DNA of 64,000 nucleotides from a bacterium (GTDB lineage Bacteria > Armatimonadota > Zipacnadia > Zipacnadales > Zipacnadaceae): positions 1 to 64,000 of the forward strand of contig JAUVZM010000007.1 of the NCBI GenBank assembly GCA_030602615.1, read 5' to 3'. Shown one piece after another: positions 1 to 64,000 of this stretch. The notes beneath the pieces are model-generated. The model saw only the letters and a list, made by a program, of their open reading frames with translations. It did no database searches and had not been told where the DNA came from. Within the stretch, counting starts at the first letter, position 1, and every line of letters starts with the position of its first letter. Both the position numbers and the translations under genes were made by a program.

Positions 1-1
1 T

Positions 2-139
2 GAAGTCCTCGACCCGAAACAGGTCCTCCCACCGGAGGAGACTGCCGCGCCCGAGGCGTCGCAGGAGATAAAGAGAGTCCGGAAGGAACTGCTCATCTTC
101 GTCACGGCGCGCATCCTGTCGGAGATTCCACCACAATAG
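2..139 (+). CDS. C-terminal end of a secretin (GspD/PilQ-like), truncated by window start
   Basis: Frame 2 reads EVLDPKQVLPPEETAAPEASQEIKRVRKELLIFVTARILSEIPPQ* ; the KELLIFVTARIL stretch is typical of secretin C-termini; stop TAG at 137-139. Confidence 0.65.
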   Translation, partial: EVLDPKQVLPPEETAAPEASQEIKRVRKELLIFVTARILSEIPPQ

Positions 140-166
140 GATACTGATGCCAAGGAGGCGAAGACA

Positions 167-715
167 ATGGGCAAGAAGTGGCTTTGGCCGACAGTTGTCG
201 CAGTAGCGCTAGTGTTTGTGATCGGATGGGTGGTGGCACAAGAAGAGCGGCCATTGCCATACCTGCCACAGAAGTACTCCGAGTCGTACACCCCGACATT
301 AGCTGAATGGCACGCCATCAAGCTAATGGCGCAGCTAAATACCGGCAGCCGTTATCTCTGGGGTCCTTTCATTGTGGAGTGGTGTGTAGTCGCAAACCCT
401 TTGCAGCATCCTGAGGAGTTATTCTTGTGGGTAGATATGGCTTTTCAACGAACAGGCGGCGTGTTCATAGGCGGACGGCACGAACATCCGGAGCGGCTCG
501 AACCACCATGGCAAGAGGGGGAGCTGACTGGATTGTATAAAGCCCTCGGCGGGAAGGAGACTATGTGCGAGGAGGCAGCGGCGAAGGTCATGGAGACGGT
601 GCGCGTATACTTCCCAGAGATAGCAGACAAGGACGTGAAGATCCACTTTACTATGCTGGGAAAGGCACTCGGCACTTGGCAAGGCGGCAAGACGACCTTG
701 GCAGCCGAGGAATAG
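167..715 (+). CDS. Small exported protein of unknown function
   Basis: 182-aa ORF with N-terminal hydrophobic signal (MGKKWLWPTVVAVALVFVIGWVVA), directly downstream of secretin end. Confidence 0.6.
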   Translation: MGKKWLWPTVVAVALVFVIGWVVAQEERPLPYLPQKYSESYTPTLAEWHAIKLMAQLNTGSRYLWGPFIVEWCVVANPLQHPEELFLWVDMAFQRTGGVFIGGRHEHPERLEPPWQEGELTGLYKALGGKETMCEEAAAKVMETVRVYFPEIADKDVKIHFTMLGKALGTWQGGKTTLAAEE

Positions 716-757
716 TGACCTTGCCCCGAAAACAAGTCCAAGTGTAATGTTAGTATT
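715..757 (-). repeat. IS3-type terminal repeat relic, copy 1
   Basis: Reverse complement aatactaacattacacttggacttgttttcggggcaaggtcac matches 11703-11746. Confidence 0.6.
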
Positions 758-808
758 GGGAGTGCCTGGTGCCATAGAAAGGGTCAGAGCCCGACGCGGC
801 GATTCGCC

Positions 809-1303
809 TCAAGGCTTCCAGGATGTGCGTTCGGGCTTCGTTTCAGTGCCGGGTTCGGTTGCTGCTCCCCGCCTGCCCACTTCCACGATCTTGCCACCCC
901 GCTGCAGAATGACCAGCGAATTGCGGAAGGAGTGCGGCCGCTCGCCGGGAGGAGTCTTCGGGTCAACGCAGGCGGCAACAGTAGTGTCAACCGGCTCCCC
1001 GGGCTTGGGCACCTCGTAGTAGTACGGCGCGCCTGTCTTCGTGCACAGCAGGAGGGTGTCGTCGGTGATGAACCCGGTTTGATGGAGCGCGGCCAGTCCC
1101 GGCGGGTACCCGCCCTGGTCGTTGTAGTACATGCGCAAAGCGATGCCGATATGGGTGAGGTTCGATCGGCAGGTATTCACGCGCGAGCGGTCCAGCGCCG
1201 CCGGAATAGCCGGCAGGATAGCCGCAGAAAGTATCGCGATAATCGCGATTACCACCAGGAGTTCAATGAGTGTGAAGCCGCCGTCGCTATTCCGTCTGGT
1301 CAT
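809..1303 (-). CDS. Prepilin-type pseudopilin (N-methylation motif)
   Basis: GGFTLIELLVVIAIIAILSAAILPAI class III signal. Confidence 0.88.
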   Translation of the reverse strand: MTRRNSDGGFTLIELLVVIAIIAILSAAILPAIPAALDRSRVNTCRSNLTHIGIALRMYYNDQGGYPPGLAALHQTGFITDDTLLLCTKTGAPYYYEVPKPGEPVDTTVAACVDPKTPPGERPHSFRNSLVILQRGGKIVEVGRRGAATEPGTETKPERTSWKP

Positions 1304-1811
1304 GCTGGGTCACCCAACCTATTCTCTCTGACCACTGGTCGGCCGGATACCTGCCCGCCGCCCCATCGAGCCGCACGCCAATCCAGCGCTTGCCGTGGTG
1401 GCGATCAGGCACGTTGTCCGCCGCAAGGATGGCCGTAGGCAGGTCATCAGCTATCAGAGAATGATTGAATACGTAGTCAACCGGATCGAATCGGTCCTCT
1501 CCACCCCACGGGTAGGCTGCACCTTGCTCCGTCGTTCGTGGCGCCTCCGGGCAGCGGAACAGAGCATAGTCTCTGAAGTAGGGGTAGGGGTACAAGGGAC
1601 GCAAATCGCCGGGATCCGGCGGCATGTGCAGGTCGTGATCGGCCGCGTACATGAGCAGGCCCAGCCCGATTTGCTTCAGGTTGCTTAGGCAACCAGTATC
1701 GCCCGCGCGGTCGCGCACGGCGTGGTTAGCGTAGTTCACCAGGAGCATGGCAACACCTATTATGAGCAGCACTACCGTCAATTCCATCGCCGTAAATCCG
1801 CGCCGGTTCAT
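1287..1811 (-). CDS. Prepilin-type pseudopilin
   Basis: Start trimmed to [25 protein letters not shown]; overlaps neighbours in an operon. Confidence 0.82.
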
Positions 1812-2536
1812 CGCTGGCTCCTCCCGGGGCCCCTTGAGGGTGGGGGCGGTGTGCCAGGTACCATGCCGGGCGGGAAGCTGGGTGGTAGCGGCCCCATCAT
1901 ACCCCCCGGTGGCACGCGTGCATCTTCCGGTGGCGGATTGCGTTCCGCGATGATCTCCTCCAGAGGCCGGAACCCCAGCGCCCGCCACTCTTGCTCGCCC
2001 AGCCAGCGGAGACCGCCGTCGGAAAACAGGACGTTGGCCTTGTCCCCGTGGCTGGGTTCGTGATCCGTCACCAGAGGCGCGACAGGAAGCTCATTGTGCC
2101 GGTGCCCGGCACGGTAGTAGTACGACCACTGGATTGGTTCCTCCTCGGGCTCGGCCTTCTCCTCAGACTCCTTGGGGCGCGGTGTGATTGGCGGATAGCC
2201 CATACTATAGCGGTACGGGTCAATCGGCAGACTCTCGTCGGCGGGAGCCCCCATGGGCACCCCGTCGTAGCTGGTCGGACATTCAAACACGTTCTTGTCC
2301 CCCACGTATTGTGGATACAGCGGCGCGAGGTCATCGTCTCGGGGCGGATAGTAGCCGTCGTTGTCCAGCGCGTACATACCCAGCGCCATGCCCATGTTGA
2401 ACAGGTTGCTCAGGCAGCTTTGTCGGCGGGCTGCCTCCCGGGCCCGGGCAAATACCGGAAAGAGGATGGCCGCCAGCACTGCTATCACACTGATGACCCC
2501 GAGCAGCTCAATTATGGTAAAGCCACGCTTGTTCAT
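1808..2536 (-). CDS. Prepilin-type pseudopilin (DUF1559-like, DG motif)
   Basis: [45 protein letters not shown] and C-terminal [12 protein letters not shown]. Confidence 0.88.
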
Positions 2537-3228
2537 TATCGTGGTCTGGAGGGGCTTGGAATCGGCGGCGGGCCTGGCCCGCCTGGCCCCGGCGGGCGAG
2601 GCCCGCCTGGCAGCACCGGCATTCCCCCAGGAATAGGTCCCACGGGCTGGCCCAACGGTGGCTCGGCCGGCGGCTGGGGGACGCTCTCGCCGCGCAGAGC
2701 CTGGATTTCGTCGATTCCGCGATACTTATCATGCATCTCCTGTGGATACCGGTCCTCAGACAGGCGAATCCATCTGGCGTGACCGTCCACAAACAGGCAG
2801 TTAGCCCCATCATTGTGATGATCACCAACGTCGTCGGCGGCGATTATGATATTGGGCAGGTCGTCGTCACACAACCCGCCGCGGTAGACATAGTCGCAGG
2901 GCAGAGGCAGTACATCGCGCGGCGGCCACGGCGGCGGTCCCGGTGAGCGGGCGCTTTGGGCGGTCGGACAGGTCAGAGCCGCTGCATCGGGCAGGTAGTT
3001 CGGCACCAGGGGCGTTAGGTCATTGTCAGCGGGCAGGAAGTGGCCGTGCCAGTCTGCCGCGTACATCCCCAGAGCTGCGCCGATGTTGAGCAGGTGGTTC
3101 AGGCATTCGGCTTGGCGAGCCTTCGCCTGGGCTTTGGCGAAGACCGGGAAAAGTATTGCCGCCAGGATCATGATGATACCCAGGGCCACGGTGAACTCCG
3201 CATAGGTGAAGCCGTCGCGCCGGTTCAT
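2536..3228 (-). CDS. Prepilin-type pseudopilin (DUF1559-like, DG motif)
   Basis: Start trimmed to [59 protein letters not shown]. Confidence 0.85.
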
Positions 3229-3686
3229 TGGTCTCCCCCTTCGCCCTCCGCATGTAATAGACTGATTAAGTGATCCTGAGCCGCGGGCGGGACCAGCCGC
3301 CAGGTGCCCGCGGTGATGCCGTCGCCAGCCCGCACCCGCCCGGTGATCGCGCGGCGAATAAGCGTACCCGAGGCCAGCTCCATCTGCCCCAGTGCGGTTA
3401 TCTGCGTTCCGGTGCGCTGCACCGCATACCGGGCTCGGCCACACCGGCCGACTACTGCCCTATTCGACCGGGTCTGCAGAGCAACGTCCAGGCCAGCTTC
3501 GGCAGCGTAGAGCGCCTGGGCCGCGGCCCACGCATTCTCGGTGCGCAGGTACCCGGCGGCCAGGCTCTGGGTTAGGCCGAGCAGCGTTCCGAATATGATC
3601 AGCATCATCGCCACTGCCAGCGAGATAGCCAGTATCCCCCGCCGCCGCGCAGCAATCTGCCCAATTGTCGGTCTCGATCGCTTCAT
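3225..3686 (-). CDS. Minor pilin-like protein (PilX/GspK-type N-terminus)
   Basis: RRRGILAISLAVAMMLIIFGTLLGLTQSLAAGYLRTENAWAAAQALYAAEAGLD; 4-nt overlaps with neighbours. Confidence 0.65.
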   Translation of the reverse strand: MKRSRPTIGQIAARRRGILAISLAVAMMLIIFGTLLGLTQSLAAGYLRTENAWAAAQALYAAEAGLDVALQTRSNRAVVGRCGRARYAVQRTGTQITALGQMELASGTLIRRAITGRVRAGDGITAGTWRLVPPAAQDHLISLLHAEGEGGDQ

Positions 3687-4102
3687 CGGTTCCTCAGATA
3701 GTACGCCGTGCGCACCGTGCGCTCGTTAGCGGTCAAGGTCACCAAGACCACGGCCCCGCGCGGCCGGAAGTTAGCCCGGACTCCTGGATACATCCTCAGG
3801 TTATCAGGACCCGCCGCTGCTGTGCGCAGCGTCGCCTCCTGCACGTCGTCCCAGGCGTAGCGAATCTGCGTGGCTCCCCGTATCGTCAGACTCGACCCAC
3901 CTCCGGTGACAGCCCTTGCGCCGCGCACGTCAGTGCCGAGGTCAGCCACAAGCTGTGCCTGTACGCCCATGCCAGCAATGTGCTCGACCTCCACTCCCAC
4001 CGAGCTGTCAATCGTAAACACCATCCGCAACAGTACGGTCATGGCCGCCGCGAGGATCGCGGTAGCGATGATCAGTTCGATCAAGGCGTAGCCGCGCTTC
4101 AT
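3683..4102 (-). CDS. Minor pseudopilin
   Basis: MKRGYALIELIIATAILAAAMTVLLRMVF prepilin signal. Confidence 0.8.
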   Translation of the reverse strand: MKRGYALIELIIATAILAAAMTVLLRMVFTIDSSVGVEVEHIAGMGVQAQLVADLGTDVRGARAVTGGGSSLTIRGATQIRYAWDDVQEATLRTAAAGPDNLRMYPGVRANFRPRGAVVLVTLTANERTVRTAYYLRNR

Positions 4103-4707
4103 CCGCCCACCCCCTGCGCGGACATAATCGTGCTCAGACTGATCTCGCCCGCCGGAGTCTGCTCACCCTCCGGCCAGCGGACTGTCACCGTCACCTGCTT
4201 GCTGCCCGCCACCGGGCCCGACTCGACGTGCGTGACGCCACTTAGCTGCGTATCGGATTCCACAGGGAAGGGATAGTCGCCCGGCCCTCGCAGCGCTGCG
4301 TACCCCCGCGCGCGGGCCATCTCAACGCGCTCCTGGCAGACTGCCAGGCCGGCCATATGCCGTTCCTGCACTGCACGCGCCCGGTTACCCTGAACGTAAG
4401 CCTGCAGGAACATCGTCAGGCAGAGGGTAATGATGAACAGTGACACGAGCATTGAGACCAGCGTGGCGCCGCTTTGCTGGCGCTGCGGCAGCTCGTGAGC
4501 TGCGTCCCAGGATGCAGCCCTGTCTATGTAGCGCGGCCAGAAATACGCGACGGCAATTACCTGCCATGCGCAGATTGTGGCCACCCCACCGGCCAGCCCG
4601 TAGTCGCGTGTGAAAAACCCCACGACTCCACCAATGACTGAAGCCCCCAGATAGACGATCCCCAGCCAGAAGACAACCCGCCCGGCTTTGAACAGCCATT
4701 CGGTCAT
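4099..4707 (-). CDS. Pseudopilin-like protein with extra N-terminal two-TM module
   Basis: N-terminal two TM segments, then QQSGATLVSMLVSLFIITLCLTMFLQAYVQGNRARA pilin-like helix. Confidence 0.6.
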   Translation of the reverse strand: MTEWLFKAGRVVFWLGIVYLGASVIGGVVGFFTRDYGLAGGVATICAWQVIAVAYFWPRYIDRAASWDAAHELPQRQQSGATLVSMLVSLFIITLCLTMFLQAYVQGNRARAVQERHMAGLAVCQERVEMARARGYAALRGPGDYPFPVESDTQLSGVTHVESGPVAGSKQVTVTVRWPEGEQTPAGEISLSTIMSAQGVGG

Positions 4708-6269
4708 GACAGCTCGCGCCTCCCCAGCACCGACGCCAGTTCCTCGAGAGTGGTGATGCCCGCGGCTGCCTTAGCCAGGCCGGATTGCCACAGGCCGCCG
4801 ACAGCATCTTCGCGGGCAATTGCCTCCAACTCGGGCAGCGGCCGGCACGCGACAATGGCCTCCCGCAGCCGGCGGGTCACGGGCAGTAAGGCAAAGACCC
4901 CGGTGCGGCCCTGGTATCCCGTATTCCCACAGGCCTCACAACCTCGGCCCCGGCGGAAAGTGCCACCGGCCATCTCTTCCCGGCTGAGCCCCACCGCCTT
5001 CAGCTCTGCGTCTGGGGGAGAGTACGGCGCGCCGCAGCCCTCACACACCGTCCGCACCAGCCGCTGCGCGATTACAGCGGTGACACTGGAAGCGATAAGA
5101 TACGGCTCGACGCCGAGCTGCGCCAGGCGCGTGAAGACCCCCGCCGCCGAGGGCGCGTGCACCGTGCTGAAGACCAGGTGCCCGGTAAGACCGGCCTGGA
5201 CTGCGATGCCGGCGGTCTCCGAGTCGCGGATCTCGCCCACCATAATAACCTGGGGGTCCTGGCGCAGTACCGTGCGCAGACCCTGGGCGAAATCGAGTCC
5301 GACGTCGCGGTTGACCTCCGTCTGGGCGATGCCCGCCAGGTCGAGTTCCACCGGCTCCTCGACCGTCGCGAACACGCGATCGGCGAATCCCTCACGCAGG
5401 GAGGCGAGGGTGGCGTACATCGTCGTGGTCTTCCCCGAGCCCGACGGGCCGGTCAGAAAGATGCAGCCCTGGGGCCGAGTGATCAACTCCTGATATGCCT
5501 CCAATACCGCCGTGTCCATACCCAGCGCAGCCGGGTCCAGTAAGGCGCGGTCGGGATCAAACAGCCGCAGCGTGATCTTCTCACCCTGTGTGGTCGGTAG
5601 ACAGGTCAGCCGCACGTCAACAGCCCGGTCTGCGACCGTAATGCTGGTCCGTCCGGTCTGGGCAACATGCCGCTGGAAGACCTTCATGCCCCCGATGACC
5701 TTCAGACACGATACCAGCCGCGCCCCCAGCTCGGCGGGCATCTCGACCACCTCGAGGAGCTGGCCGTCCACGCGATAGCGCACCGCCGTCTGCAGCAGAC
5801 CTGGTTCAAAGTGGATGTCGGTCGCCCCATTGTGGACGGCCTGAACCATAAGCAACTCGGCCAGGGCACTGGGCTGGTCGCTGGATCGCTTGACCACCTC
5901 AGCTACCGCTGTGCGCAGGGCCTCCCCCGCCAGCCGCCCCTGGAACGAGGGCTGTCGGCGCAGAGCGGCACGGGCGGCGGCCTGGCTGATGACTTGCACT
6001 GCCCATAGTGCCTCAGGACGACGCACACCGGCGATGACCCACGTCGGGCGCGTTGTCGAGAAGAACACCATCAGGCGGCGCTGGCGGGCTGCGAACTCGG
6101 CGTGGCTCACCTCCTCCCAGCTGGCGGCCTGATAGTCGGGATCCTTCGATACCCGCCCACGGTAGGTGAGAGCCACTCCTTCAGGTGACAGATGTAGGCT
6201 CCACTGCCGTCCTGTGATTCTTTCGGTCGTGACTGTTGATGCACCCATGCTCAGTCCTCCCTGAGGCAA
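4704..6269 (-). CDS. Type II secretion/type IV pilus assembly ATPase (GspE/PilB family)
   Basis: GPSGSGKTTTMYATL Walker A, GEIRDSETAGIAVQAGLTGHLVFSTVHAPSA, zinc-binding Cys pairs CEGC/CEAC. Confidence 0.95.
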   Translation of the reverse strand: MPQGGLSMGASTVTTERITGRQWSLHLSPEGVALTYRGRVSKDPDYQAASWEEVSHAEFAARQRRLMVFFSTTRPTWVIAGVRRPEALWAVQVISQAAARAALRRQPSFQGRLAGEALRTAVAEVVKRSSDQPSALAELLMVQAVHNGATDIHFEPGLLQTAVRYRVDGQLLEVVEMPAELGARLVSCLKVIGGMKVFQRHVAQTGRTSITVADRAVDVRLTCLPTTQGEKITLRLFDPDRALLDPAALGMDTAVLEAYQELITRPQGCIFLTGPSGSGKTTTMYATLASLREGFADRVFATVEEPVELDLAGIAQTEVNRDVGLDFAQGLRTVLRQDPQVIMVGEIRDSETAGIAVQAGLTGHLVFSTVHAPSAAGVFTRLAQLGVEPYLIASSVTAVIAQRLVRTVCEGCGAPYSPPDAELKAVGLSREEMAGGTFRRGRGCEACGNTGYQGRTGVFALLPVTRRLREAIVACRPLPELEAIAREDAVGGLWQSGLAKAAAGITTLEELASVLGRRELS

Positions 6270-7475
6270 TTACTGGCTCAGTTGGTCGATGATACTGATT
6301 AGCGGGGCAAACATGGATACGGCGAGTACCCCGACGATTAGTCCGAGGATGACCACAACCACCGGGCCGGCGATAATGACCCACTTGCGGCCCAGATAAT
6401 TGACGCGGCGCGTGTAGTCCTCCTGGATGTGCTCGAGGATGGCGGTGAAGTCACCACTGGCCTCCGCGCCAGCCAGGGTCGTGACGAAGGCCTCGGGCAG
6501 CAGGCCGGTCTCGCGCAGCCCCTGGGCGAGGCGTCCTCCCTCGTTGACCGCGGCTTCCGCTCGGCGCATTGCCAGGCTAATGTGGCGATTACCGGAGGCC
6601 TCACCGGCCAGGCGCAGGGACCGGCCCGCCGGAACACCGTTCGCCAGCAGCAGACGCAGCGAAGCAGCACAGCGAGCCAGGGCACCGTACATCGCCAGAC
6701 GGCCAAACAGCGGCACCGGCAAGCCGAAGGGGCGGATCTCCAGCCGACTCGACCGCGCGATGGACTTGACACTGTAGAAGATCACAAGGACGGCCAGCAC
6801 GACAAGCACTGGAATAATCACGATCCTGCCGAAGGCCAGCAGGTGGCTGGTCGCACCGGTGATCCAGGGGAAGGCCTCCTCTCGCAGACCCAGATCCTTA
6901 TAGAGCGTCCGAAACTGCGGCCAGATGTATGTGCTTACGAGCATGGTGATGGATGTAACCAGGATAATCAGGAACACTGGGTAGACCAGCGGCAGGGCCA
7001 GGCCGTGCCCCAATTGTTGCAGCTCGCGCTGGTGCTCGCTGAGCGATCTGATACTCTCGGCCAGCTGACCGGAGGCTTCGCCGGCAGCGACGGTATTGAT
7101 GACCAGTGGAGCGAAGGTGCTGGGCTGCTCAGCCATCGCCTCGCTGAGCAGGTAGCCCGCAGTGACATGATCAGCCAGCGCGGTGAGACTGCGCGCCAGG
7201 CGCCGATTGCTGACCTCCCCTGCCATTGTACGCAGTGCCGTGGTTAGCTCCAGCCCCTGCTCCAGCAGCGCCGCGATCTGCTCGTAAACGGAGATCAGGA
7301 GCTGCTGGTCAATGCCTGGCGCTTCAGCCAGAGCCGGGGGGGCCGGCCCGCCGGACTGAATTGCAACACCCTCGTGTTTGAAGTCAAGCAGAGCCTGGGG
7401 CAGCGAATCCGCAGCTACCACCTCACGGCGCCCCTCCGAACGATCAGTGGTAAACCAGAATCTGGGCATCAGCAA
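6270..7475 (-). CDS. Type II secretion inner-membrane platform protein (GspF/PilC family)
   Basis: GspF-like repeats, TM helices, follows GspE in operon. Confidence 0.92.
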   Translation of the reverse strand: MLMPRFWFTTDRSEGRREVVAADSLPQALLDFKHEGVAIQSGGPAPPALAEAPGIDQQLLISVYEQIAALLEQGLELTTALRTMAGEVSNRRLARSLTALADHVTAGYLLSEAMAEQPSTFAPLVINTVAAGEASGQLAESIRSLSEHQRELQQLGHGLALPLVYPVFLIILVTSITMLVSTYIWPQFRTLYKDLGLREEAFPWITGATSHLLAFGRIVIIPVLVVLAVLVIFYSVKSIARSSRLEIRPFGLPVPLFGRLAMYGALARCAASLRLLLANGVPAGRSLRLAGEASGNRHISLAMRRAEAAVNEGGRLAQGLRETGLLPEAFVTTLAGAEASGDFTAILEHIQEDYTRRVNYLGRKWVIIAGPVVVVILGLIVGVLAVSMFAPLISIIDQLSQ

Positions 7476-7516
7476 CCTCCCTGTATCGGATCGGCGAAAT
7501 AATCAGACATGATCCC

Positions 7517-8146
7517 TCACGGGCCCCGGCTCTCCGACGTCGCAGAATTGTGGATAAGCGCATCAATGGCCTCTTCTCGTTCGCGGAGACATTGGATCCA
7601 CGTGGGCCGCGTGGCCGGCGGTCGCGCCCGATATACCAGTGGCGCCAGCAGCGGCGGCTTCGCCGCCTCTTCCCCATACCCCTTACTTGCCGCTGCCTGC
7701 ACCGGTGGTGTGGCCGGTGCGAGGTCGGCTGGCCCTTCCGACACTTCACTCACCACGTTGCTGGTTGCGGGCGGCACCGTGCCGCCCGCGAGCAAGGACC
7801 TGGTCAGTAGACCACCAACCCACATACCCAGTGCGAAAAAGACCGCTGCGGCGGCACCGATTTGCACCCACCTGCAGCCTAGCACCCGACCCCAGACCGG
7901 CGCTATTCCCATTTTCTCCATCTCAACGAGCTTCTGGCTGCGGCTGACGATGCGCTGGTGACACTCTCGGGAGGGAGTCAGCAGGTCTGTCGGAACCGCC
8001 CTCAGCGTCCCTTCATACGCGGCGACCCGGTCGCGACACTCCCGGCACGATGCCAGGTGCTCGCCCACCGTGTTCCGTGCCTGCGGCCCCAGGTCCTCGT
8101 AGATATAGGCCACTAGCAGATCTTGGATTTCGTCGCACTCTGACAT
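7517..8146 (-). CDS. Zinc-finger anti-sigma factor (zf-HC2)
   Basis: Start trimmed to MSECDEIQDLLVAYIYEDLGPQARNTVGEHLASCRECRDRV; one TM segment; next to ECF sigma. Confidence 0.82.
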   Translation of the reverse strand: MSECDEIQDLLVAYIYEDLGPQARNTVGEHLASCRECRDRVAAYEGTLRAVPTDLLTPSRECHQRIVSRSQKLVEMEKMGIAPVWGRVLGCRWVQIGAAAAVFFALGMWVGGLLTRSLLAGGTVPPATSNVVSEVSEGPADLAPATPPVQAAASKGYGEEAAKPPLLAPLVYRARPPATRPTWIQCLREREEAIDALIHNSATSESRGP

Positions 8147-8162
8147 AGGCTCGGTATCCTCA

Positions 8163-8714
8163 TTATTCAGAAGATAAATCACCCAGCAAGTCTCTGAGCC
8201 GCTTGGCCGCCCGCGCCAGGTGGCTGTGGACCGTGCCGGGGGCACAGCCCATCACATTGGCCACCTCCGCAACCTTCAAGCCCTGAAAATGACGCAGCAC
8301 GAAGGCAACACGCTGCGGGGCGGAAAGCTCCTGCAAAGCGGCAACGACCCGTTCCCTGAGCTGACGGTCAGCAGCAACTCGCGGAGGTGTGGGGAGATCG
8401 GCAGGCAGTTCGCCCACTTCCTTGAGACTATCGGTGGTGACTTGCCTTGATTTGCGGCGTAATTGATCCAGACAGTAGTTCACACAGACTCTGTACAGGT
8501 AGGAACGCAGGCGGGTCTGCGCGGGCAACGTGGGTGCCGCCCGAAACAGTCGCAAGAAGACCTCCTGGCAGGCGTCTTCCGCGTCTTGTGCATCTCCCAT
8601 TATGCCGTAGGCCACTGAGTAGACCATATCGGTGTGGTACTCCACCACCCAGGCAAAGCTCCTACTGTCACCATCTCTCAGGCGGCCGAGTAGAGTTTCT
8701 CCACCCTTGTCCAT
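8163..8714 (-). CDS. RNA polymerase ECF sigma factor
   Basis: DAEDACQEVFLRLFRA (region 2) and LSAPQRVAFVLRHFQGLKVAEVANVMGCAPGTVHSHLARAAKRLR (region 4); alternative start 8750. Confidence 0.92.
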   Translation of the reverse strand: MDKGGETLLGRLRDGDSRSFAWVVEYHTDMVYSVAYGIMGDAQDAEDACQEVFLRLFRAAPTLPAQTRLRSYLYRVCVNYCLDQLRRKSRQVTTDSLKEVGELPADLPTPPRVAADRQLRERVVAALQELSAPQRVAFVLRHFQGLKVAEVANVMGCAPGTVHSHLARAAKRLRDLLGDLSSE

Positions 8715-10106
8715 CTGCACTCCTGGTCCAGGCGATCGAGTGGGTAGCATCCAAGGCCATCCCGCCTATCCGCCTCTGCTCACCCCACTCATCTATAATA
8801 ACGACAAACCAGTCAAAACCAGTTACATCACGCCCGGAATTCTTTCTGACACTGAGCGACCGATACTTTCATCTCCACGAGTCTTCGGTCTCCCCGCCTG
8901 GGTAACCTCGTTTCCCCCGCGATGGCGACGCCCTGATTTCTTGCCCATTACTTCGCCGCTTGGCCGGACTTGCCTGCTGCCTCCTATCCAGGCCACATTG
9001 TGCGCTCGGCGGGAGAAGCGCTGCGCAGGAGTGGTGCGGTGGAATCCAGTCCACAACGAGGTAAGATTTTGCGAAAATTTTTTCGCATGACACCGAAACT
9101 AAGATAGTCCTCTGGGAGCGCAAAGGCAAAAACGAAGTAGGGGGGTGCCCCGCCATGCGCGAACAGCCCAGATGGCGACAGCCAGACGCTCTGCTACAAT
9201 GTCTGAAAAGGGCACTATAGTTAGGCTCTTGGGGTCCAGGAGACGAAACCAGCCACAGGGGTATGGTCTTGCCCATGTCGGCCGTTTTCGGCCGTCACAG
9301 AGCGGAAAATCGGGCTGTAGGCGCGGCTTTAGCGAGCTATGGTGCCAAAGATGACCTTGTACGACCAGGGGAACCGCCTGGAAATCGATGAGCGCCTATC
9401 ATATGGGGCAACAGAGCGCAACGAACAGTGCCCTCGGACGGCATCAGGTCTTGGTGAGTCGGTGAAAATGGGAATAGCACAGACCAAAGCGGCCAAGGCT
9501 GCCCAGCCGGGCACAGTAGGTCGCCACAGATGCACGGCACGCTATTCCCACAACCGATTGTAGCAAGGCTGGTAGGGAGGGTCAAGGGGCTGGTGCGGTA
9601 GCTGGTTGGCTCAAGGGCTTGTCTCGCTTTCTTGCTTCTGCGGGAAGAACAACCGCCGCCGCGTCACAAGAGGCCCGTAGACGGCCTGTGTAAGCCACAA
9701 TACCCGTGTTTCTTCGCCGTAGGATTCGATCTGGTGCGATTCCAGGGGTAAAGCAGGCTAAAATCATCATCCCCACGGACGATGAACCTGCGAACAGTGG
9801 ATCAAAGAAGTTAGGGCATGTTCTTGCTGGGGCCTAGGCATGGGAAATCCTCCTTCTGCTTGTGTCTGACTGACGGGTGACATCCTTAAGATAATCGTGA
9901 CCCACAGTGCCTGCATAACTTTCTTCGTAGCACAGCACGTCCCTTCTGACTGGGCTTTGTATTGTATTGAGATCTAGGTATGATATAGTCAGCATTAGAT
10001 TGGTCGTTTCTCAGTATTTTATCTTCCCGAGGAAGAAGGGATTCCGCGCTGGACAGCCAAGTATAATTACAGATACCCATACCTATTCTGAAAAGGGTGA
10101 TGACCG

Positions 10107-11384
10107 ATGAGTGACGTCAGCAAGCTAGCCATCAATGGCGGAGAACCCATTACCAAGGAGCCGTTCCCGCCGTGGCCCTATTTCACACCGGAGATGATCG
10201 AGGCAGCTACTGTGCCGCTGAAGTCGGGCAAGTGCAGCTATTGGACCGGGCCGTTGGGGATGGAATTTGAGCAGAAATTCGCAGAATGGTGTGGAGCTAA
10301 GTACGGCACTATCACCAGCAGCGGCACCACGGCCCTGCATACGGCTCTGGGGGGCCTAGGGATCGGACCAGGGGACGAGGTGATTGTCCCCTCCTACACC
10401 TTCATAGCTTCCTCTGACTCTGTGGCCCAAGCCGGGGCCATCCCGGTATTCGCCGATGTGGAACCCCAATCCCATGTCATCAGCGCTGAGGATGTGGCAG
10501 CAAAGATTTCTCCGCAGACCCGAGGGGTGATGGTGGTGCATCTTTATGGCGAGCTGGCAGATATGGACGCCATCAACGCAGTGGCCAAGAAGCACAACCT
10601 GCTGGTCATAGAGGACTGCGCGCAGGCCCACGGTGCCACCTACAAAGGCAAGAAAGCAGGTACCCTGGGGGACATAGGGGCCTTCAGCTTCTGCCAGAGC
10701 AAGACCTTCACGACCGGTGGCGAGGGCGGCGCTGTGATAACTGACGACGAGGACGTAGCCTGGACGTGCCGGGCCTTCCGCGACCACGGCTATGACGTGG
10801 AGCAACGGATGACGCTTGTGGAGGTGGGGGCGGCACTCCCCTATGTCCATAACTCTTTGGGGTACGGTTTCCGTATGACGGAGATGCAGTCAGCCATAGG
10901 GCTGGAGGCTCTCAAAATCATTGATAGCTGGAATCTGCCGGCCCGGCGGCGCAATGGGGAGTACCTGATCGAGCGGCTCCAGGACATCCCGCAGGTAATC
11001 AAGCTTCCGGTCCATAATGAGGAAGTCCAGAACGGCTTCTGGCTATTCCCCATAATTCTGGATATTGACGCCCTGGACTGCGATATCAAACAGTTCGGCG
11101 AGGCTCTCAAGGCTGAGGACATTCCCTGTGGCCGGGTCTTCTGGCCGCAGTCGTACAAGGAGAAATGCTACACTGAGCACAACGGCTTTGGGTCGCTGCG
11201 GTATCCATTCGAGGCGCCCTATGCCCGCGCCGAGGCCGTCGATTATAAAAACAACTATTGCCCCAACGCCGCCTGGATTGAAGAACGCTGCTTCTGGGTG
11301 CCTACCCACCCGACCTATGAACTGGAGCATATGAAACTCATCGCTGAGGGGATTAAGAAGGTGATTCAGGCTTATGCCAAATAA
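10107..11384 (+). CDS. DegT/DnrJ/EryC1/StrS family aminotransferase
   Basis: SSGTTALHTALGGLGIGPGDEVIVPSYTFIAS, IEDCAQAHGA, FSFCQSKTFTTGGEGG PLP-lysine motif. Confidence 0.93.
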   Translation: MSDVSKLAINGGEPITKEPFPPWPYFTPEMIEAATVPLKSGKCSYWTGPLGMEFEQKFAEWCGAKYGTITSSGTTALHTALGGLGIGPGDEVIVPSYTFIASSDSVAQAGAIPVFADVEPQSHVISAEDVAAKISPQTRGVMVVHLYGELADMDAINAVAKKHNLLVIEDCAQAHGATYKGKKAGTLGDIGAFSFCQSKTFTTGGEGGAVITDDEDVAWTCRAFRDHGYDVEQRMTLVEVGAALPYVHNSLGYGFRMTEMQSAIGLEALKIIDSWNLPARRRNGEYLIERLQDIPQVIKLPVHNEEVQNGFWLFPIILDIDALDCDIKQFGEALKAEDIPCGRVFWPQSYKEKCYTEHNGFGSLRYPFEAPYARAEAVDYKNNYCPNAAWIEERCFWVPTHPTYELEHMKLIAEGIKKVIQAYAK

Positions 11385-11700
11385 AAGGAGGAAAACAGTA
11401 AAATGGGCGGGCATTGGCGCTACCGGCATCGCCGATAAGCGTACTATCCCCGAAGGAATCATGCCCGCGGAAAACAGCACTGTTGTGGGAGTGATGAGTG
11501 CGGCCCAGGACAAAGAGTGACTGGAGGAAGTGGCTGCCAAGTATGGCAATGTCCCGTGGTTCACCGACGTTGAATAGATGCTTGATAAAGTGGACCTTGA
11601 CGCCTGCTATATCTTCTGCCTGCCGCAACTTGTTGATGATCTGCTCCGGGCTGTGTCGCTTTCGACTAATTATGTTGCTCTCCTTTGCATCCAGATTCCT
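11374..11700 (+). pseudogene. Gfo/Idh/MocA-type oxidoreductase 5' fragment with two in-frame stops
   Basis: Frame 1: KTVKWAGIGATGIADKRTIPEGIMPAENSTVVGVMSAAQDKE*LEEVAAKYGNVPWFTDVE*MLDKVDLDACYIF, then loss of similarity. Confidence 0.8.
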
Positions 11701-11702
11701 CA

Positions 11703-11746
11703 AATACTAACACTACACCTGGACTCGTTTTCGGGGGCAAGGTCAG
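11703..11746 (+). repeat. IS3-type terminal repeat relic, copy 2
   Basis: aatactaacactacacctggactcgttttcgggggcaaggtcag. Confidence 0.6.
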
Positions 11747-14700
11747 GTGGCCGGTATGCGCCATGCAAACGCGTTGCCGGCAGCGACGCGCTTCCCTTCA
11801 GCCCGCAGCCACTCGGGGGGCGTGCTGCGTACGCGCGTGTCGCCGGCCAGGTGTATCACAGTGCCGTCGTCCAGCGTAATAACCAGTACAGGATTTCGTA
11901 TCTTGTAATTGTCCTGACCAGGGTTGCGGATCTCGATTTCGTTGCTGCCCCTCAGGGCTGCAACGGCGGCCTCAGTCAGCTCGGTGTGGGCGCGTGTAGT
12001 CCACATGGGGGAGCCGTGTGCACCGGTGAGGTGGCCCACTTCGGCGCCATTTAGCAGTATCGACTTCTGGGGCTCCTGCCTGGTCTGCCCCCAGACGTCG
12101 GCTATAAGTTCGACCGACTTCACCTGGGCCAGTTGCGACTCGGTCAGCGCCCTCGCCACTACCCTGAGGGCCAGTGTAAAGGTCTCCTCACCGGCCTCGG
12201 AGCGTACAGTTGCTGTGATTGCACCCGCACCCGCCACTTGGCCAGTGGCGCGGAGGGCCAGCCCCGTCCCCCCTCGGGCGGGCACGGAGATAGTGGCTGG
12301 CCCGTTCTCCAGGCCAATACCTTGACCGGTTAGTTTCAGAGTTACCTCCTGTGGACTGGCTGTGCTGTTGGTCATGACTACCTCAAACTCGGCCGTCTCT
12401 CCTACGTACAGGTGTAGGGGCATAACTTCATAGAAGGGCAGATACCCCCCTTGCGCAGAGTTGGACAGGCAGCGCGTAATCAGTCGTCGTGAGGGCGCAA
12501 TGGTCACCGTCGGCGCCTCTTCGGCCAGCAACTCGAAAGTCGCATAGTTATCGCGCTGGGCGTCGGGCGAGGGAATATCACTGACCACATCCATGGCCAA
12601 GCGGAATGCAAAGAACGGGTCACTTGGCGCTACCGTTGTGGTCAAGGGTACGTCGACGGTAGTCTCAGACTGCGCAGGCACCTGTTCCCAGTGGAGCCAC
12701 CGCGCCGGCACCCGTTCCCAGTGTTGTCCCTGCTCAGGCTCCTGTTGTTCGCCCCACCCGGCTTCTTGATCCAGCCACAGTGTACCCCGCCACGGCCAGG
12801 GCTCATCGGTGAAGTTATCCATGGCCAGTGTTATCGTCTCCCCGGCGTTGCGCTGCACCAATGCGGGAGAGGCCAGGCTGACAAACTGTCCTGTCTTGGC
12901 CAGCAACACCATAGAGGCGCTGCGATGATGGGGTAAAGTGACGGTGATTGCATTACCCTCGCGGTCAAATGGTATCTTCATAGGCCCCAGGTGGTCACCG
13001 CTGATGAAGTAGGCCGCCTTGATCTGCTCGGCATCGGCCACCTGCACCATCAGCGGCACATTCAGGCGCCACCAGGGGCTGATGTGCGTCTCGCCGAGAG
13101 AGATGAGCGTGGCCAGATAATTGCCGTCGGGCCGACGGAAGAGGTTGCCGTCCATGCCCTCAGGTAGCTCCAGACAGTGGGCTTCCAGCACCCAGTGGCG
13201 CCCCCGCAGTAGGTCGAAGAGCGGGTAGTACAAGCGGTGAGCCCACATTCCGTCCAGCCGCCGGTCGCGCGGGTCGGGATAGTGCCACCGGAGTCTAGCG
13301 TAGAAGCCGTTACGCAGGGCCACTTGGAGGTGGGACTCATGATTTTCCAGGCTGACGCAGCATCGATTGCCAATGGTGATGTACCGGGATAATTCCTGCC
13401 CCGTGCCGGGAGACATCCGATCTTCCTGCAGGGCCAGGTCACAGTAACGCGTCATGCCAATACTCTCGTGGCAGTGATTTTGCCAGACGTGCTTGCCAGC
13501 GGCGTGGACTCGGCGGGCCATCTCCGCGCACAAAGAGCCCAGATTGCGGTTGAAGTCGGAATAGGTCTTGCCTTCCTCGTCAATGGAGACGCCATCGTCA
13601 TAGCCAGGGCTGGCCTCGCTTCCATAGCACTGGTCAATGAAAATACCATCAAGCTCAGGATACAGTTCCAGCATTTGTTCGATTTCTGTGATTTTATGCT
13701 GCCAGAACTTCGAGCCGAGGCAGGGATTGCAATAGGACCCGGTGTAGCCGAATTCGTCCTGGGGCCCCTGAATCAAGGTATCGGCGAACTCATCACGAGC
13801 ATACGAATACCACACATCTCGCGGGTTCCAGTACAAAAAGGCATAGTAGCCGTTGGCGTGCATAGTATCGATAAATTGGCGCACCAGGTCGTGAGTCATC
13901 CACTCCCAGCACGGCGCTGTCCAATGGGCAGAGCTGTACGTGATTTTGTTGCGCAATTCGGGAGTTACGCTGCGGCTTTCCACAAACTCAGCTATTTCCT
14001 GGTAGGGCGCATCAGCCGGTGGCATGCTCGCCAGAAACCCGGGCGGATACACCTCGGGGTAATGCTGCATATGGTACCACTTGACGGCAATGCCTGGCAG
14101 CCAGCGGCCGGTATCGCTCACCTCCGCCCACCCCCAACCCCACCACCGGTGTAGCGCCATCATCTCTGTCACCCCGGTTCGCCAGGGGAAAGAAGAGTGC
14201 ACGTAGTTCTTCCAATATAAGTCATGGAGAAAGCAATAGGGGTACGCGTAGCCCAGGGCGGCGCTGCCCCAGTAACTCATATTCTGGTACTTCTCCAGGC
14301 CATCAGGGACCCAGAAGCACTCCGGCCAGCGTTCCCGCAGCCACGCCAGACTGCTGCGCCAGTCGCCCGGGTGAACCACAAAGTGCACGGTGATTGAGCG
14401 CTTGCTCTTGGGGTCGAGCCGCACCCGAGGCCGGGCGAACAAGATTTCGGTTTCCCCGTCCCGCTGTTGCGCCGTGAACTCCACGGGCAGAATTGGAATG
14501 TCCAGGTCGGCGGCGACCGAGAAGCCCACGTCCTGACCCTCGGCGTACACACAGCCAACGGGGATACACATCTCATTGCGGTCACGCGACCCCGAGTGGA
14601 AACTGTAACTTAGCTTGCCGTCTTCGGGCCACTGCGGGTAGTCGTCAGGGCCGGTGAAGAAAGGCAGGTAGTCTGTGCCGCTGAGGCGTACAGGAAACTC

Positions 14701-15102
14701 GACGGTCAACGAGCGCAGTTCGTCAGACTCGTTCTCGAAGGTGATCGTCCAACTCAGACTGGCAGAGGCCTGAAGCTCGTGGGTCCACGCCAGTTCCGCT
14801 TGTCGTGACACCTTGCGGATACGCAGTTTTTCATCGACAACCGTGACCTTTGTGGGCTCGGTGCAGGCATCCTTAATGGTGCGGTCAGCCAGCGGCTCCC
14901 GTATTACGATTTCCACCGCTGCAGCAAGCAGATTGTCCGCGCCCACTTCCCCCAAATGGGTAACCACGCCGTTTTCGGTAACGATTGCTTCGAGGTTATC
15001 GGATTTGAGTTGATGGGTCGTCTGCGACGCCCCTGTTCGGAGGGATAGCATCACCACCCCACACCCTGCCAGGAAGACGGCTGCAAGAAACGAACCGTAC
15101 AT
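11743..15102 (-). CDS. Large putative lipoprotein with glycoside-hydrolase-like TIM barrel and beta-sandwich regions
   Basis: 1119 aa; LAGC lipobox near N-terminus; HANGYYAFLYWNPRDVWYS, LDGIFIDQCYG barrel-like acidic motifs. Confidence 0.6.
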   Translation of the reverse strand: MYGSFLAAVFLAGCGVVMLSLRTGASQTTHQLKSDNLEAIVTENGVVTHLGEVGADNLLAAAVEIVIREPLADRTIKDACTEPTKVTVVDEKLRIRKVSRQAELAWTHELQASASLSWTITFENESDELRSLTVEFPVRLSGTDYLPFFTGPDDYPQWPEDGKLSYSFHSGSRDRNEMCIPVGCVYAEGQDVGFSVAADLDIPILPVEFTAQQRDGETEILFARPRVRLDPKSKRSITVHFVVHPGDWRSSLAWLRERWPECFWVPDGLEKYQNMSYWGSAALGYAYPYCFLHDLYWKNYVHSSFPWRTGVTEMMALHRWWGWGWAEVSDTGRWLPGIAVKWYHMQHYPEVYPPGFLASMPPADAPYQEIAEFVESRSVTPELRNKITYSSAHWTAPCWEWMTHDLVRQFIDTMHANGYYAFLYWNPRDVWYSYARDEFADTLIQGPQDEFGYTGSYCNPCLGSKFWQHKITEIEQMLELYPELDGIFIDQCYGSEASPGYDDGVSIDEEGKTYSDFNRNLGSLCAEMARRVHAAGKHVWQNHCHESIGMTRYCDLALQEDRMSPGTGQELSRYITIGNRCCVSLENHESHLQVALRNGFYARLRWHYPDPRDRRLDGMWAHRLYYPLFDLLRGRHWVLEAHCLELPEGMDGNLFRRPDGNYLATLISLGETHISPWWRLNVPLMVQVADAEQIKAAYFISGDHLGPMKIPFDREGNAITVTLPHHRSASMVLLAKTGQFVSLASPALVQRNAGETITLAMDNFTDEPWPWRGTLWLDQEAGWGEQQEPEQGQHWERVPARWLHWEQVPAQSETTVDVPLTTTVAPSDPFFAFRLAMDVVSDIPSPDAQRDNYATFELLAEEAPTVTIAPSRRLITRCLSNSAQGGYLPFYEVMPLHLYVGETAEFEVVMTNSTASPQEVTLKLTGQGIGLENGPATISVPARGGTGLALRATGQVAGAGAITATVRSEAGEETFTLALRVVARALTESQLAQVKSVELIADVWGQTRQEPQKSILLNGAEVGHLTGAHGSPMWTTRAHTELTEAAVAALRGSNEIEIRNPGQDNYKIRNPVLVITLDDGTVIHLAGDTRVRSTPPEWLRAEGKRVAAGNAFAWRIPAT

Positions 15103-15140
15103 GTCAGTTCACTCCTTTCGGTCGTCACGGATTAGTCAAA

Positions 15141-15226
15141 CTGGGATCTCCCACATCTTTTATTGCTCTGTTTGCTATTCTCTGTTTGCTGCACTAATCC
15201 CTGCTGCTGCGGATCATTTAGCTAAC
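15141..15226 (-). repeat. 86-nt interspersed leader-type repeat, copy 1, upstream of the 1119-aa lipoprotein gene
   Basis: Aligns with 62347-62432 (+). Confidence 0.7.
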
Positions 15227-15417
15227 AAGACTCGAGATTGGAAGGCTTCTGAAGAAGATTCTGCCCCGAATTGAACAAGTATGACAGCTCTAGGGCGATA
15301 GCAGAGACAGTCCTGCCTGGGCATAAGCAAAACTACCGATTCTTTGCCGCTCTAGGTCATGGTCTCCCTCTTGGGCACTTCTAAGCGCGTTTTATGTTTG
15401 CCATAGGCGAAAGTCTA

Positions 15418-15515
15418 TACTCAAAATCTCGCCAGCCCACCACGGCGGCCGGCTTCGAGCTGGCAACGGGCATCTGGATCAATACCGGGCTGCCCCAGCG
15501 CAGCGCCGACCACTC
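15418..15515 (+). pseudogene. galT 3'-end relic
   Basis: TTAAGFELATGIWINTGLPQRSAD matches ATAAGFELGTGIWINTMLPEHSAE of the intact GalT at 47561-48577. Confidence 0.7.
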
Positions 15516-15594
15516 AGCCATAGGCCAAGCTGAGTACACAACGGAGATTGACAGCAGTTGTATGGCGGGATCTGCCGACGGGTGCGGCAGAGGA

Positions 15595-17856
15595 TCATCG
15601 GAATTCGCGCTTCGTGACGTCGAAGGCTGCGATTCCCCCAACGCGGTCTTCGGTGGCGTATGTCTTTCTGAAGATGAGGGCGCCGTTACGGAAACCGATG
15701 AGATCTAGGGAGATGTCCAGCCGAGTGCGTAGCTCCGGCAAGGCCTCGCGCACGCTCTCGACCAGTACCTCGCGCTCGCCGGTGAGGTTGTGTGTTCGAA
15801 CGATGCGCCCGTCGTAGGAAGCGTAGCTGTGCTCCAGCGTATAGGTGTAGTGCCGATCCTGAAAGTGTCTCTTCGCGAAGACGTTGCTCGGGTCGGTCAT
15901 TATGTCCCGGTTCTTCTTGTCGTCCTCGAATACGGGAAGTGCACGCCCATCAACTGAGGAACTTTCAACGCCGAAATACTCAAGGATCGTCGGCACGATG
16001 TCTACGGTTCTGGCGTAGGGGAGTTCTTCGGTCTTGATGCCAGGACCATGAAACATGATGGGGACGAGGGAGGCATGCTTGTTCAGGCTCCCGTGGCTGC
16101 CAGATAAGACATGCTTCGCTACGTAGTAGGGCGTGAAATCCCAGCCGTCCGAGGCGACGATGTGCATGTCGCCGGAATTGGCATTTTCGAAGGAATAGGA
16201 TATCCGCCGCAAAGCGTCTGGATAATGCTCCAGATACGTCAGCCCGACCCACTGCTGGTCGCTGAGCCAGACTCCTGCATGGATGTACGGACGGATGGCA
16301 GCGTTCTCGTCATACCCCAGCGGGTCTTCCCCGGCAACAATCGTATACTGGAACTCTATCATCCCGCCCATCTCGCGCTCCAAGATCCGCGCCTGGCCGA
16401 CTGGCGAGTAGACATTGAAAACGTGTCGTTGAGGGTTTGTGAAGATCAGCCCTATGCCCGCTGAATAGTCAAAGAGCCGCTGTATGATGTCAACTGAAGT
16501 GCCGCCGACGTGGTATGCTCGCAGATCCTCATCGCAGGGGCGAATGTCCCAGCTTTCCTCCACCACCTTCCCCGTTGCATCTTTGCGCTGGCCTCGAATG
16601 TACACAAGCGCATCACTGTTGCCGCCCCACAGCGACACGCCGTTGTACGGCCCATCGAAGAGGGTTTTGCGGCCGACCCAGAAGTTCGCCTCGAAGCTGC
16701 CCCACTGCGGCATAAGCACCCACTTCAGAGACTGGTAGACTTCGAACCGCAAGTCATGCATCAGGTTGTCAATGGTCAAGTGGTTGTGGACTTCTTCCAT
16801 GCCGTGATCTGAGCACAGCACGAACAGGGTTCTGTCGAATATGCCTTTGCTCTTGTAGAGATCGAAGATCCGGGCGATATGCTCATCCTGCTTGAGGTAT
16901 ATGGCACGGGACCTCTCGTCATTGAGAGGCGCATTGTGTGTCTGGTGGTCAATGTCGGGGAGCGTCATCACGACGATCCTAGGAATCTCGCACTTCCCGG
17001 AGTACCTGCTGAGGAAATCGGTTGCCTCGATCACCTGACAGGCGCGCTTGACCACCTCCTCGTCGTGGGGCGTGGCTGGCACGTACAAAGAGCAGCCACG
17101 ATTGACAATCTGCAACAGGACTAGAGAGCGGACGTCCGGGAAGTACTCACACAGCGTCTTGGTGTCTCGTGCCAGGATTTTCGAGAGCATTGAGATGCCC
17201 AGGCCAATATAGGAGGTATGGCGTTTCTGCGAGGGCTTGAATTGCCTTTGCCCCATGATGCCGGTTCGCCGGGGGTATGAGCCCGTCATGATGCCAGTGT
17301 GAGCGGGAACACTTGACGAGGGCCAGACCGAGAGTCCGTTGGCGGTGAAGGCACCATTCTGAATGAAGTAGCGGGATATGGTGGGGAAGTTGCGGCTGAT
17401 GGTCGTGGCGTACAGCGATTCGTCCTCTAACCCCTCCATCAACAGAGCCTGAGCCTGGATCAGGCTAGCCCCGTCACAGACAATGACGGCCACGAACCTG
17501 TCCTTCAAGGGTAACTCCGCGCGATCTCCGAAGAACCGATTGGTCGTAATGCCTCCGCCGATAAAGACACAAGCACTGCTTATGAGCAACATGAGGACGA
17601 GCAGGGCCCTCGCGAAGTTGAGCACTCTGAACCGCCCTCTTGGCCACAATCGAATGACCAACCAAAGAAGCAGACACAATATCGCCGTGAGTAGAAACAG
17701 GGCGAGATACACCATCACCCCCACCAGGCCAGTGCGGGCGATCAGCGGAATCAGCAGCGACATGATGAACAGTGCTGCCCAGGACAGCAACAACCATCGG
17801 ACGCTTGCGCCGAGACGTTTGCTGGGTCGTCTCATTTTCAAGCCTCCTGTTTTCAT
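15595..17856 (-). CDS. Alkaline phosphatase superfamily / type I phosphodiesterase-nucleotide pyrophosphatase-like membrane protein
   Basis: N-terminal TM helices, VCDGASL, HTGIMTGSYPRRTGIMG, LPDIDHQTHN, CSDHGMEEVHNH, GSHGS metal-site motifs. Confidence 0.85.
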   Translation of the reverse strand: MKTGGLKMRRPSKRLGASVRWLLLSWAALFIMSLLIPLIARTGLVGVMVYLALFLLTAILCLLLWLVIRLWPRGRFRVLNFARALLVLMLLISSACVFIGGGITTNRFFGDRAELPLKDRFVAVIVCDGASLIQAQALLMEGLEDESLYATTISRNFPTISRYFIQNGAFTANGLSVWPSSSVPAHTGIMTGSYPRRTGIMGQRQFKPSQKRHTSYIGLGISMLSKILARDTKTLCEYFPDVRSLVLLQIVNRGCSLYVPATPHDEEVVKRACQVIEATDFLSRYSGKCEIPRIVVMTLPDIDHQTHNAPLNDERSRAIYLKQDEHIARIFDLYKSKGIFDRTLFVLCSDHGMEEVHNHLTIDNLMHDLRFEVYQSLKWVLMPQWGSFEANFWVGRKTLFDGPYNGVSLWGGNSDALVYIRGQRKDATGKVVEESWDIRPCDEDLRAYHVGGTSVDIIQRLFDYSAGIGLIFTNPQRHVFNVYSPVGQARILEREMGGMIEFQYTIVAGEDPLGYDENAAIRPYIHAGVWLSDQQWVGLTYLEHYPDALRRISYSFENANSGDMHIVASDGWDFTPYYVAKHVLSGSHGSLNKHASLVPIMFHGPGIKTEELPYARTVDIVPTILEYFGVESSSVDGRALPVFEDDKKNRDIMTDPSNVFAKRHFQDRHYTYTLEHSYASYDGRIVRTHNLTGEREVLVESVREALPELRTRLDISLDLIGFRNGALIFRKTYATEDRVGGIAAFDVTKREFR

Positions 17857-17970
17857 TGGAGGGAGTCCGTGAACGACATACTGCTAGAGTTGTTCCCTAC
17901 GGGTCATTGTTCCTCCTGAGGACTTCTCGGGCGCTACACAGACGACTGGTTCTGGGTGCTAGGTCGCTGG

Positions 17971-20900
17971 CTAATCTTCAGTTCTGCCTTGCTCAGCCTG
18001 GTCCCTGACGAGACGCTGATAACCGAACCCCACCACTATTAGCACCAGCCCGAGGCCTAGCAATGCCAGGATCTTATAGACGATGTCGAGTTCACGCAGA
18101 TCGAGGAAAAAGACTTTCACGATGGTGATAGCAAGCAGAGCCATCCCTATCCACCTGAGGGAAGCATTCCGGCGTATAAGCCCAACCGCGATGAGCACTG
18201 CGCCGTATGCCGTCCAAACCGCCGACAGCGCGTACTGTTGCGCATCTTCTCCCGCATTGAGTCCCCAGTCCACGAAGTACCAGGCCTCGGAGGTCAGGAC
18301 CCACCACAGCAGGACGCTGGCGAGGAAGGGCATGGCCGAGGCCACCATCTCTTCTTCCTCCCCCACGTGCTGCAAGTTCCGTCGGTACCAGTGTGATGCC
18401 AGGAACAGCATGGCCGCAATGACCAGCAGCGGGAAGGCGTGGTGATTTGCCAGCAGTTGGTAGGTTGACCGCGTCAGGTTCGGGTCAACGATGAAGACCT
18501 TGCCAGCGGTCAAGCCAAACGCTACCAGGCCCACCCAGCGCAGAGCGGCCTGGCGTCGCTGCAGGCCCATAATGAGCATGGTGGCGCCGAAGATCAGCCA
18601 CACCATGGACAGAGCCATGTGCTGTCCGGCCACGCCCGCCGTGGTGCGCCAGCCCAGGAACAGCCACGCCTCCGAGCTGGCAACCCACAGCAGCAGGCCG
18701 GTGGCAGCCACTACCAGCGTTGTGCCCACGGTGCGCTCTGGATCATTCGTGTCCTTCTTCCTGGCGTACCAGGCTGCGACCGCGTACAGTAGGACCGTAA
18801 TGGCCAGCAGCGGGGCGGCGTGCGGATTGATGAGCGGTGCGTAATCCAGCTCGCTCAGGGGCGGGTCCGCACCGAATGTCTTGATAGCTGTTACAGCGAA
18901 CACAGCAAGGGCCGCCCAGCGGAGGGAGGCTACGTCGCGGGCCATGCCAATAGTCATGAGCACGGCGCCGAAGATGACCCACACGCCGGATAGTGCGAAG
19001 TGTTGCGCTGCCTCGGCCTGCCCAAGCGACCAGCCGGTGAACCGCCACGCCTCCGCGCTGGCAACCCACAGCAGGAGGCCGGTGGCAGCCACCACCAGCG
19101 CTGTGCCCACGTCGCGTTCCGGGTCATCCGCACTCTTCGTTCTCGCATACCACGCTCCCACCGCGTACAGCAGAGCCATGATGACCAGTAGCGGAGCAAC
19201 ATGGGGGTTGACCAGCGGCAGGTAGGTGGCCGACGTCAAGGGCGGCTCTCCGGCCAAGACCTTCAGGGTTGTCACCGCAAATAAGCCCAGAGCTGCCCAG
19301 CGCAGATAGGTCAGGTCGCGTGCCGTGCCCAGAGCCATGAGCACAGCACCGAAGATGATCCACACGCCGGACAGTGCGAAATGCTGCGCCGCAACACCTT
19401 TCCCGAGCTGCCACCCGACGAACGTCCAGGCTTCGGAACTGACGATCCAGAACAACAGCACGGTGGCGAAGGTCGCCAGGCCCGCGCCGTGTCGGCGCTC
19501 CCCGTCTCGAATTTGGTCGCGAAAGCGCGCGTACCAGTAAGCGCCGACGTACATCGCTGCTATCACTGCCAACATCGACAGGGCGCGGCTGTTGAGAAGG
19601 ACCTGGTAGGAATCCCGGGCGATGTGACTATCCAGCGCGATGGCCTTACACAGTGGCAGGATCAGCACAATCAGGGCTCCGTCCCGCAGCGCGGGGGCAC
19701 GGCAATGGAAGCCCAGCCCCATCAGCACAGTTGCCTCCAGCGCCCAGAGGGTGGTGATATGATAACCCTGGAAGAGCAGCGGGATCGCAAGGGTGAGGAA
19801 GAAGATGCTGATGCCCACGAGCACGGGGCCAAAGCGGCTCTCCGCCGGACGTCGTTGGATTCCTGCCAGACCTGCCACTACGTACAAAGCGAAGAGCCCC
19901 AGGGCGAGCAGGCCCGACCTCTCAACCACGTGCAGGTCGTAACAACCCAGGCCGAAGTATGCGGCGGCATTGACGCCAGCGAGCCAAGCGTTATGCACCT
20001 GGGCCCGCTCATGTCTCAGTCCGTGCCGCACCCACGTGCCAGCCAGGAATGTGAGCAGGTACACCGAGGTGAAGTTGAGGCTGGCTGAGTCGGGCGCCTG
20101 ATGGCCGCTTGTGCCCCGCCAAATGAGGTAAAGCGCCCACGTGCCCGCGAGGGCAATCCATTCGAAGCCGTACCACCTCTGCCACTCGACCACTGCCAGC
20201 GTTGCGATGGCCGCTAGCGCCAGGTATATGGGAACTACAAGCTCCGGAGCCACCGGGCCCATCATTCCCGTGAGCGGCAGGGCGGCAAAAATGCCCACCA
20301 CGGTGATGGCGCCCAAAGTGCGGTCTTCGCGGTGCGCGGCGACACCCAGCGCCCCAGCACCCAGCATGACCAGGTACATGAGGGGGTAATGGCTCAGCCC
20401 GCTCGGCAGGCGCTCGTACAGGAGGATAGTAGCAAGAAACGCAGCGACCAGGCCCAGTCGGGAGAATGTTGCCCACTCGAAGCGCATCGTCAACAGCAGT
20501 ACGCCGGCCGCCAGCACCACCAGGTACGCAAACATGGCGCCATCGGAGACCGCGCCGGGCGGCGAAGCCCACGCCAGAAGCGCGGCGGCGGCGTAGGCTG
20601 TGGTCACCGCAGAGATGGCCAACGGTTGGGCGTCTGGGTGCCGGCCGGTTGATACTGCGAGTATGCCGGCCACGGACATGGCCGCGTACAGCAGCATCCA
20701 GTTGCCCAGTTGTGCGACACCAGCCTCCCTCATGAGAGGCAACAGCAGCAAGAAGCCGACAAAGGAGCCCAGGGCGCCCAGCCATCGCAGACTGCGCCAG
20801 CCCTGCATGTGACCCAGCCACAAAGCTGCTCCCGATAGTGCGAGCAGATACAGATATGGCACGAACGGCTGCCCGCTGTCTCCGGTGAGCATAGCTGTGC

Positions 20901-21951
20901 CCGTCACCAGGTATCCGGCCATGGCACCGACTGCGCCGAAATTCTCCCCGGCGCGCCCCTTGCGGCTTACCGACACCCAGAGCATCCCGGCAGTGACAAG
21001 CATCAGATACGTCAGCGTCCAGCCCAGAGATCCGTCACTGACCCGGAAAATATATGCGCCGCTGGAGTAGGCGCCCAGCAGCGCCAGCCCGGTGAAGATT
21101 GGCCAGGTGTGCCTCTGGGCCACGACGAACACGGCGACGCTGAGCAACACGAGATACGCGAATAATGGACCAGGCTCCCCAGAATCCGCGCCAGAGCCGT
21201 CGCCAATAAGGAGTGGTACGGCGTAGCCCGTAACCCAGGCGAATGTCGCCACTGTCTCGGACTGGTGCCGGATGGCTTGCGCGGCGGCAGCGAAGGTAAC
21301 GGCTGCCATTGCCGGAAAGGTGATCGCCGAGTCCAGGATCCCGTACGAGTGTTGTCCCGCAAACAGGGTCAGGTACAGCACGGCCGCGCCGCCACCGGTG
21401 AGCGCCTGGCTTTGAATGACGTATCCCCGACGATGGGCGAACTCGCCGCCGGCCATGACTGCGATGCCGGCGACGATGCCCGCACAAACGATCGTCTGGT
21501 CGTTGATTAAGCCCCTGGTGTAGGCGTAGCTCAGCAGGTAGGCAACCGCCAGTAATACTGCGACCATCCCGATACGGGTCAGCCAGGCGGTGCCAATGAC
21601 GACTTCGATATCAGCGCGTCGTCTCCGCGGTGTGATGGGAGGGGCGGCCGGGGGTGTAACTGGCTCCCGCTGGGGTTCTTCAGGTTCGGGAGCCGCCGGG
21701 GGCGTCGCGGCAGTAAGTGGCAATACGTCACTGGCCCGCTGCCACCGGCCCTCGCCGCCCAGCTTGACATAATCGTCGTCCACAATCCGCCCATTGTGTC
21801 GGCAATCCCACACAGTCTGTAAATCATAAGGCCCGTAGACCTCGCCATCTCGGCGCATCCACCAGGCGATATCTGCTCCGCAGTGCGGACAACTCTCACC
21901 CCTCGCCGGCAGCGGTCGGTGGCATTTGGGGCAGTAGGTCATCACCATCAC
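17971..21951 (-). CDS. DUF2339-like multi-TM membrane protein with N-terminal zinc ribbon and GYF_2-like domain
   Basis: CPKCHRPLPARGESCPHCG ribbon; WWMRRDGEVYGPYDLQTVWDC GYF_2-like; many TM helices; internal repeats. Confidence 0.8.
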   Translation of the reverse strand: MMVMTYCPKCHRPLPARGESCPHCGADIAWWMRRDGEVYGPYDLQTVWDCRHNGRIVDDDYVKLGGEGRWQRASDVLPLTAATPPAAPEPEEPQREPVTPPAAPPITPRRRRADIEVVIGTAWLTRIGMVAVLLAVAYLLSYAYTRGLINDQTIVCAGIVAGIAVMAGGEFAHRRGYVIQSQALTGGGAAVLYLTLFAGQHSYGILDSAITFPAMAAVTFAAAAQAIRHQSETVATFAWVTGYAVPLLIGDGSGADSGEPGPLFAYLVLLSVAVFVVAQRHTWPIFTGLALLGAYSSGAYIFRVSDGSLGWTLTYLMLVTAGMLWVSVSRKGRAGENFGAVGAMAGYLVTGTAMLTGDSGQPFVPYLYLLALSGAALWLGHMQGWRSLRWLGALGSFVGFLLLLPLMREAGVAQLGNWMLLYAAMSVAGILAVSTGRHPDAQPLAISAVTTAYAAAALLAWASPPGAVSDGAMFAYLVVLAAGVLLLTMRFEWATFSRLGLVAAFLATILLYERLPSGLSHYPLMYLVMLGAGALGVAAHREDRTLGAITVVGIFAALPLTGMMGPVAPELVVPIYLALAAIATLAVVEWQRWYGFEWIALAGTWALYLIWRGTSGHQAPDSASLNFTSVYLLTFLAGTWVRHGLRHERAQVHNAWLAGVNAAAYFGLGCYDLHVVERSGLLALGLFALYVVAGLAGIQRRPAESRFGPVLVGISIFFLTLAIPLLFQGYHITTLWALEATVLMGLGFHCRAPALRDGALIVLILPLCKAIALDSHIARDSYQVLLNSRALSMLAVIAAMYVGAYWYARFRDQIRDGERRHGAGLATFATVLLFWIVSSEAWTFVGWQLGKGVAAQHFALSGVWIIFGAVLMALGTARDLTYLRWAALGLFAVTTLKVLAGEPPLTSATYLPLVNPHVAPLLVIMALLYAVGAWYARTKSADDPERDVGTALVVAATGLLLWVASAEAWRFTGWSLGQAEAAQHFALSGVWVIFGAVLMTIGMARDVASLRWAALAVFAVTAIKTFGADPPLSELDYAPLINPHAAPLLAITVLLYAVAAWYARKKDTNDPERTVGTTLVVAATGLLLWVASSEAWLFLGWRTTAGVAGQHMALSMVWLIFGATMLIMGLQRRQAALRWVGLVAFGLTAGKVFIVDPNLTRSTYQLLANHHAFPLLVIAAMLFLASHWYRRNLQHVGEEEEMVASAMPFLASVLLWWVLTSEAWYFVDWGLNAGEDAQQYALSAVWTAYGAVLIAVGLIRRNASLRWIGMALLAITIVKVFFLDLRELDIVYKILALLGLGLVLIVVGFGYQRLVRDQAEQGRTED

Positions 21952-22000
21952 CGTCCTTCCCTTAGTTGACGGACCGCCGTCTCATCAACTGACATTGCTG

Positions 22001-22110
22001 CAGGCCATAGGCTTAGCTTCACTGATAGCATACCACCTATATTGCCCGAACAAATGAGGCTGCAGGCCCAAATCACCTGCAGCAACGGTCCCGTTTTTCT
22101 GGGACCTATA
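22001..22110. repeat. Interspersed 110-bp repeat, copy 1, with GGTCCC-N8-GGGACC hairpin (22087-22106)
   Basis: By-eye alignment to 41927-42036, most positions identical. Confidence 0.8.
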
Positions 22111-22157
22111 AGTGCAGACCGGCCTGGAGAGCTGGACCCCGGGGCCTCAGGTCAAGC

Positions 22158-23039
22158 TCATCGATTACTGGGTGTGGCGATTCGTGCGCTTAAGGTGATG
22201 GCCACCGGCAGGCCGAAGGTACCCACAAAGGCCAGGGTCATGTAGGTTAGCAGTCCGGCCCACGGAGCGGGCCCGAGCCAGCTCGTCAGAAGGTATCTCC
22301 CGGCTAGCAGCACGGCCACGGCGGACACTGCCTTGATGATTTGACCGGCGGGGCTAGCTCGCTCCGTATAGCCACCCACATAGCCAAGAGCCAGGTAGCC
22401 CAGTCCGCCTCCTAGTAGTGCGCCAGCCGTGGGCGGCCCGTTGGCCAAATGCCTACCGTATGTGTACAGCAGGGCTGCCGTCATAGCAAGCATCGCCCCG
22501 TAGACTACCGGAGAAAGCCGGAGTTCCCGCTTCTCCGTGAAGGCCAGGACACTGACGTAGACGACCAGCAGGCAAGCGCCTATGGCAATCCCGGCCAGCA
22601 CATCTGCCGGCCAGTGGACGTGCAGATACACGCGCGAGAATGACACCAGGGGGATCACGGCCAGCGCAGCCAACCGCCAGCGCCGCGACCGCAGTTGCAG
22701 CGCAATGTACCCCCAGACCACGGTAGAAAGCAACGCATGGCCGCTGGGCATCGAATAGCCGTCGGCGGTGGACAGCGCCAGGGGATGGACAATGTCAGGA
22801 TACATCACAAACGGCCGGTCAGTAGCAAATAGTCCTTTGAGCACCGACACCGCGTAGGCCGACAGGGCGAACATCATCAGCAGCCGAAACCCCAGACGGC
22901 GACTAACGCATAGGTACGCGATGATAATCAGCCCCAGGTACGCTTCCTCAGAACCGAGGTAGGTGACGGCGCAGAAGAAGCCGTCCAACGCACGATTACG
23001 GACAGTCTCCAGGGCCAGTAATAGATCCAGACCGTTCAT
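22158..23039 (-). CDS. PAP2-superfamily phosphatase
   Basis: Start trimmed to MNGLDLLLAL; DRPF, YSMPSGHALLS, SRVYLHVHWPADVLAG. Confidence 0.88.
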   Translation of the reverse strand: MNGLDLLLALETVRNRALDGFFCAVTYLGSEEAYLGLIIIAYLCVSRRLGFRLLMMFALSAYAVSVLKGLFATDRPFVMYPDIVHPLALSTADGYSMPSGHALLSTVVWGYIALQLRSRRWRLAALAVIPLVSFSRVYLHVHWPADVLAGIAIGACLLVVYVSVLAFTEKRELRLSPVVYGAMLAMTAALLYTYGRHLANGPPTAGALLGGGLGYLALGYVGGYTERASPAGQIIKAVSAVAVLLAGRYLLTSWLGPAPWAGLLTYMTLAFVGTFGLPVAITLSARIATPSNR

Positions 23040-23237
23040 GCTGAATCCCCAAACGACTGTGACCTGGTGCGATATCGGGGTCATTGTACCAGAGCAAGGC
23101 AGAACTTTCAATGGCTGGCGATTGCGTGACCAGCCTGGCCGGTGTCGTACGGCTCTCCGCCGGCAGCAGGGAAAACACTTACAGAAGGCGAAATCAGCAC
23201 AGACTGACATCCGCCTGCAGTGAAGTGGGGAGTTCGG

Positions 23238-24113
23238 ATGAAAGTTGCGCTGATAGTTAATCCAAAGGCCGGAAGGCTGCGGGGCGCGGCAACAGGACGT
23301 CAGGCAGCACGGCTCATGGCGGACGACGGCTGGCGCGTTGAACTCATTGAGACCAAAGCGCCCGGGGAAGCCGGCCGCCTGGCGCGCGAAGCCGCGGCGA
23401 GCGGCTATGACCTGGTGGTTGGGGTTGGTGGTGATGGCACGCTCTCAGAGCTACTCAACGGCCTGGTCGGCACCGGCGTGCCTTGCGGCATTATCCCCTG
23501 CGGTACTGGTAACGACTTCGCCAGTTTTGTCGGGCTAAGCGGCGACCTCGGCACGGCGGTGCACCAGTTGTTGGACGGCTCACCCAGGCGCATTGACATG
23601 GGACGCTTCGTCGGTACCTCGCGGTATTTCATTAACTCTGTCGGTGTCGGCTTCGACGCACGCATCGCGGAACGCATCAATCGGCGCACGCGCCTGACAT
23701 CTGGGCTGGTCGCGTACCTGCCGGCAGTACTTGCGGAGCTGGTCTGGTGCCAGCCCCTGGCGGCCGTTGTGGAAGTTGACGGGCAGCGCTTCGAAGACAA
23801 CTGGCTGCTTGTGGTCGTTGCCAACGGATATTCCTACGGAGCTGGCTTTAAGATCGCGCCGCAGGCGCGTTGCGACGACGGCCTGCTGGATGTGGTGCTG
23901 GTGCGCATGCGAGGCCGCCTGGCAGTGCTGCGTGCCCTGCCCCGGGTAAGACGCGGTACGCACACGAGTGATCCCAAAGTCACCATGCTGAGGGCTCAAC
24001 ACGTGGCAATACGAACGGACCAGCCCTCCCCGGCGCTGGTGGACGGCGATGTCCGTGCCCAGACGCCACTCGAGATTGAAGTGGCGCCCGGCGCTGCCCT
24101 GCTATGGCTGTGA
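23238..24113 (+). CDS. Diacylglycerol kinase family lipid kinase
   Basis: IVNPKAGR, VGVGGDGTLSELLNGL, IIPCGTGNDFASFVGL. Confidence 0.92.
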   Translation: MKVALIVNPKAGRLRGAATGRQAARLMADDGWRVELIETKAPGEAGRLAREAAASGYDLVVGVGGDGTLSELLNGLVGTGVPCGIIPCGTGNDFASFVGLSGDLGTAVHQLLDGSPRRIDMGRFVGTSRYFINSVGVGFDARIAERINRRTRLTSGLVAYLPAVLAELVWCQPLAAVVEVDGQRFEDNWLLVVVANGYSYGAGFKIAPQARCDDGLLDVVLVRMRGRLAVLRALPRVRRGTHTSDPKVTMLRAQHVAIRTDQPSPALVDGDVRAQTPLEIEVAPGAALLWL

Positions 24114-24181
24114 AGCCAAGAGGAATCAAGCTGATAGCCCGACCATTGCAGGCGTTCGACGCCCAAAGGAGGCCCAAAGAG

Positions 24182-24766
24182 ATGCTGCCGATGGAGCTTA
24201 AGCGTGCGCCTTCCATAATCAGCTTCAGCAGGATACTGCTGGTCGGTGTGTTGTGGTGGTTAGCCCTGACAGTGCCCCAGGAGAACGTGCTGTTCGCGGC
24301 GGTCTTTCTGCTCTGTGTCGCCACTGATGCCCTGGACGGCTACGTCGCCCGCAGGTGGAAGCTGGAATCGAACCTGGGCGCGAAGCTGGACAACATCGCC
24401 GACACGCTGGTGTACCTGTCCCTCGTCCCGTGGATCTACCTGCTCATACCGGGGCTACTGCTCGACAACTTGGTGGTCATCGGCGTCATACTGGCCATTT
24501 ATCTGGCGGACCTCGCCCTTCAGTACCTACGTCACGGGAAGCGGGTTCCGCTGCATCTGTTGTCGGGCAAGCTGGCCTCTGCGTTGCTGTTCCTATTCAT
24601 CCTGCACTCGCTCGTCTTTGATGTCAGTCCGTTCCTAAAATGGCTGACCTTTGGGGTCATCTTCTTCTGCTTGTTTGAGGAGATCTATCTGCTTGCCACA
24701 AGACGTGATCTGGACGAGACAGTTGTTTCAGCCTTTATGAAACGCCGGCGGGCGGCACCCAAATAG
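24182..24766 (+). CDS. CDP-alcohol phosphatidyltransferase
   Basis: ATDALDGYVARRWKLESNLGAKLDNIADTLVY: DG..AR...G..(L)D..(A)D motif. Confidence 0.9.
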   Translation: MLPMELKRAPSIISFSRILLVGVLWWLALTVPQENVLFAAVFLLCVATDALDGYVARRWKLESNLGAKLDNIADTLVYLSLVPWIYLLIPGLLLDNLVVIGVILAIYLADLALQYLRHGKRVPLHLLSGKLASALLFLFILHSLVFDVSPFLKWLTFGVIFFCLFEEIYLLATRRDLDETVVSAFMKRRRAAPK

Positions 24767-24805
24767 CAGGAGTTGCCGAGCCCGCGGACTTCCCGAGGTG
24801 TGTGA

Positions 24806-25429
24806 ATGCAGACAATACGTTACTTGGACCGAGAGATTCTTTTCTTCCTGAACCATCTGGGGGCAGAAGGACCAGCCCGCGAGGTGGTTATCCGCTTGCT
24901 GGCCACCGGTCTGATGTATCTGCTCGTGGCAATCGTGTTGTATCTGTCCTGGAAAAGACCGGCTGGCCGCCAGGTGCTCTTTTGTGCCCTGGGCAGCGCG
25001 TTGCTGGCTTTGCTGGCCGGCAAAATCATGAACCAGATCGTGACCGGTGACCGACCGTTTGCCCTGTTTCCCGAGGATGTGCGTCACATTGAGCTGATCG
25101 TGCGGCCTGACTCCTTCCCCAGCATCCATGCCGTGGTCGCCTTTGGCCTAACCGGCGGAGTGCTCTTTGGCCGGCATCGGCTGGGGGGCGTCACAATGCT
25201 GGTGGTCTCACCGTTGATAATCACCGCGCGGGTGGCAGCAGGAGTGCATTGGCCGTCCGATGTTGTCGGCGGCGCGCTCATCGGTCTGGCCATGGCCGCC
25301 GTCTTCGTCACAATCCAGCGCCGCTACTGGCCTCGGCTGGGGATAGGAAGAGGCGAAGAAGCAGCCCGGGACAGGGAGCAGCAAATCTCTGCTATTCACA
25401 CAAGGGCAGACCGGCAAGAGAGGGACTGA
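24806..25429 (+). CDS. PAP2-superfamily phosphatase
   Basis: TGDRPFALFPE, DSFPSIHAVVAFGL, ARVAAGVHWPSDVVGGALIG. Confidence 0.88.
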   Translation: MQTIRYLDREILFFLNHLGAEGPAREVVIRLLATGLMYLLVAIVLYLSWKRPAGRQVLFCALGSALLALLAGKIMNQIVTGDRPFALFPEDVRHIELIVRPDSFPSIHAVVAFGLTGGVLFGRHRLGGVTMLVVSPLIITARVAAGVHWPSDVVGGALIGLAMAAVFVTIQRRYWPRLGIGRGEEAARDREQQISAIHTRADRQERD

Positions 25430-25512
25430 TGCACCAGCACTAAGTATAAGTACATACGGGAATCTTATGGAGAACCTCGAACCCCGAGGCTCCGAAAAGG
25501 AGAAATACCGCC

Positions 25513-26451
25513 ATGCGGCTGCTACTCAACTTCCTGGTTCGCGCCCTGTTCGGTGCTGTTATCCTGGGTATCCTGTTCGGGGTTGGGTATATCGGGGGGT
25601 GGCCGTTCTTCGTCGTTATCGCCTTGATGACGGTCTTCGCGCTCCACGAGTATTACTCATCACTTCGTCTCAAGCAGATACGCCCCAACGCTAAGCTGGG
25701 ATGGCTGTGCGCCTTGCTCATCCTTATCATCGCCCAGTACAGTGAGAATGTGCGCCAGTCTTTGATCCCAGAGGGCGGCACCGCAACGCTTGGTCTGGAG
25801 GACTTGAATGTTATCATCGGAGCGCTGCATCTCACGCTGCTGGTCTTGCTGTTCTGTGTCGCGGGGACGCTGGTTTGCCAGTTCAAGAGACGTCCGGGCC
25901 AGTCGGCTGTTGCCAATGCCGCGACCACGGTGTTCGGTGTGGTATATATCGGCCTGCTTTTCTCCTTCGTACTGCACATGAGGTACGTTGACGTCCCCGC
26001 GCTGATGGACCATGGACCCAGCCAGGAATTCGCGCACCGCCTGGGCGCTTTAGTCTTCGTCATCGCGCCGATCTGGATGTGTGACACGGCCGCGTATCTG
26101 GTGGGGAATCTGTGGGGCCGAGTGAAACTGGCACCCGCCATCAGTCCCGGCAAGAGTGTGGAGGGCTCTGTCGCGGGACTGGTTGCTGCCGTCATTGGTG
26201 CTCTGCTGGTGGGGGCGTGGCTCGGTATTGCCGTTTGGCACGCCGCCCTGCTCGGTGCGATGATGGGGGCGGTGGGGCAGCTTGGCGACCTGGGCAAATC
26301 AGTGTTGAAGCGTGACATCGGGATCAAGGACTTTGGTACCATCTTCGGGCCCCACGGCGGCGTGCTGGACCGGTTTGACTCGATGCTGTTCAGCATGCCC
26401 CTGGTCTACTGGTACTTCTGGTTCGCGGTCATGAGGGTTAGCGGGATGTAA
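25513..26451 (+). CDS. cdsA: Phosphatidate cytidylyltransferase
   Basis: SVLKRDIGIKDFGTIFGPHGGVLDRFDSMLF CDS signature. Confidence 0.93.
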   Translation: MRLLLNFLVRALFGAVILGILFGVGYIGGWPFFVVIALMTVFALHEYYSSLRLKQIRPNAKLGWLCALLILIIAQYSENVRQSLIPEGGTATLGLEDLNVIIGALHLTLLVLLFCVAGTLVCQFKRRPGQSAVANAATTVFGVVYIGLLFSFVLHMRYVDVPALMDHGPSQEFAHRLGALVFVIAPIWMCDTAAYLVGNLWGRVKLAPAISPGKSVEGSVAGLVAAVIGALLVGAWLGIAVWHAALLGAMMGAVGQLGDLGKSVLKRDIGIKDFGTIFGPHGGVLDRFDSMLFSMPLVYWYFWFAVMRVSGM

Positions 26452-26496
26452 GCCGGCCCTCCACAAACCGCGCTTAGAGCGCAAAGGAGAGAGACT

Positions 26497-27042
26497 ATGA
26501 CCGACCAGCAGGAACTGAGCTGCCCCAACTGTGGGGCGAGAATCTACGCCACTGACGCGCAGTGCGTGTCGTGTGGCGTGAGGTTGGATGAGGGACCGCC
26601 AGTAGATGAGCCCAGGCACGAGGCTCCGCCCGCAGCAGCAATGCCAGAAACGCAGGGCGGGCTCAAGGCGGCTCTGCTCATCGTGTGGCCGGTGTATCTT
26701 GTTGCGGGAGTAATCGGAGTCGCCAGCTTGGGGATAGCATTGCCCAACTTCTCCTCTTTAAGTGGCCTCCGTGGATTTTTCGTATTCTTCGGACTTCTGA
26801 CAGCCTACGGGCTATTTCGGCTCAGGACATGGGCATGGTGGTGTGCACTCATATGGACTGTTGTCGTTGCGGTAACCGTGACATTGGCGATGCTCTTGGG
26901 GGCGCTTTTGAGTGTTATGTGGGGGGGTGGCGAGAGTGGACATTCCCCTAGTGGTTGGTTGGCCATAGCTATGGCGCCGGGGTGTGCGCTTGTTGTGCTG
27001 CTGGTATGGCCGCTGGTAGCGCGGCGCCGATTGTTCTTCTAG
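26497..27042 (+). CDS. N-terminal zinc-ribbon multi-TM membrane protein
   Basis: CPNCGARIYATDAQCVSCGVRL plus TM helices. Confidence 0.75.
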   Translation: MTDQQELSCPNCGARIYATDAQCVSCGVRLDEGPPVDEPRHEAPPAAAMPETQGGLKAALLIVWPVYLVAGVIGVASLGIALPNFSSLSGLRGFFVFFGLLTAYGLFRLRTWAWWCALIWTVVVAVTVTLAMLLGALLSVMWGGGESGHSPSGWLAIAMAPGCALVVLLVWPLVARRRLFF

Positions 27043-27200
27043 TGAAGACAGAGGACGAGGAATAGCCCTGGGTGCCCACTGGGGCCCGTGGTGGTGCGGC
27101 GGGGGCCGGTGTATGCTCGGGTGCACCTCGCAGGGCCGGGGCCTTAGAGCTGCTTACAGCGAAGGAGGCAGCGACGTGACCAGGGAGGAGGTAACGGACA

Positions 27201-27698
27201 ATGCCGTATCGTGGCAAAAGCACAATGCCGTATCGCGGCAAAAGCACAAACACATCGAGCCGGCGGACGGTGGCTTGGGCGGTCGTCATTGGAGCAGCGC
27301 TGACCTTGATAGCAGGCTACCTGTTGCAAGGGCCGAGCAGGCATAAGGTGGCTGTTGCTCTTCGCAATGCGGATATGCGGTTAGCGGCAGAAACGGGACC
27401 GCTATCGTATGGCATACTCAGGCTCCTACCGGACTTGTTCCCTACGCTTGAGTCATACGAGGAGGAAATAGAGAGGTTGCAGGAAATCACAGGCGACAGC
27501 CCTCGGGAGATTGGAAGGGTTACACTCAAGTATCACGAGCACGTTCACATGTCGTGCTCTGCATTCTTGCAGAATCTTTGTACGCAGTTGAGCTGGAATG
27601 GTAGGAGAAAAGAGCCAATGTGGGATAGCTACGAGGAGGCCGCGAAGGATTTCGTGGACTCCAATAGCGCAGGGTGGAAATACCCGCCCAGACCTTGA
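27201..27698 (+). CDS. Hypothetical single-TM protein with duplicated start peptide
   Basis: MPYRGKSTMPYRGKSTNTSSRRTVAWAVVIGAALTLIAGYLL; RBS-like gggaggaggtaa upstream. Confidence 0.6.
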   Translation: MPYRGKSTMPYRGKSTNTSSRRTVAWAVVIGAALTLIAGYLLQGPSRHKVAVALRNADMRLAAETGPLSYGILRLLPDLFPTLESYEEEIERLQEITGDSPREIGRVTLKYHEHVHMSCSAFLQNLCTQLSWNGRRKEPMWDSYEEAAKDFVDSNSAGWKYPPRP

Positions 27699-27801
27699 GC
27701 TGACCACGCAGGAGGCGAGATGACGCTGGAGGGCGAGGAGTAGCCCTTGGTGCGCACAGGGAGTCCGTAGACGGCCACAGAAAGCGCAAAGGAGGGAGAC
27801 T

Positions 27802-28215
27802 ATGACCGACCAGCAGGAACTGAGCTGCCCCAAGTGCGGGGCGAGAATCTACGCGACTGACGCACAGTGCGTTTCGTGTGGCGTGAGGTTAGACGAGGAG
27901 GAGCCAGCAGATGAGCCCAGGCCCGAGGTTGTGCCCGCAGCAGCAAGGTCAGAAACGCAGCGTGGGCTCAAGACGGCTCTGCTCATTGGGAAGATACTGG
28001 TAACGCTGGTAAGGGGAGCGGGCATGGGCATCCTCGCGTGGAAGGGGGTCGGGATAATAGGCCAGCTATTTGGAAGCCCGTCGCCGACCGCCGCCCAACT
28101 GAGAAATTGGAACATCGTCGCAATCGCGTTGGGGGTCATCACCTTTGTCCTCGGTACTTTCTTCATCAAGGTCTGGCGAGATGCTAAGCCCGACGTCTGG
28201 TGGCTGGGCTGGTAA
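27802..28215 (+). CDS. Zinc-ribbon membrane protein, paralog of 26497-27042
   Basis: Near-identical N-terminus (MTDQQELSCPKCGARIYATDAQCVSCGVRLDE); C-terminal segment continues in another frame. Confidence 0.7.
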   Translation: MTDQQELSCPKCGARIYATDAQCVSCGVRLDEEEPADEPRPEVVPAAARSETQRGLKTALLIGKILVTLVRGAGMGILAWKGVGIIGQLFGSPSPTAAQLRNWNIVAIALGVITFVLGTFFIKVWRDAKPDVWWLGW

Positions 28216-28329
28216 CAGGGCGGCAGCTGTTCTTCCCGCCGAAGCCAGAGCGCGAGGAATAGCCCCGAAATGCACAGGAGGCCGATAGACGGCCACAAAC
28301 CGCGCTAGGAGCGCAAAGGAGGGAGACAG

Positions 28330-29232
28330 ATGAATACGCTTAGAGACACTGACGAGGGTAAACCCAAGCCGTCGGTCTGGCCGGTGTATCTGGCGGCAGC
28401 AATAGTCGGGACTGTCAGCTTAGGACTATTGGCTCTTGCGCTGCTCGTGGGAGGCTCTTCATTTCCACCGCCCCGATTAGCGGCACTCGGATATGGGCTC
28501 CTGGGAGTCATCGCAGCCGTCGGCTTGGTCCGCCTGAGGCTGTGGGGGTGGTGGTGCGCAGTAGTGTTCATGAGTATCTTTGCAGTACTCTCTGTAGTGG
28601 GTGTGATTGGTGCAATCTTAGACCCAGCCGAAGATCCCAACGCTGCCGCCTTTGCTGTGATAATTGGCGGTCCAGTCTGCCTCGCCACGATTGCCCTGGT
28701 TGCCCTGCTCGTACGATCGCTGGGAACGCGCCGACAGTTGTTCTTTCCGCACTTGCCGCCGGAGCCACGTGAAGCGCCCGGTGCTGAGGAGCCGCGGCCG
28801 ACCAAGCAACCCGAGCCGCCCACGCACCCCGAGTACACCGCCGAGGAGATGGCAAAGTTCAAGCAGCAGTGGCGAATCCGAAGGATAATGATTGGCATCG
28901 CCAGACTTGTGACCTCGACATGGGTCATCCCGGTGTTCATTTTGCTATGGATGACGGAAGAAAAGGTGCAACTGCCCGCGGGCCTCCTCGAGCGCCTGCC
29001 CGCAGGCCTCGTCGAGCGCCTGTCCGACCCTCTTGATATTGTCTTGTTTCTCGGGGGGGGCTGGCTGCTGCTTGTGTTGATCGTGGCCACATTTTTTTGG
29101 TACTTCAACAGCCGCTGTCCTGCCTGTGGCAGGCGCATCATAGGCCCCGGCTGGCGCATACCGTCGGCCTGCCCGCGTTGTGGCGTTGAGCTTGGTCGAG
29201 CCAAACGGCATGAGAGGGGCGCCAGCCCTTAG
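28330..29232 (+). CDS. Multi-TM protein with C-terminal zinc ribbon, related to 26497-27042
   Basis: WPVYLAAAIVGTVSLGL shared with paralog; C-terminal CPACGRRIIGPGWRIPSACPRCGVEL. Confidence 0.7.
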   Translation: MNTLRDTDEGKPKPSVWPVYLAAAIVGTVSLGLLALALLVGGSSFPPPRLAALGYGLLGVIAAVGLVRLRLWGWWCAVVFMSIFAVLSVVGVIGAILDPAEDPNAAAFAVIIGGPVCLATIALVALLVRSLGTRRQLFFPHLPPEPREAPGAEEPRPTKQPEPPTHPEYTAEEMAKFKQQWRIRRIMIGIARLVTSTWVIPVFILLWMTEEKVQLPAGLLERLPAGLVERLSDPLDIVLFLGGGWLLLVLIVATFFWYFNSRCPACGRRIIGPGWRIPSACPRCGVELGRAKRHERGASP

Positions 29233-29396
29233 GGCCGCAGATTAGCTGCGGGAGCACTTGGGCCAGGGAGGCTGTGGGCAATCCTAACGGGAAATGTGGT
29301 CTGCAACTATGCAGTTGCACACGAGGGCCTCAACTGACAAACAGGATCAGCCGCCGTGGGACGAATGCCAGCGTATCCAAGGAGAGTGACAGGCAA

Positions 29397-29981
29397 ATGA
29401 CCAACGAGAGCACCGGGGTGCGCAACATTTTTACTATCGCCAATGGGTTGACCTACGCTCGGCTAGTGCTGTTGCCTTTTGTCATTGTGGGGCTGGTGAC
29501 CGATAATGGGTGGCTGGTAGTTGGTGCCATGTTCCTCGCGTGGTTTACCGACCTGCTGGACGGAAAATTCGCCCGCAGAGCTGGCCCCCCAACGGCCTTC
29601 GGCAAGGCTCTGGACAGTACGGTTGACTTCGCGTTCATCTACTGTCTGTTCATCGCCTTCTATGCCGCAGGGCGTCTGGCGACCTACCAGTTCGCCTTCC
29701 TGTACCTGGCGATGATCACGATCCTGTCGTTGCAGCTTTTTCTCACGGGTACGGGCCGTGACGAGGAGGTGGCAACTACCAGGCTGGGGAAGCCCACCGG
29801 CGCACTGCAATACGCCTACCTGCTGTTTCTTGCGGCGCTGGAGGTGCTGCCGCCCGAGAACGCCATCATCGCCACGGTGCATGGGGTGTACTTTATAGTG
29901 CTCGCGGTTGCCATCGTGGCCAACAGTGTCGAGTGTATCCTGGTGATGCGCAACATCGTGCGCACCGCGGAGAACGATTGA
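29397..29981 (+). CDS. CDP-alcohol phosphatidyltransferase
   Basis: TDLLDGKFARRAGPPTAFGKALDSTVDFAFIY motif. Confidence 0.88.
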   Translation: MTNESTGVRNIFTIANGLTYARLVLLPFVIVGLVTDNGWLVVGAMFLAWFTDLLDGKFARRAGPPTAFGKALDSTVDFAFIYCLFIAFYAAGRLATYQFAFLYLAMITILSLQLFLTGTGRDEEVATTRLGKPTGALQYAYLLFLAALEVLPPENAIIATVHGVYFIVLAVAIVANSVECILVMRNIVRTAEND

Positions 29982-30187
29982 CAGTGCACTGTCAACGGTG
30001 GACCACACTCGGTGCAGCAATGCGCCGACGATGGCCCGTGTGATCGTGAAGAGCATCAGGAGCACGTCGCCGCGCCCGCCTTCCTGACAGACCGGATCAT
30101 GCGCAATAAATTCGTGCCTGACCAATAGGCTCTTTACGTGCAAGAAGATAGGCGAGGAATTCTAATTAGGGGGAGGCCGGGCAGCTC

Positions 30188-30955
30188 ATGAAAGAAGAAA
30201 CAGTAGCCGCAGTGGTTCTGGCGGCGGGTCACGGGTCTGACCCGGTGGCTCGGGCGGCCGGCGTAGCCCACAAGGCGCTGGTGCAGGTGGGCGGCGAGCG
30301 GGTGGTAACTCGCGTGGTAGCCGCGCTGCGCCAGGCGCGGCTGGTGGACGATCTAGTAGTGGTGACCGCTCCTGGCTCGCCGGTAGTCGAGGTGCTGCCC
30401 ACTGCCGCAGCTTCTACGGTGGCCGAGGGCTACACTCTATTGGATACCACACAGGCCGGATTTGCCTATCACAGCGCCCGCGACCAGCTTCTGGTGGTCA
30501 CGTGTGATCTGCCCCTGCTGACCGGGGAAGCCGTAGACCATTTTGTCGCCGCAGCTCTCAACACTGGCGCAGAATTGTGTTACAGTATGGTAGAGGCAGC
30601 ACAACTGGCCAATATTCACCCTGGCGTAGGCCGACTCGTAGTTCACCTTAAAGACGGCGATTACTGCGGCGGCAATGTGGTCCTGATTGGCCGCAGTTTT
30701 TTTGAACGCGAGGGCGAGCGGATCAACCGGGCCTATGCAGGCCGCAAAAGTGCGGTGCACTTGGCGGCCATGCTGGGTGTAGGCTTTATAGTGCGTTTCC
30801 TGCTGCGGCGCTTGACAGTAGATGATATTACCCAGCGGGCCCGCGAATTGCTACACTGCGAGGTGGCCGCGATCTGCTCGCCTTATCCGGAAGTAGCCTT
30901 CGATCTGGATAGGCCTGAACATATAGCTGCAGCCGAAGCACTGATGGGCCACTGA
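30188..30955 (+). CDS. MobA-like NTP transferase domain protein
   Basis: VAAVVLAAGHGSDPVARAAGVAHKALVQVGG; VVTCDLPLLT. Confidence 0.82.
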   Translation: MKEETVAAVVLAAGHGSDPVARAAGVAHKALVQVGGERVVTRVVAALRQARLVDDLVVVTAPGSPVVEVLPTAAASTVAEGYTLLDTTQAGFAYHSARDQLLVVTCDLPLLTGEAVDHFVAAALNTGAELCYSMVEAAQLANIHPGVGRLVVHLKDGDYCGGNVVLIGRSFFEREGERINRAYAGRKSAVHLAAMLGVGFIVRFLLRRLTVDDITQRARELLHCEVAAICSPYPEVAFDLDRPEHIAAAEALMGH

Positions 30956-31087
30956 AATTGAGTGAGGCGTAGGCAAGCCGTAAGACGCGGGCGTGGCATC
31001 CCCGGTGAACATGCGTCTCTTCAGGGCACTGGTGGCGGCCATCGCACTCAACAATGTCCACGCCATTGCAAGGATGCTGCATATCAG

Positions 31088-31918
31088 ATGATAGGTGGGG
31101 AACGATTGACAGTGCACCATAAACGGCAGTCTACTCGAACCATGGTCGAACACGTGACCATTGCCCTCCCTCGTTTGCCGGCGGGCTTTGCCGGCACAAC
31201 CGTGGCGGTGATATCCGACCTGCACGCCGGGATAAGGCGCGGAGGCACCCCCGGGGTGAAGAGGGTCGTCGAGGAGGCCAACGCCCTCCAGCCCGACATC
31301 ATCGTCCTGCTGGGCGACATGGTTCATAAAGGCCGGCACGCGAGCAGATATCTGCCCCTGCTCTCCGAACTTGAGGCCAAGGAGGGCATCTGGGCAGCCC
31401 TGGGCAATCATGAGCATAGCTTCCTGTGGTATTCCCGGTACGTGGGACCGTCGCGCGGGCCTTCGGTCGAGCAGTGGCGCCCGATGTACGCCGAAGCCGG
31501 GATAGAGCTTCTGGTCAACGAAGCTATACCTCTGGAGAAAGGCGGCTCACGCCTTTGGCTGGTCGGGGTTGACGATGCCTACAGTGGCTATGACGACCTG
31601 CCCGCAGCTCTACAAGGCGTGGATAAGACCGAGTTCTGCCTGGCGATTACGCATTCTCCCGACCTCATAGACGATCCGCGCATCGCGGAAGTAGACCTGG
31701 TTCTGGCCGGCCACACCCACGGCGGCCAGATCTGCCTGCCGCTCTTGGGGCCGCCCTTGGCACCGTGTCGCCGACCCAGAGAGCGGGCGGCCGGGCTGCT
31801 GCGCAGCAGCGGGACGACGATGTATGTCACCCGGGGCGTCGGGGAGGCTATGCCGATCCGCTTCCGCTCCCCGCGAGAAATGCCCCTGATCACGTTGCGC
31901 AGAGAAAGTAGCTCGTAG
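31088..31918 (+). CDS. Metallophosphoesterase (YkuE/LpxG-like calcineurin-type)
   Basis: VISDLHAG, LLGDMVHKG, GNHEHSF, ITHSPDL, LAGHTHGGQ; start 31088 or 31142. Confidence 0.9.
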   Translation: MIGGERLTVHHKRQSTRTMVEHVTIALPRLPAGFAGTTVAVISDLHAGIRRGGTPGVKRVVEEANALQPDIIVLLGDMVHKGRHASRYLPLLSELEAKEGIWAALGNHEHSFLWYSRYVGPSRGPSVEQWRPMYAEAGIELLVNEAIPLEKGGSRLWLVGVDDAYSGYDDLPAALQGVDKTEFCLAITHSPDLIDDPRIAEVDLVLAGHTHGGQICLPLLGPPLAPCRRPRERAAGLLRSSGTTMYVTRGVGEAMPIRFRSPREMPLITLRRESSS

Positions 31919-32054
31919 TGGATAGTCGCTGCCGACGGACGCTCGGCTGTACTACCTGGGGGAGGAACTGATGTATCAAGTGAGGAATCCAGAGGAGAGA
32001 CTCTGGCAGCGGCGAGGACGGCCGCAAACCTGCTCAACAAGGAGATGAAAGTCT

Positions 32055-32516
32055 ATGACCGAGAAGGGCGTATGTCCACACTGCGGCGAACCCGTTTATG
32101 CGACTGATGAGGTTTGCATGTCCTGCGGCAAATCGTTGGGGCAGGCCGGGCCGCCACTCCCCCGCGCGCCGGAGCCTACCCCATCCGCCGCTGCTGGCCG
32201 CCGTCCGAGGGCAGACCCTCTCCCTGGCCGCATCGTTTTCATGTTCGGCGACTTCTGGGACGTTTTTCCGTGGCTGGCTCTGATTATGGACGTCCTTCCG
32301 GTCTTGGTCCGGTACACCGCATTTGATCCGCGCGAGTTGGCTCCTGCTTTGCTAATCCTCTTCGCAGCAGTCATCAGCCTCTGGGGTCTGGCCCTGGTAA
32401 TCTGGATCATAGTCGACGTTCTAGACCAAGAAGCCGGCTGGTGGTGGATACCCATAGCTATATTCTTCTGCCACCCGATAGGGCTAATACTGTACCTGTT
32501 GACGGGCCGCGACTAG
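32055..32516 (+). CDS. Zinc-ribbon membrane protein
   Basis: CPHCGEPVYATDEVCMSCGKSL plus three TM helices. Confidence 0.75.
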   Translation: MTEKGVCPHCGEPVYATDEVCMSCGKSLGQAGPPLPRAPEPTPSAAAGRRPRADPLPGRIVFMFGDFWDVFPWLALIMDVLPVLVRYTAFDPRELAPALLILFAAVISLWGLALVIWIIVDVLDQEAGWWWIPIAIFFCHPIGLILYLLTGRD

Positions 32517-32574
32517 CGAGCACCCGCAGGTCTAGTTACTTGCGTGGGCATGGACGCAAAAAGGGCACCTGGCC

Positions 32575-32790
32575 AAAGAGCCGGCGGCCGAATTGATCCG
32601 CACACAGGGCACGATGATGTATGTCACCCGCGGTGATGCTGAGGGTATGCCGATCCGCTTCCGCTCCCCTCGAGAAATGCCCTTGATTACTTTGCGCAGA
32701 GAAAGTGGCTCGTAGTGGATCATCGCCGCCAATGGACGTTTGGTTGTAGCATATTGAGGAGGAATCTGTGTATCAAGCAGAGAATCTGTC
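32575..32790 (+). pseudogene. Metallophosphoesterase C-terminal duplicate remnant
   Basis: TMMYVTRGDAEGMPIRFRSPREMPLITLRRESGS* vs TTMYVTRGVGEAMPIRFRSPREMPLITLRRESSS*; similarity continues past the stop. Confidence 0.8.
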
Positions 32791-33044
32791 AATGAGTAGA
32801 AACCCGAGTGAAGGACTCCGCAAGCGCCCCATGTTAGCTAATCGGGGGTAATATGACCGTCAAGAGGGCTCCAAACTCACATTCTGCAGATGAATGCCTG
32901 AGCCGGAGAGGAATTCCTGCGTCGGATGGGGAATCTTAACAGTACCAATAAACTATATGGGCAATTCCGGCTAGAACCAGTAACAAGGGATAACGGAAAT
33001 TGCCGGTCATGTGAGATAACCTGGCTTAGAAGGAGGAAACGAAA

Positions 33045-34247
33045 GTGAAAACCAGATTAACCGTTGTTTGTGGGGCAGTGCTCTGCGGCATAATAGTCTG
33101 CTGCAGCGCCGGAAACGCCGCCGCTTTGGAAGTCGTGGACGGCTTTTCTGTGATGTCGCTCGCCTTCTCGCCCGACGGCAAGGTCGTGGCCGCCGGGGGC
33201 GGAGACAATGTTGCGAACGGGGGCGAGGTGCTATTCTGGGATGCGCAGACCGGGGTGTTGCTGCGGAAGCTGACCGGGCACACCGATTTCGTGACATCGA
33301 TCACCTTCTCACCGGATGGCAAGACGCTGGCGAGCGGAAGCAAGGATGAGACTGTGATATTGTGGGACACGCAAACGGGCGAGCCAAAGCGTACGCTCAC
33401 CGGGCACTGGGGTCGGGTCAGTGCCGTGGCCTTCTCGCCAGACGGCAAGATTCTGGTCAGCGGCAGTTCGGACTGGACGGTGAGACTATGGGATGTCGAC
33501 AGCGGGGCGTTGGTGCAGACCCTGGTTGAGTTCCCCCATGGGGCAAGTGCGGTCACCTTCTCGCCCGACGGCACCATGCTCGCAACGACGAGTCCAGAGC
33601 AGCCGGAGAGCGACACCAAGGGTGAGCCGACAAAGGCTCAGGCCGAGCGGGTATTTGTTCTTGTTGAGGAGGCATTGGCAGCGAAGAGAGCAGGCCGACT
33701 TGACGAAGCGGAAGCCAAGCTGCGTCAGGCGCTTGAACTCGATCCCCACAACGTTCGTGCCCACTGGGTCCTGGCCCTGCGTATCGGCGGCGCCCCGCCC
33801 AACAATAGAGGCACACTGTCACCGCATGAGGCCGAGGCGCTTCAGGTCGTTGAGATGCGCAACAGCTCCCCACGACCCCAGGAACTGGCGTCGTGGGGTG
33901 CGGAAAAGTGGAGCGGTGGCGCGCACCTGCTTGGTAAATGTAAGTACGGCAGCTCGTTGACGCTTCTTCTTCCTGTGGCGAGCGCAGGCCGTGTACGGGT
34001 TGATCTGTATGCGACGCAAGCGCCCGGTTACGGTCAATTCCAGGTGTCAATGGACGGCCAGAAGATCGGTGAGATCTTCGATGGGTTTGCCCCGGCAGTA
34101 AGACCCAGTGGCCGCATTTCGCTCGGCACGGTCTCCCTCGATGCTGGTGTGCATCGGCTGCGCTTTGATGTGGTCGGGAAAAACCCAGCGTCCTGGGACT
34201 TCTGGCTTGGCATTGATTGCATTGATCTTGTCCCACTGCCCGAGTAG
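33045..34247 (+). CDS. Secreted WD40-repeat protein with TPR-like segment and C-terminal beta-sandwich/CBM-like region
   Basis: Repeated V.SIAFSPDGK..ASGS.D.TV.LWD motifs; RAGRLDEAEAKLRQALELDPHNVRAHW; DAGVHRLRFDVVG. Confidence 0.82.
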   Translation: MKTRLTVVCGAVLCGIIVCCSAGNAAALEVVDGFSVMSLAFSPDGKVVAAGGGDNVANGGEVLFWDAQTGVLLRKLTGHTDFVTSITFSPDGKTLASGSKDETVILWDTQTGEPKRTLTGHWGRVSAVAFSPDGKILVSGSSDWTVRLWDVDSGALVQTLVEFPHGASAVTFSPDGTMLATTSPEQPESDTKGEPTKAQAERVFVLVEEALAAKRAGRLDEAEAKLRQALELDPHNVRAHWVLALRIGGAPPNNRGTLSPHEAEALQVVEMRNSSPRPQELASWGAEKWSGGAHLLGKCKYGSSLTLLLPVASAGRVRVDLYATQAPGYGQFQVSMDGQKIGEIFDGFAPAVRPSGRISLGTVSLDAGVHRLRFDVVGKNPASWDFWLGIDCIDLVPLPE

Positions 34248-34287
34248 ACGGGGGTGGTCATTCCGTGACTTAGACGGATTATGACCA

Positions 34288-35622
34288 ATGAAACATCTTC
34301 GCCAGGATAATCAACCCGCGCTGCGCTCTCGCCCGGCTGAGGGTAGGATAGCCTGGAAGCACAAGCTCCTGTATGGCATGGGCTATCTCAGTGTGGCCCT
34401 GACCACGGACATGACGCTGACGTGGCTGCTGAAGCGCTATCGCCCTGATCCCGCCGACCCCAAGTGGAACGTGCTGGTGACGGCCGGTGCCTTCGCTGCG
34501 GCGCTGGTCGTCGGACGCATCATGGACGCCGTCGCCGACCCCCTGGTCGGCTTCTGGAGCGATCGCGTGCAGACCCGCTGGGGCCGGCGCAAGCCGTTTA
34601 TCTTCATCGGTGCTCCGCTCCTGGCTATCATGTTTGTGCTCATCTGGATACCGCCCACCTCCACCGTCTCCCTGCTCAACGGCCTCTATCTGGCCGTCAC
34701 CGCGTCGCTTTTCTTCTTCTTCTTCACGGTAGTCGTCTGCCCGTACCTGGCCATGCTCCCGGAGATCACGTCCGACCCCGCCGAACGGGTGCGGCTTACC
34801 ACGTGGCAGGGCGGCTTCAACATCCTGGGCGCCGTCGGTGGTATGCTCATCGCGGGCTATCTCATTGATCACTACGGCTACCTCACGATGGCCCTCTGGT
34901 TTGCTCCCGCAGTCCTGTTGTGTTCATGGGCACCACTGCTGGTTCCTACGCCGGCTGAAAGTGCAGCACCGTCAGACTTCCCCCTCGCTCAGGCTCTCCT
35001 TACCACGCTGCGCAACCCCTTCTTCCTGCCCTATGTGGTAAGCCAACTGCTCTTTTGGATGGCCCTGCGCATCATCATGGGAGCACTCCCCAAGCTGGTC
35101 GAAGTCCGTGCCGAGGTTGCCGAGACTCAGCAGGGCATAGTCATGGCTGCCGGCCTGTTGGTGGCTGCTCTGGTGTTTCCGTTCATGCCGGGCCTGGCCC
35201 GCCGTATGGGCAAAAAGGTAATCCTGCTGGGCGCCATGTTGTACTTCGGAGTGGTGATGATCCCGCTCATCTTCCTGGGCAATCTCCCGCTTCCCCTGTC
35301 GGCCTTTGGGCAGGCAGTCCTGGTCATGGCGTTGGCTGGGCCGGCTATCGCTGTGCTGTTCACACTGCCTAACGCCATCGTCGCTGACATCGTGGACCGC
35401 GACGAAGAACAGACTGGTCAACGCCGCGAAGCCATCTACTTTGGCGTGCAGGGCTTTATTGTGAAGGCGGGCCTGGGCTTAGGGATAGGCCTGGCCGCGT
35501 TGGAACTTGCCCACTTCGGGGAGACGGCCGCTCGCCAGGGGGGATTCGTGGCTTGCCCACTGACCGCGATGGCCTTCGCCTGGCTGGCTGCCGCGGTCTT
35601 GACCAGGTATCGCGGGGACTGA
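34288..35622 (+). CDS. MFS sugar:cation symporter (GPH/MelB-like)
   Basis: DAVADPLVGFWSDRVQTRWGRRKPFIFIGAPL signature; 12-TM-like hydrophobicity. Confidence 0.9.
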   Translation: MKHLRQDNQPALRSRPAEGRIAWKHKLLYGMGYLSVALTTDMTLTWLLKRYRPDPADPKWNVLVTAGAFAAALVVGRIMDAVADPLVGFWSDRVQTRWGRRKPFIFIGAPLLAIMFVLIWIPPTSTVSLLNGLYLAVTASLFFFFFTVVVCPYLAMLPEITSDPAERVRLTTWQGGFNILGAVGGMLIAGYLIDHYGYLTMALWFAPAVLLCSWAPLLVPTPAESAAPSDFPLAQALLTTLRNPFFLPYVVSQLLFWMALRIIMGALPKLVEVRAEVAETQQGIVMAAGLLVAALVFPFMPGLARRMGKKVILLGAMLYFGVVMIPLIFLGNLPLPLSAFGQAVLVMALAGPAIAVLFTLPNAIVADIVDRDEEQTGQRREAIYFGVQGFIVKAGLGLGIGLAALELAHFGETAARQGGFVACPLTAMAFAWLAAAVLTRYRGD

Positions 35623-35909
35623 GAGCCACCTTGTTACAGCGAATGCCGAATCATCCATGAGTGGCCATTCCCCGTACATTCATCGGGCTGCCCGCCGTCT
35701 GGGGGAATGTAGTGGCGCTTTCCAGCTCATCGGGAGATTATCTGTGTTTTCTGGGCCGATGTGATCAGGATCGCGCGGCTACTTCTCTGTTTTAGATGCA
35801 CCAGTCGTTCCGCACAAAGGACACTACTCACAGAGGGCGAAATCAACCCCAAATCCAGCTCGTTGTGTGTTGAAATAAGAGATCGCAGGTAAACACAGGT
35901 AATACACCG

Positions 35910-36770
35910 ATGGCAACGGAGGGCCAGACCAGGGTATCCCGTCGCAAGTTTCTCAAATATCTTGCCTGCGGTGCTGGTGCTTTGCTGGCGGCTGATGTAG
36001 CCTTCGAGCGGCGATGGATACAGGTTACACGGCCCGAAATCACCATCCCCGGTCTGCCGCTGGCTCTCGACGGGCTGACCATGTGCCAGCTCACTGACAT
36101 CCACCACGGCCCCTTCGTGTCCATCGAGTACGTAAGGCGGATCGTGGACCTCGCCAATAGCCTCAAACCAGACATCATCGTCCTCACCGGCGACCACGTT
36201 TACCACGGTCCCAAATACATTGAGCCCGTCTGGGCAGAGCTGGTGCGGCTACAAGCGCCGCTGGGGGTATATTCGGCACTCGGTAACCACGACCACTGGG
36301 AGGGCATCGAGCGGAGCCGGGCCGCGCAGTCCCAAGCTGGAGTACCCGAGCTATTGAACACGAATGTGCCTATTGGTTTCGTCTGGCGGCGGGGAGCTCG
36401 CCTATGGTTGGCAGGCGTAGGGGACTTGTGGGAAGATGAGCAAGAGCTTGACCAGGCCCTGGCCGGGGTGCCCCCGGATGAGCCTGCCATTTTGCTCTCT
36501 CACAATCCCGACTACGCGGACGATGTGAATGACCCACGAGTCAAGCTCATCCTGGCCGGGCACACCCATGGTGGGCAGGTGGTCATCCCCTGGCTCGGCC
36601 CGGTCACGACTCCATGCCAACGCAAATATGCTATGGGCCTGGTCAAGACCGACGTCAGCCAAGTGTACATCAGCCGGGGTCTGGGCGTCGCCATCATCCC
36701 TGTGCGTATCAACTGCCGCCCCGAACTGCCCTTAATCACATTGTGTTGTGCTGACGGTGAAGTCACCTGA
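35910..36770 (+). CDS. Tat-exported metallophosphoesterase
   Basis: SRRKFLKYLACGAGALLAADVAF twin-arginine signal; LTDIHHG, LTGDHVYHG, GNHDHWEG, LAGHTHGGQ. Confidence 0.9.
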   Translation: MATEGQTRVSRRKFLKYLACGAGALLAADVAFERRWIQVTRPEITIPGLPLALDGLTMCQLTDIHHGPFVSIEYVRRIVDLANSLKPDIIVLTGDHVYHGPKYIEPVWAELVRLQAPLGVYSALGNHDHWEGIERSRAAQSQAGVPELLNTNVPIGFVWRRGARLWLAGVGDLWEDEQELDQALAGVPPDEPAILLSHNPDYADDVNDPRVKLILAGHTHGGQVVIPWLGPVTTPCQRKYAMGLVKTDVSQVYISRGLGVAIIPVRINCRPELPLITLCCADGEVT

Positions 36771-36918
36771 GTCAGAACTGGGCACTATGTCAGGGGAGAT
36801 GGATGATTTGGCTTGGAAAAGACGTACTTACGATGCAGCTCTGGGTCGGATCGTCTCCTGGTACAGGAGCTAGGCGAATCTAGCCATATCGTACTGGGCT
36901 TTACGGCGCCGGAGAAAG

Positions 36919-36950
36919 AGCGCCGCCCCTGGGCGTCCTGAGGCGGCGCT
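36919..36950. terminator. Strong hairpin between convergent genes, possible bidirectional terminator
   Basis: AGCGCCGCC (36919-36927) / GGCGGCGCT (36942-36950) perfect 9-bp stem. Confidence 0.6.
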
Positions 36951-36983
36951 GGTGTTTCCTGTTAGGCTATCTGCCACTACCGG

Positions 36984-38471
36984 CTAGCTGGCGTCTTCGG
37001 TCTGAGCAGGAGGCTCACCCTCGCGGGCGGTATCTACTATTGAGCGGCGGCGCCGCCAGATGACTACCGCAACGATGAGCGGTACAAAGAACAGTCCGTA
37101 GAGCAAAACGCGGACGAGAATCATGCCGAGCACCGATGCGACGCGGACAAAGCCGGCCCATGCCGCGCGCAAGCCCCGAGCTGTGAGAATAGGCTGAGGC
37201 ATCTTTTCCCGCAGAGTCGCACTTATCGTGGACAGCGCCACTTCTCGCTGTACGCTGAACACCTCGTCCTGGGCCTGGCCGAGTTCAGTCTGGGTTTGCT
37301 GCAACTCGGTATCTATCTGCGGCCTTTTCGCCTTTGGTGCCGCTGCCCGGCGTACCTGGAGCTGCTGAGTCTTCTGCTGGCTCTGCGTAATAGCGCGGGC
37401 GGCTCTGGTGTACTCGTCGGTCATATCCTCCCCGACGATCTCCCGCTTGGCTACGTAGCCCAAGGCACCGAGAGCGTTGATAACATTGGCCAACTCGGGT
37501 GTGGGCACCTTGCCGACGATCTGTGCAGTACTGGGCTGACCCGGTGTATCGTGCCGCGTCAAGCTCGATTGAAGTATGAAGCCACCGCATTCGTAAAAGG
37601 TCCGTTCTGCGCTGACCACTGACTGCTGAATGTCAGTCACCCAGACCTCAATGGCGGCGTCATACGCCAGTTGCAGCATCCGGCGCAGGCCGTAGTTGCG
37701 GTCCGGTAATCCTGGAGTTACCGCCGTGGTACTCATCCCCAGCTCTTCCCACCGTTTCTTGCTTAGCATCTGGGCGTGGCCGTCCGCGAAGCCCGCATTG
37801 AGGCCGTCACCGTCATTGTGCCGGAATGCCGGCGTACCGTCCGGTTGTGCGTCATAGATGATTATGGCCTTAGACTCGTCGGGAATATCCTCCAGCTTCC
37901 ATTCGCTCCAGCGCTTAACCATGGCGTAGCTGCTCGGCTCCATGGGCGCCAGAGGGCATTGTAGAATCTCCTCGTTATTCAAGTATGCTGCCATGTCCTC
38001 GGTCCAGGTCCAAGCATTGGGCAGATGCCCGTCGTAGTCGTCGGCATACATCTGCATAGCTAGGACGACTTGCTTGACATTGCTCAGACAGCTAGAGACC
38101 CGTGCTTTCGCCCTGCCGCGGGAGAAAACGGGGAACAGGACGGCGGCTAGCACGGCACAAATGCCCACTACGGCAAACAGTTCCGCCAGCCGCAGTGTGA
38201 AGGCTGGCTTAGGTTTTGCTCCGGCTACTCGTTTCTGTGCAGACATCTTGGTCACCCTTTTCATCACGGCGTCTAGGATGTCTGCCGGGCGGCCCGTTAG
38301 CGTCTCGGTGAAAACTTCCCGGTCGGATTCAAGTTGCTCCAGCCACTGGCGACAGTCGGCACATTCGCTCAAGTGAGCCTCGACGGCTGTGCGCTCGTCT
38401 TGGTCACACTCCTCGTCCGCGTAGGCGGATACTGCTTCTCGCCACTGCTCGTGGCTATCCACTTGCGCCAC
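36984..38471 (-). CDS. Zinc-finger anti-sigma / pseudopilin-like / DUF4349-like fusion protein
   Basis: HLSECADCRQWLEQL zf-HC2; ELFAVVGICAVLAAVLFPVFSRGRAKARVSSCLSNVKQ and LNAGFADGHAQML pseudopilin features; IEVWVTDIQQSVVSAERTFYECGGFILQSS...VPTPELANVINALGALGYV DUF4349-like with coiled coil and C-terminal TM. Confidence 0.8.
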   Translation of the reverse strand: MAQVDSHEQWREAVSAYADEECDQDERTAVEAHLSECADCRQWLEQLESDREVFTETLTGRPADILDAVMKRVTKMSAQKRVAGAKPKPAFTLRLAELFAVVGICAVLAAVLFPVFSRGRAKARVSSCLSNVKQVVLAMQMYADDYDGHLPNAWTWTEDMAAYLNNEEILQCPLAPMEPSSYAMVKRWSEWKLEDIPDESKAIIIYDAQPDGTPAFRHNDGDGLNAGFADGHAQMLSKKRWEELGMSTTAVTPGLPDRNYGLRRMLQLAYDAAIEVWVTDIQQSVVSAERTFYECGGFILQSSLTRHDTPGQPSTAQIVGKVPTPELANVINALGALGYVAKREIVGEDMTDEYTRAARAITQSQQKTQQLQVRRAAAPKAKRPQIDTELQQTQTELGQAQDEVFSVQREVALSTISATLREKMPQPILTARGLRAAWAGFVRVASVLGMILVRVLLYGLFFVPLIVAVVIWRRRRSIVDTAREGEPPAQTEDAS

Positions 38472-38994
38472 CTCCCGCCCCCGCCATCGCTGTCCGCAGG
38501 GCCTGCTTGGCCCGGAAACAACGCACTCGGGCGTTATTGACGGTTATCCCCAGCATCTGGGCAATCTCCTGGTAGTCCATCTCCTGCAGGTACCTGGCGG
38601 CCAGTACCTCGCGATGTGCCAGCGGCAGAGTCTGCAGGACCAGAATTGTGTCGGTACTGTCCTCGGTCGGCGGCGTGCTCGGCTCCGGTATTCTGTCCCG
38701 CTCCAGGGATAGCTCCTGGGGCCTTTTCCGGGCGAGGTGCTTGCGGGCCATATTGCGGACGATGCCGTGCAGCCATGCGGCGAACTTGCCCGGCTCGTTC
38801 AGCTTGGCCAGCGACTGGTAAGCCTGGATGAAGGCTTCCTGGGCGATGTCCTGGGCGGCCTCGAAATCGCCGCACAGATGATGAGCCGCTGCTATCACCC
38901 GCGTCTGGTGGGTGCGCACGAGTTCGGCGTAGGCTCTGTTATCGCCCTGGAGCGTTCGTCGGACCATTTGCTCATCCCGGTACGAAATTGCCAT
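38455..38994 (-). CDS. RNA polymerase ECF sigma factor
   Basis: DFEAAQDIAQEAFIQAYQSLAKLNEPGKFAAWLHGIVRNMARKHLARKR; YQEIAQMLGITVNNARVRCFRAKQALR. Confidence 0.93.
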   Translation of the reverse strand: MAISYRDEQMVRRTLQGDNRAYAELVRTHQTRVIAAAHHLCGDFEAAQDIAQEAFIQAYQSLAKLNEPGKFAAWLHGIVRNMARKHLARKRPQELSLERDRIPEPSTPPTEDSTDTILVLQTLPLAHREVLAARYLQEMDYQEIAQMLGITVNNARVRCFRAKQALRTAMAGAGGGASG

Positions 38995-39309
38995 CAGGAC
39001 CTCTGGATCATCTGGCCGCTTCCGCCGAGTCCACCGCTAAGCTGGGCCGCCAGGGCAGACTCTACTGTCTAGATAGTGCCCCACGGAAGCGGTTTCATTA
39101 CACAGAGCCGGGAAAAGAACGCCCAGGGCACCTATCTCAGTTCTATTTCGCCAGCCCTGACCGTGTTCCTTGTGGTGATGCGATTCGGCCGGAGTGGCGC
39201 AGCGGATAACGAGCCGGGGAGTATGCACAACAGGAGGCACAAACCGTACAAGCACAGGCCGGTGGTGCTACGCGGATTGGCTTGGGCCAGCAGCACCTCG
39301 TCCTCGTTC

Positions 39310-40002
39310 TCACGGATTGGGGCTTGGCGCGTCGGCAGTAGCGCCCGGCGATAGGCGGTCCCCCAGACGCGGCTCCGTTCCGGCGAGCAGGCGTCTGATA
39401 TTGTTGGGATGGCGCAGCAGAATGAGCACAGCCATGCCCACGGAAAGGCTGAAATAGGCTGTCGCTGGGTGCGCAGCCCACACGGCGAGAGGAATTGAGA
39501 CAGTCGCCGCCATCGTTGCGGGCGATATGCAGGACCAGCGGCCCGTCAACAGCCGCGGGCCCAGCAGACCGGTCACCCAGACGGCGACCGGAACTACGAC
39601 CGCCCACCACGGCAACGCCCCCAGGATGACCAGTCCCACGAGAACACCCAGGGCACAGGCTGCGCTCTTGCCCTCGGAAAACCGCCGCTCTTGCACGAAA
39701 AACCATGCAGAGTAGGCGTGCCCGACCATCACGAGAAAAGCGGAGCTGGCGACCGTCCAGACAGACGCCGTCACCGCAGCAGCCAATAGCACAATGCCGA
39801 GGGCTTTGCCGATGTCGGCTAACAGCGTCACCAAGCCAAGCCAGAGCCCACCGACCCGAACGACGTTGATCGCACCCACGTTGTGCGAGCCGTAGTCTCG
39901 CACGTCCAGCCGGCAAGTCGCGCGCACCAGCAGGTATCCGGAGGGTATCGAACCCACCAAATAGGCCAACAGACACAGAAAACTGGTTGTCACCATTGCC
40001 AT
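39310..40002 (-). CDS. plsY: Glycerol-3-phosphate acyltransferase
   Basis: YLVGSIPSGYLLVR, DYGSHNVGAINVVRV, GHAYSAWFFVQERRFSEGKSAACALG; start trimmed. Confidence 0.88.
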   Translation of the reverse strand: MAMVTTSFLCLLAYLVGSIPSGYLLVRATCRLDVRDYGSHNVGAINVVRVGGLWLGLVTLLADIGKALGIVLLAAAVTASVWTVASSAFLVMVGHAYSAWFFVQERRFSEGKSAACALGVLVGLVILGALPWWAVVVPVAVWVTGLLGPRLLTGRWSCISPATMAATVSIPLAVWAAHPATAYFSLSVGMAVLILLRHPNNIRRLLAGTEPRLGDRLSPGATADAPSPNP

Positions 40003-40478
40003 CACGCTCCCACCAAAACAGGTGCAGCCTCGCGCCGATAGCGTCCCTCCACCGCCCGTATCTTCCCGACCTTGCGCGCTGACCGACCGCCGCGGAACTC
40101 GGCGGCCAGCCACGCTTCCACGATGGCACAGGCCAGCTCAGTGCTGACCACATTGGCGCCGAGGGTGATGATTTGCGCGTTGTTGCTCTGGCGGGCCAGC
40201 CGCGCCGTGTACAGGTCGGCCACCGATGCCGCAAAGATTCCCGGCACTTTATTGGCGGCGATGGCCATTCCGAGGCCCGTCCCGCATACCAGTATGCCCC
40301 GCTGGATCAGACCTGCTTGCACTGCTTCAGCCACCGCCACGGCAATGTCCGGGTAGTCTATCGGCTCGTGTGAGAATGTACCGAAGTCGCGCACCTTCTC
40401 GCCGCGTTCAGCCAAGAACAGCCGTAGGCGCTGCTTGAGGGCAAAGCCGTTGTGATCACTTCCTATCCCTATGGTCAT
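40002..40478 (-). CDS. rpiB: Ribose-5-phosphate isomerase B / LacAB family
   Basis: MTIGIGSDHNGFALKQ, DYPDIAVAVAEAV, GILVCGTGLGMAIAANKVPGI. Confidence 0.93.
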   Translation of the reverse strand: MTIGIGSDHNGFALKQRLRLFLAERGEKVRDFGTFSHEPIDYPDIAVAVAEAVQAGLIQRGILVCGTGLGMAIAANKVPGIFAASVADLYTARLARQSNNAQIITLGANVVSTELACAIVEAWLAAEFRGGRSARKVGKIRAVEGRYRREAAPVLVGA

Positions 40479-41728
40479 CGTTTTTCCACTCTCCTCTCAA
40501 TGGCGCTGCCACGACCCAATAATCGCCGACACAGATCCCCAAGCTGCGAGCTACGCAAACCCGGCGGCGGGGCGGCCGCTGGTGCGCAGCAGGACGAATG
40601 CTGTTCCAGCACCTCCTGGTACACGCCGCAGAGTTTCTCGGCCACCATGTCAGGAGCAAAGTCTCGCGCCCGCTGCCGCGCTGCCTGGCCCATGCGACGG
40701 CATAGAGGCTGATTGTCCAACAACTGGCACACAGCATCTGCGAATGCCCGCTCGCGAAAAGGAACGAGAAACCCTGTGACTCCGTCTATCACCAGTTCGC
40801 GGGGACCGTATTTGTCCACTGCCACGCATGGTAGGCCCAGACTCATCGCCTCCACCAGTACCATGCCCATCGCGTCGGCGGTCGAAGAGAACACGAACAC
40901 GTCCGCAGCCGCGTAGTAATCAGCAATTTGCTGATGAGGAATCCAACCACAGAAAATCACGCGGTCGGCTATTCCCAGTTGCTCGGCCAGGCTGTGCAAG
41001 TCTCTCTCCATAGGACCGCCTCCGGCCAGAGCCAGGTGGCAGTCGTGCGCTGTGCGCAGGTAGGTGACAGAGCGAAGTAGGAAGTCCAGTTGCTTTTCTC
41101 TCGCTAGGCGGCCCGCGTAGAAAAGCAAGCGTGTGTCACATGACACTCCCAAGTGACGTCGCACACGGTCGCGGGCGCCGGACGTTGGGTGGAGCAAAGG
41201 CACGCCCTCGGGCACGACAGCAATAGGTGTCTTCACGCCCTGCTCCTGAAGAAACTCGCGCACGATTTGCGTTGCCGACGTGACGCGGTCTGCCTCTGCA
41301 CAGTGTCGCAGGAATGCCCACGTCAACAAGCGTTTTCCTGTCCTGTGCAGCGACGGCACGTACTGGGCGAATTCGTTGAGCATTGTATGGAATGAATAGA
41401 CTAACGGTAATCCGTGCTTCCTCGCCAGGTACACCGCTAGACGCGACATCGTGAAGGGCTGGTGACTGTGGACAAGATCGAAGCCCTGCTCCGCCAGAAT
41501 GTCCCTGCGCCAGGCCAAAGGTGATAAGCATGGGTAGCAGACATTCGACCACTTAACACTGGGCAAGCGTACCACTTTCCCGTTGCTGTCCTCATGTCCA
41601 GGATACGCAGGGGCGAAGATGACGACTTCATGTCCCCGTTGCGCCAACACACTTTGGAGAGTTTTGAGGCTCGTGACCACACCGTTGATGAAGGGGTCAT
41701 ATCCCTCCGTAAAGAAGGCAATCTTCAC
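40475..41728 (-). CDS. Glycosyltransferase family 4
   Basis: FTEGYDPFINGVVTSLKTL; GPMERDL; FVFSSTADAMGMVLVEAMSLGLPCVAVD. Confidence 0.93.
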   Translation of the reverse strand: MKIAFFTEGYDPFINGVVTSLKTLQSVLAQRGHEVVIFAPAYPGHEDSNGKVVRLPSVKWSNVCYPCLSPLAWRRDILAEQGFDLVHSHQPFTMSRLAVYLARKHGLPLVYSFHTMLNEFAQYVPSLHRTGKRLLTWAFLRHCAEADRVTSATQIVREFLQEQGVKTPIAVVPEGVPLLHPTSGARDRVRRHLGVSCDTRLLFYAGRLAREKQLDFLLRSVTYLRTAHDCHLALAGGGPMERDLHSLAEQLGIADRVIFCGWIPHQQIADYYAAADVFVFSSTADAMGMVLVEAMSLGLPCVAVDKYGPRELVIDGVTGFLVPFRERAFADAVCQLLDNQPLCRRMGQAARQRARDFAPDMVAEKLCGVYQEVLEQHSSCCAPAAAPPPGLRSSQLGDLCRRLLGRGSAIERRVEKR

Positions 41729-41926
41729 GCTTAGTCATCCTTTCTACACGATGATGCCGGCAACGAAGCTTGTGACGTTTGCCCCAATCGAAGTCCCGAG
41801 TGCCCGCCACCCGCTCAATTCCGGCACGAAGTGGTCGGCCAGTGCCTCGGCGACCACGATGTCAGCGATGCCAAACACTGTTGTGTGAAAGTAACCTTTA
41901 TGCATTTCTGACGCCTCGCGTTAGTG

Positions 41927-42036
41927 CAAGTCATAGGCTTAACTCTACTAATAGGATACCACGCACATTGCCCGGACAAATGAGGCTGCAGCCCTAAATC
42001 GCCAGCGGCAACGGTCCCGTTTCTTTGGGACCTATC
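41927..42036. repeat. Interspersed 110-bp repeat, copy 2, with GGTCCC-N8-GGGACC hairpin (42013-42032)
   Basis: By-eye alignment to 22001-22110. Confidence 0.8.
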
Positions 42037-42072
42037 CGACTCACCACCAAGCGCCTGGTTGGTGAGGTAGCA

Positions 42073-42747
42073 TCAGTTGTTGGGGGATTGCGGGGGATCT
42101 GTTAGGCCGTGGCGGGCCGCGAGGAGGGCCGCTTCGGTGCGGTCGTTTACCTGAAGCTTGGCCAGGATGCTTGACATATGGTTCTTAACGGTCTTTGTAC
42201 TGATGAAGAGGCGCTCGGCGATCTCCCTGTTCCTGAGACCTTCGCCCAGGAGCTCCAGTACTTCCATTTCTCGGCGGGTCAGCTCAGCGAATACTTCCTT
42301 AGCTGCCGCGCGCAGACGGCTGATCCGAGAGAACTCGTCCAACACTTTGCTGATCAAGGAGGCGTGCAGAAAGCCTTCCCCAGCGGCAGCGGCTCTAATG
42401 GCCCCAATGGTCTGCTCAGGTGGGGCCTCTTTCAGCACGTAACCTGATGCCCCGGCCTTTATAGCCTGAAACAGGTGCTCATCGTCGTGATAGATGGTCA
42501 GGACAACGATCGCGCATTCAGGCATCTCTTCCTTAATCTGTCTGGTTGCAGCAATGCCGTCCATCTTCGGCATATTCAGGTCCATCAAGACGACGTCGGG
42601 CCTGTGCCGTCGGGCCCTGACAACAGCAGCCTGGCCATCACCAGCTTCTGCCACCACATCGATGTCCTCCTCGGCACCCAGGAGTTGAGCCAGAGCATAC
42701 CGGACGACCGTCTCATCCTCGGCGATAAGTAGTTTAATCTTCTTCAT
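42073..42747 (-). CDS. NarL/LuxR-family response regulator
   Basis: Start trimmed to [78 protein letters not shown]. Confidence 0.93.
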
Positions 42748-43936
42748 TTCTGATATCCTCCCCGAAAGTGGTGTCGTGCCCCGCCATAGGAACGCTGACA
42801 GTGATCTCCGTCCCCTGGCCGGGCACGCTGTTGACCCGCAGGCTACCGCCGACAGATTCTGCCCGCTCTCGCATGCTGGACAGTCCCAGCCCTCCCTCGA
42901 TCCCCGGCCTTTCGGCTGTGTTTGAAGGATCAAATCCCACGCCCTTGTCTGCGATCACACATTCGAACAGGTCAGGGCTAAATCTCAGCGTCACCGCTGC
43001 TTGGTCGGTTTGGGCGTGCTTTTCGACGTTGGTGAGTGCCTCCTGCAGGATGCGGAACGCGGCGTGTGCCACTTCAGGTGGCACGGGGGTGGTGGTGCCT
43101 TGGATCGCGAGTGGGGCGGAGATTGATGAACGTTCGGCAAAGAGAGACAGGTGGTGTCTTAGAGCGTCCACAAAGCCTTCTCGCTCGACCGCTGGCGAGC
43201 GCAGCAGGCGGACCAGGTAACGAAGTTCATCAGCGGCCTGTCGGACGGCGAACCGCTGGTCAACAGCTATCTTGGCGGCTTGCTCTGGTTCCTTGCCCAT
43301 CAGCTTCCTGGCCAGTTCGAGCCGCGCAGCGATGTTAACCAGATAGTGTTGAATGCCGTCGTGCATTTCCTGGGATAGACGAGTGCGGTAGTCGGCGAGT
43401 ACCACCTTCTCACGCAACCGGGCCATCTGTTCCACACGCACAACCTCGCTACGCGCATAATAGACGGCCAGTAAAGTTGCCAGCAGGAGAACGAGGATGC
43501 GGGTGCCCAGTGTAGTCAGATAATAAGAGCTGGGGTCGGCCGGCCACGTGGCTGCCGTGTACAGCACAGCACTGACCAGACCAACTGCTACCGTTCTGCG
43601 CGGACGACGTTGTATCGAAGAGGTTGCAAGGGGCCAAAAGTATACGAGGGCGGCCTCGCTGCGTATGCCCCCGGTGAGGCGTACTAGCCCCGTGATAATG
43701 ATGAGGTCAATTGCCAGCCATACAGGCTCCCAGCTCCTGGCTACTCTCTTTCCCATAACCAGGTAGCCTCGCAGGCAAACATAGCAAATGGCCAGGCTAT
43801 CCAGCACGTAGAACAAGTTCATACTGTCGCCCACGCGCTCACGCACATACCCAAACTGCACCCAGACCAGGCCATACACCAGTAAGAGGAAGTACGCGGC
43901 GAAAAAGACAGTAGACCTCGCCTTATCTGTATCCAT
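42734..43936 (-). CDS. Sensor histidine kinase (HisKA_3/NarX-like)
   Basis: TM segments, [24 protein letters not shown], HATPase [30 protein letters not shown]. Confidence 0.92.
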
Positions 43937-44282
43937 ATGCTACCCCCCCTGCATTTGAGTGCGTGATCAATTGTATACGTATTCCCTGTGCACCGCGATT
44001 CACCTGCATTCTGCACCTGGGATGGTACCGACCATCGGCGCCCGCGATTTCCTCAGTGCAATTTGGCAGTCCGGGGAAAATGGGTCCATACTTCGAGGAT
44101 AATTGGGAAGATGGGCCCATGTCTGAGCGCGCAATAGCGGGTAAGGTAGCTGTGGGTTAAGAAGGTAGGTACGGGGGCTCGACGAAATGATATTGCGCCA
44201 GTGTCGTTCGCTCCGCCCAAAGTCTTTGGCTTCCCCGAAGACGGGGACGGGACAAATGGCGCAGAAAGACAGGTGCGAGACA

Positions 44283-45242
44283 ATGACCACACGATCTGAG
44301 GAACGAAACTCGCCAGTCCTGCGCGTCGTCAGCGTCAGCCTCGGCTCCTCCAAACGCAACCACGCAGTGGAAGTGGAGATGCTGGGACGGCGTCTAGACA
44401 TTGAACGTATCGGCGTGGACGGCGACTACGACAAAGCATGCGCCATGATTGCTCGCTTGGATGGCGAAGTGGCCGCTATCGGCCTGGGCGGGACTGATCT
44501 GTACCTTGTGGCAGGTAACCGGCGGTACGTCATCGAACAGTCCCGGCGGCTCGCGCAGTCAGCTCAGGTAACGCCGGTGGTGGATGGGAGCGGCCTGAAG
44601 AACACGCTGGAACGCGAGACGATTCGCTGGCTGGCGCAGCACGGTGAGTTGCCCCTGGAGGGAAAGAAGGTTCTGCTGGTTAGCGCAGTGGACCGCTTTG
44701 GCATGGCCGAAGCCTTCACGGAGGCGGGTTGTCAAACGATCTTTGGCGACCTGATATTCAGTTTGGGATTGCCAATCCCGGTTCGCTCCCTACGCACCAT
44801 CAGCGTCATCGCTGCGCTGTTGCTGCCCATTCTCCGACGCCTGCCCATTAGTGTGCTATACCCGACCGGCAGCGCTCAGGAGAGCACCAAGCCCAGGCAC
44901 ACCAGATTCTTCCAGTGGGCAGACATCGTAGCGGGCGACTTCCACTACATCCGCCGCCACCTACCGGACCGCATGGACGGCAAGACCATCATTACCAATA
45001 CCACCACACCGGACGACGTTAGCCTGTTGCGCGAACGCGGGCTTGCAATGCTCGTCACTACCACACCCGAACTCGAGGGGCGTTCCTTTGGCACCAACGT
45101 GATGGAGGGTGTGCTGATCGCGCTGGCCGGCAAGCGACCTGAAGAAATGCAACCCGAAGATTACCTTTCGCTATTGCGTCGTCTCGGTTGGCAGCCGCGA
45201 GTTGTCCACTTGGCGAGTCCTAGCCAAGGAACAACTCTGTAG
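44283..45242 (+). CDS. Putative quinate/shikimate dehydrogenase-like protein of uncertain function
   Basis: VVSVSLGSSKRNHAVEVEMLGRRLDIERIGVDGDYDKA...GLGGTDLYLVAGNRRYVI; family name from memory of annotated homologs. Confidence 0.5.
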   Translation: MTTRSEERNSPVLRVVSVSLGSSKRNHAVEVEMLGRRLDIERIGVDGDYDKACAMIARLDGEVAAIGLGGTDLYLVAGNRRYVIEQSRRLAQSAQVTPVVDGSGLKNTLERETIRWLAQHGELPLEGKKVLLVSAVDRFGMAEAFTEAGCQTIFGDLIFSLGLPIPVRSLRTISVIAALLLPILRRLPISVLYPTGSAQESTKPRHTRFFQWADIVAGDFHYIRRHLPDRMDGKTIITNTTTPDDVSLLRERGLAMLVTTTPELEGRSFGTNVMEGVLIALAGKRPEEMQPEDYLSLLRRLGWQPRVVHLASPSQGTTL

Positions 45243-45286
45243 TGCTGTGAAAAGGCCCGTCGCTAACCGCTGGAGGTAGCTCGAGC

Positions 45287-45787
45287 ATGACAGCAACACC
45301 CCATATCCTGGCGGGGGCAGCGATCGGCAAGGTGCTGCGCCGGCCCTGGCTCGCCTGGCCCGTGGCCTTCGTCAGCCACTTCCTTTTGGACTTTACCCCA
45401 CACTTGGATTCCCACGCGATCTATGGCGTGGAACAGGGCGGGCCGACCGCTCCCGAGGCCGCTTTGGGAATCCTGAACTTCACGTTTGGCGCCTTGCTGA
45501 TCGTATGGCTGGTGCGGAGGCAGCCAGACCGGCGAGTGGTGCTGGGTGGGGCACTCTTCGGCATACTTATAGACCTCATCCGCGAAGCGCCGCTCTTGGG
45601 CGTCTGGTTCAGAACCTGGCCAGGCACGGCGTGGCTCAGCGTCTTCCACCACAGCTTCCAGCACAGCGTCACGCCGGCCCAGTGGCCCCTGGGGATCGCA
45701 ACCCAACTGGTGGTCGTTGCGATTGCACTGTGGGTTTGCCTGCCTCGCAAGCACAAGGACCCAGGATGCAGCACAGAGAATACCTAA
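45287..45787 (+). CDS. Small membrane protein, metal-dependent hydrolase-like (LexA-binding/YfhO unassigned)
   Basis: MTATPHILAGAAIGKVLRRPWLAWPVAFVSHFLLDFTPHLDSHA; HxxxDxxPH-like motif and TM helices. Confidence 0.6.
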   Translation: MTATPHILAGAAIGKVLRRPWLAWPVAFVSHFLLDFTPHLDSHAIYGVEQGGPTAPEAALGILNFTFGALLIVWLVRRQPDRRVVLGGALFGILIDLIREAPLLGVWFRTWPGTAWLSVFHHSFQHSVTPAQWPLGIATQLVVVAIALWVCLPRKHKDPGCSTENT

Positions 45788-45805
45788 CGTAGCCATGCAC
45801 AGCGG

Positions 45806-45916
45806 CGCGTTGGGCACGCCACGAATCGGGAGGGTACGAGCATGTCAGAGATCAGGCAGGACCAAACGACCAAACGGTGGGTAATCCCGGACTACTGTGG
45901 GAGGACTCGCGCGTGA
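45806..45916 (+). pseudogene. galT 5' leader and first codons relic (24-aa ORF)
   Basis: 45806-45882 matches 47525-47601 with about two mismatches; ORF MSEIRQDQTTKRWVIPDYCGRTRA*. Confidence 0.85.
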
Positions 45917-47334
45917 GGTTGCTAGTGATCTCACCTTCCTGGCTCCCGGAGTTTTGGCATGGCGGCAAGGTTCTTGCGCCTCCCATGTGTCTACCCGTCC
46001 TCGCTTCTCTAACGCCTCCAGGCGTCAATATCCACCTTGTTGATGAGAATGTTGAGACGGTCAACCTGGCCGAGCCAGCCGATCTGGTCGCCATTAGCTG
46101 CATGACGGCATCCGCCCCGCGGGGCTACGAGATTGCTGATCATTTCCGTGCCCGAGGTGTACCCGTGGTGATGGGGGGCATGCACCCATCTGCCCTGTCG
46201 CAGGAGGCTGCCGAGCACGCGGACGCTGTGGTGATCGGCGAGGCCGAGAACCAATGGCCGCGTGTTTTCGCGGACTTTGCTGCTGGTCGGCCCCAGCAAC
46301 TCTATCGAACAGAAGAGCGGCCCCAGCTTAAGGACCTGCCCCTTCCACGTCGTGACCTGCTGTGCACCCATCGGTACCTGACCGTGAACCTGGTGCAGAC
46401 TGCTCGCGGCTGCCCGCATGCGTGTGACTTCTGCTCAGTCAGCCCGATCTTCGGCCGCCGCTACCGATTCCGCCCGATTCCCGAAGTGATCGAAGAGATC
46501 CGTTCATTGGGCTCCCGTTGGGTGGGGTTTCCAGACGACAACATTGTGGCCAGCGCGACGCGAGCCCGCGAGCTGTTCGAAGCGCTGCTCCCGCTCGATT
46601 TGCGGTGGGTTGGCCAGGGGGACCTCTCTATGGCGCGGGACCAGGAACTGCTCAAGCTTATGGCCCGGAGCGGCTGCCTGGCGATGTTTATCGGGCTGGA
46701 GTCCCTCTCCCAGGACAGTCTCGCCGCGGTGAATAAGCGACCCAACCTGGGGCTGGACTACGAACGGGCCGTCGCGGCGATTCACCGGCAGGGCATCGAC
46801 ATTATGGGCTCCTTCGTATTCGGTTTGGACCCCGACCAGCCGGGCGTATTTCGGCAGACGGTAGCCTTCGCTGAGCGAGTCAAGCTCAGTGCGGCCCAGT
46901 TTCCCATTCTGACGCCCTTTCCGGGCACTCCGGTTTACGACCAGCTTAAGAATGAGGGCCGCATCACCAGCTCTGATTGGTCGCTCTACAACATGCGCAA
47001 CGTGGTCTACCAGCCGCGGAACATGACGGCAACCGAACTCCGACACGGCCGCCGCTATGCGAACCGCCGATTCTACTCGCTGCCCTCTATTGCGCGCCGC
47101 ACGTTGGTCCGCCGTGCTGGCAGGAGCAAATGGCTTCTGCGCATGGCCGTGAATCTGAGCTACCGGCGCGTATACCGAGGCGGCAAGATTACGGACAGCA
47201 TCCCGGGCGAACGCGCCACGGTGCCGGCCCCCGCCCGCCAGTCGAAGAGATCCACCCACACGGGCAGCCCTAGTCTGCCGGAGTCACGACGAACCAAGCT
47301 ACACCCACCAAGGAGACGGCACACTGGAGCTTGA
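45913..47334 (+). CDS. B12-binding domain radical SAM protein
   Basis: GTG start VRLLVISPSWLP; ARGCPHACDFCSV CxxxCxxC motif; MGGMHPSALSQEAAEHADAVVIGEAE. Confidence 0.9.
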   Translation: MRLLVISPSWLPEFWHGGKVLAPPMCLPVLASLTPPGVNIHLVDENVETVNLAEPADLVAISCMTASAPRGYEIADHFRARGVPVVMGGMHPSALSQEAAEHADAVVIGEAENQWPRVFADFAAGRPQQLYRTEERPQLKDLPLPRRDLLCTHRYLTVNLVQTARGCPHACDFCSVSPIFGRRYRFRPIPEVIEEIRSLGSRWVGFPDDNIVASATRARELFEALLPLDLRWVGQGDLSMARDQELLKLMARSGCLAMFIGLESLSQDSLAAVNKRPNLGLDYERAVAAIHRQGIDIMGSFVFGLDPDQPGVFRQTVAFAERVKLSAAQFPILTPFPGTPVYDQLKNEGRITSSDWSLYNMRNVVYQPRNMTATELRHGRRYANRRFYSLPSIARRTLVRRAGRSKWLLRMAVNLSYRRVYRGGKITDSIPGERATVPAPARQSKRSTHTGSPSLPESRRTKLHPPRRRHTGA

Positions 47335-47433
47335 CGAGTCATTTGTGGAGGTACCCAGGGAATCGAGGGCGCGATGGCGAAGATACTGCAGTGTGGTGAG
47401 GGCAGACAGCGCATCTATGCCGGCAGCGGGCTA

Positions 47434-47483
47434 GCGGGCTTTGAATTGGGAACGGGTATCTGGATCAATACTATACTGCCCGA
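47434..47483 (+). pseudogene. galT 3'-end relic
   Basis: About 48 of 50 nt identical to 48488-48537 inside intact galT (GFELGTGIWINTILPE). Confidence 0.85.
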
Positions 47484-47560
47484 ATCGCATCCGCCCTGGT
47501 TGCGGTTCGCCCCCGGCCCAACGACGCGTTGCGCACGCCACGAATCGGGAGGGTACGAGC

Positions 47561-48577
47561 ATGTCAGAGATCAGGCAGGACCAAGCGACCAAACGGTGGG
47601 TGATAATGGCCACCGAGCGAGGCAAGCGCCCGCGGGACCTGGTGGCTACCGTCTCCACCACGGAGCCAGAGCCCGAGCACTCGCCGGACTGTCCGTTCTG
47701 TCCAGGCAACGAGAGCAAGACGCCGCCGGAAGTGCTCGCCTACCGAGAAGGGGGCGGGCCTGCCGATTCGCCTGGCTGGCAGGTGCGGGTGGTGCCTAAT
47801 GCCTTCCCCGCCCTCAGGCCGGAGGGAGAGGTCACCGTTCGGGAACCATACTGGTTTACCAGCGTCACGGGCGTCGGCGTGCATGAGGTCATCATTGAGA
47901 GTCCGGTACACAATGCCAACCCGGCCACCATGGAAGTTGAACAATTCACCCGCATTCTGGCGGCAGCCGGCAACCGCTTCAATGTGCTCCGGCAGGACCG
48001 ACGGCTTAGCTACATTGCCTTCTTCCGCAACCACGGCCGGCCCGCCGGCTCATCACTAACGCATCCCCACACCCAAATCATTGCCACGCCCATTGCCCCC
48101 ACCAACGTGCGCCAGGAGATCGAGGAGGCGCGCCGACACTACGACGACCGCATGCACTGCGTGTACTGCGAGACGTTGCAGCGGGAAAGCGACGCTGCCG
48201 AGCGCATTGTGCTTGAGACTGACTCGTACTTCGTTTTCGAGCCGTTTGCCTCGCGATGGCCTTTCGAGACGTGGATCATTCCCAAGCAGCACGCAGCCGT
48301 GTTCACAACGGGCGACGCTTCCCAAGTTGAACCTCTGGCCCATGCACTTTGGACGACGCTGAATGCCTTATACCATGCCTTGGGCGACCCAGCGTACAAT
48401 TTAGTCCTCCACGAAGCCCCGCTACGTGATAGCTGTGAGGACTACTACCATTGGCATATCGAAATCCTGCCCCGTCTTGCCACGGCAGCGGGCTTTGAAT
48501 TGGGAACGGGCATCTGGATCAATACTATGCTGCCCGAGCACAGCGCGGAATACCTGCGTGACTTCGTCTCCGCGTAG
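47561..48577 (+). CDS. galT: Galactose-1-phosphate uridylyltransferase
   Basis: CPFCPGNESKTPPEV, FFRNHGRPAGSSLTHPHTQIIATP, HWHIEILPRLATAAGFELGTGIWIN. Confidence 0.94.
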   Translation: MSEIRQDQATKRWVIMATERGKRPRDLVATVSTTEPEPEHSPDCPFCPGNESKTPPEVLAYREGGGPADSPGWQVRVVPNAFPALRPEGEVTVREPYWFTSVTGVGVHEVIIESPVHNANPATMEVEQFTRILAAAGNRFNVLRQDRRLSYIAFFRNHGRPAGSSLTHPHTQIIATPIAPTNVRQEIEEARRHYDDRMHCVYCETLQRESDAAERIVLETDSYFVFEPFASRWPFETWIIPKQHAAVFTTGDASQVEPLAHALWTTLNALYHALGDPAYNLVLHEAPLRDSCEDYYHWHIEILPRLATAAGFELGTGIWINTMLPEHSAEYLRDFVSA

Positions 48578-48591
48578 CGCCGTAGCGTCCC

Positions 48592-48789
48592 GTGACTGCT
48601 GGGCAGGTCAGGGTGGAGTTGTGGGGGAAGCACTACAACGGCGAGCGGCCCCACAGCTCTCTTGAGAACCTGACGCCAGAACAGTTCGCCAATCAGTCGA
48701 TCGCTGGCCATCCCCCCAGGGATGGCCAAACGGCCACACAGCCACCAGCTATGACCTACCAACCAGATGACGAACTCTGCCTCGTATAG
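48592..48789 (+). pseudogene. IS3-family transposase (OrfB) C-terminal remnant
   Basis: RVELWGKHYNGERPHSSLENLTPEQFANQS resembles the IS3 integrase-core C-terminus (YN..RPHSSL..LTPEEF). Confidence 0.75.
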
Positions 48790-48913
48790 CGCAAAACTCT
48801 CATTGCGGGTGGATCAAAAACGGGGAGCACTCCAAGGGCCCTGGCACTAACACAGCAACTGATACTATGAATGCGGGCACGTCCCACTACGTACAAATCG
48901 AGGTGTCTTGAGC

Positions 48914-49615
48914 ATGAATGTCTTGGCAGTTGGCGCTCATCCTGATGACCTGGAGATAGGTTGTGCCGGCACCCTGGCCCGTATGAAGCAACAGGGACAT
49001 GAAATCGCAATGTGTGTTATGACTAATGGCGACCTGGGCCACAAAGTAATTCCGCCGGAGGAGCTATCCCGCATTCGGGCTGCTGAGGCCCAGGCCTCAG
49101 CAGCCCAGTTGGAAGCTGAGTTCTTTATAATGGGATATAATGACCTGCGTGTACCCGATTCCGAGGAGCCTATTGCCCGGCTTACTGAGGTTATCCGCCA
49201 GGTGCAGCCCGATTTTATCATCACCCATCCCCAGGGCGATTACATGCGGGAACATAGCCTGGTCGGCGAGCTGGTCTTTGAGGCCTCCTTTCGCGCTACC
49301 GTCCCCCATCTTTACCAGCACTTAACGCCCACTGAGGAGGTTGTTCCCATTTACGAGATGGAAAGCATTGGCGGTGTAGGCTTTCTGCCCGAGCACTATG
49401 TGGACATAAGCGCTGTCCTGGAACGGAAGTTGTCCATGCTGCGCGAGCACCGCAGCCAGGTGCAGTGGCTGCTCGAGCACGACAAGATTGACGTCTGCGA
49501 AATGGTAGCCTCTTTGGCCCGACTACGGGGTATTCAATGTGGCGTGCAGTACGCCGAGGGGTTTCGGGAGAGGCGCGCGTACATGCGGGGGCGCCCGGCC
49601 CGACTCCTGCCCTAG
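48914..49615 (+). CDS. PIG-L/BshB family deacetylase
   Basis: VLAVGAHPDDLEIGCAGTLARMKQQGHEIAMCVMTNGDLGHK; ITHPQGDYMREH. Confidence 0.92.
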   Translation: MNVLAVGAHPDDLEIGCAGTLARMKQQGHEIAMCVMTNGDLGHKVIPPEELSRIRAAEAQASAAQLEAEFFIMGYNDLRVPDSEEPIARLTEVIRQVQPDFIITHPQGDYMREHSLVGELVFEASFRATVPHLYQHLTPTEEVVPIYEMESIGGVGFLPEHYVDISAVLERKLSMLREHRSQVQWLLEHDKIDVCEMVASLARLRGIQCGVQYAEGFRERRAYMRGRPARLLP

Positions 49616-49909
49616 GTGGTCTACCCGTAGGGTATGGCTTCGGAGTTTCCACAGGAGAGTGAGTAGTTTGCGGATGTTTCCGAATACAGGAGGCTGTACG
49701 ACAGCTTTGGGCTGGTCGGACATAGCGGGATTTTGCACGACGTGAGGGGAAAGCTGCTCGAGATCAAGTAGCAGACTGCAGCCGAATAGGCCAAGCAGTC
49801 CTGTGGCGGAGAAGTCGGAAGGGTAGTCGTTGGCACAACACAATTCATTGGCCAGCCGGCAGAACAAGCACAAACTGCCGACATATCGTACTAAATGGAG
49901 GAGCAAGCT

Positions 49910-52186
49910 ATGCCCAAAGATATCGATGTTTGTCCAGTATTTACCTCGGGAGAACTCACGTTCTCGCCGATACCACTTTTCATCTATCAGAGCGACCTGG
50001 GAGATGAGTTGAACCAGGGCCTGAGCGCTGATGATGCACTCGGCCTGTATGACTGTATGGTACTCATCAGGGCCTTGGAGGAGATGGTCATCCGGCTTAA
50101 GACTGGTAAGTTCGAGCCACTACCGGGCTACAAGTACTACGGCGCTGCACAGGTGTGCGTTGGTCAGGAGGCCGTCGCCACCGGCGCTATGTCGGCCATC
50201 CGCCCCGATGACTTCATCACGAGCACCCACCGTGGCCATGGCCACCACATTGCGAAAGTCGTGTATGCGCTGCGGGCGGCGTCGGCCGCAGAGTTGCGTG
50301 AATTCCTCGGTCGTGAGGCCGGTACCGAGAGCCGCAAGGAGCTTGAGGAGCTGGCGCTCCGTCAGCACCTCAACCGGACGATGGCCGAGCTATTGGGCAA
50401 GGAAGAAGGCTACTGTCGAGGACGGGCTGGTGGTATGCATATTGCCGACTTCCAACTCGGGCATCTCGGCGCCAACGCCATTGTCGGAGGATCTTACGCG
50501 ATAGCTACCGGCGCGGCGATGGCCTGCCAGAAGCTGGCTACCGACCGGCTCACGCTGTGCCTGGTGGGTGATGGCGCAACCAATAACGGCATTGCTCACG
50601 AATCGTATAATTTCGCCACTATGGCCCAGTTCGAAAGCGGCACGCCGGTGATTTATCTCATCGAGAACAACCATTACGGGATGACCGGCCAGCAACAGGG
50701 CGAGGTGACCGGGTTGAAGTATCTGGCCCGGCGGGGGGCCGGCTATAACGACTTCAATATGCACGCCGAGGTGGTAAACGGGATGGACGTTCTGGCGGTG
50801 CGCGACGCGGTGTCGCGGGCAGCTAAGGTGTGCCGCGGTGGAGAGGGTCCGGTGATGCTCGAGTGCCATACCTACCGATATTCTGGCCATTCCGTGCGGG
50901 AAAGTGATAATCGGGAGAGCTATCGCAGCAAAGAAGAAGAAGGGATGTGGCTCGAATGCGATCCCATCAAGCACTTCCGGGCGCAGCTTCTGGAACACGA
51001 TTTATGCACGGAAGACGATTTGAAAGCGCGGGAAGATCAGGCGTCCCAGCGTATTCGGGAGGCGACCAGTTTTGCCGCAAATGCTACCGATCCTGACCCG
51101 GGCACCATTCATGAGGGTCTGTTTGCCGAAACCACCAGTGACAGGGTGGACCCAAAGTGGGCGACGCCGGAGGCGGAGTTGCTGAAGAAACCACGGAAAC
51201 GTGCAGGCGAGGACGTGCGGCAGATTCTCGTCCGGCATGCAATCAATGAAGGTCTCATTGAGGAAATGCTGCGTGACCGGCGCGTGGTGCTTTATGGCGA
51301 AGACATCGCCGATTACGGCGGCGCGTTTGGTGTGACTCGCGGTATCCTTGAGATATTCGGACGCGGGCGCATCTTCAACACCGCGATATCCGAAGCGGCC
51401 ATCGTCGGCACTGGCGTGGGTGCGGCGATGGTGGGCATGCGCCCGGTCGTGGAAATAATGTACATTGACTTTATGCTGATGGCAATGGACCAGGTGGCTA
51501 ACCAGGCGGCCAAGAATCGCTATATGCTCGGCGGCAATGCGAGAACTCCGCTGGTCATTCGCACCTCCATCGGCGGGGGCCGTGGCTACGCCGGACAGCA
51601 CTCGCAGAGCCTGGAGGCGATTGTGACGATGTTCCCGGGGCTTAAGGTGGTGGCACCAGCCACGGCCTACGACGCCAAGGGTCTCATCAAGTCGGCTATC
51701 CGGGACGATAACCCTGTGGTTTACATCGAGCATCAGCACGTGCTGACCGAGCGCGGCGAAGTTCCTGGTGAAGAATACACGGTGCCGATCGGTGTGGCTC
51801 GCGTGGCCAGAGAGGGCACAGACTGCACGGTGGTAGCTTACAGTTGGCTATATTACCGCGCGATGGAAGCCGCCAAGTATCTGGCCGAAGAGGGCATCTC
51901 GGTGGAGGTGATTGATCCGCGTACGCTGGTGCCGCTGGACATAGACACCATTGCCAAGTCAGTGCACAAGACCGGCCACTTGGTTGTTGTTCAGCAGGCC
52001 TCGGAGCGCGGCTGTTTCGGTGAGCATATCGCCTACCAGATCCAGCGGTGGGCCTTTGCCAACCTGAAAGCTCCGATCGCTATCGTGGCTGCACACAATG
52101 TGCCCCCGCCGATGGCTGCGCCGCTGGAAGAAGAGAACATCCCTTCGGTACAGAAGATTATGGATCAAATCCGCGTCACGATATGA
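49910..52186 (+). CDS. Fused alpha/beta subunit 2-oxoacid (pyruvate/acetoin-type) dehydrogenase E1
   Basis: GRAGGMHIADFQLGHLGANAIVGG, GDGATNNGIAHESYNFA (TPP) then LVRHAINEGLIEEMLRDRRVVLYGEDIADYGGAFGVTRGI beta subunit. Confidence 0.92.
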   Translation: MPKDIDVCPVFTSGELTFSPIPLFIYQSDLGDELNQGLSADDALGLYDCMVLIRALEEMVIRLKTGKFEPLPGYKYYGAAQVCVGQEAVATGAMSAIRPDDFITSTHRGHGHHIAKVVYALRAASAAELREFLGREAGTESRKELEELALRQHLNRTMAELLGKEEGYCRGRAGGMHIADFQLGHLGANAIVGGSYAIATGAAMACQKLATDRLTLCLVGDGATNNGIAHESYNFATMAQFESGTPVIYLIENNHYGMTGQQQGEVTGLKYLARRGAGYNDFNMHAEVVNGMDVLAVRDAVSRAAKVCRGGEGPVMLECHTYRYSGHSVRESDNRESYRSKEEEGMWLECDPIKHFRAQLLEHDLCTEDDLKAREDQASQRIREATSFAANATDPDPGTIHEGLFAETTSDRVDPKWATPEAELLKKPRKRAGEDVRQILVRHAINEGLIEEMLRDRRVVLYGEDIADYGGAFGVTRGILEIFGRGRIFNTAISEAAIVGTGVGAAMVGMRPVVEIMYIDFMLMAMDQVANQAAKNRYMLGGNARTPLVIRTSIGGGRGYAGQHSQSLEAIVTMFPGLKVVAPATAYDAKGLIKSAIRDDNPVVYIEHQHVLTERGEVPGEEYTVPIGVARVAREGTDCTVVAYSWLYYRAMEAAKYLAEEGISVEVIDPRTLVPLDIDTIAKSVHKTGHLVVVQQASERGCFGEHIAYQIQRWAFANLKAPIAIVAAHNVPPPMAAPLEEENIPSVQKIMDQIRVTI

Positions 52187-52347
52187 GAGCTTGGGACGCC
52201 GGGTTTGTTGCACGAGGTCCGAAGATTGGAGGGAGGACAAGGAGGATTACAGGTGCTGGAGGCGCGAATTAACAGCTGTCGTGAGGGATGAGACAACTCA
52301 GACCAGAGCGAGAGCATACCCAGAATAAGCCATAAGGAGGAACCAAG

Positions 52348-53727
52348 ATGAGTGGAGAAGCCCTCAATACGGCAGATTATCGTGGCGAGGTGGTTGCGCG
52401 AATCGTGGAGGAGACCTATCCACAGATCGACTTTTCGCTCACAATTACGAGAGACGAATATCAGGAAAGGTGGCGACGTGTCCAGGCGGCGATGAAAAGC
52501 GCCGGCTTTACCTTAGGGTACGCGTGTGGGTCAGAGCTAGACCGCAGCGATATCGCGTGGCTGGCGGGGGTGTATGACCCGATTGTCGAGCGGTATGGGT
52601 TACTGATACCGGTGACGGGTCCGCCGATGGTGTTGGCTGGCTCGGAGGGTGGGCAGGTGCTGAAGGAGGCGGTAGCGAAATCCGGGGCGAGAATTGCGCT
52701 GATGGCAGAGTTCCAGATGTCGGACGAGGAGTACCGGCACACGCACTTCGTAAGCCTGGACGATGTAGTCGCGGGGCTGGACCTGCCGGAGGGGCCGCAG
52801 AAGGTGGCGGTTTTTTCCAACTCGGAATTTCTGCCGCTGATGCAGTACCAACTCCTGTGCGACCAGTTCGGCGAAGAGAACGTAGTGTTTGCCGAAGAGA
52901 TGTTACAGCGCATAAAGTACGAAAAAAGCAGGAAGGAGCTGCAGATTTCTCAGCAGGCGAACATCGTGGTGGATGCGGCGTTTCGGGGGATGCTGGCGGC
53001 TGCAGTACCGGGAGCGCGGGAGACGGACGTGGCGGGGGTAGGCGAGTTTATCATGAAGCAGCTTGGAGCTCACCGGCTGGGTTTCCCTACTATCGTGACC
53101 TCCGGGGAACGGAACTATACGGTGATCGGGCCGGCGACGGACAAGGTGATGGAGGAAGGTGAGATGGTGTCGATGGGGGTGAGTCCGACCTGGCACGGGT
53201 ACCACGGCATAGTGCGGCGGACTATTAGAGTGGGTGCGGATCCCACACCACAGCAGCGCGAACTGATCGAGGCGGTGGAGGGACTGTACCGGGTAGTGAT
53301 AGAGGCAACTCAGAAAGCCGCGGCGGAGAATCTACCCACGAACACCATTGACCAGGCGGGGAAGGCGTACCTGGAGGGTCTGAAGCTGCAGACGATGGCA
53401 GGAGAGAGGGTCGCTCCCAAGGAGCCATACACCTTCCTCCACAATACGGGGTGCACGGAGTGCCTGGAGGGGTTCGGAGCGGTAACGCCACATACCGAAT
53501 TCCCTATGGCCGAGCGGGTGACGCTGATGATTGATGTGGCGCTCATAGGATTCGAGGAGCGCGGGAAGCCGATCTTCCCAACGCTGTATGCGGTGGTGGA
53601 GGAGAGCCTGTGGAAGGATGGCGGGGAAGTGGGTGTGTACAACAGGCTGCCACTGGACGTGCAGCCGCTCGTAGGAAACCTGGAGGCGGAGTTTGAGGTG
53701 AACCCGTATCACCGGTTGTATAGGTGA
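52348..53727 (+). CDS. M24-family peptidase (Xaa-Pro aminopeptidase/creatinase-like)
   Basis: N-terminal creatinase-like domain, then EKSRKELQISQQANIVVDAAFRGMLAAAVPGARETDVAG and M24-like C-terminus. Confidence 0.8.
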   Translation: MSGEALNTADYRGEVVARIVEETYPQIDFSLTITRDEYQERWRRVQAAMKSAGFTLGYACGSELDRSDIAWLAGVYDPIVERYGLLIPVTGPPMVLAGSEGGQVLKEAVAKSGARIALMAEFQMSDEEYRHTHFVSLDDVVAGLDLPEGPQKVAVFSNSEFLPLMQYQLLCDQFGEENVVFAEEMLQRIKYEKSRKELQISQQANIVVDAAFRGMLAAAVPGARETDVAGVGEFIMKQLGAHRLGFPTIVTSGERNYTVIGPATDKVMEEGEMVSMGVSPTWHGYHGIVRRTIRVGADPTPQQRELIEAVEGLYRVVIEATQKAAAENLPTNTIDQAGKAYLEGLKLQTMAGERVAPKEPYTFLHNTGCTECLEGFGAVTPHTEFPMAERVTLMIDVALIGFEERGKPIFPTLYAVVEESLWKDGGEVGVYNRLPLDVQPLVGNLEAEFEVNPYHRLYR

Positions 53728-54160
53728 GGACAGCGAACAGTCGAGAGTGGCAGTCGGCAGTAGGGGAAAGGTGAGGCGGAAGTGGTAATTTGCGCTGCAA
53801 AAGCGTTCTAAAACGTTTGAAATTCCTTCCCAGGAAGGAGGATACGCCATACCCTGGCGTGGAAACGCGGTAAAACGCTCCTAATGTCACGCAAAGGTGG
53901 TCTCACTGCCTCCCCCGGAAGGCAAACACTTCTTCCCGGATTTCCGCTATAGAACGGGCTGTCAAGCCCAAAGATCGGTTTTTTGGCGATAGAATGTCGT
54001 TTGGACTTTCTACCGTTTGGGTCAGCTTCGTCGAGCTTTTCATTACTCGCGCTAGTCTCGATCGTTCGCCAGCTGCGCAAACACCTTGCGTTTGTCCGTT
54101 GTTTCGGTGCTGGAGAAGAGCAGTTGCCCCGACTGGACAGCCGCCTCGAGCACGATCACG

Positions 54161-54676
54161 TCACAAACTAACTGTCTTTGCTAAGGGGTGTGCACACACC
54201 GTATTTCGGAGTCCTTTCTCACTGAAGTGCAGGTACACCGCTGTCGTATCGAGCCGCGAGTGGCCGAGAATCTGTTGTATTTCGACCAAGCTGCACTGCG
54301 AGGCGTTGAGGATTTGCTGGATGTCTTCAACGCCAAGATACCTGGGCAGGCTCCGCGTGCGCTTGGGCACCGAGACCGCACGGACAGGATCTTCGGAGAC
54401 CATCTCTTGCTTGCGGAGGTAATCCCAGAAGCTGCGGAGTGCGTAGAGGTACCGGGCGACTGTGTTGTTCGACAGCCCCCGGCCGTGCAACTCGATGACC
54501 CATTCGCGAACCAATCTGGTGGTGACGTGGCGGGGATAGAGCAGGACATCATGGGCTTCCAGGAATTCACAAAACTGTTGCAAATCGTACTGGTAAGACC
54601 GGGCTGTCTGTGCACTATAACCTAGTTCCGCACACAGATAGACGCCAAAATCCCGGATAACTGTGTCCATAAGCAT
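54161..54676 (-). pseudogene. Tyrosine recombinase with internally deleted catalytic domain
   Basis: Intact N-terminal SAM-like domain (MLMDTVIRDFGVYLCAELGYSAQTARSYQYDLQQFCEFL) joined to ...LGVEDIQQILNASQCSLVEIQQILGHSRLDTTAVYLHFSEKG; R..K..HxxR region missing. Confidence 0.8.
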
Positions 54677-54777
54677 TGGGTTCGAGCATACCCCCCACTT
54701 GTCGAAGCGCAGCGGTGTCCAGCCCTGAACGCCGAGGTGCACATTCACAGCCCAGACTCGCATAGCTGGACTCGAAC

Positions 54778-55400
54778 ATGGCAAGCAGAGGCAACACGAA
54801 TGAAACGCAAGGCAGTAACAGCGGTGCGGGCCTCGGTTTCGAACGGGAACTGTGCCAGGCCACCGATGCGCTTCGCTCCAATATGGACGCGGCCGAGTAT
54901 AAGCACGTCGTGCTTGGCCTGATCTTCCTCAAGTACATCTCTGATCCTTTCGAGGAACAACACGCCAAGCTCCAGGCCCAACGCGACCAGCGAGCCCACC
55001 CCGGACGACCCTGACGAGTACCGAGCCGACACCATCTTCTGCGTGCCCAAGGAAGCGCCGTGGTCGAACCTCAATGCTAACGCCAAGCAGCCCCACATCG
55101 GCAAGTTTGTGGACGAGCCCCTGGTCGCGATTGAACGTGGCAACCCCTCCTTTAAGGGTGTACTCCCCAAGGAACATACCCACCCGCGCCTGGACAAGCC
55201 CCGCCTCGGCCAGCTCATCGACCTCATCGGCAACATTCGCCTTGGTGACGAGGAGAACCGTTCCAAAGACATCCTCGGTCGGGCATTTGAGTATTTCCTC
55301 TCGCAGTTCGCCAGCGCCGAGCGTAAGAAGGGCGGCCAGTTCTATACACCTCACCAGTGGGCACCCTTGACTGAGAATGTGTTATCATGGTATAATCATA
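54778..55400 (+). pseudogene. Type I restriction-modification hsdM 5' fragment, frameshifted and truncated
   Basis: [45 protein letters not shown] then (other frame) [37 protein letters not shown]...[50 protein letters not shown]. Confidence 0.9.
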
Positions 55401-55859
55401 ATGAGTTGGTCGAGCAATTACCAAAGCTTAAGGTAGTTCCCGAACCCGGCCGCTACATAAATCGGCCTCTAGCTACGCAGTAGATTTGCAGTCTACAACG
55501 CAGCACCAGAGATAGCAACTGATGAGACTACTTGCTGAGTCTGGAAAACGGTCTACGACCTCCTTGGGTTGTCCCCCATTCTCTACGCTGTCACGTTGTA
55601 TACCCGTTCACAAGCCGGAGACACCCACTCCGCATCGAGTAAACAAGCTCCACACAGATCGCCACCACTATTGCAATGGGCTGATAGCCGCTTGTATTTC
55701 TGGGTGGCGGATAGCGTATATCAGCGATCCGCAAACGCTACTTTAGTAGACTTGGAACTAAAGCAGATGTTTCATCCAGGTAACATCGAGGTATGCTCAA
55801 TAAAGGACAAGAACACTCAGTACACGATGAACGACCTGCAAAGAAAGGAGGGAGGGCAT

Positions 55860-56408
55860 ATGACAAGGCGAAACACGATGTTCTTGGCAGTGGCGGCGGC
55901 AGCATTCCTGCTGAGCACCACGCTAGCGAGCGCCGTGGTGGTCACTCTGCCTGACACGTCCCAGACCACCACCTTCACGGCCAACGTGTCGGAACAGGCG
56001 GACGTGACAGTGCCCGCGACGGTGACTTTCAATGTCACCGATGTGACCACCACCACGGACGCCACGGGCGCGGTAAGCGCGACCAGTATTGTGCTTACCG
56101 ATCTCTACGCGCTGAAGATCTCGCTTCAGGGCAACGCGGCGGCTTTCACCCCGCCTGCGGCAGGAGGAACTACCTGGGATGTGGGAGATGTCTCTTGGGC
56201 TGCGGGCACCTGGACCAACGGTACCGGGGCCGCGAATACGCTGAGCAATTCGGTCTACAGCGAGCTTGCTACCAGTGACGACAACGCTCCGTCGACCAGT
56301 AGCACCGTAACGTTCACGCTGGCGGCGAAGGCCACAGCAGACCCGGCAGTCAAGGCAGGTAACCACACGCTGATCGCTACCTGGAAGTTCGAGAGTGTCG
56401 GGCCGTAG
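55860..56408 (+). CDS. Secreted surface-subunit-like protein A
   Basis: Signal peptide MTRRNTMFLAVAAAAFLLSTTLASA; Thr/Ala-rich beta protein ending GNHTLIATWKFESVGP. Confidence 0.75.
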   Translation: MTRRNTMFLAVAAAAFLLSTTLASAVVVTLPDTSQTTTFTANVSEQADVTVPATVTFNVTDVTTTTDATGAVSATSIVLTDLYALKISLQGNAAAFTPPAAGGTTWDVGDVSWAAGTWTNGTGAANTLSNSVYSELATSDDNAPSTSSTVTFTLAAKATADPAVKAGNHTLIATWKFESVGP

Positions 56409-56475
56409 AGTGGAAAAGTGGGACTTACGGGCAGGGGAGAGTTGCCACTCCCCTGCCCCTAAGGAGGAATTACGC

Positions 56476-56967
56476 ATGAAGTGGCGGATTGTAGGGGCCA
56501 CAATTACTGTGGCACTTGTTTTCTTCTCTGCTCAACCGGGGGCGGCGGGGGGAATGGGAGAATCAGCCAATGTAACCGTCCCCGCAGCAGTGAGTTTCTT
56601 CGTCTATGATATTGCCATATCTACCAGTTCGTCCAACCAGTCGGTGAGCGCTACCGACATTAGCACGAGGATGGGCCGCGCCTTGAGAATCTCACTTCGG
56701 GCGAACGCGGAGAACTTCACTCCGCCGGTCGCGGCAGTGACCACTTGGTCGGCGAGCAACATCTCCTGGAATGCCGCGACCTGGGACAACGGCACTGGAG
56801 TCGCCGGAACGTTGAGCAGCACAGCATATGCCGAGGTTGCGCATACTGGTGGGAGCCCAAGTTCGACCAGCACTACCAATCTGGTATTTACTTTAGCGGC
56901 CAAGTCAACCATCTCCAGGGCGGGTGAACATAGCCTCAGCGCCACCTGGAAGTTTGAAAGTTTCTGA
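56476..56967 (+). CDS. Secreted surface-subunit-like protein B, paralog of 55860-56408
   Basis: Signal peptide; shares VTVPAAVSFFVYDI, ALRISLRANAENFTPP, LSATWKFESF with protein A. Confidence 0.75.
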   Translation: MKWRIVGATITVALVFFSAQPGAAGGMGESANVTVPAAVSFFVYDIAISTSSSNQSVSATDISTRMGRALRISLRANAENFTPPVAAVTTWSASNISWNAATWDNGTGVAGTLSSTAYAEVAHTGGSPSSTSTTNLVFTLAAKSTISRAGEHSLSATWKFESF

Positions 56968-57005
56968 CCACAATAAGAAGACACGGACACGGGAGGAGGT
57001 AGAAT

Positions 57006-57836
57006 ATGAAACGGCTTAGCGCAACAGTTATCGTGGCGGCTTGCTTGCTGGGGTCGTTTCGTCCTGGGCATGCCCTTGGTTTGCACTTTACTCCGATGAC
57101 TATAAGAGTGCAGGCGCGGCCCGGGCAGATAATCAACCGACTCTTCCTGTTGACCCTGAAAGAGGGGGGCCAGGCAGTTCACTTCCAGGGCCATATAGAG
57201 GACTGGTGGCGCAGCGCTGACCGACGTCAGACTTTCTATCGGCCGCCCGGCACTCTCAAGCAGTCGTGCGGCCCTTGGTGCAGCCTGGCTCCGGTCGAAG
57301 CGGCAGTATCGGAAGGAGAGACACTAACGATACGAGTCACTATAGCAGTTCCGGAAGAGGCTAATCCGGGGGGCTACTGGGCCGCCCTCACCGTCAACGA
57401 ACTGCCAGACCCACTAGAGCCGCGCCCTGAGGGCATCGTCATGCGATTCTATGCTTCCGTATCTGTAGGCATCTACGTGGAAATACCACCAGTAACTCGG
57501 AGCGCCAATATAATTGGACTGCGTTGCGATGGTGAACGTATATGGACCAAGATAGAGAACACCGGAAATACCTGGCTTCCCGTTCGCGGCCACATAGAAT
57601 ACCTGAAGTCCGGCGATAAAGAACCCTTGGCCCAATCGTCCATTAGCCCCGACGTGTCGCTGCCTGCGCCAGTAAATCCGGCGGAGTATTGGTCGGCGTT
57701 GCCCCCTGCCGAAGAATTGCCTGACGGCACATATGTAGTCAGGAGCATACTTGACTTTGGCCTGGATCACTATGTCGGCGCACAAAAGCAGATCACCATA
57801 AACCATGAGCAGCCGACAAATGAGAAAAGCGAATGA
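57006..57836 (+). CDS. Periplasmic Ig-like (PapD-like) chaperone candidate
   Basis: Signal peptide; LHFTPMTIRVQARPGQIINRLFLLTLKEGGQAVHFQGHIEDWW; two beta-sandwich-like halves. Confidence 0.6.
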   Translation: MKRLSATVIVAACLLGSFRPGHALGLHFTPMTIRVQARPGQIINRLFLLTLKEGGQAVHFQGHIEDWWRSADRRQTFYRPPGTLKQSCGPWCSLAPVEAAVSEGETLTIRVTIAVPEEANPGGYWAALTVNELPDPLEPRPEGIVMRFYASVSVGIYVEIPPVTRSANIIGLRCDGERIWTKIENTGNTWLPVRGHIEYLKSGDKEPLAQSSISPDVSLPAPVNPAEYWSALPPAEELPDGTYVVRSILDFGLDHYVGAQKQITINHEQPTNEKSE

Positions 57837-59760
57837 TAATCTTCCCGGTTTCGCGCTAGTATTGGTTATTGTTATGGTGCTTCTGGTACCAGCGTGGGGG
57901 CTGGCCGATCCCTCTTCGGAGACTGACGAAGGGCTCGAAACCTTCATTATAGAAAAGTCCCCCGAAGAACTCGAAGAGCAGGCGAAACTGCTTGCCCCTG
58001 CTCCGTCGGGCGCCCTTCCCCCTTCGGTATGGCAAAAGCAAGACCGGTTGCGCCTCACCACCGGTCTGGGATGGATGGAAGGGGAGATGGTACAGGAGTT
58101 CAGCGCGACCGGGCGTGTGCTAGGCGGTGACACGAACTTCTCTAGCATCCTATCTCTTACCAATCAAGGCACCGTGCTAGAGTACAGCCACTTGGGATGG
58201 GTGGATGAGGATGGAGGACACTCCATAGAGGCGGGCGATTTACACAGTGATATTTGGGGGCGAGTCCACGGTGTGCGTTACGGCTGGAAGCTTGCAGAGA
58301 ATCGGTGGCCCCATCTGGGCCTGTACTTGGCGAATGGTAGAGTAGGCAACCGCAGATCGGTGTTGACCTACAGCGATGGGGCAGACCTTACTGCTCGACT
58401 GCGTTTGGTTGGCGAAGTTGCCACGGATGGCGCGTATTATGCGGGACTCGGGTATCAGGGAGAAAACCTCAACCTCTACTCCTACTCTCGCGATACTCGC
58501 GGCCGCAGTGGGCATAATTATGGATTTTTCGGTTCGTACCATCTGTTCGATGAGGTCTTCCTACATTATGGCTGTGGCGAGAGACGCTCTCAAGAGCAAG
58601 GGCGGGAAAGCAGCGAAAGATGGGCCGTGCGCTTGCCCTTGACCCCCAAAATACCATTAGTGCTAGAGCGGGCGGAAAATACTTATCAGGATTCCCGCCA
58701 CACGACTCACAGTGTTATGACTACATTACCGATTGCAGACTTGCGCTTGTTGCTCCGCTACCAGGATACATCCTGGGAAGGCCACAAATTCGCAGGCAAG
58801 CTGATAACTGGGGATTATCAAAGCGTAGTATCGTCGCTGAACTATTCTCCTGACCCCAGGCTGTACTTCAACTATCAAGTTGACGTGCAGAGCCAACATG
58901 GAGGGCGAGTGTCGCACCAACGCCTGCTTAGCAGTTACCGGCCCTCCTCACGCCTCTCTTTGAACGCATACACCGGCTTCCCCGATATAGCTGATGATAG
59001 CCTTCTGCGGCTTCAGTTACGCTATAAGCTAAAACCTGACCTGAGCTTCTCGGTGGATTATGGTGATGTGGCTCCGTACCAGAGTAGAGCTGATGATAGG
59101 GAAGCTGGTCGCGGCTTCAAATTCATGTTCTCAAAGACCTTCGACGTCGCCACCCCCGCGGTAGGAGCTATAGTCCTGGGCAGGGTCATCGACCAGACCG
59201 GTCACGGAGTGCCGGGCATCACAGTAAAAGTTGATAACTACGCAGCAGTCACCAACGAGGAGGGACAATACAGATTTGAGGGGCTTCCTTCGGGTAGTTC
59301 CCAAGTGCGCGTTGATGAGGATAGCGTGCCAACCTTCTACAAAGTGCAAACCCCGCCGTTGACAATCCAGATAGCCCGCAAGAAGACTATTCAGGTCAAC
59401 TTCCGATTAGTTCCCCTCTCGACAATCACGGGCCGCGTCTACTGCGACGCAAACAGTAATGGCACATATGACGAAGGGGAGGGAGTTGAGGGTGCTGTTA
59501 TTCACGTGGACACGCGCGTTACTGCCTCCAACCATGACGGGATCTACGGATTCTACAATCTTCTGCCAGGCCGCTACACTGTTGAGTTCGATACTGAAAG
59601 GATGCCCAGGGACAATGAGAATGCTAATGGGGATGGATATGAATTGACCTCACCGCAACGAGTTCCCGTGCAGCTCGACCCCGATAAGCCGGTACTTGGC
59701 GTAGACTTCACGCTTGTGCAGAATCAGAGACCCACGATCTTCCAGGACTTGCCGGAATAA
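57805..59760 (+). CDS. Outer-membrane beta-barrel (usher-like?) with C-terminal carboxypeptidase-regulatory/SdrD-B-like domains
   Basis: Alternating amphipathic beta strands over about 430 aa; GRVIDQTGHGVPGITVKVDNYAAVTNEEGQYRFEGLPSG and GRVYCDANSNGTYDEGEGVEGAVIHVDT domains; overlaps chaperone gene. Confidence 0.65.
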   Translation: MSSRQMRKANDNLPGFALVLVIVMVLLVPAWGLADPSSETDEGLETFIIEKSPEELEEQAKLLAPAPSGALPPSVWQKQDRLRLTTGLGWMEGEMVQEFSATGRVLGGDTNFSSILSLTNQGTVLEYSHLGWVDEDGGHSIEAGDLHSDIWGRVHGVRYGWKLAENRWPHLGLYLANGRVGNRRSVLTYSDGADLTARLRLVGEVATDGAYYAGLGYQGENLNLYSYSRDTRGRSGHNYGFFGSYHLFDEVFLHYGCGERRSQEQGRESSERWAVRLPLTPKIPLVLERAENTYQDSRHTTHSVMTTLPIADLRLLLRYQDTSWEGHKFAGKLITGDYQSVVSSLNYSPDPRLYFNYQVDVQSQHGGRVSHQRLLSSYRPSSRLSLNAYTGFPDIADDSLLRLQLRYKLKPDLSFSVDYGDVAPYQSRADDREAGRGFKFMFSKTFDVATPAVGAIVLGRVIDQTGHGVPGITVKVDNYAAVTNEEGQYRFEGLPSGSSQVRVDEDSVPTFYKVQTPPLTIQIARKKTIQVNFRLVPLSTITGRVYCDANSNGTYDEGEGVEGAVIHVDTRVTASNHDGIYGFYNLLPGRYTVEFDTERMPRDNENANGDGYELTSPQRVPVQLDPDKPVLGVDFTLVQNQRPTIFQDLPE

Positions 59761-59773
59761 CAACGTTCCTCCG

Positions 59774-60115
59774 TCAGGCCGAAGAGGTACTGCGACAGCC
59801 TGCTAGGTATCGGTAGTCTCTCTCCTCTCGCTCTTCTTCCTTGGCGCGCTCTTTCGCCACGAACTCTCGGAGCTTGCGCCGTTCCCACCCCTTGCCAAGC
59901 ACACCCCCTCTGACGAACACTCTAAGTCCGTGAGCCGCTAGACCCACGCCCCATCCCAGCAGCGGCCAGTAGAACCACAGCGTCTCTGGCACCGTGATCA
60001 TGTTGATGGCAAATAGCACTATATTCACCACCACATACGCCCCAAGATGGCTATAGAAACGCTTGATCTCGTGGACCCTTTGCTTAGCTTCCTGGTAGAC
60101 CTCATCGTTGTCCAT
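59774..60115 (-). CDS. 2TM domain-containing protein
   Basis: AKQRVHEIKRFYSHLGAYVVVNIVLFAINMI...FYWPLLGWGVGLAAHGLRVF. Confidence 0.8.
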   Translation of the reverse strand: MDNDEVYQEAKQRVHEIKRFYSHLGAYVVVNIVLFAINMITVPETLWFYWPLLGWGVGLAAHGLRVFVRGGVLGKGWERRKLREFVAKERAKEEEREERDYRYLAGCRSTSSA

Positions 60116-60341
60116 TACTTCTCCCTCCTTTTAGCCGGAATTACCCCTATGGTTTGCTCCTACTCCCAACCTTGCCGGTGTGATCCGAGAATTCCTCTGC
60201 GGCTTGGCCATTTATCTGCAAAGTGTGAGTTTGGAGCCCTCTTGAGCGCAGCCCAGCGCCTTGCCCCGCCCCGCCGCTGTTCTCCACTTTCGCCCCTGCT
60301 GAACTACCTCGGCTTGCATTTGCCGAGGATCCCAGATAGGT

Positions 60342-61526
60342 TCACAGGAACAGACGCGGGTGGCCTATCTCGATGTTACCCACTGCGATCATAAGGTCGC
60401 ACAGTCGCTCGGGGTCGTGGGTGCGGAAGGCGTAGCCGCCGTTACGAATTAGTGATTCGTTAAACTCGAAGTCGGCCCCCCCAGCGCCATACTTGTTATG
60501 CTCCTCGGCAGTGAGGGTGACGGTGTGGATTCTAATGCCTTCCGCCTCAGCACGGTCGGCAGCATCTATTGTAGCTTGCCGTCGCTGCTCAGTGATCCCG
60601 TTACTGGGACCATAAGGCATGCCGTCGCTGACCAGCACGATCGCTCGATTGCAGTTGGGGTCACCATCGGCAAGATATTGTTCAATGGCCCAGTTAATAG
60701 CTACGGCAGGGTTGGTATAGCCGTTGGGGTGGTGCGAGTTGGCCTTGTCATACATGTCATCAACTTCGGGCGGCAGGTCCTCGAACTCGGCTTTATAGAA
60801 GTCGGTCAATTCCAGTGTGAGGTGGGCTTTGGTCCAGCTCCTCCCTTTGCCCCTGCCCCGCTGCCAATCCTTGTTATATGCTATATCACTGTCGAAAGCG
60901 ACAAATCCTATCTTGTCGCCAGCGATGGATACTCCATTGACCAGGCCCATCAAAGCCCAGTCGCCCTCTATGGCATCTGCCCATTCCTCCTGGAATGAGC
61001 CGGAGGCGTCCTGGACCACTATGATCTCCACCGCATCTCGAGGCGAGGTGGAGGTCCTGACACTGGCTGCGCCCGACGCCGTTAGACCCACATGTTCCAC
61101 TCCGAATAGCTTGCCAAAGATCATCGCGATAGGTCCGTCGGGAGAGTCGGTCGTTCTGCGTGCCGTTACCTTCACCGCCACCCCCGTGAAAGTTGCAGAC
61201 CATGGGACTATCTCCTGGGTGTGGGGATCCCACCCTCCGATCTCCACGTCTACGGCGGGATCGAGCACCAACGGCCGGCCCAGTACCGTATTGGCATTAG
61301 CTATCTCAACGACGGCCTGCTGAGCTTGGTCCATATCAAAGCCCTGACGGAGTCTGGCACAGCCCGCCAGCGCAGCAGCATCTGCAACATCCTGTAGTTC
61401 CTGTTTTGCGAGGACCAAGCGGCCGACATCTATGGTGAGGGCCGCGATTCCCAGCAATCCCATCAACGCCAATACCACAATGACTACAACCGTGCCCTGC
61501 TGTGACTCTTTCTGTTCTTCCCACAT
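60342..61526 (-). CDS. TadE/TadG-like pilus-assembly protein with VWA-like domain
   Basis: QQGTVVVIVVLALMGLLGIAALTIDVGRLVLAKQELQDVADAAALAGC; VVQDASGSFQEEW; AIVLVSDGMPYGPSN. Confidence 0.85.
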   Translation of the reverse strand: MWEEQKESQQGTVVVIVVLALMGLLGIAALTIDVGRLVLAKQELQDVADAAALAGCARLRQGFDMDQAQQAVVEIANANTVLGRPLVLDPAVDVEIGGWDPHTQEIVPWSATFTGVAVKVTARRTTDSPDGPIAMIFGKLFGVEHVGLTASGAASVRTSTSPRDAVEIIVVQDASGSFQEEWADAIEGDWALMGLVNGVSIAGDKIGFVAFDSDIAYNKDWQRGRGKGRSWTKAHLTLELTDFYKAEFEDLPPEVDDMYDKANSHHPNGYTNPAVAINWAIEQYLADGDPNCNRAIVLVSDGMPYGPSNGITEQRRQATIDAADRAEAEGIRIHTVTLTAEEHNKYGAGGADFEFNESLIRNGGYAFRTHDPERLCDLMIAVGNIEIGHPRLFL

Positions 61527-61571
61527 GCTTAGTTCGCCTCTTGTTCTGTTTTCGGTAACCTACTACAACAT

Positions 61572-61599
61572 ATTATAGACATTTACAACATATTCTAAA
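61572..61599 (-). promoter_or_regulatory. Candidate promoter for the TadG-like gene overlapping a 20-bp-period direct repeat
   Basis: Minus strand TTTAGA-16 nt-TATAAT; direct repeats tacaacatattatagac / tacaacatattctaaac at 61564 and 61584. Confidence 0.4.
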
Positions 61600-61867
61600 C
61601 TTTTTCGCAAAGTTTGTGAAATATTACCCAATCAATTATGTATGGTTCGTGTCCAGCTGGTTGTTCTAGCCTCAACAAGGGCGTTCATATACGAATGCAG
61701 CGGGATAGCTGGCCTAGTACGCAGCGACAGTGACGACGGCCACCCAGTAAACACCGGAGCGCACAGACTGCAGGGGGATATTCTTCACTCGCCTGGAATT
61801 GACATCAGGCGTTATCAGCCGCCACAATTACGAGAAAACAGATTCGCGGATACACCACGGAAGGTGG

Positions 61868-62259
61868 TGACTTCAGTGTCCGAGGTAGTTGACTTATTGA
61901 CCGATTTGATAGCAATTCCCAGTGTCAATCCCGGCAGCAACACCAGCGCCTTGCCCCGCACCGGTCCCGTCTTCCGAGGACGCCAGGGCCGTGCCCTGCA
62001 GCAGAGCACTCTCCAACGCTGGTTTACTCTCTGGTGCCAGCGCGCCGGATTGACAACCGACAACGGCCACCGTTTCACTTTGCATAGCCTGCGCCGCTTC
62101 GCCGCCAAACAATGGCTGAACCACGGTCTTAACATCCGCCATGTCCAGATACTGCTCAGCCACAACGACCTGCAAACCACGATCCGCTACCTCAACTACC
62201 ACCTCGACGAAATCCAACACGCCGCCCAACACGTCGATTTCGGCCTATCGCCCCAATAA
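61868..62259 (+). pseudogene. Tyrosine recombinase C-terminal fragment fused to an M20-peptidase-like N-terminal fragment
   Basis: VSEVVDLLTDLIAIPSVNPGS (M20-like) then RTGPVFRGRQGRAL...FTLHSLRRFAAKQWLNHGLNIRHVQILLSHNDLQTTIRYL. Confidence 0.7.
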
Positions 62260-62346
62260 CACCCATCCTCCCACTCCCAAGGCAGCGCCGTCCGCAAAAG
62301 CCATCATGGCAACCCCAGTTAAACCCGCATTTGTCATATCAAACAG

Positions 62347-62432
62347 GTTAGCTAAATGATCCGCAGCAGGAGGAATCAGTGCAGGACACAGAGCATACTA
62401 AACGTAGCAACAGGACATATGGGAAATCCCAG
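62347..62432 (+). repeat. 86-nt interspersed leader-type repeat, copy 2
   Basis: Aligns with minus strand of 15141-15226; first 22 nt identical. Confidence 0.7.
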
Positions 62433-62511
62433 ATTAAACCTGGACTCGATCTTGGGGCCAAGGTCACGTCGACAGCAAGCCTGCTCACTGCCTGAGGAAG
62501 CAAGGTGACTT

Positions 62512-63909
62512 ATGACCAGTAGTGAACACCAGCAACTGATGGACAGCATTGCGGGGCTGTTGGACTCGCGGTGCCACTGTCAGTGTGGACGTCTTCACGA
62601 GGTGCCCACTCAGTATATCATCATCGCCCCAGGAGCGCTGGACCGTCTTCCCAAGGTGCTCGCCGAACTGAACCTGACAGGCTGCTCCCTACTAGTTGCC
62701 GACGATAACACCTATCAGGCAGCCGGGCACCGCGTCACCAGCATACTTGGGCAGGCTGGCCATCATCCCGCACAACTGCTAATTGAGCCAGAATCAGGGC
62801 AGCCGGACGTCGAGGCTACCCAAGAGCCTGTTCAACTAGTCGAGCGCGAGGCGGCCGGCTGCAATTACCTCGTTGCTGTCGGCAGTGGGACGATAAATGA
62901 TATCGTCAAGATGGCCTCGACCCGGCTGGACATTCCCTACATAGCCATAGCCACGGCCGCTTCCATGACCGGATATCCTTCGGGAGTTGCTGCCCTGCGC
63001 GTAGGAGGACTGAAGCGGAGTATTCCAGCAACACCACCGGCAGCAATAATCGCCGATATTGATGTCATCGCCGGCGCAGCACCGCAAATGGCCGCCGCCG
63101 GAATTGCCGATCTGGTCTCCCGCTCTCCCAGCAGTATCGACTGGCGACTGGCCGCGCTGCTGCGCGGCGATTACTTCTGCCCCAGGATTGCTCAGATTGC
63201 TGAGTGGCCGGACCGCGCCTGTCGCACCGTAGTCGCTGAAGTCGGCCAGAGGGATCCTGAGGCACTGGCCGTACTGATGGCTGGGCTGATGCTGGCCGGA
63301 ATCGCCATGAAGATGGCCGAGACTTCCGCTCCAGCATCTGGCGGCGGCCACTTGATTTCCCACTACTGGGACATGACAGCGGCCGTGCACGCACGCCATC
63401 GCAGCCTGCACGGGCTACAGGTGGCAATAGGGGATCTGATCTGCACTACCCTCTACGAACAGCTATGGCCGCGCCTTGACCAGGTCGACCTAGCCCAGAT
63501 AGTAGCCGATCGCCGGCCGGCCGAAGAGTTCGCCTGCCAGACTCGCCAGCACTATGCCCCACTGATTGGGCAACAGGCCGCTGACCAGGCTGTGGAAGCC
63601 GCTCTGAGCAAGTACGCCGAAGGCGAACAACTACGCAGCCAATTGGCACCGCTTAGCGCTGAGCCTGACAAGATATGGGATAAGCTGGAGGCTTGGCTGA
63701 CGCCGGCAGAGGAACTAAGGCGGATCTTCGCCGAGGGAGGGATTCCCACCACAGCAGCCGCCCTCGGTATCGGGGAGACCGAACTAGTCAATGCTTACCA
63801 CTTTGCCAGCCGCCTCCGTGCCCGTTACACGGTGCTTGACCTCGCCCACGATCTGGGGCTGCTGGATGAGTTGCGCCACGAGGTGCTCGCAGAAGCCAAT
63901 GCAGTCTGA
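62512..63909 (+). CDS. sn-glycerol-1-phosphate dehydrogenase-like protein (AraM/EgsA family)
   Basis: VAVGSGTINDIVKMAS; PYIAIATAASMTGYPSGVAAL; AAGIADLVSRSPSSIDWRL; SGGGHLISHYWD. Confidence 0.85.
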   Translation: MTSSEHQQLMDSIAGLLDSRCHCQCGRLHEVPTQYIIIAPGALDRLPKVLAELNLTGCSLLVADDNTYQAAGHRVTSILGQAGHHPAQLLIEPESGQPDVEATQEPVQLVEREAAGCNYLVAVGSGTINDIVKMASTRLDIPYIAIATAASMTGYPSGVAALRVGGLKRSIPATPPAAIIADIDVIAGAAPQMAAAGIADLVSRSPSSIDWRLAALLRGDYFCPRIAQIAEWPDRACRTVVAEVGQRDPEALAVLMAGLMLAGIAMKMAETSAPASGGGHLISHYWDMTAAVHARHRSLHGLQVAIGDLICTTLYEQLWPRLDQVDLAQIVADRRPAEEFACQTRQHYAPLIGQQAADQAVEAALSKYAEGEQLRSQLAPLSAEPDKIWDKLEAWLTPAEELRRIFAEGGIPTTAAALGIGETELVNAYHFASRLRARYTVLDLAHDLGLLDELRHEVLAEANAV

Positions 63910-64000
63910 CCACCAGCAGTCGTCTCCCACTGGTGCCCGAGCTGAGTCGCCAGTACAAGCCTGCTGGGGGGCAGACGACACGTGCGCAGCCCCTTGCAGA

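Follow-up and report, generated by a model that had tools for sequence, protein, structure and literature searches.

What does a protein do that joins a zinc-finger anti-sigma domain, a pilin-like module, and a DUF4349 domain in one open reading frame (ORF) next to an ECF sigma factor gene? Such a frame lies in the window, the 64,000-nt stretch of DNA analyzed here, which comes from a genome of Candidatus Zipacnadia, an Armatimonadota class described in marine sediment (PMC10290634); the nearest relative with a name is JALGTU010000155.1, a MAG of that class. Among class I anti-sigma factors, the domains fused at the C terminus vary and are believed to determine what is sensed (PMC7406223). A literature search found no paper linking DUF4349 or DUF1559 to anti-sigma factors, which is weak evidence of absence, as most of the subscription literature lay outside the search. 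The signal is obscure for most anti-sigma factors, and a conserved pilin-type ectodomain offers a specific, testable idea of what it might be.

The features of the locus are collected in Table 1. The frame encoding the 495-aa protein begins with GTG and shares 17 nt with the ECF sigma ORF, and Pfam analysis bore out the original prediction that one ORF overlapping the sigma gene carries all three domains in this order. Matches to zf-HC2, to DUF1559/SBP_bac_10 (residues 119 to 155; 3.9e-6), and to DUF4349 all exceeded the curated Pfam cutoffs, with DUF4349 scoring 80.7 bits against a cutoff of 27.7 for PF14257. The motif RRRR follows the second transmembrane (TM) segment (TM2). Upstream of the sigma gene, on the same strand, lies a PlsY-like acyltransferase gene, and the next gene downstream of the anti-sigma gene encodes a phosphoesterase and is convergent. 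Because of that convergent neighbor, and with a PlsY-like acyltransferase gene on the other side, the sigma and anti-sigma genes look like a two-gene unit.

Table 1. Positions in the window of the sigma/anti-sigma locus and its parts
Feature	Position	Strand	Basis
ECF sigma factor, 179 aa, sigma-70 regions 2 and 4	38455..38994	(-)	Sigma70_r2 4.4e-17, Sigma70_r4_2 7.4e-13, TIGR02937 1.2e-25
Fused anti-sigma factor (best reading), 495 aa, zf-HC2 + pilin-like + DUF4349	36984..38471	(-)	Pfam, AF2 model, orthologs
zf-HC2 anti-sigma domain, residues 8-41, ligand motif Hx3Cx2C	38349..38450	(-)	PF13490 1.4e-10
Pilin-like module, residues 88-245: hydrophobic helix (TM1) and small beta head, H...DGH end	37737..38210	(-)	AF2 and family profile
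DUF4349, residues 267-470: beta-alpha-beta domain, coiled coil, second TM	37062..37673	(-)	PF14257 1.3e-22, matching stretch in genome search, model
Promoter-like element GTGTAATG-N17-CACT, 80 nt upstream of sigma start	39075..39103	(-)	Same element and spacing at orthologous sigma genes, two classes

The N-terminal domain resembles that of known anti-sigma factors. Residues H33, C37, and C40 were almost invariant among relatives, and the first 80 positions of a full-length family profile, built from fusions only, matched RsiW (PDB 5wuq) at 6.2e-7. Moreover, an ECF sigma match adjoined the fusion at all 19 loci tested, which came from two classes, one of these matches being partial and at a contig end. 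The locus shares with RsiW/SigW of Bacillus subtilis a sequence-related zinc anti-sigma domain, a TM anchor behind that domain, and a co-encoded ECF sigma factor. Unlike the 495-aa protein, RsiW is not known to carry a pilin fold, a DUF4349 domain, or a second TM segment. On its N-terminal domain and its co-encoded ECF sigma factor, the 495-aa protein is best read as a class I (zf-HC2) anti-sigma factor that presumably binds the neighboring sigma factor.

The architecture is conserved. Full-length relatives with 28 to 53% identity were found in many genomes, and the fusion stood beside an ECF sigma gene in 15 of the 46 genomes of the class, 14 of them identified by strong matches to a profile of the zinc-finger and pilin parts and one (G032) by reading two frames. 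A search of 292 genomes of the phylum added at least three genomes, from a second class, in which a single ORF encodes zf-HC2, pilin, and DUF4349; the best 12 candidates per genome were scored, such that this count is a lower bound. In two of the three second-class fusions an ECF sigma gene precedes, and in the third, which lies at a contig end, the sigma match is partial. Recurrence of the three-domain order in other genomes, a check suggested with the original prediction, was thus found beside ECF sigma genes in at least 18 genomes of two classes. Draft-genome copies in G032, G035, G037, and G001 were interrupted by contig ends or frame breaks. A single low-sensitivity scan outside the phylum returned ordinary pilins only, in Lentisphaerae and Phycisphaerae, and viral contigs matched the pilin segment only, with the zinc-finger part absent.

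Some relatives depart from the three-domain plan. Two (G043 and G044b) have the zinc finger and pilin without DUF4349, and one (G044a) keeps the pilin and DUF4349 with its zinc ligands lost, a point against the explanation proposed below. In two members of the window's own family (G001 and G013), zinc finger, TM segment, and DUF4349 are kept and a linker-like stretch stands in place of the pilin head. Because these two lost the head and retained the rest, we conclude that the head is not essential in every version.

Structure prediction, a check named in advance, supported a pilin-like fold. The AF2 model of residues 88 to 245 was pseudopilin-like, in that a helix spanning approximately 56 residues carries a small beta head (pLDDT 95.1, pTM 0.83). 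A profile of the pilin module that combined fused and free pilins matched geopilin (2.4e-11), PilA, and GspG in the PDB, and the full-length, fusions-only profile also matched geopilin (2.7e-10). When queried with the pilin model, Foldseek found nothing below an E value of 0.001, the best hit being the full-length pilin 1ay2 at an E value of 0.05. The full-length AF2 model was weaker (pLDDT 70.9, pTM 0.35). In it, the zinc domain is helical, the pilin helix follows, DUF4349 has a beta-alpha-beta arrangement and a coiled coil, and the final long helix runs through TM2. Foldseek of that full-length model against the PDB yielded nothing significant, and a hit to PilO at an E value of 0.5 is no evidence.

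The module is related to the pseudopilins encoded by the same genome. Its sequence matched them with E values down to 1.4e-13 at 1.0 to 3.2 kb of the window and 3.6e-21 elsewhere, and the alignment of fused and free pilins was almost gapless through the helix. The relatedness to the window pseudopilins claimed originally therefore stands, but its description as almost residue-for-residue was overstated, as identity was 28 to 42% and strongest over FPVF..R.KA...CLSN. That helix motif, the predicted fold, and the H...DGH end are shared with DUF1559 (H-X9-DG) and GspG-type pseudopilins; unlike those, the fused module has no free N terminus, as a cytoplasmic domain precedes it. Over eight intact members, mean pairwise identity was 52% in the pilin helix, which is the best-conserved segment of the fusion, 44% in the zinc finger, 42% in the pilin head, 35% in DUF4349, and 27% in TM2. 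Because helix and head both exceed DUF4349 in identity, we conclude that the pilin part is at least as constrained as DUF4349.

The prepilin cleavage site is mostly gone. Counting ungapped from the conserved FPVF to define positions -1 and +5, the window protein has Thr at -1 and keeps Glu5, the visible "FTL" being offset by two residues; the proposal that the prepilin glycine is replaced was right in substance. Gly(-1) was missing in 16 of 19 fused proteins, its place taken by Arg, Thr, Ser, Ala, or Val, which supports the further suggestion of a pilin helix that acts as a noncleaved TM anchor. The idea that every member lacks Gly(-1) was rejected, as the same count gives Gly in three (L045, L049, and L094), with Ser or Gln at +1, and these members count against an uncleaved anchor. 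A canonical GFTLIE-type site was found in 32 of 39 sampled pilin-type frames, a sample picked by similarity and biased toward canonical sites. The TM glutamate was kept in 17 of 19 fused proteins, the exceptions being the headless G013 and G044a, which lacks the zinc ligands. Arg occupied +2 in 13 of 19, and of the six members lacking it, five retained Glu. Because a cytoplasmic domain precedes the module and Gly(-1) is mostly gone, the fused pilin should not be cleaved, methylated, or assembled as pilins normally are, and its entry into a filament behind an N-terminal cytoplasmic domain is unlikely.

Pilin-type proteins also occur beside and apart from the fusion. In G016 and G032, a pilin-like protein that lacks a cleavage site is encoded beside the sigma gene and is nearest to the fused pilin domains. 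In G041, a pilin with a canonical site directly follows the anti-sigma gene and is sister to that anti-sigma factor's own pilin domain (support 98/95). The tree of pilin domains was weak as to a single origin of the fused ones. Uncleaved pilin modules were also seen on other N termini, namely, GYF_2 (L058:4971-5690), a zinc ribbon (L059:4737-5480), and a zinc ribbon with DUF4190 (L025:1147-2079), and these modules lacked both Gly and Glu. The uncleaved pilin module thus seems to be reused in the phylum as a TM-plus-ectodomain unit on several cytoplasmic domains.

A promoter-like element, absent from the original prediction, precedes the sigma gene. The sequence GTGTAATG-N17-(C/G)ACT was present at 12 of 12 positions at 10 of 18 testable loci, with both classes represented, and at 10 or 11 of 12 positions at five further loci; it failed at three. 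Shuffled upstream DNA attained such scores in 0 to 1 of 500 cases, a test that is partly circular because the consensus was derived from those same upstream regions. As a cleaner test, a class-wide scan gave 17 perfect matches versus 6 for the reversed control. Nine of the 17 lay at fusion operons, and another marks what seems to be a decayed copy in G004. In G032, one of the three failures, a perfect site stands ahead of the pilin-like gene that heads the operon, and in G044 further sites lie ahead of a pilin gene and of a gene for a small exported protein. A one-mismatch scan of the window's genome for a regulon gave 9 matches versus 10 for the control, with nothing beyond the operon's own promoter above background, and scanning the region for generic sigma-70 and terminator signals gave nothing above shuffles. 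We conclude that autoregulation of the sigma/anti-sigma operon from this predicted promoter is well supported by the pattern, and the element offers a direct reporter; a wider regulon has no such support.

We propose, with a probability of roughly three in four, that the locus encodes an autoregulated ECF sigma factor and a membrane-bound class I anti-sigma factor in which an uncleaved pseudopilin provides TM1 and the ectodomain and in which DUF4349 and TM2 close a hairpin. The cytoplasmic zinc domain would hold the sigma factor, the chain would span the membrane by way of a pseudopilin-type helix lacking the prepilin cleavage site, the pilin head and DUF4349 would be displayed outside, and TM2 would return the chain inward. 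The sigma factor would be freed when the pilin/DUF4349 ectodomain changes conformation, or when it is cleaved and intramembrane proteolysis follows, and would then transcribe its own operon from the promoter-like element. The presence of an S2P-type protease (a 568-aa frame) in the window's genome is consistent with this proposal.

Two rival explanations are improbable. An assembly artifact, whether chance fusion, frame error, or chimeric contig, has nothing but the draft status of the assembly in its favor; it was rejected and is given a negligible probability, as full-length orthologs exist, the same order recurs beside ECF sigma genes across two classes, and the window frame has no internal stop. 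Alternatively, the pilin leader itself could be the switch, with a prepilin peptidase cutting the fusion to free the zinc domain and the sigma factor. Prepilin peptidases are encoded in the window's genome and three members have Gly(-1), but the loss of that residue from the other 16, compared with the canonical site of most sampled pilin-type frames, makes such a switch very improbable.

Two other explanations are alternative fillings of the sensing step of the proposed anti-sigma factor, and confidence in them overlaps with confidence in the proposal. The pilin module could be a general-purpose extracytoplasmic scaffold that comes from a very large paralogous family and supplies a readily copied TM anchor and spacer, with DUF4349 as the real sensor. 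The fusion of uncleaved modules to zinc-ribbon, DUF4190, and GYF_2 N termini, the exchange of the head for a linker-like stretch in G001 and G013 with DUF4349 retained, and the pilin-free TM-DUF4349 partner of another ECF sigma factor in the same genome (L056) make a scaffold possible, if short of probable. However, the pilin helix and head are conserved no less than DUF4349, Glu5 is retained here and lost in the other uncleaved fusions, and G043 and G044b retain the pilin without DUF4349. The noncleavable helix with its Glu5 might instead pair with mature pseudopilins or with the assembly platform, such that pilin depletion or stalled assembly would free the sigma factor. The near constancy of Glu5, the cleavable sister pilin in G041, the operon pilins of G016 and G032, and the extra promoter-like site upstream of the G044 pilin gene are consistent with such pairing, as are the prepilin peptidases and the T2SSF proteins of the window's genome (one encoded at 6303-7283 of the window). 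There is also precedent in Pseudomonas aeruginosa, where PilSR is fed by inner-membrane PilA levels (PMC6058289); the likeness, a membrane regulator that reads the pilin pool, is hypothetical only, and PilS, unlike the fused anti-sigma factor, is a histidine kinase without a pilin fusion. Glu5 could merely pair with Arg at +2, yet most members without that Arg keep Glu; G001 and G013 have no pilin head left, and the one-mismatch scan revealed no pilin target in the window's genome. Sensing of the pseudopilin pool is rated doubtful, and the condition of the cell's own membrane pseudopilins, the likeliest single signal for the proposed anti-sigma factor, is held to be an unlikely one in absolute terms. 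The original suggestion that the pilin-like domain senses surface or pilus state draws on several of the same points on either side and stays conjectural. If pool sensing were true, pseudopilin machinery would be coupled to transcription without a two-component system, a new route from cell-surface machinery to genes in poorly known sediment bacteria.

The DUF4349 part has relatives of its own. It shares an extracytoplasmic domain, a coiled coil, and a C-terminal TM segment with an Arg-rich tail with the exported, tail-anchored DUF4349 proteins described previously (PMC10924467), and unlike in those proteins, it is linked through a pilin module to an anti-sigma domain. Elsewhere, the second ECF-sigma-like gene of the same genome (L056:3741-4349) adjoins its TM-DUF4349 partner (4039-5808), which lacks zf-HC2 as well as pilin, and another DUF4349 protein (L055:5371-6309) has a first TM segment that is pilin-helix-like (MPVFSLSRQKA).

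A run of pseudopilin genes occupies 809-3276 of the window, near the T2SSF-type gene, and likely belongs to a cluster for type II secretion or a type IV pilus. In G044, the free pilin gene downstream of a perfect sigma-type site (L124:2048-2872) encodes AFTLVEL at the cleavage position. In G004, a near-identical promoter is followed by the apparent first codons of a sigma gene and then by unrelated sequence (L121:2241-2572), as expected of a deleted copy.

What the first reader, a model, noticed from the sequence alone, without database searches (positions are those of the whole stretch)
55860..59760. Four-gene putative chaperone/outer-membrane-barrel secretion system with two paralogous subunits
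Tandem same-strand genes encode two related signal-peptide beta proteins (shared VTVPA.V.F, AL.ISL..NA..FTPP, L.ATWKFES), an Ig-like periplasmic chaperone candidate, and an overlapping 651-aa barrel with C-terminal regulatory-like beta domains. The layout parallels chaperone/usher loci. However, the barrel is much shorter than classical ushers, and I cannot assign any of the four proteins to FimD, Csu or WxL families by motif. Inference: a divergent or alternative surface-appendage export system.
Basis: partly seen in the sequence, partly recalled or inferred. Interest (0 to 1): 0.8.

Follow-up and report, generated by a model that had tools for sequence, protein, structure and literature searches.

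The report
Usher-like surface-fibre assembly operon in Armatimonadota
Four neighbouring genes in a little-studied bacterium (phylum Armatimonadota) appear to encode a fibre-building machine that is laid out like the chaperone-usher systems that make pili in E. coli, yet shares no detectable protein sequence with them.

Summary
The four genes are real and all carry Sec-type N-termini. SubA and SubB are paralogues (47% identity over the shared core, E 2e-35). The third protein is modelled as two tandem Ig domains. The fourth is modelled as a 24-strand barrel followed by two transthyretin/CarboxypepD-like domains.

The host is an Armatimonadota MAG with an outer membrane (one Omp85 hit) and no classical usher (PF00577). 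The subunit/chaperone/barrel order recurs in about 14 Armatimonadota genomes. A divergent version with a larger barrel recurs in about 9; profile comparison shows the two are homologous.

Foldseek puts FimD and PapC in all 12 top places for the barrel protein. For the chaperone, the nearest structures are Enterococcus WxLIP, then FimC, CsuC, CfaA and DraB. SubA-type subunits have about 20 extra conserved N-terminal residues that SubB-type subunits lack, as expected for polymerising versus non-donating subunits.

Sequence profiles do not connect any part to the Usher, PapD or pilin families, and the barrel has no plug insertion. Best reading: a previously unrecognised chaperone-usher-like fibre assembly pathway. 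It works like chaperone-usher but is not a member of those families by sequence. Polymer formation is inferred, not shown.

The parts
55860..56408 (+). SubA, secreted beta subunit (182 aa) with signal peptide and N-terminal extension
   Evidence: ORF and RBS; homologous to SubB; 52% identical to the G274 subunit in the same operon position
55935..55985 (+). SubA N-terminal extension VVVTLPDTSQTTTFTAN, candidate donor strand; motif TT(F/L)TA(N/T)V.EQ conserved in SubA-type subunits and absent from SubB-type
56476..56967 (+). SubB, secreted paralogous beta subunit (163 aa) without the N-terminal extension; candidate tip/initiator (or other non-donating) subunit
57006..57836 (+). Periplasmic chaperone candidate (276 aa), two Ig-like domains
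   Evidence: AF2 model; Foldseek; family alignment
57435..57485 (+). Chaperone residues 144-160 (IVMRFYASVSVGIYVEI), alternating hydrophobic edge strand after a long loop; candidate G1-type donor strand
57805..59760 (+). Usher-like outer-membrane protein (651 aa)
57928..57978 (+). Conserved pre-barrel peptide EGLETFIIEKSPEELEE (residues 42-58), kept even where the Cu_amine_oxidN1-like N-terminal domain is missing; candidate chaperone-recruitment tail
   Evidence: alignment A1
58042..59154 (+). Predicted 24-strand beta-barrel (residues 80-450), no plug insertion
59167..59415 (+). C-terminal domain 1 (CarboxypepD_reg/transthyretin-like)
59419..59724 (+). C-terminal domain 2 (SdrD_B/CarboxypepD-like)

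Best explanation
The operon encodes a chaperone-usher-like pathway that exports SubA and SubB across the outer membrane and polymerises them into a thin surface fibre. SubA and SubB pass the inner membrane by Sec. The two-domain Ig chaperone caps each incomplete beta-sandwich subunit with an edge strand of alternating hydrophobic residues. It delivers them to the 24-strand barrel, whose two C-terminal transthyretin-like domains hold the chaperone-subunit complex. Subunits are then joined by strand exchange. SubA has a conserved N-terminal extension that can fill the groove of the preceding subunit. SubB lacks it, so it can accept but not donate, which fits a tip/initiator subunit. Shown here: anatomy, homology among relatives, gene order, predicted folds and the extension dichotomy. 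Inferred: strand donation, direction of assembly, a fibre, and the function of the surface structure (probably adhesion or biofilm).
For: The subunit-subunit-chaperone-barrel or subunit-chaperone-barrel-subunit order recurs in about 14 Armatimonadota genomes. A divergent version recurs in about 9, with homologous barrel (hhalign 99.4%, E 1.6e-21) and chaperone (99.5%, E 8.6e-23). Foldseek of the 651-aa model: ranks 1-12 are all FimD/PapC, best E 6.6e-16. The model has 24 strands plus two C-terminal beta-sandwiches, which is the usher plan. Chaperone model: 9i25 and 9i1y WxLIP, then FimC, CsuC, CfaA and DraB, E 1e-9 to 1e-7. The distance from signal-peptide core to the conserved proline is 33-40 residues in nine upstream (SubA-type) subunits and 15-24 in nine downstream (SubB-type) subunits, with no overlap; SubB of the window is 19. 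Own genome has Omp85 (E 3e-43), so it is expected to be diderm, and no PF00577 usher.
Against: hhalign finds no sequence relation to E. coli ushers (prob 1%) or PapD chaperones (1.4%). The barrel has no plug domain, and no PapC_N-like domain matches. Barrel-only structures do not discriminate: 2vqi ranks 25th among porins. TM-scores are low (0.3-0.4), and models rest on 8-11 sequences. No subunit structure was predicted, so a missing strand is not shown. SubB's core is closer to SubA-type subunits than to the downstream type of relatives, so it may be a young duplicate.
Confidence: 0.7

Rival explanations
1. A diderm counterpart of the Gram-positive WxL/WxLIP surface complex: the Ig protein binds and stabilises small beta proteins at the surface or peptidoglycan, and the barrel anchors or exports them as single molecules without polymerisation.
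For: WxLIP structures are the top three Foldseek hits of the chaperone. PF06030 matches weakly in 5 of 12 family members, best E 0.0006, and in G248/G249 at the operon chaperone. WxLIP is proposed to insert a strand into WxL (PMC10599100). Both clusters hold two small beta proteins and a tandem-Ig protein.
Against: No subunit matches the WxL domain and PF13731 is absent from 291 Armatimonadota genomes. The chaperone lacks the C-terminal transmembrane helix of WxLIP. The barrel and the extension dichotomy are not part of WxL clusters as described.
Confidence: 0.15
2. A true but extremely divergent member of the archaic chaperone-usher family whose sequence signal has eroded.
For: Same gene plan and folds. 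A true archaic operon exists in the phylum (L096 in G274).
Against: G274 carries both the archaic operon (detected by PF00577 at E 6.5e-17) and this system (L053). No profile link, no plug, different N-terminal domain.
Confidence: 0.1
3. An ordinary porin or receptor barrel next to unrelated secreted beta proteins.
For: Barrel-only matches are generic (OprD, PfeA and others at E about 1e-6).
Against: Conserved operon with overlapping chaperone and barrel genes; fused double transthyretin-like C-terminus; ushers rank first.
Confidence: 0.05

Closest known systems
Chaperone-usher pathway (FimC/FimD, PapD/PapC; archaic CsuC/CsuD; alternative CfaA/CfaC)
   Same: Two-Ig chaperone, 24-strand barrel plus two C-terminal beta-sandwich domains, small secreted beta subunits, operon layout, subunits with and without an N-terminal extension
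   Different: No sequence-profile similarity in usher, chaperone or subunits; no plug; N-terminal domain is Cu_amine_oxidN1-like in some relatives and absent here
WxL / WxLIP (DUF916-DUF3324) clusters of Firmicutes
   Same: Tandem-Ig partner protein whose structure is the nearest PDB match; two small beta proteins per cluster
   Different: No WxL domain, no C-terminal transmembrane helix on the Ig protein, an outer-membrane barrel is present
CS1/CFA-I usher C-terminal domain (CooC_C, PF15976)
   Same: Weak hits of the C-terminal domains in 4 of 11 family members (best E 0.06)
   Different: Far below the curated cut-off

Membership tests
Usher (PF00577) | Match to the Usher profile | tested here: not met
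   0 matches in own genome; no member of the 11-barrel alignment matches; hhalign 1% vs six E. coli ushers
Usher (PF00577) | 24-strand beta-barrel followed by two C-terminal beta-sandwich domains | tested here: met
   AF2 model, 24 strands in residues 80-450 and two C-terminal domains; Foldseek ranks 1-12 ushers. Model-based only
Usher (PF00577) | Plug domain inserted between strands 6 and 7 | tested here: not met
   Only 8 residues between modelled strands 6 and 7; longest gap between barrel strands is 14 residues
Usher (PF00577) | PapC_N-type periplasmic N-terminal domain | tested here: not met
   No Pfam match; three relatives match Cu_amine_oxidN1 instead; residues 1-77 mostly low-confidence here
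PapD-like chaperone | Two Ig-like domains | tested here: met
   AF2 model; Foldseek hits to FimC, CsuC, CfaA, DraB
PapD-like chaperone | PapD_N / PapD_C profile match | tested here: not met
   None in the window protein; one distant relative matches PapD_C at E 0.0032 only; hhalign 1.4%
PapD-like chaperone | G1 donor strand of alternating hydrophobic residues before domain 2 | tested here: met
   Residues 144-160 alternate across the family; one of the two strongest alternating stretches
PapD-like chaperone | Conserved carboxylate-anchoring basic residues | tested here: inconclusive
   No obvious Arg8/Lys112 pair; invariant Tyr243, Arg246 and Lys261 in domain 2 of the eight close relatives could act as in non-classical chaperones, function untested
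Chaperone-usher pilin | N-terminal extension in polymerising subunits, absent in tip subunit | tested here: met
   33-40 vs 15-24 residues, no overlap, 9 vs 9 subunits
Chaperone-usher pilin | Incomplete Ig fold lacking one strand | not tested
WxL / WxLIP | WxL domain in the small proteins | tested here: not met
WxL / WxLIP | DUF916 (PF06030) domain in the tandem-Ig protein | tested here: inconclusive
   5 of 12 family members at E as low as 0.0006, below cut-off; not the window protein; best structural match is WxLIP

The most novel reading that the evidence does not exclude
A separate class of chaperone-usher-type fibre assembly, specific to or centred on Armatimonadota, that evolved from a WxLIP/WxL-like strand-inserting pair plus a plugless barrel. 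It would link Gram-positive WxL surface complexes to Gram-negative chaperone-usher pili.
Probability: 0.3. Interest if true: 0.88.

Novelty: new variant of a known kind. Interest (0 to 1): 0.68.

Why it matters
Chaperone-usher systems are described as classical, alternative and archaic, with archaic ones the most widespread (PMC4654587). A system with the same plan but no sequence relation to any of them, in a little-studied phylum, would either push the origin of the pathway back or show that it arose more than once. A plugless barrel with a different N-terminus would test which usher parts are essential. The structural link to WxLIP gives a concrete hypothesis for where periplasmic pilus chaperones came from.

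Tried and rejected
Pfam and NCBIfam on single proteins: only the C-terminal domains of the barrel protein are recognised. Searching relatives with the whole 651-aa protein: matches were only to the generic CarboxypepD domain, so the barrel part was used instead. First genome-collection scan with the single barrel protein: nothing; the second, with the chaperone alignment, found five loci, all Armatimonadota, but it is limited by its peptide patterns. PDB sequence search with chaperone, subunit and barrel profiles: nothing meaningful apart from the C-terminal domains. hhalign to E. coli ushers and chaperones, with a column-shuffle null: aligned stretches were generic Ig matches between non-equivalent domains, so not claimed as homology. 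WxL membership of the subunits: rejected. SubB as direct orthologue of the downstream subunit of relatives: not supported by the tree. Several PF06030 or chaperone hits of 550-650 aa (G019, G024, G062 and others) are tandem-Ig proteins in other clusters and were not counted.

Full report
Observation. Four + strand genes lie at 55860-56408 (SubA), 56476-56967 (SubB), 57006-57836 (chaperone candidate) and 57805-59760 (barrel); the last two overlap by 32 bp. The first three have strong ribosome-binding sites. SubA and SubB align at 47% identity over 139 residues, and the alignment begins only at SubA residue 43. Own-genome search finds no further copies of the subunits.

Host. The window lies in a 2.45-Mb draft genome. 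Relatives found by name are Armatimonadetes, Chthonomonas and Capsulimonadaceae. The genome encodes one Omp85 protein (E 3e-43), so an outer membrane is expected. It has no PF00577 usher.

Domain and fold evidence for the barrel protein. Pfam recognises only the C-terminal part: CarboxypepD_reg at residues 457-535 and SdrD_B at 541-599. The AF2 model (11 sequences, mean pLDDT 77.7, pTM 0.57) has 24 consecutive strands between residues 80 and 450, then two beta-sandwich domains. In Foldseek against the PDB, ranks 1-12 are all FimD or PapC structures with E 6.6e-16 to 8e-10; porins and TonB receptors follow from about 4e-7. Two cautions apply. TM-scores are only 0.26-0.36. The PapC pore solved without its C-terminal domains ranks 25th, so the ranking comes from barrel plus C-terminal domains together. 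There is no plug insertion in the modelled barrel. In relatives whose N-terminus is complete the protein is 672-945 aa; three carry a Cu_amine_oxidN1-like N-terminal domain, which the window protein lacks and for which the shorter G101/G102 proteins have no room. A short pre-barrel peptide (DGW..L.I.KSPEEL; here EGLETFIIEKSPEELEE) is kept in most. By analogy with the FimD N-terminal tail (own knowledge) it may recruit the chaperone; this is inference.

Chaperone. The AF2 model (8 sequences, mean pLDDT 79.5) shows two beta-sandwich domains, residues 25-160 and 167-265. The nearest PDB structures are WxLIP of Enterococcus faecium (8.1e-10), then FimC, CsuC, CfaA, DraB and Caf1M (1e-8 to 1e-6), with other tandem-Ig proteins such as RbmA and Cep192 only slightly behind. 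Residues 144-160, the last strand of domain 1 after a 17-residue loop, alternate hydrophobic and polar in the family, as a G1 donor strand does. A published model has a WxLIP strand completing the WxL sandwich (PMC10599100), the same kind of interaction. PF06030 matches five of twelve family members weakly (best 0.0006, below the cut-off).

Subunits. Nineteen subunits from ten genomes align. Those encoded upstream of the chaperone carry about 20 more residues before the core than those encoded downstream of the barrel. Measured from the end of the signal-peptide hydrophobic core to the conserved proline, the distances are 33-40 versus 15-24, and the extension has the motif TT(F/L)TA(N/T)V.EQ. 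SubB of the window has 19, so it lacks the extension, although its core resembles upstream-type subunits (43-49% identity, one long-branched outlier apart, versus 28-40%). By eye, the same split occurs in the distant G249 and G078 operons, where one of the two subunits before the chaperone has an extension and the other does not. In classical systems polymerising subunits have such an extension and the tip adhesin does not (own knowledge).

Conservation. Barrel relatives were found in 9 of 290 other phylum genomes. Inspecting their neighbourhoods, with G246, G248, G249 and G078, gives the order subunit(s)-chaperone-barrel(-subunit); in G271 the operon is split between two contigs, and in G270 and G115 a contig end cuts it. 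A second type, with a barrel protein of about 925-970 aa carrying N-terminal NEW3-like Ig domains, occurs in G004, G006, G017, G018, G115, G242 and G261, and probably in G022 and G025 where the contig cuts it. The barrels and chaperones of the two types are homologous by profile comparison. The six same-genus genomes lack the window's type, and two of them have the second type, so distribution is patchy.

What it is not. A genuine archaic operon (PF00577 E 6.5e-17) exists in G274, which also has this system, so the two are distinct. Direct profile comparison with E. coli ushers and chaperones gives no support. WxL domains were not found in the phylum. I therefore do not file it under Usher, PapD or WxL, but hold that it works like a chaperone-usher pathway.

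Mechanism and confidence. Shown: genes, homology, order, secretion signals by inspection, predicted folds, extension dichotomy. Inferred: periplasmic chaperoning by strand donation, export through the barrel, strand exchange, SubB as non-donating subunit, a fibre on the surface. Confidence in the pathway reading is 0.7. In the library searched, no paper holds both 'Armatimonad' and 'chaperone-usher'; this does not prove that the system is undescribed.

Noticed in passing
54161-54784 (-) and 61642-62259 (+): Remnants of Xer-type tyrosine recombinases on both sides of the operon: the first jumps from the N-terminal domain to the last part of the catalytic domain, the second is a C-terminal half only. 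With the patchy distribution this hints at a mobile history.
   Followed up: partly
60342-61526 (-): TadE/G-like protein with a von Willebrand-type region (Pfam Tad, Tad_C), a possible separate surface or pilus component next to the operon.
   Followed up: no
62512-63909 (+): Relative of NAD(P)-dependent glycerol-1-phosphate dehydrogenase (NCBIfam PRK00843, E 1.1e-59, below cut-off), an enzyme best known from archaeal lipid synthesis.
   Followed up: no
L096 1077-5176 (G274:C105): A true archaic chaperone-usher operon in an Armatimonadota genome, the only one over the PF00577 cut-off among 291. L113 (G146) looks like another pilus-type operon with an 868-aa usher-sized protein.
   Followed up: partly
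L068 2354-8951 (G062), L111 (G024), L112 (G019): Clusters with 575-612-aa tandem-Ig proteins, some near small secreted beta proteins; G024 passes the WxLIP (PF06030) cut-off. Possible third variant or a separate surface complex.
   Followed up: no
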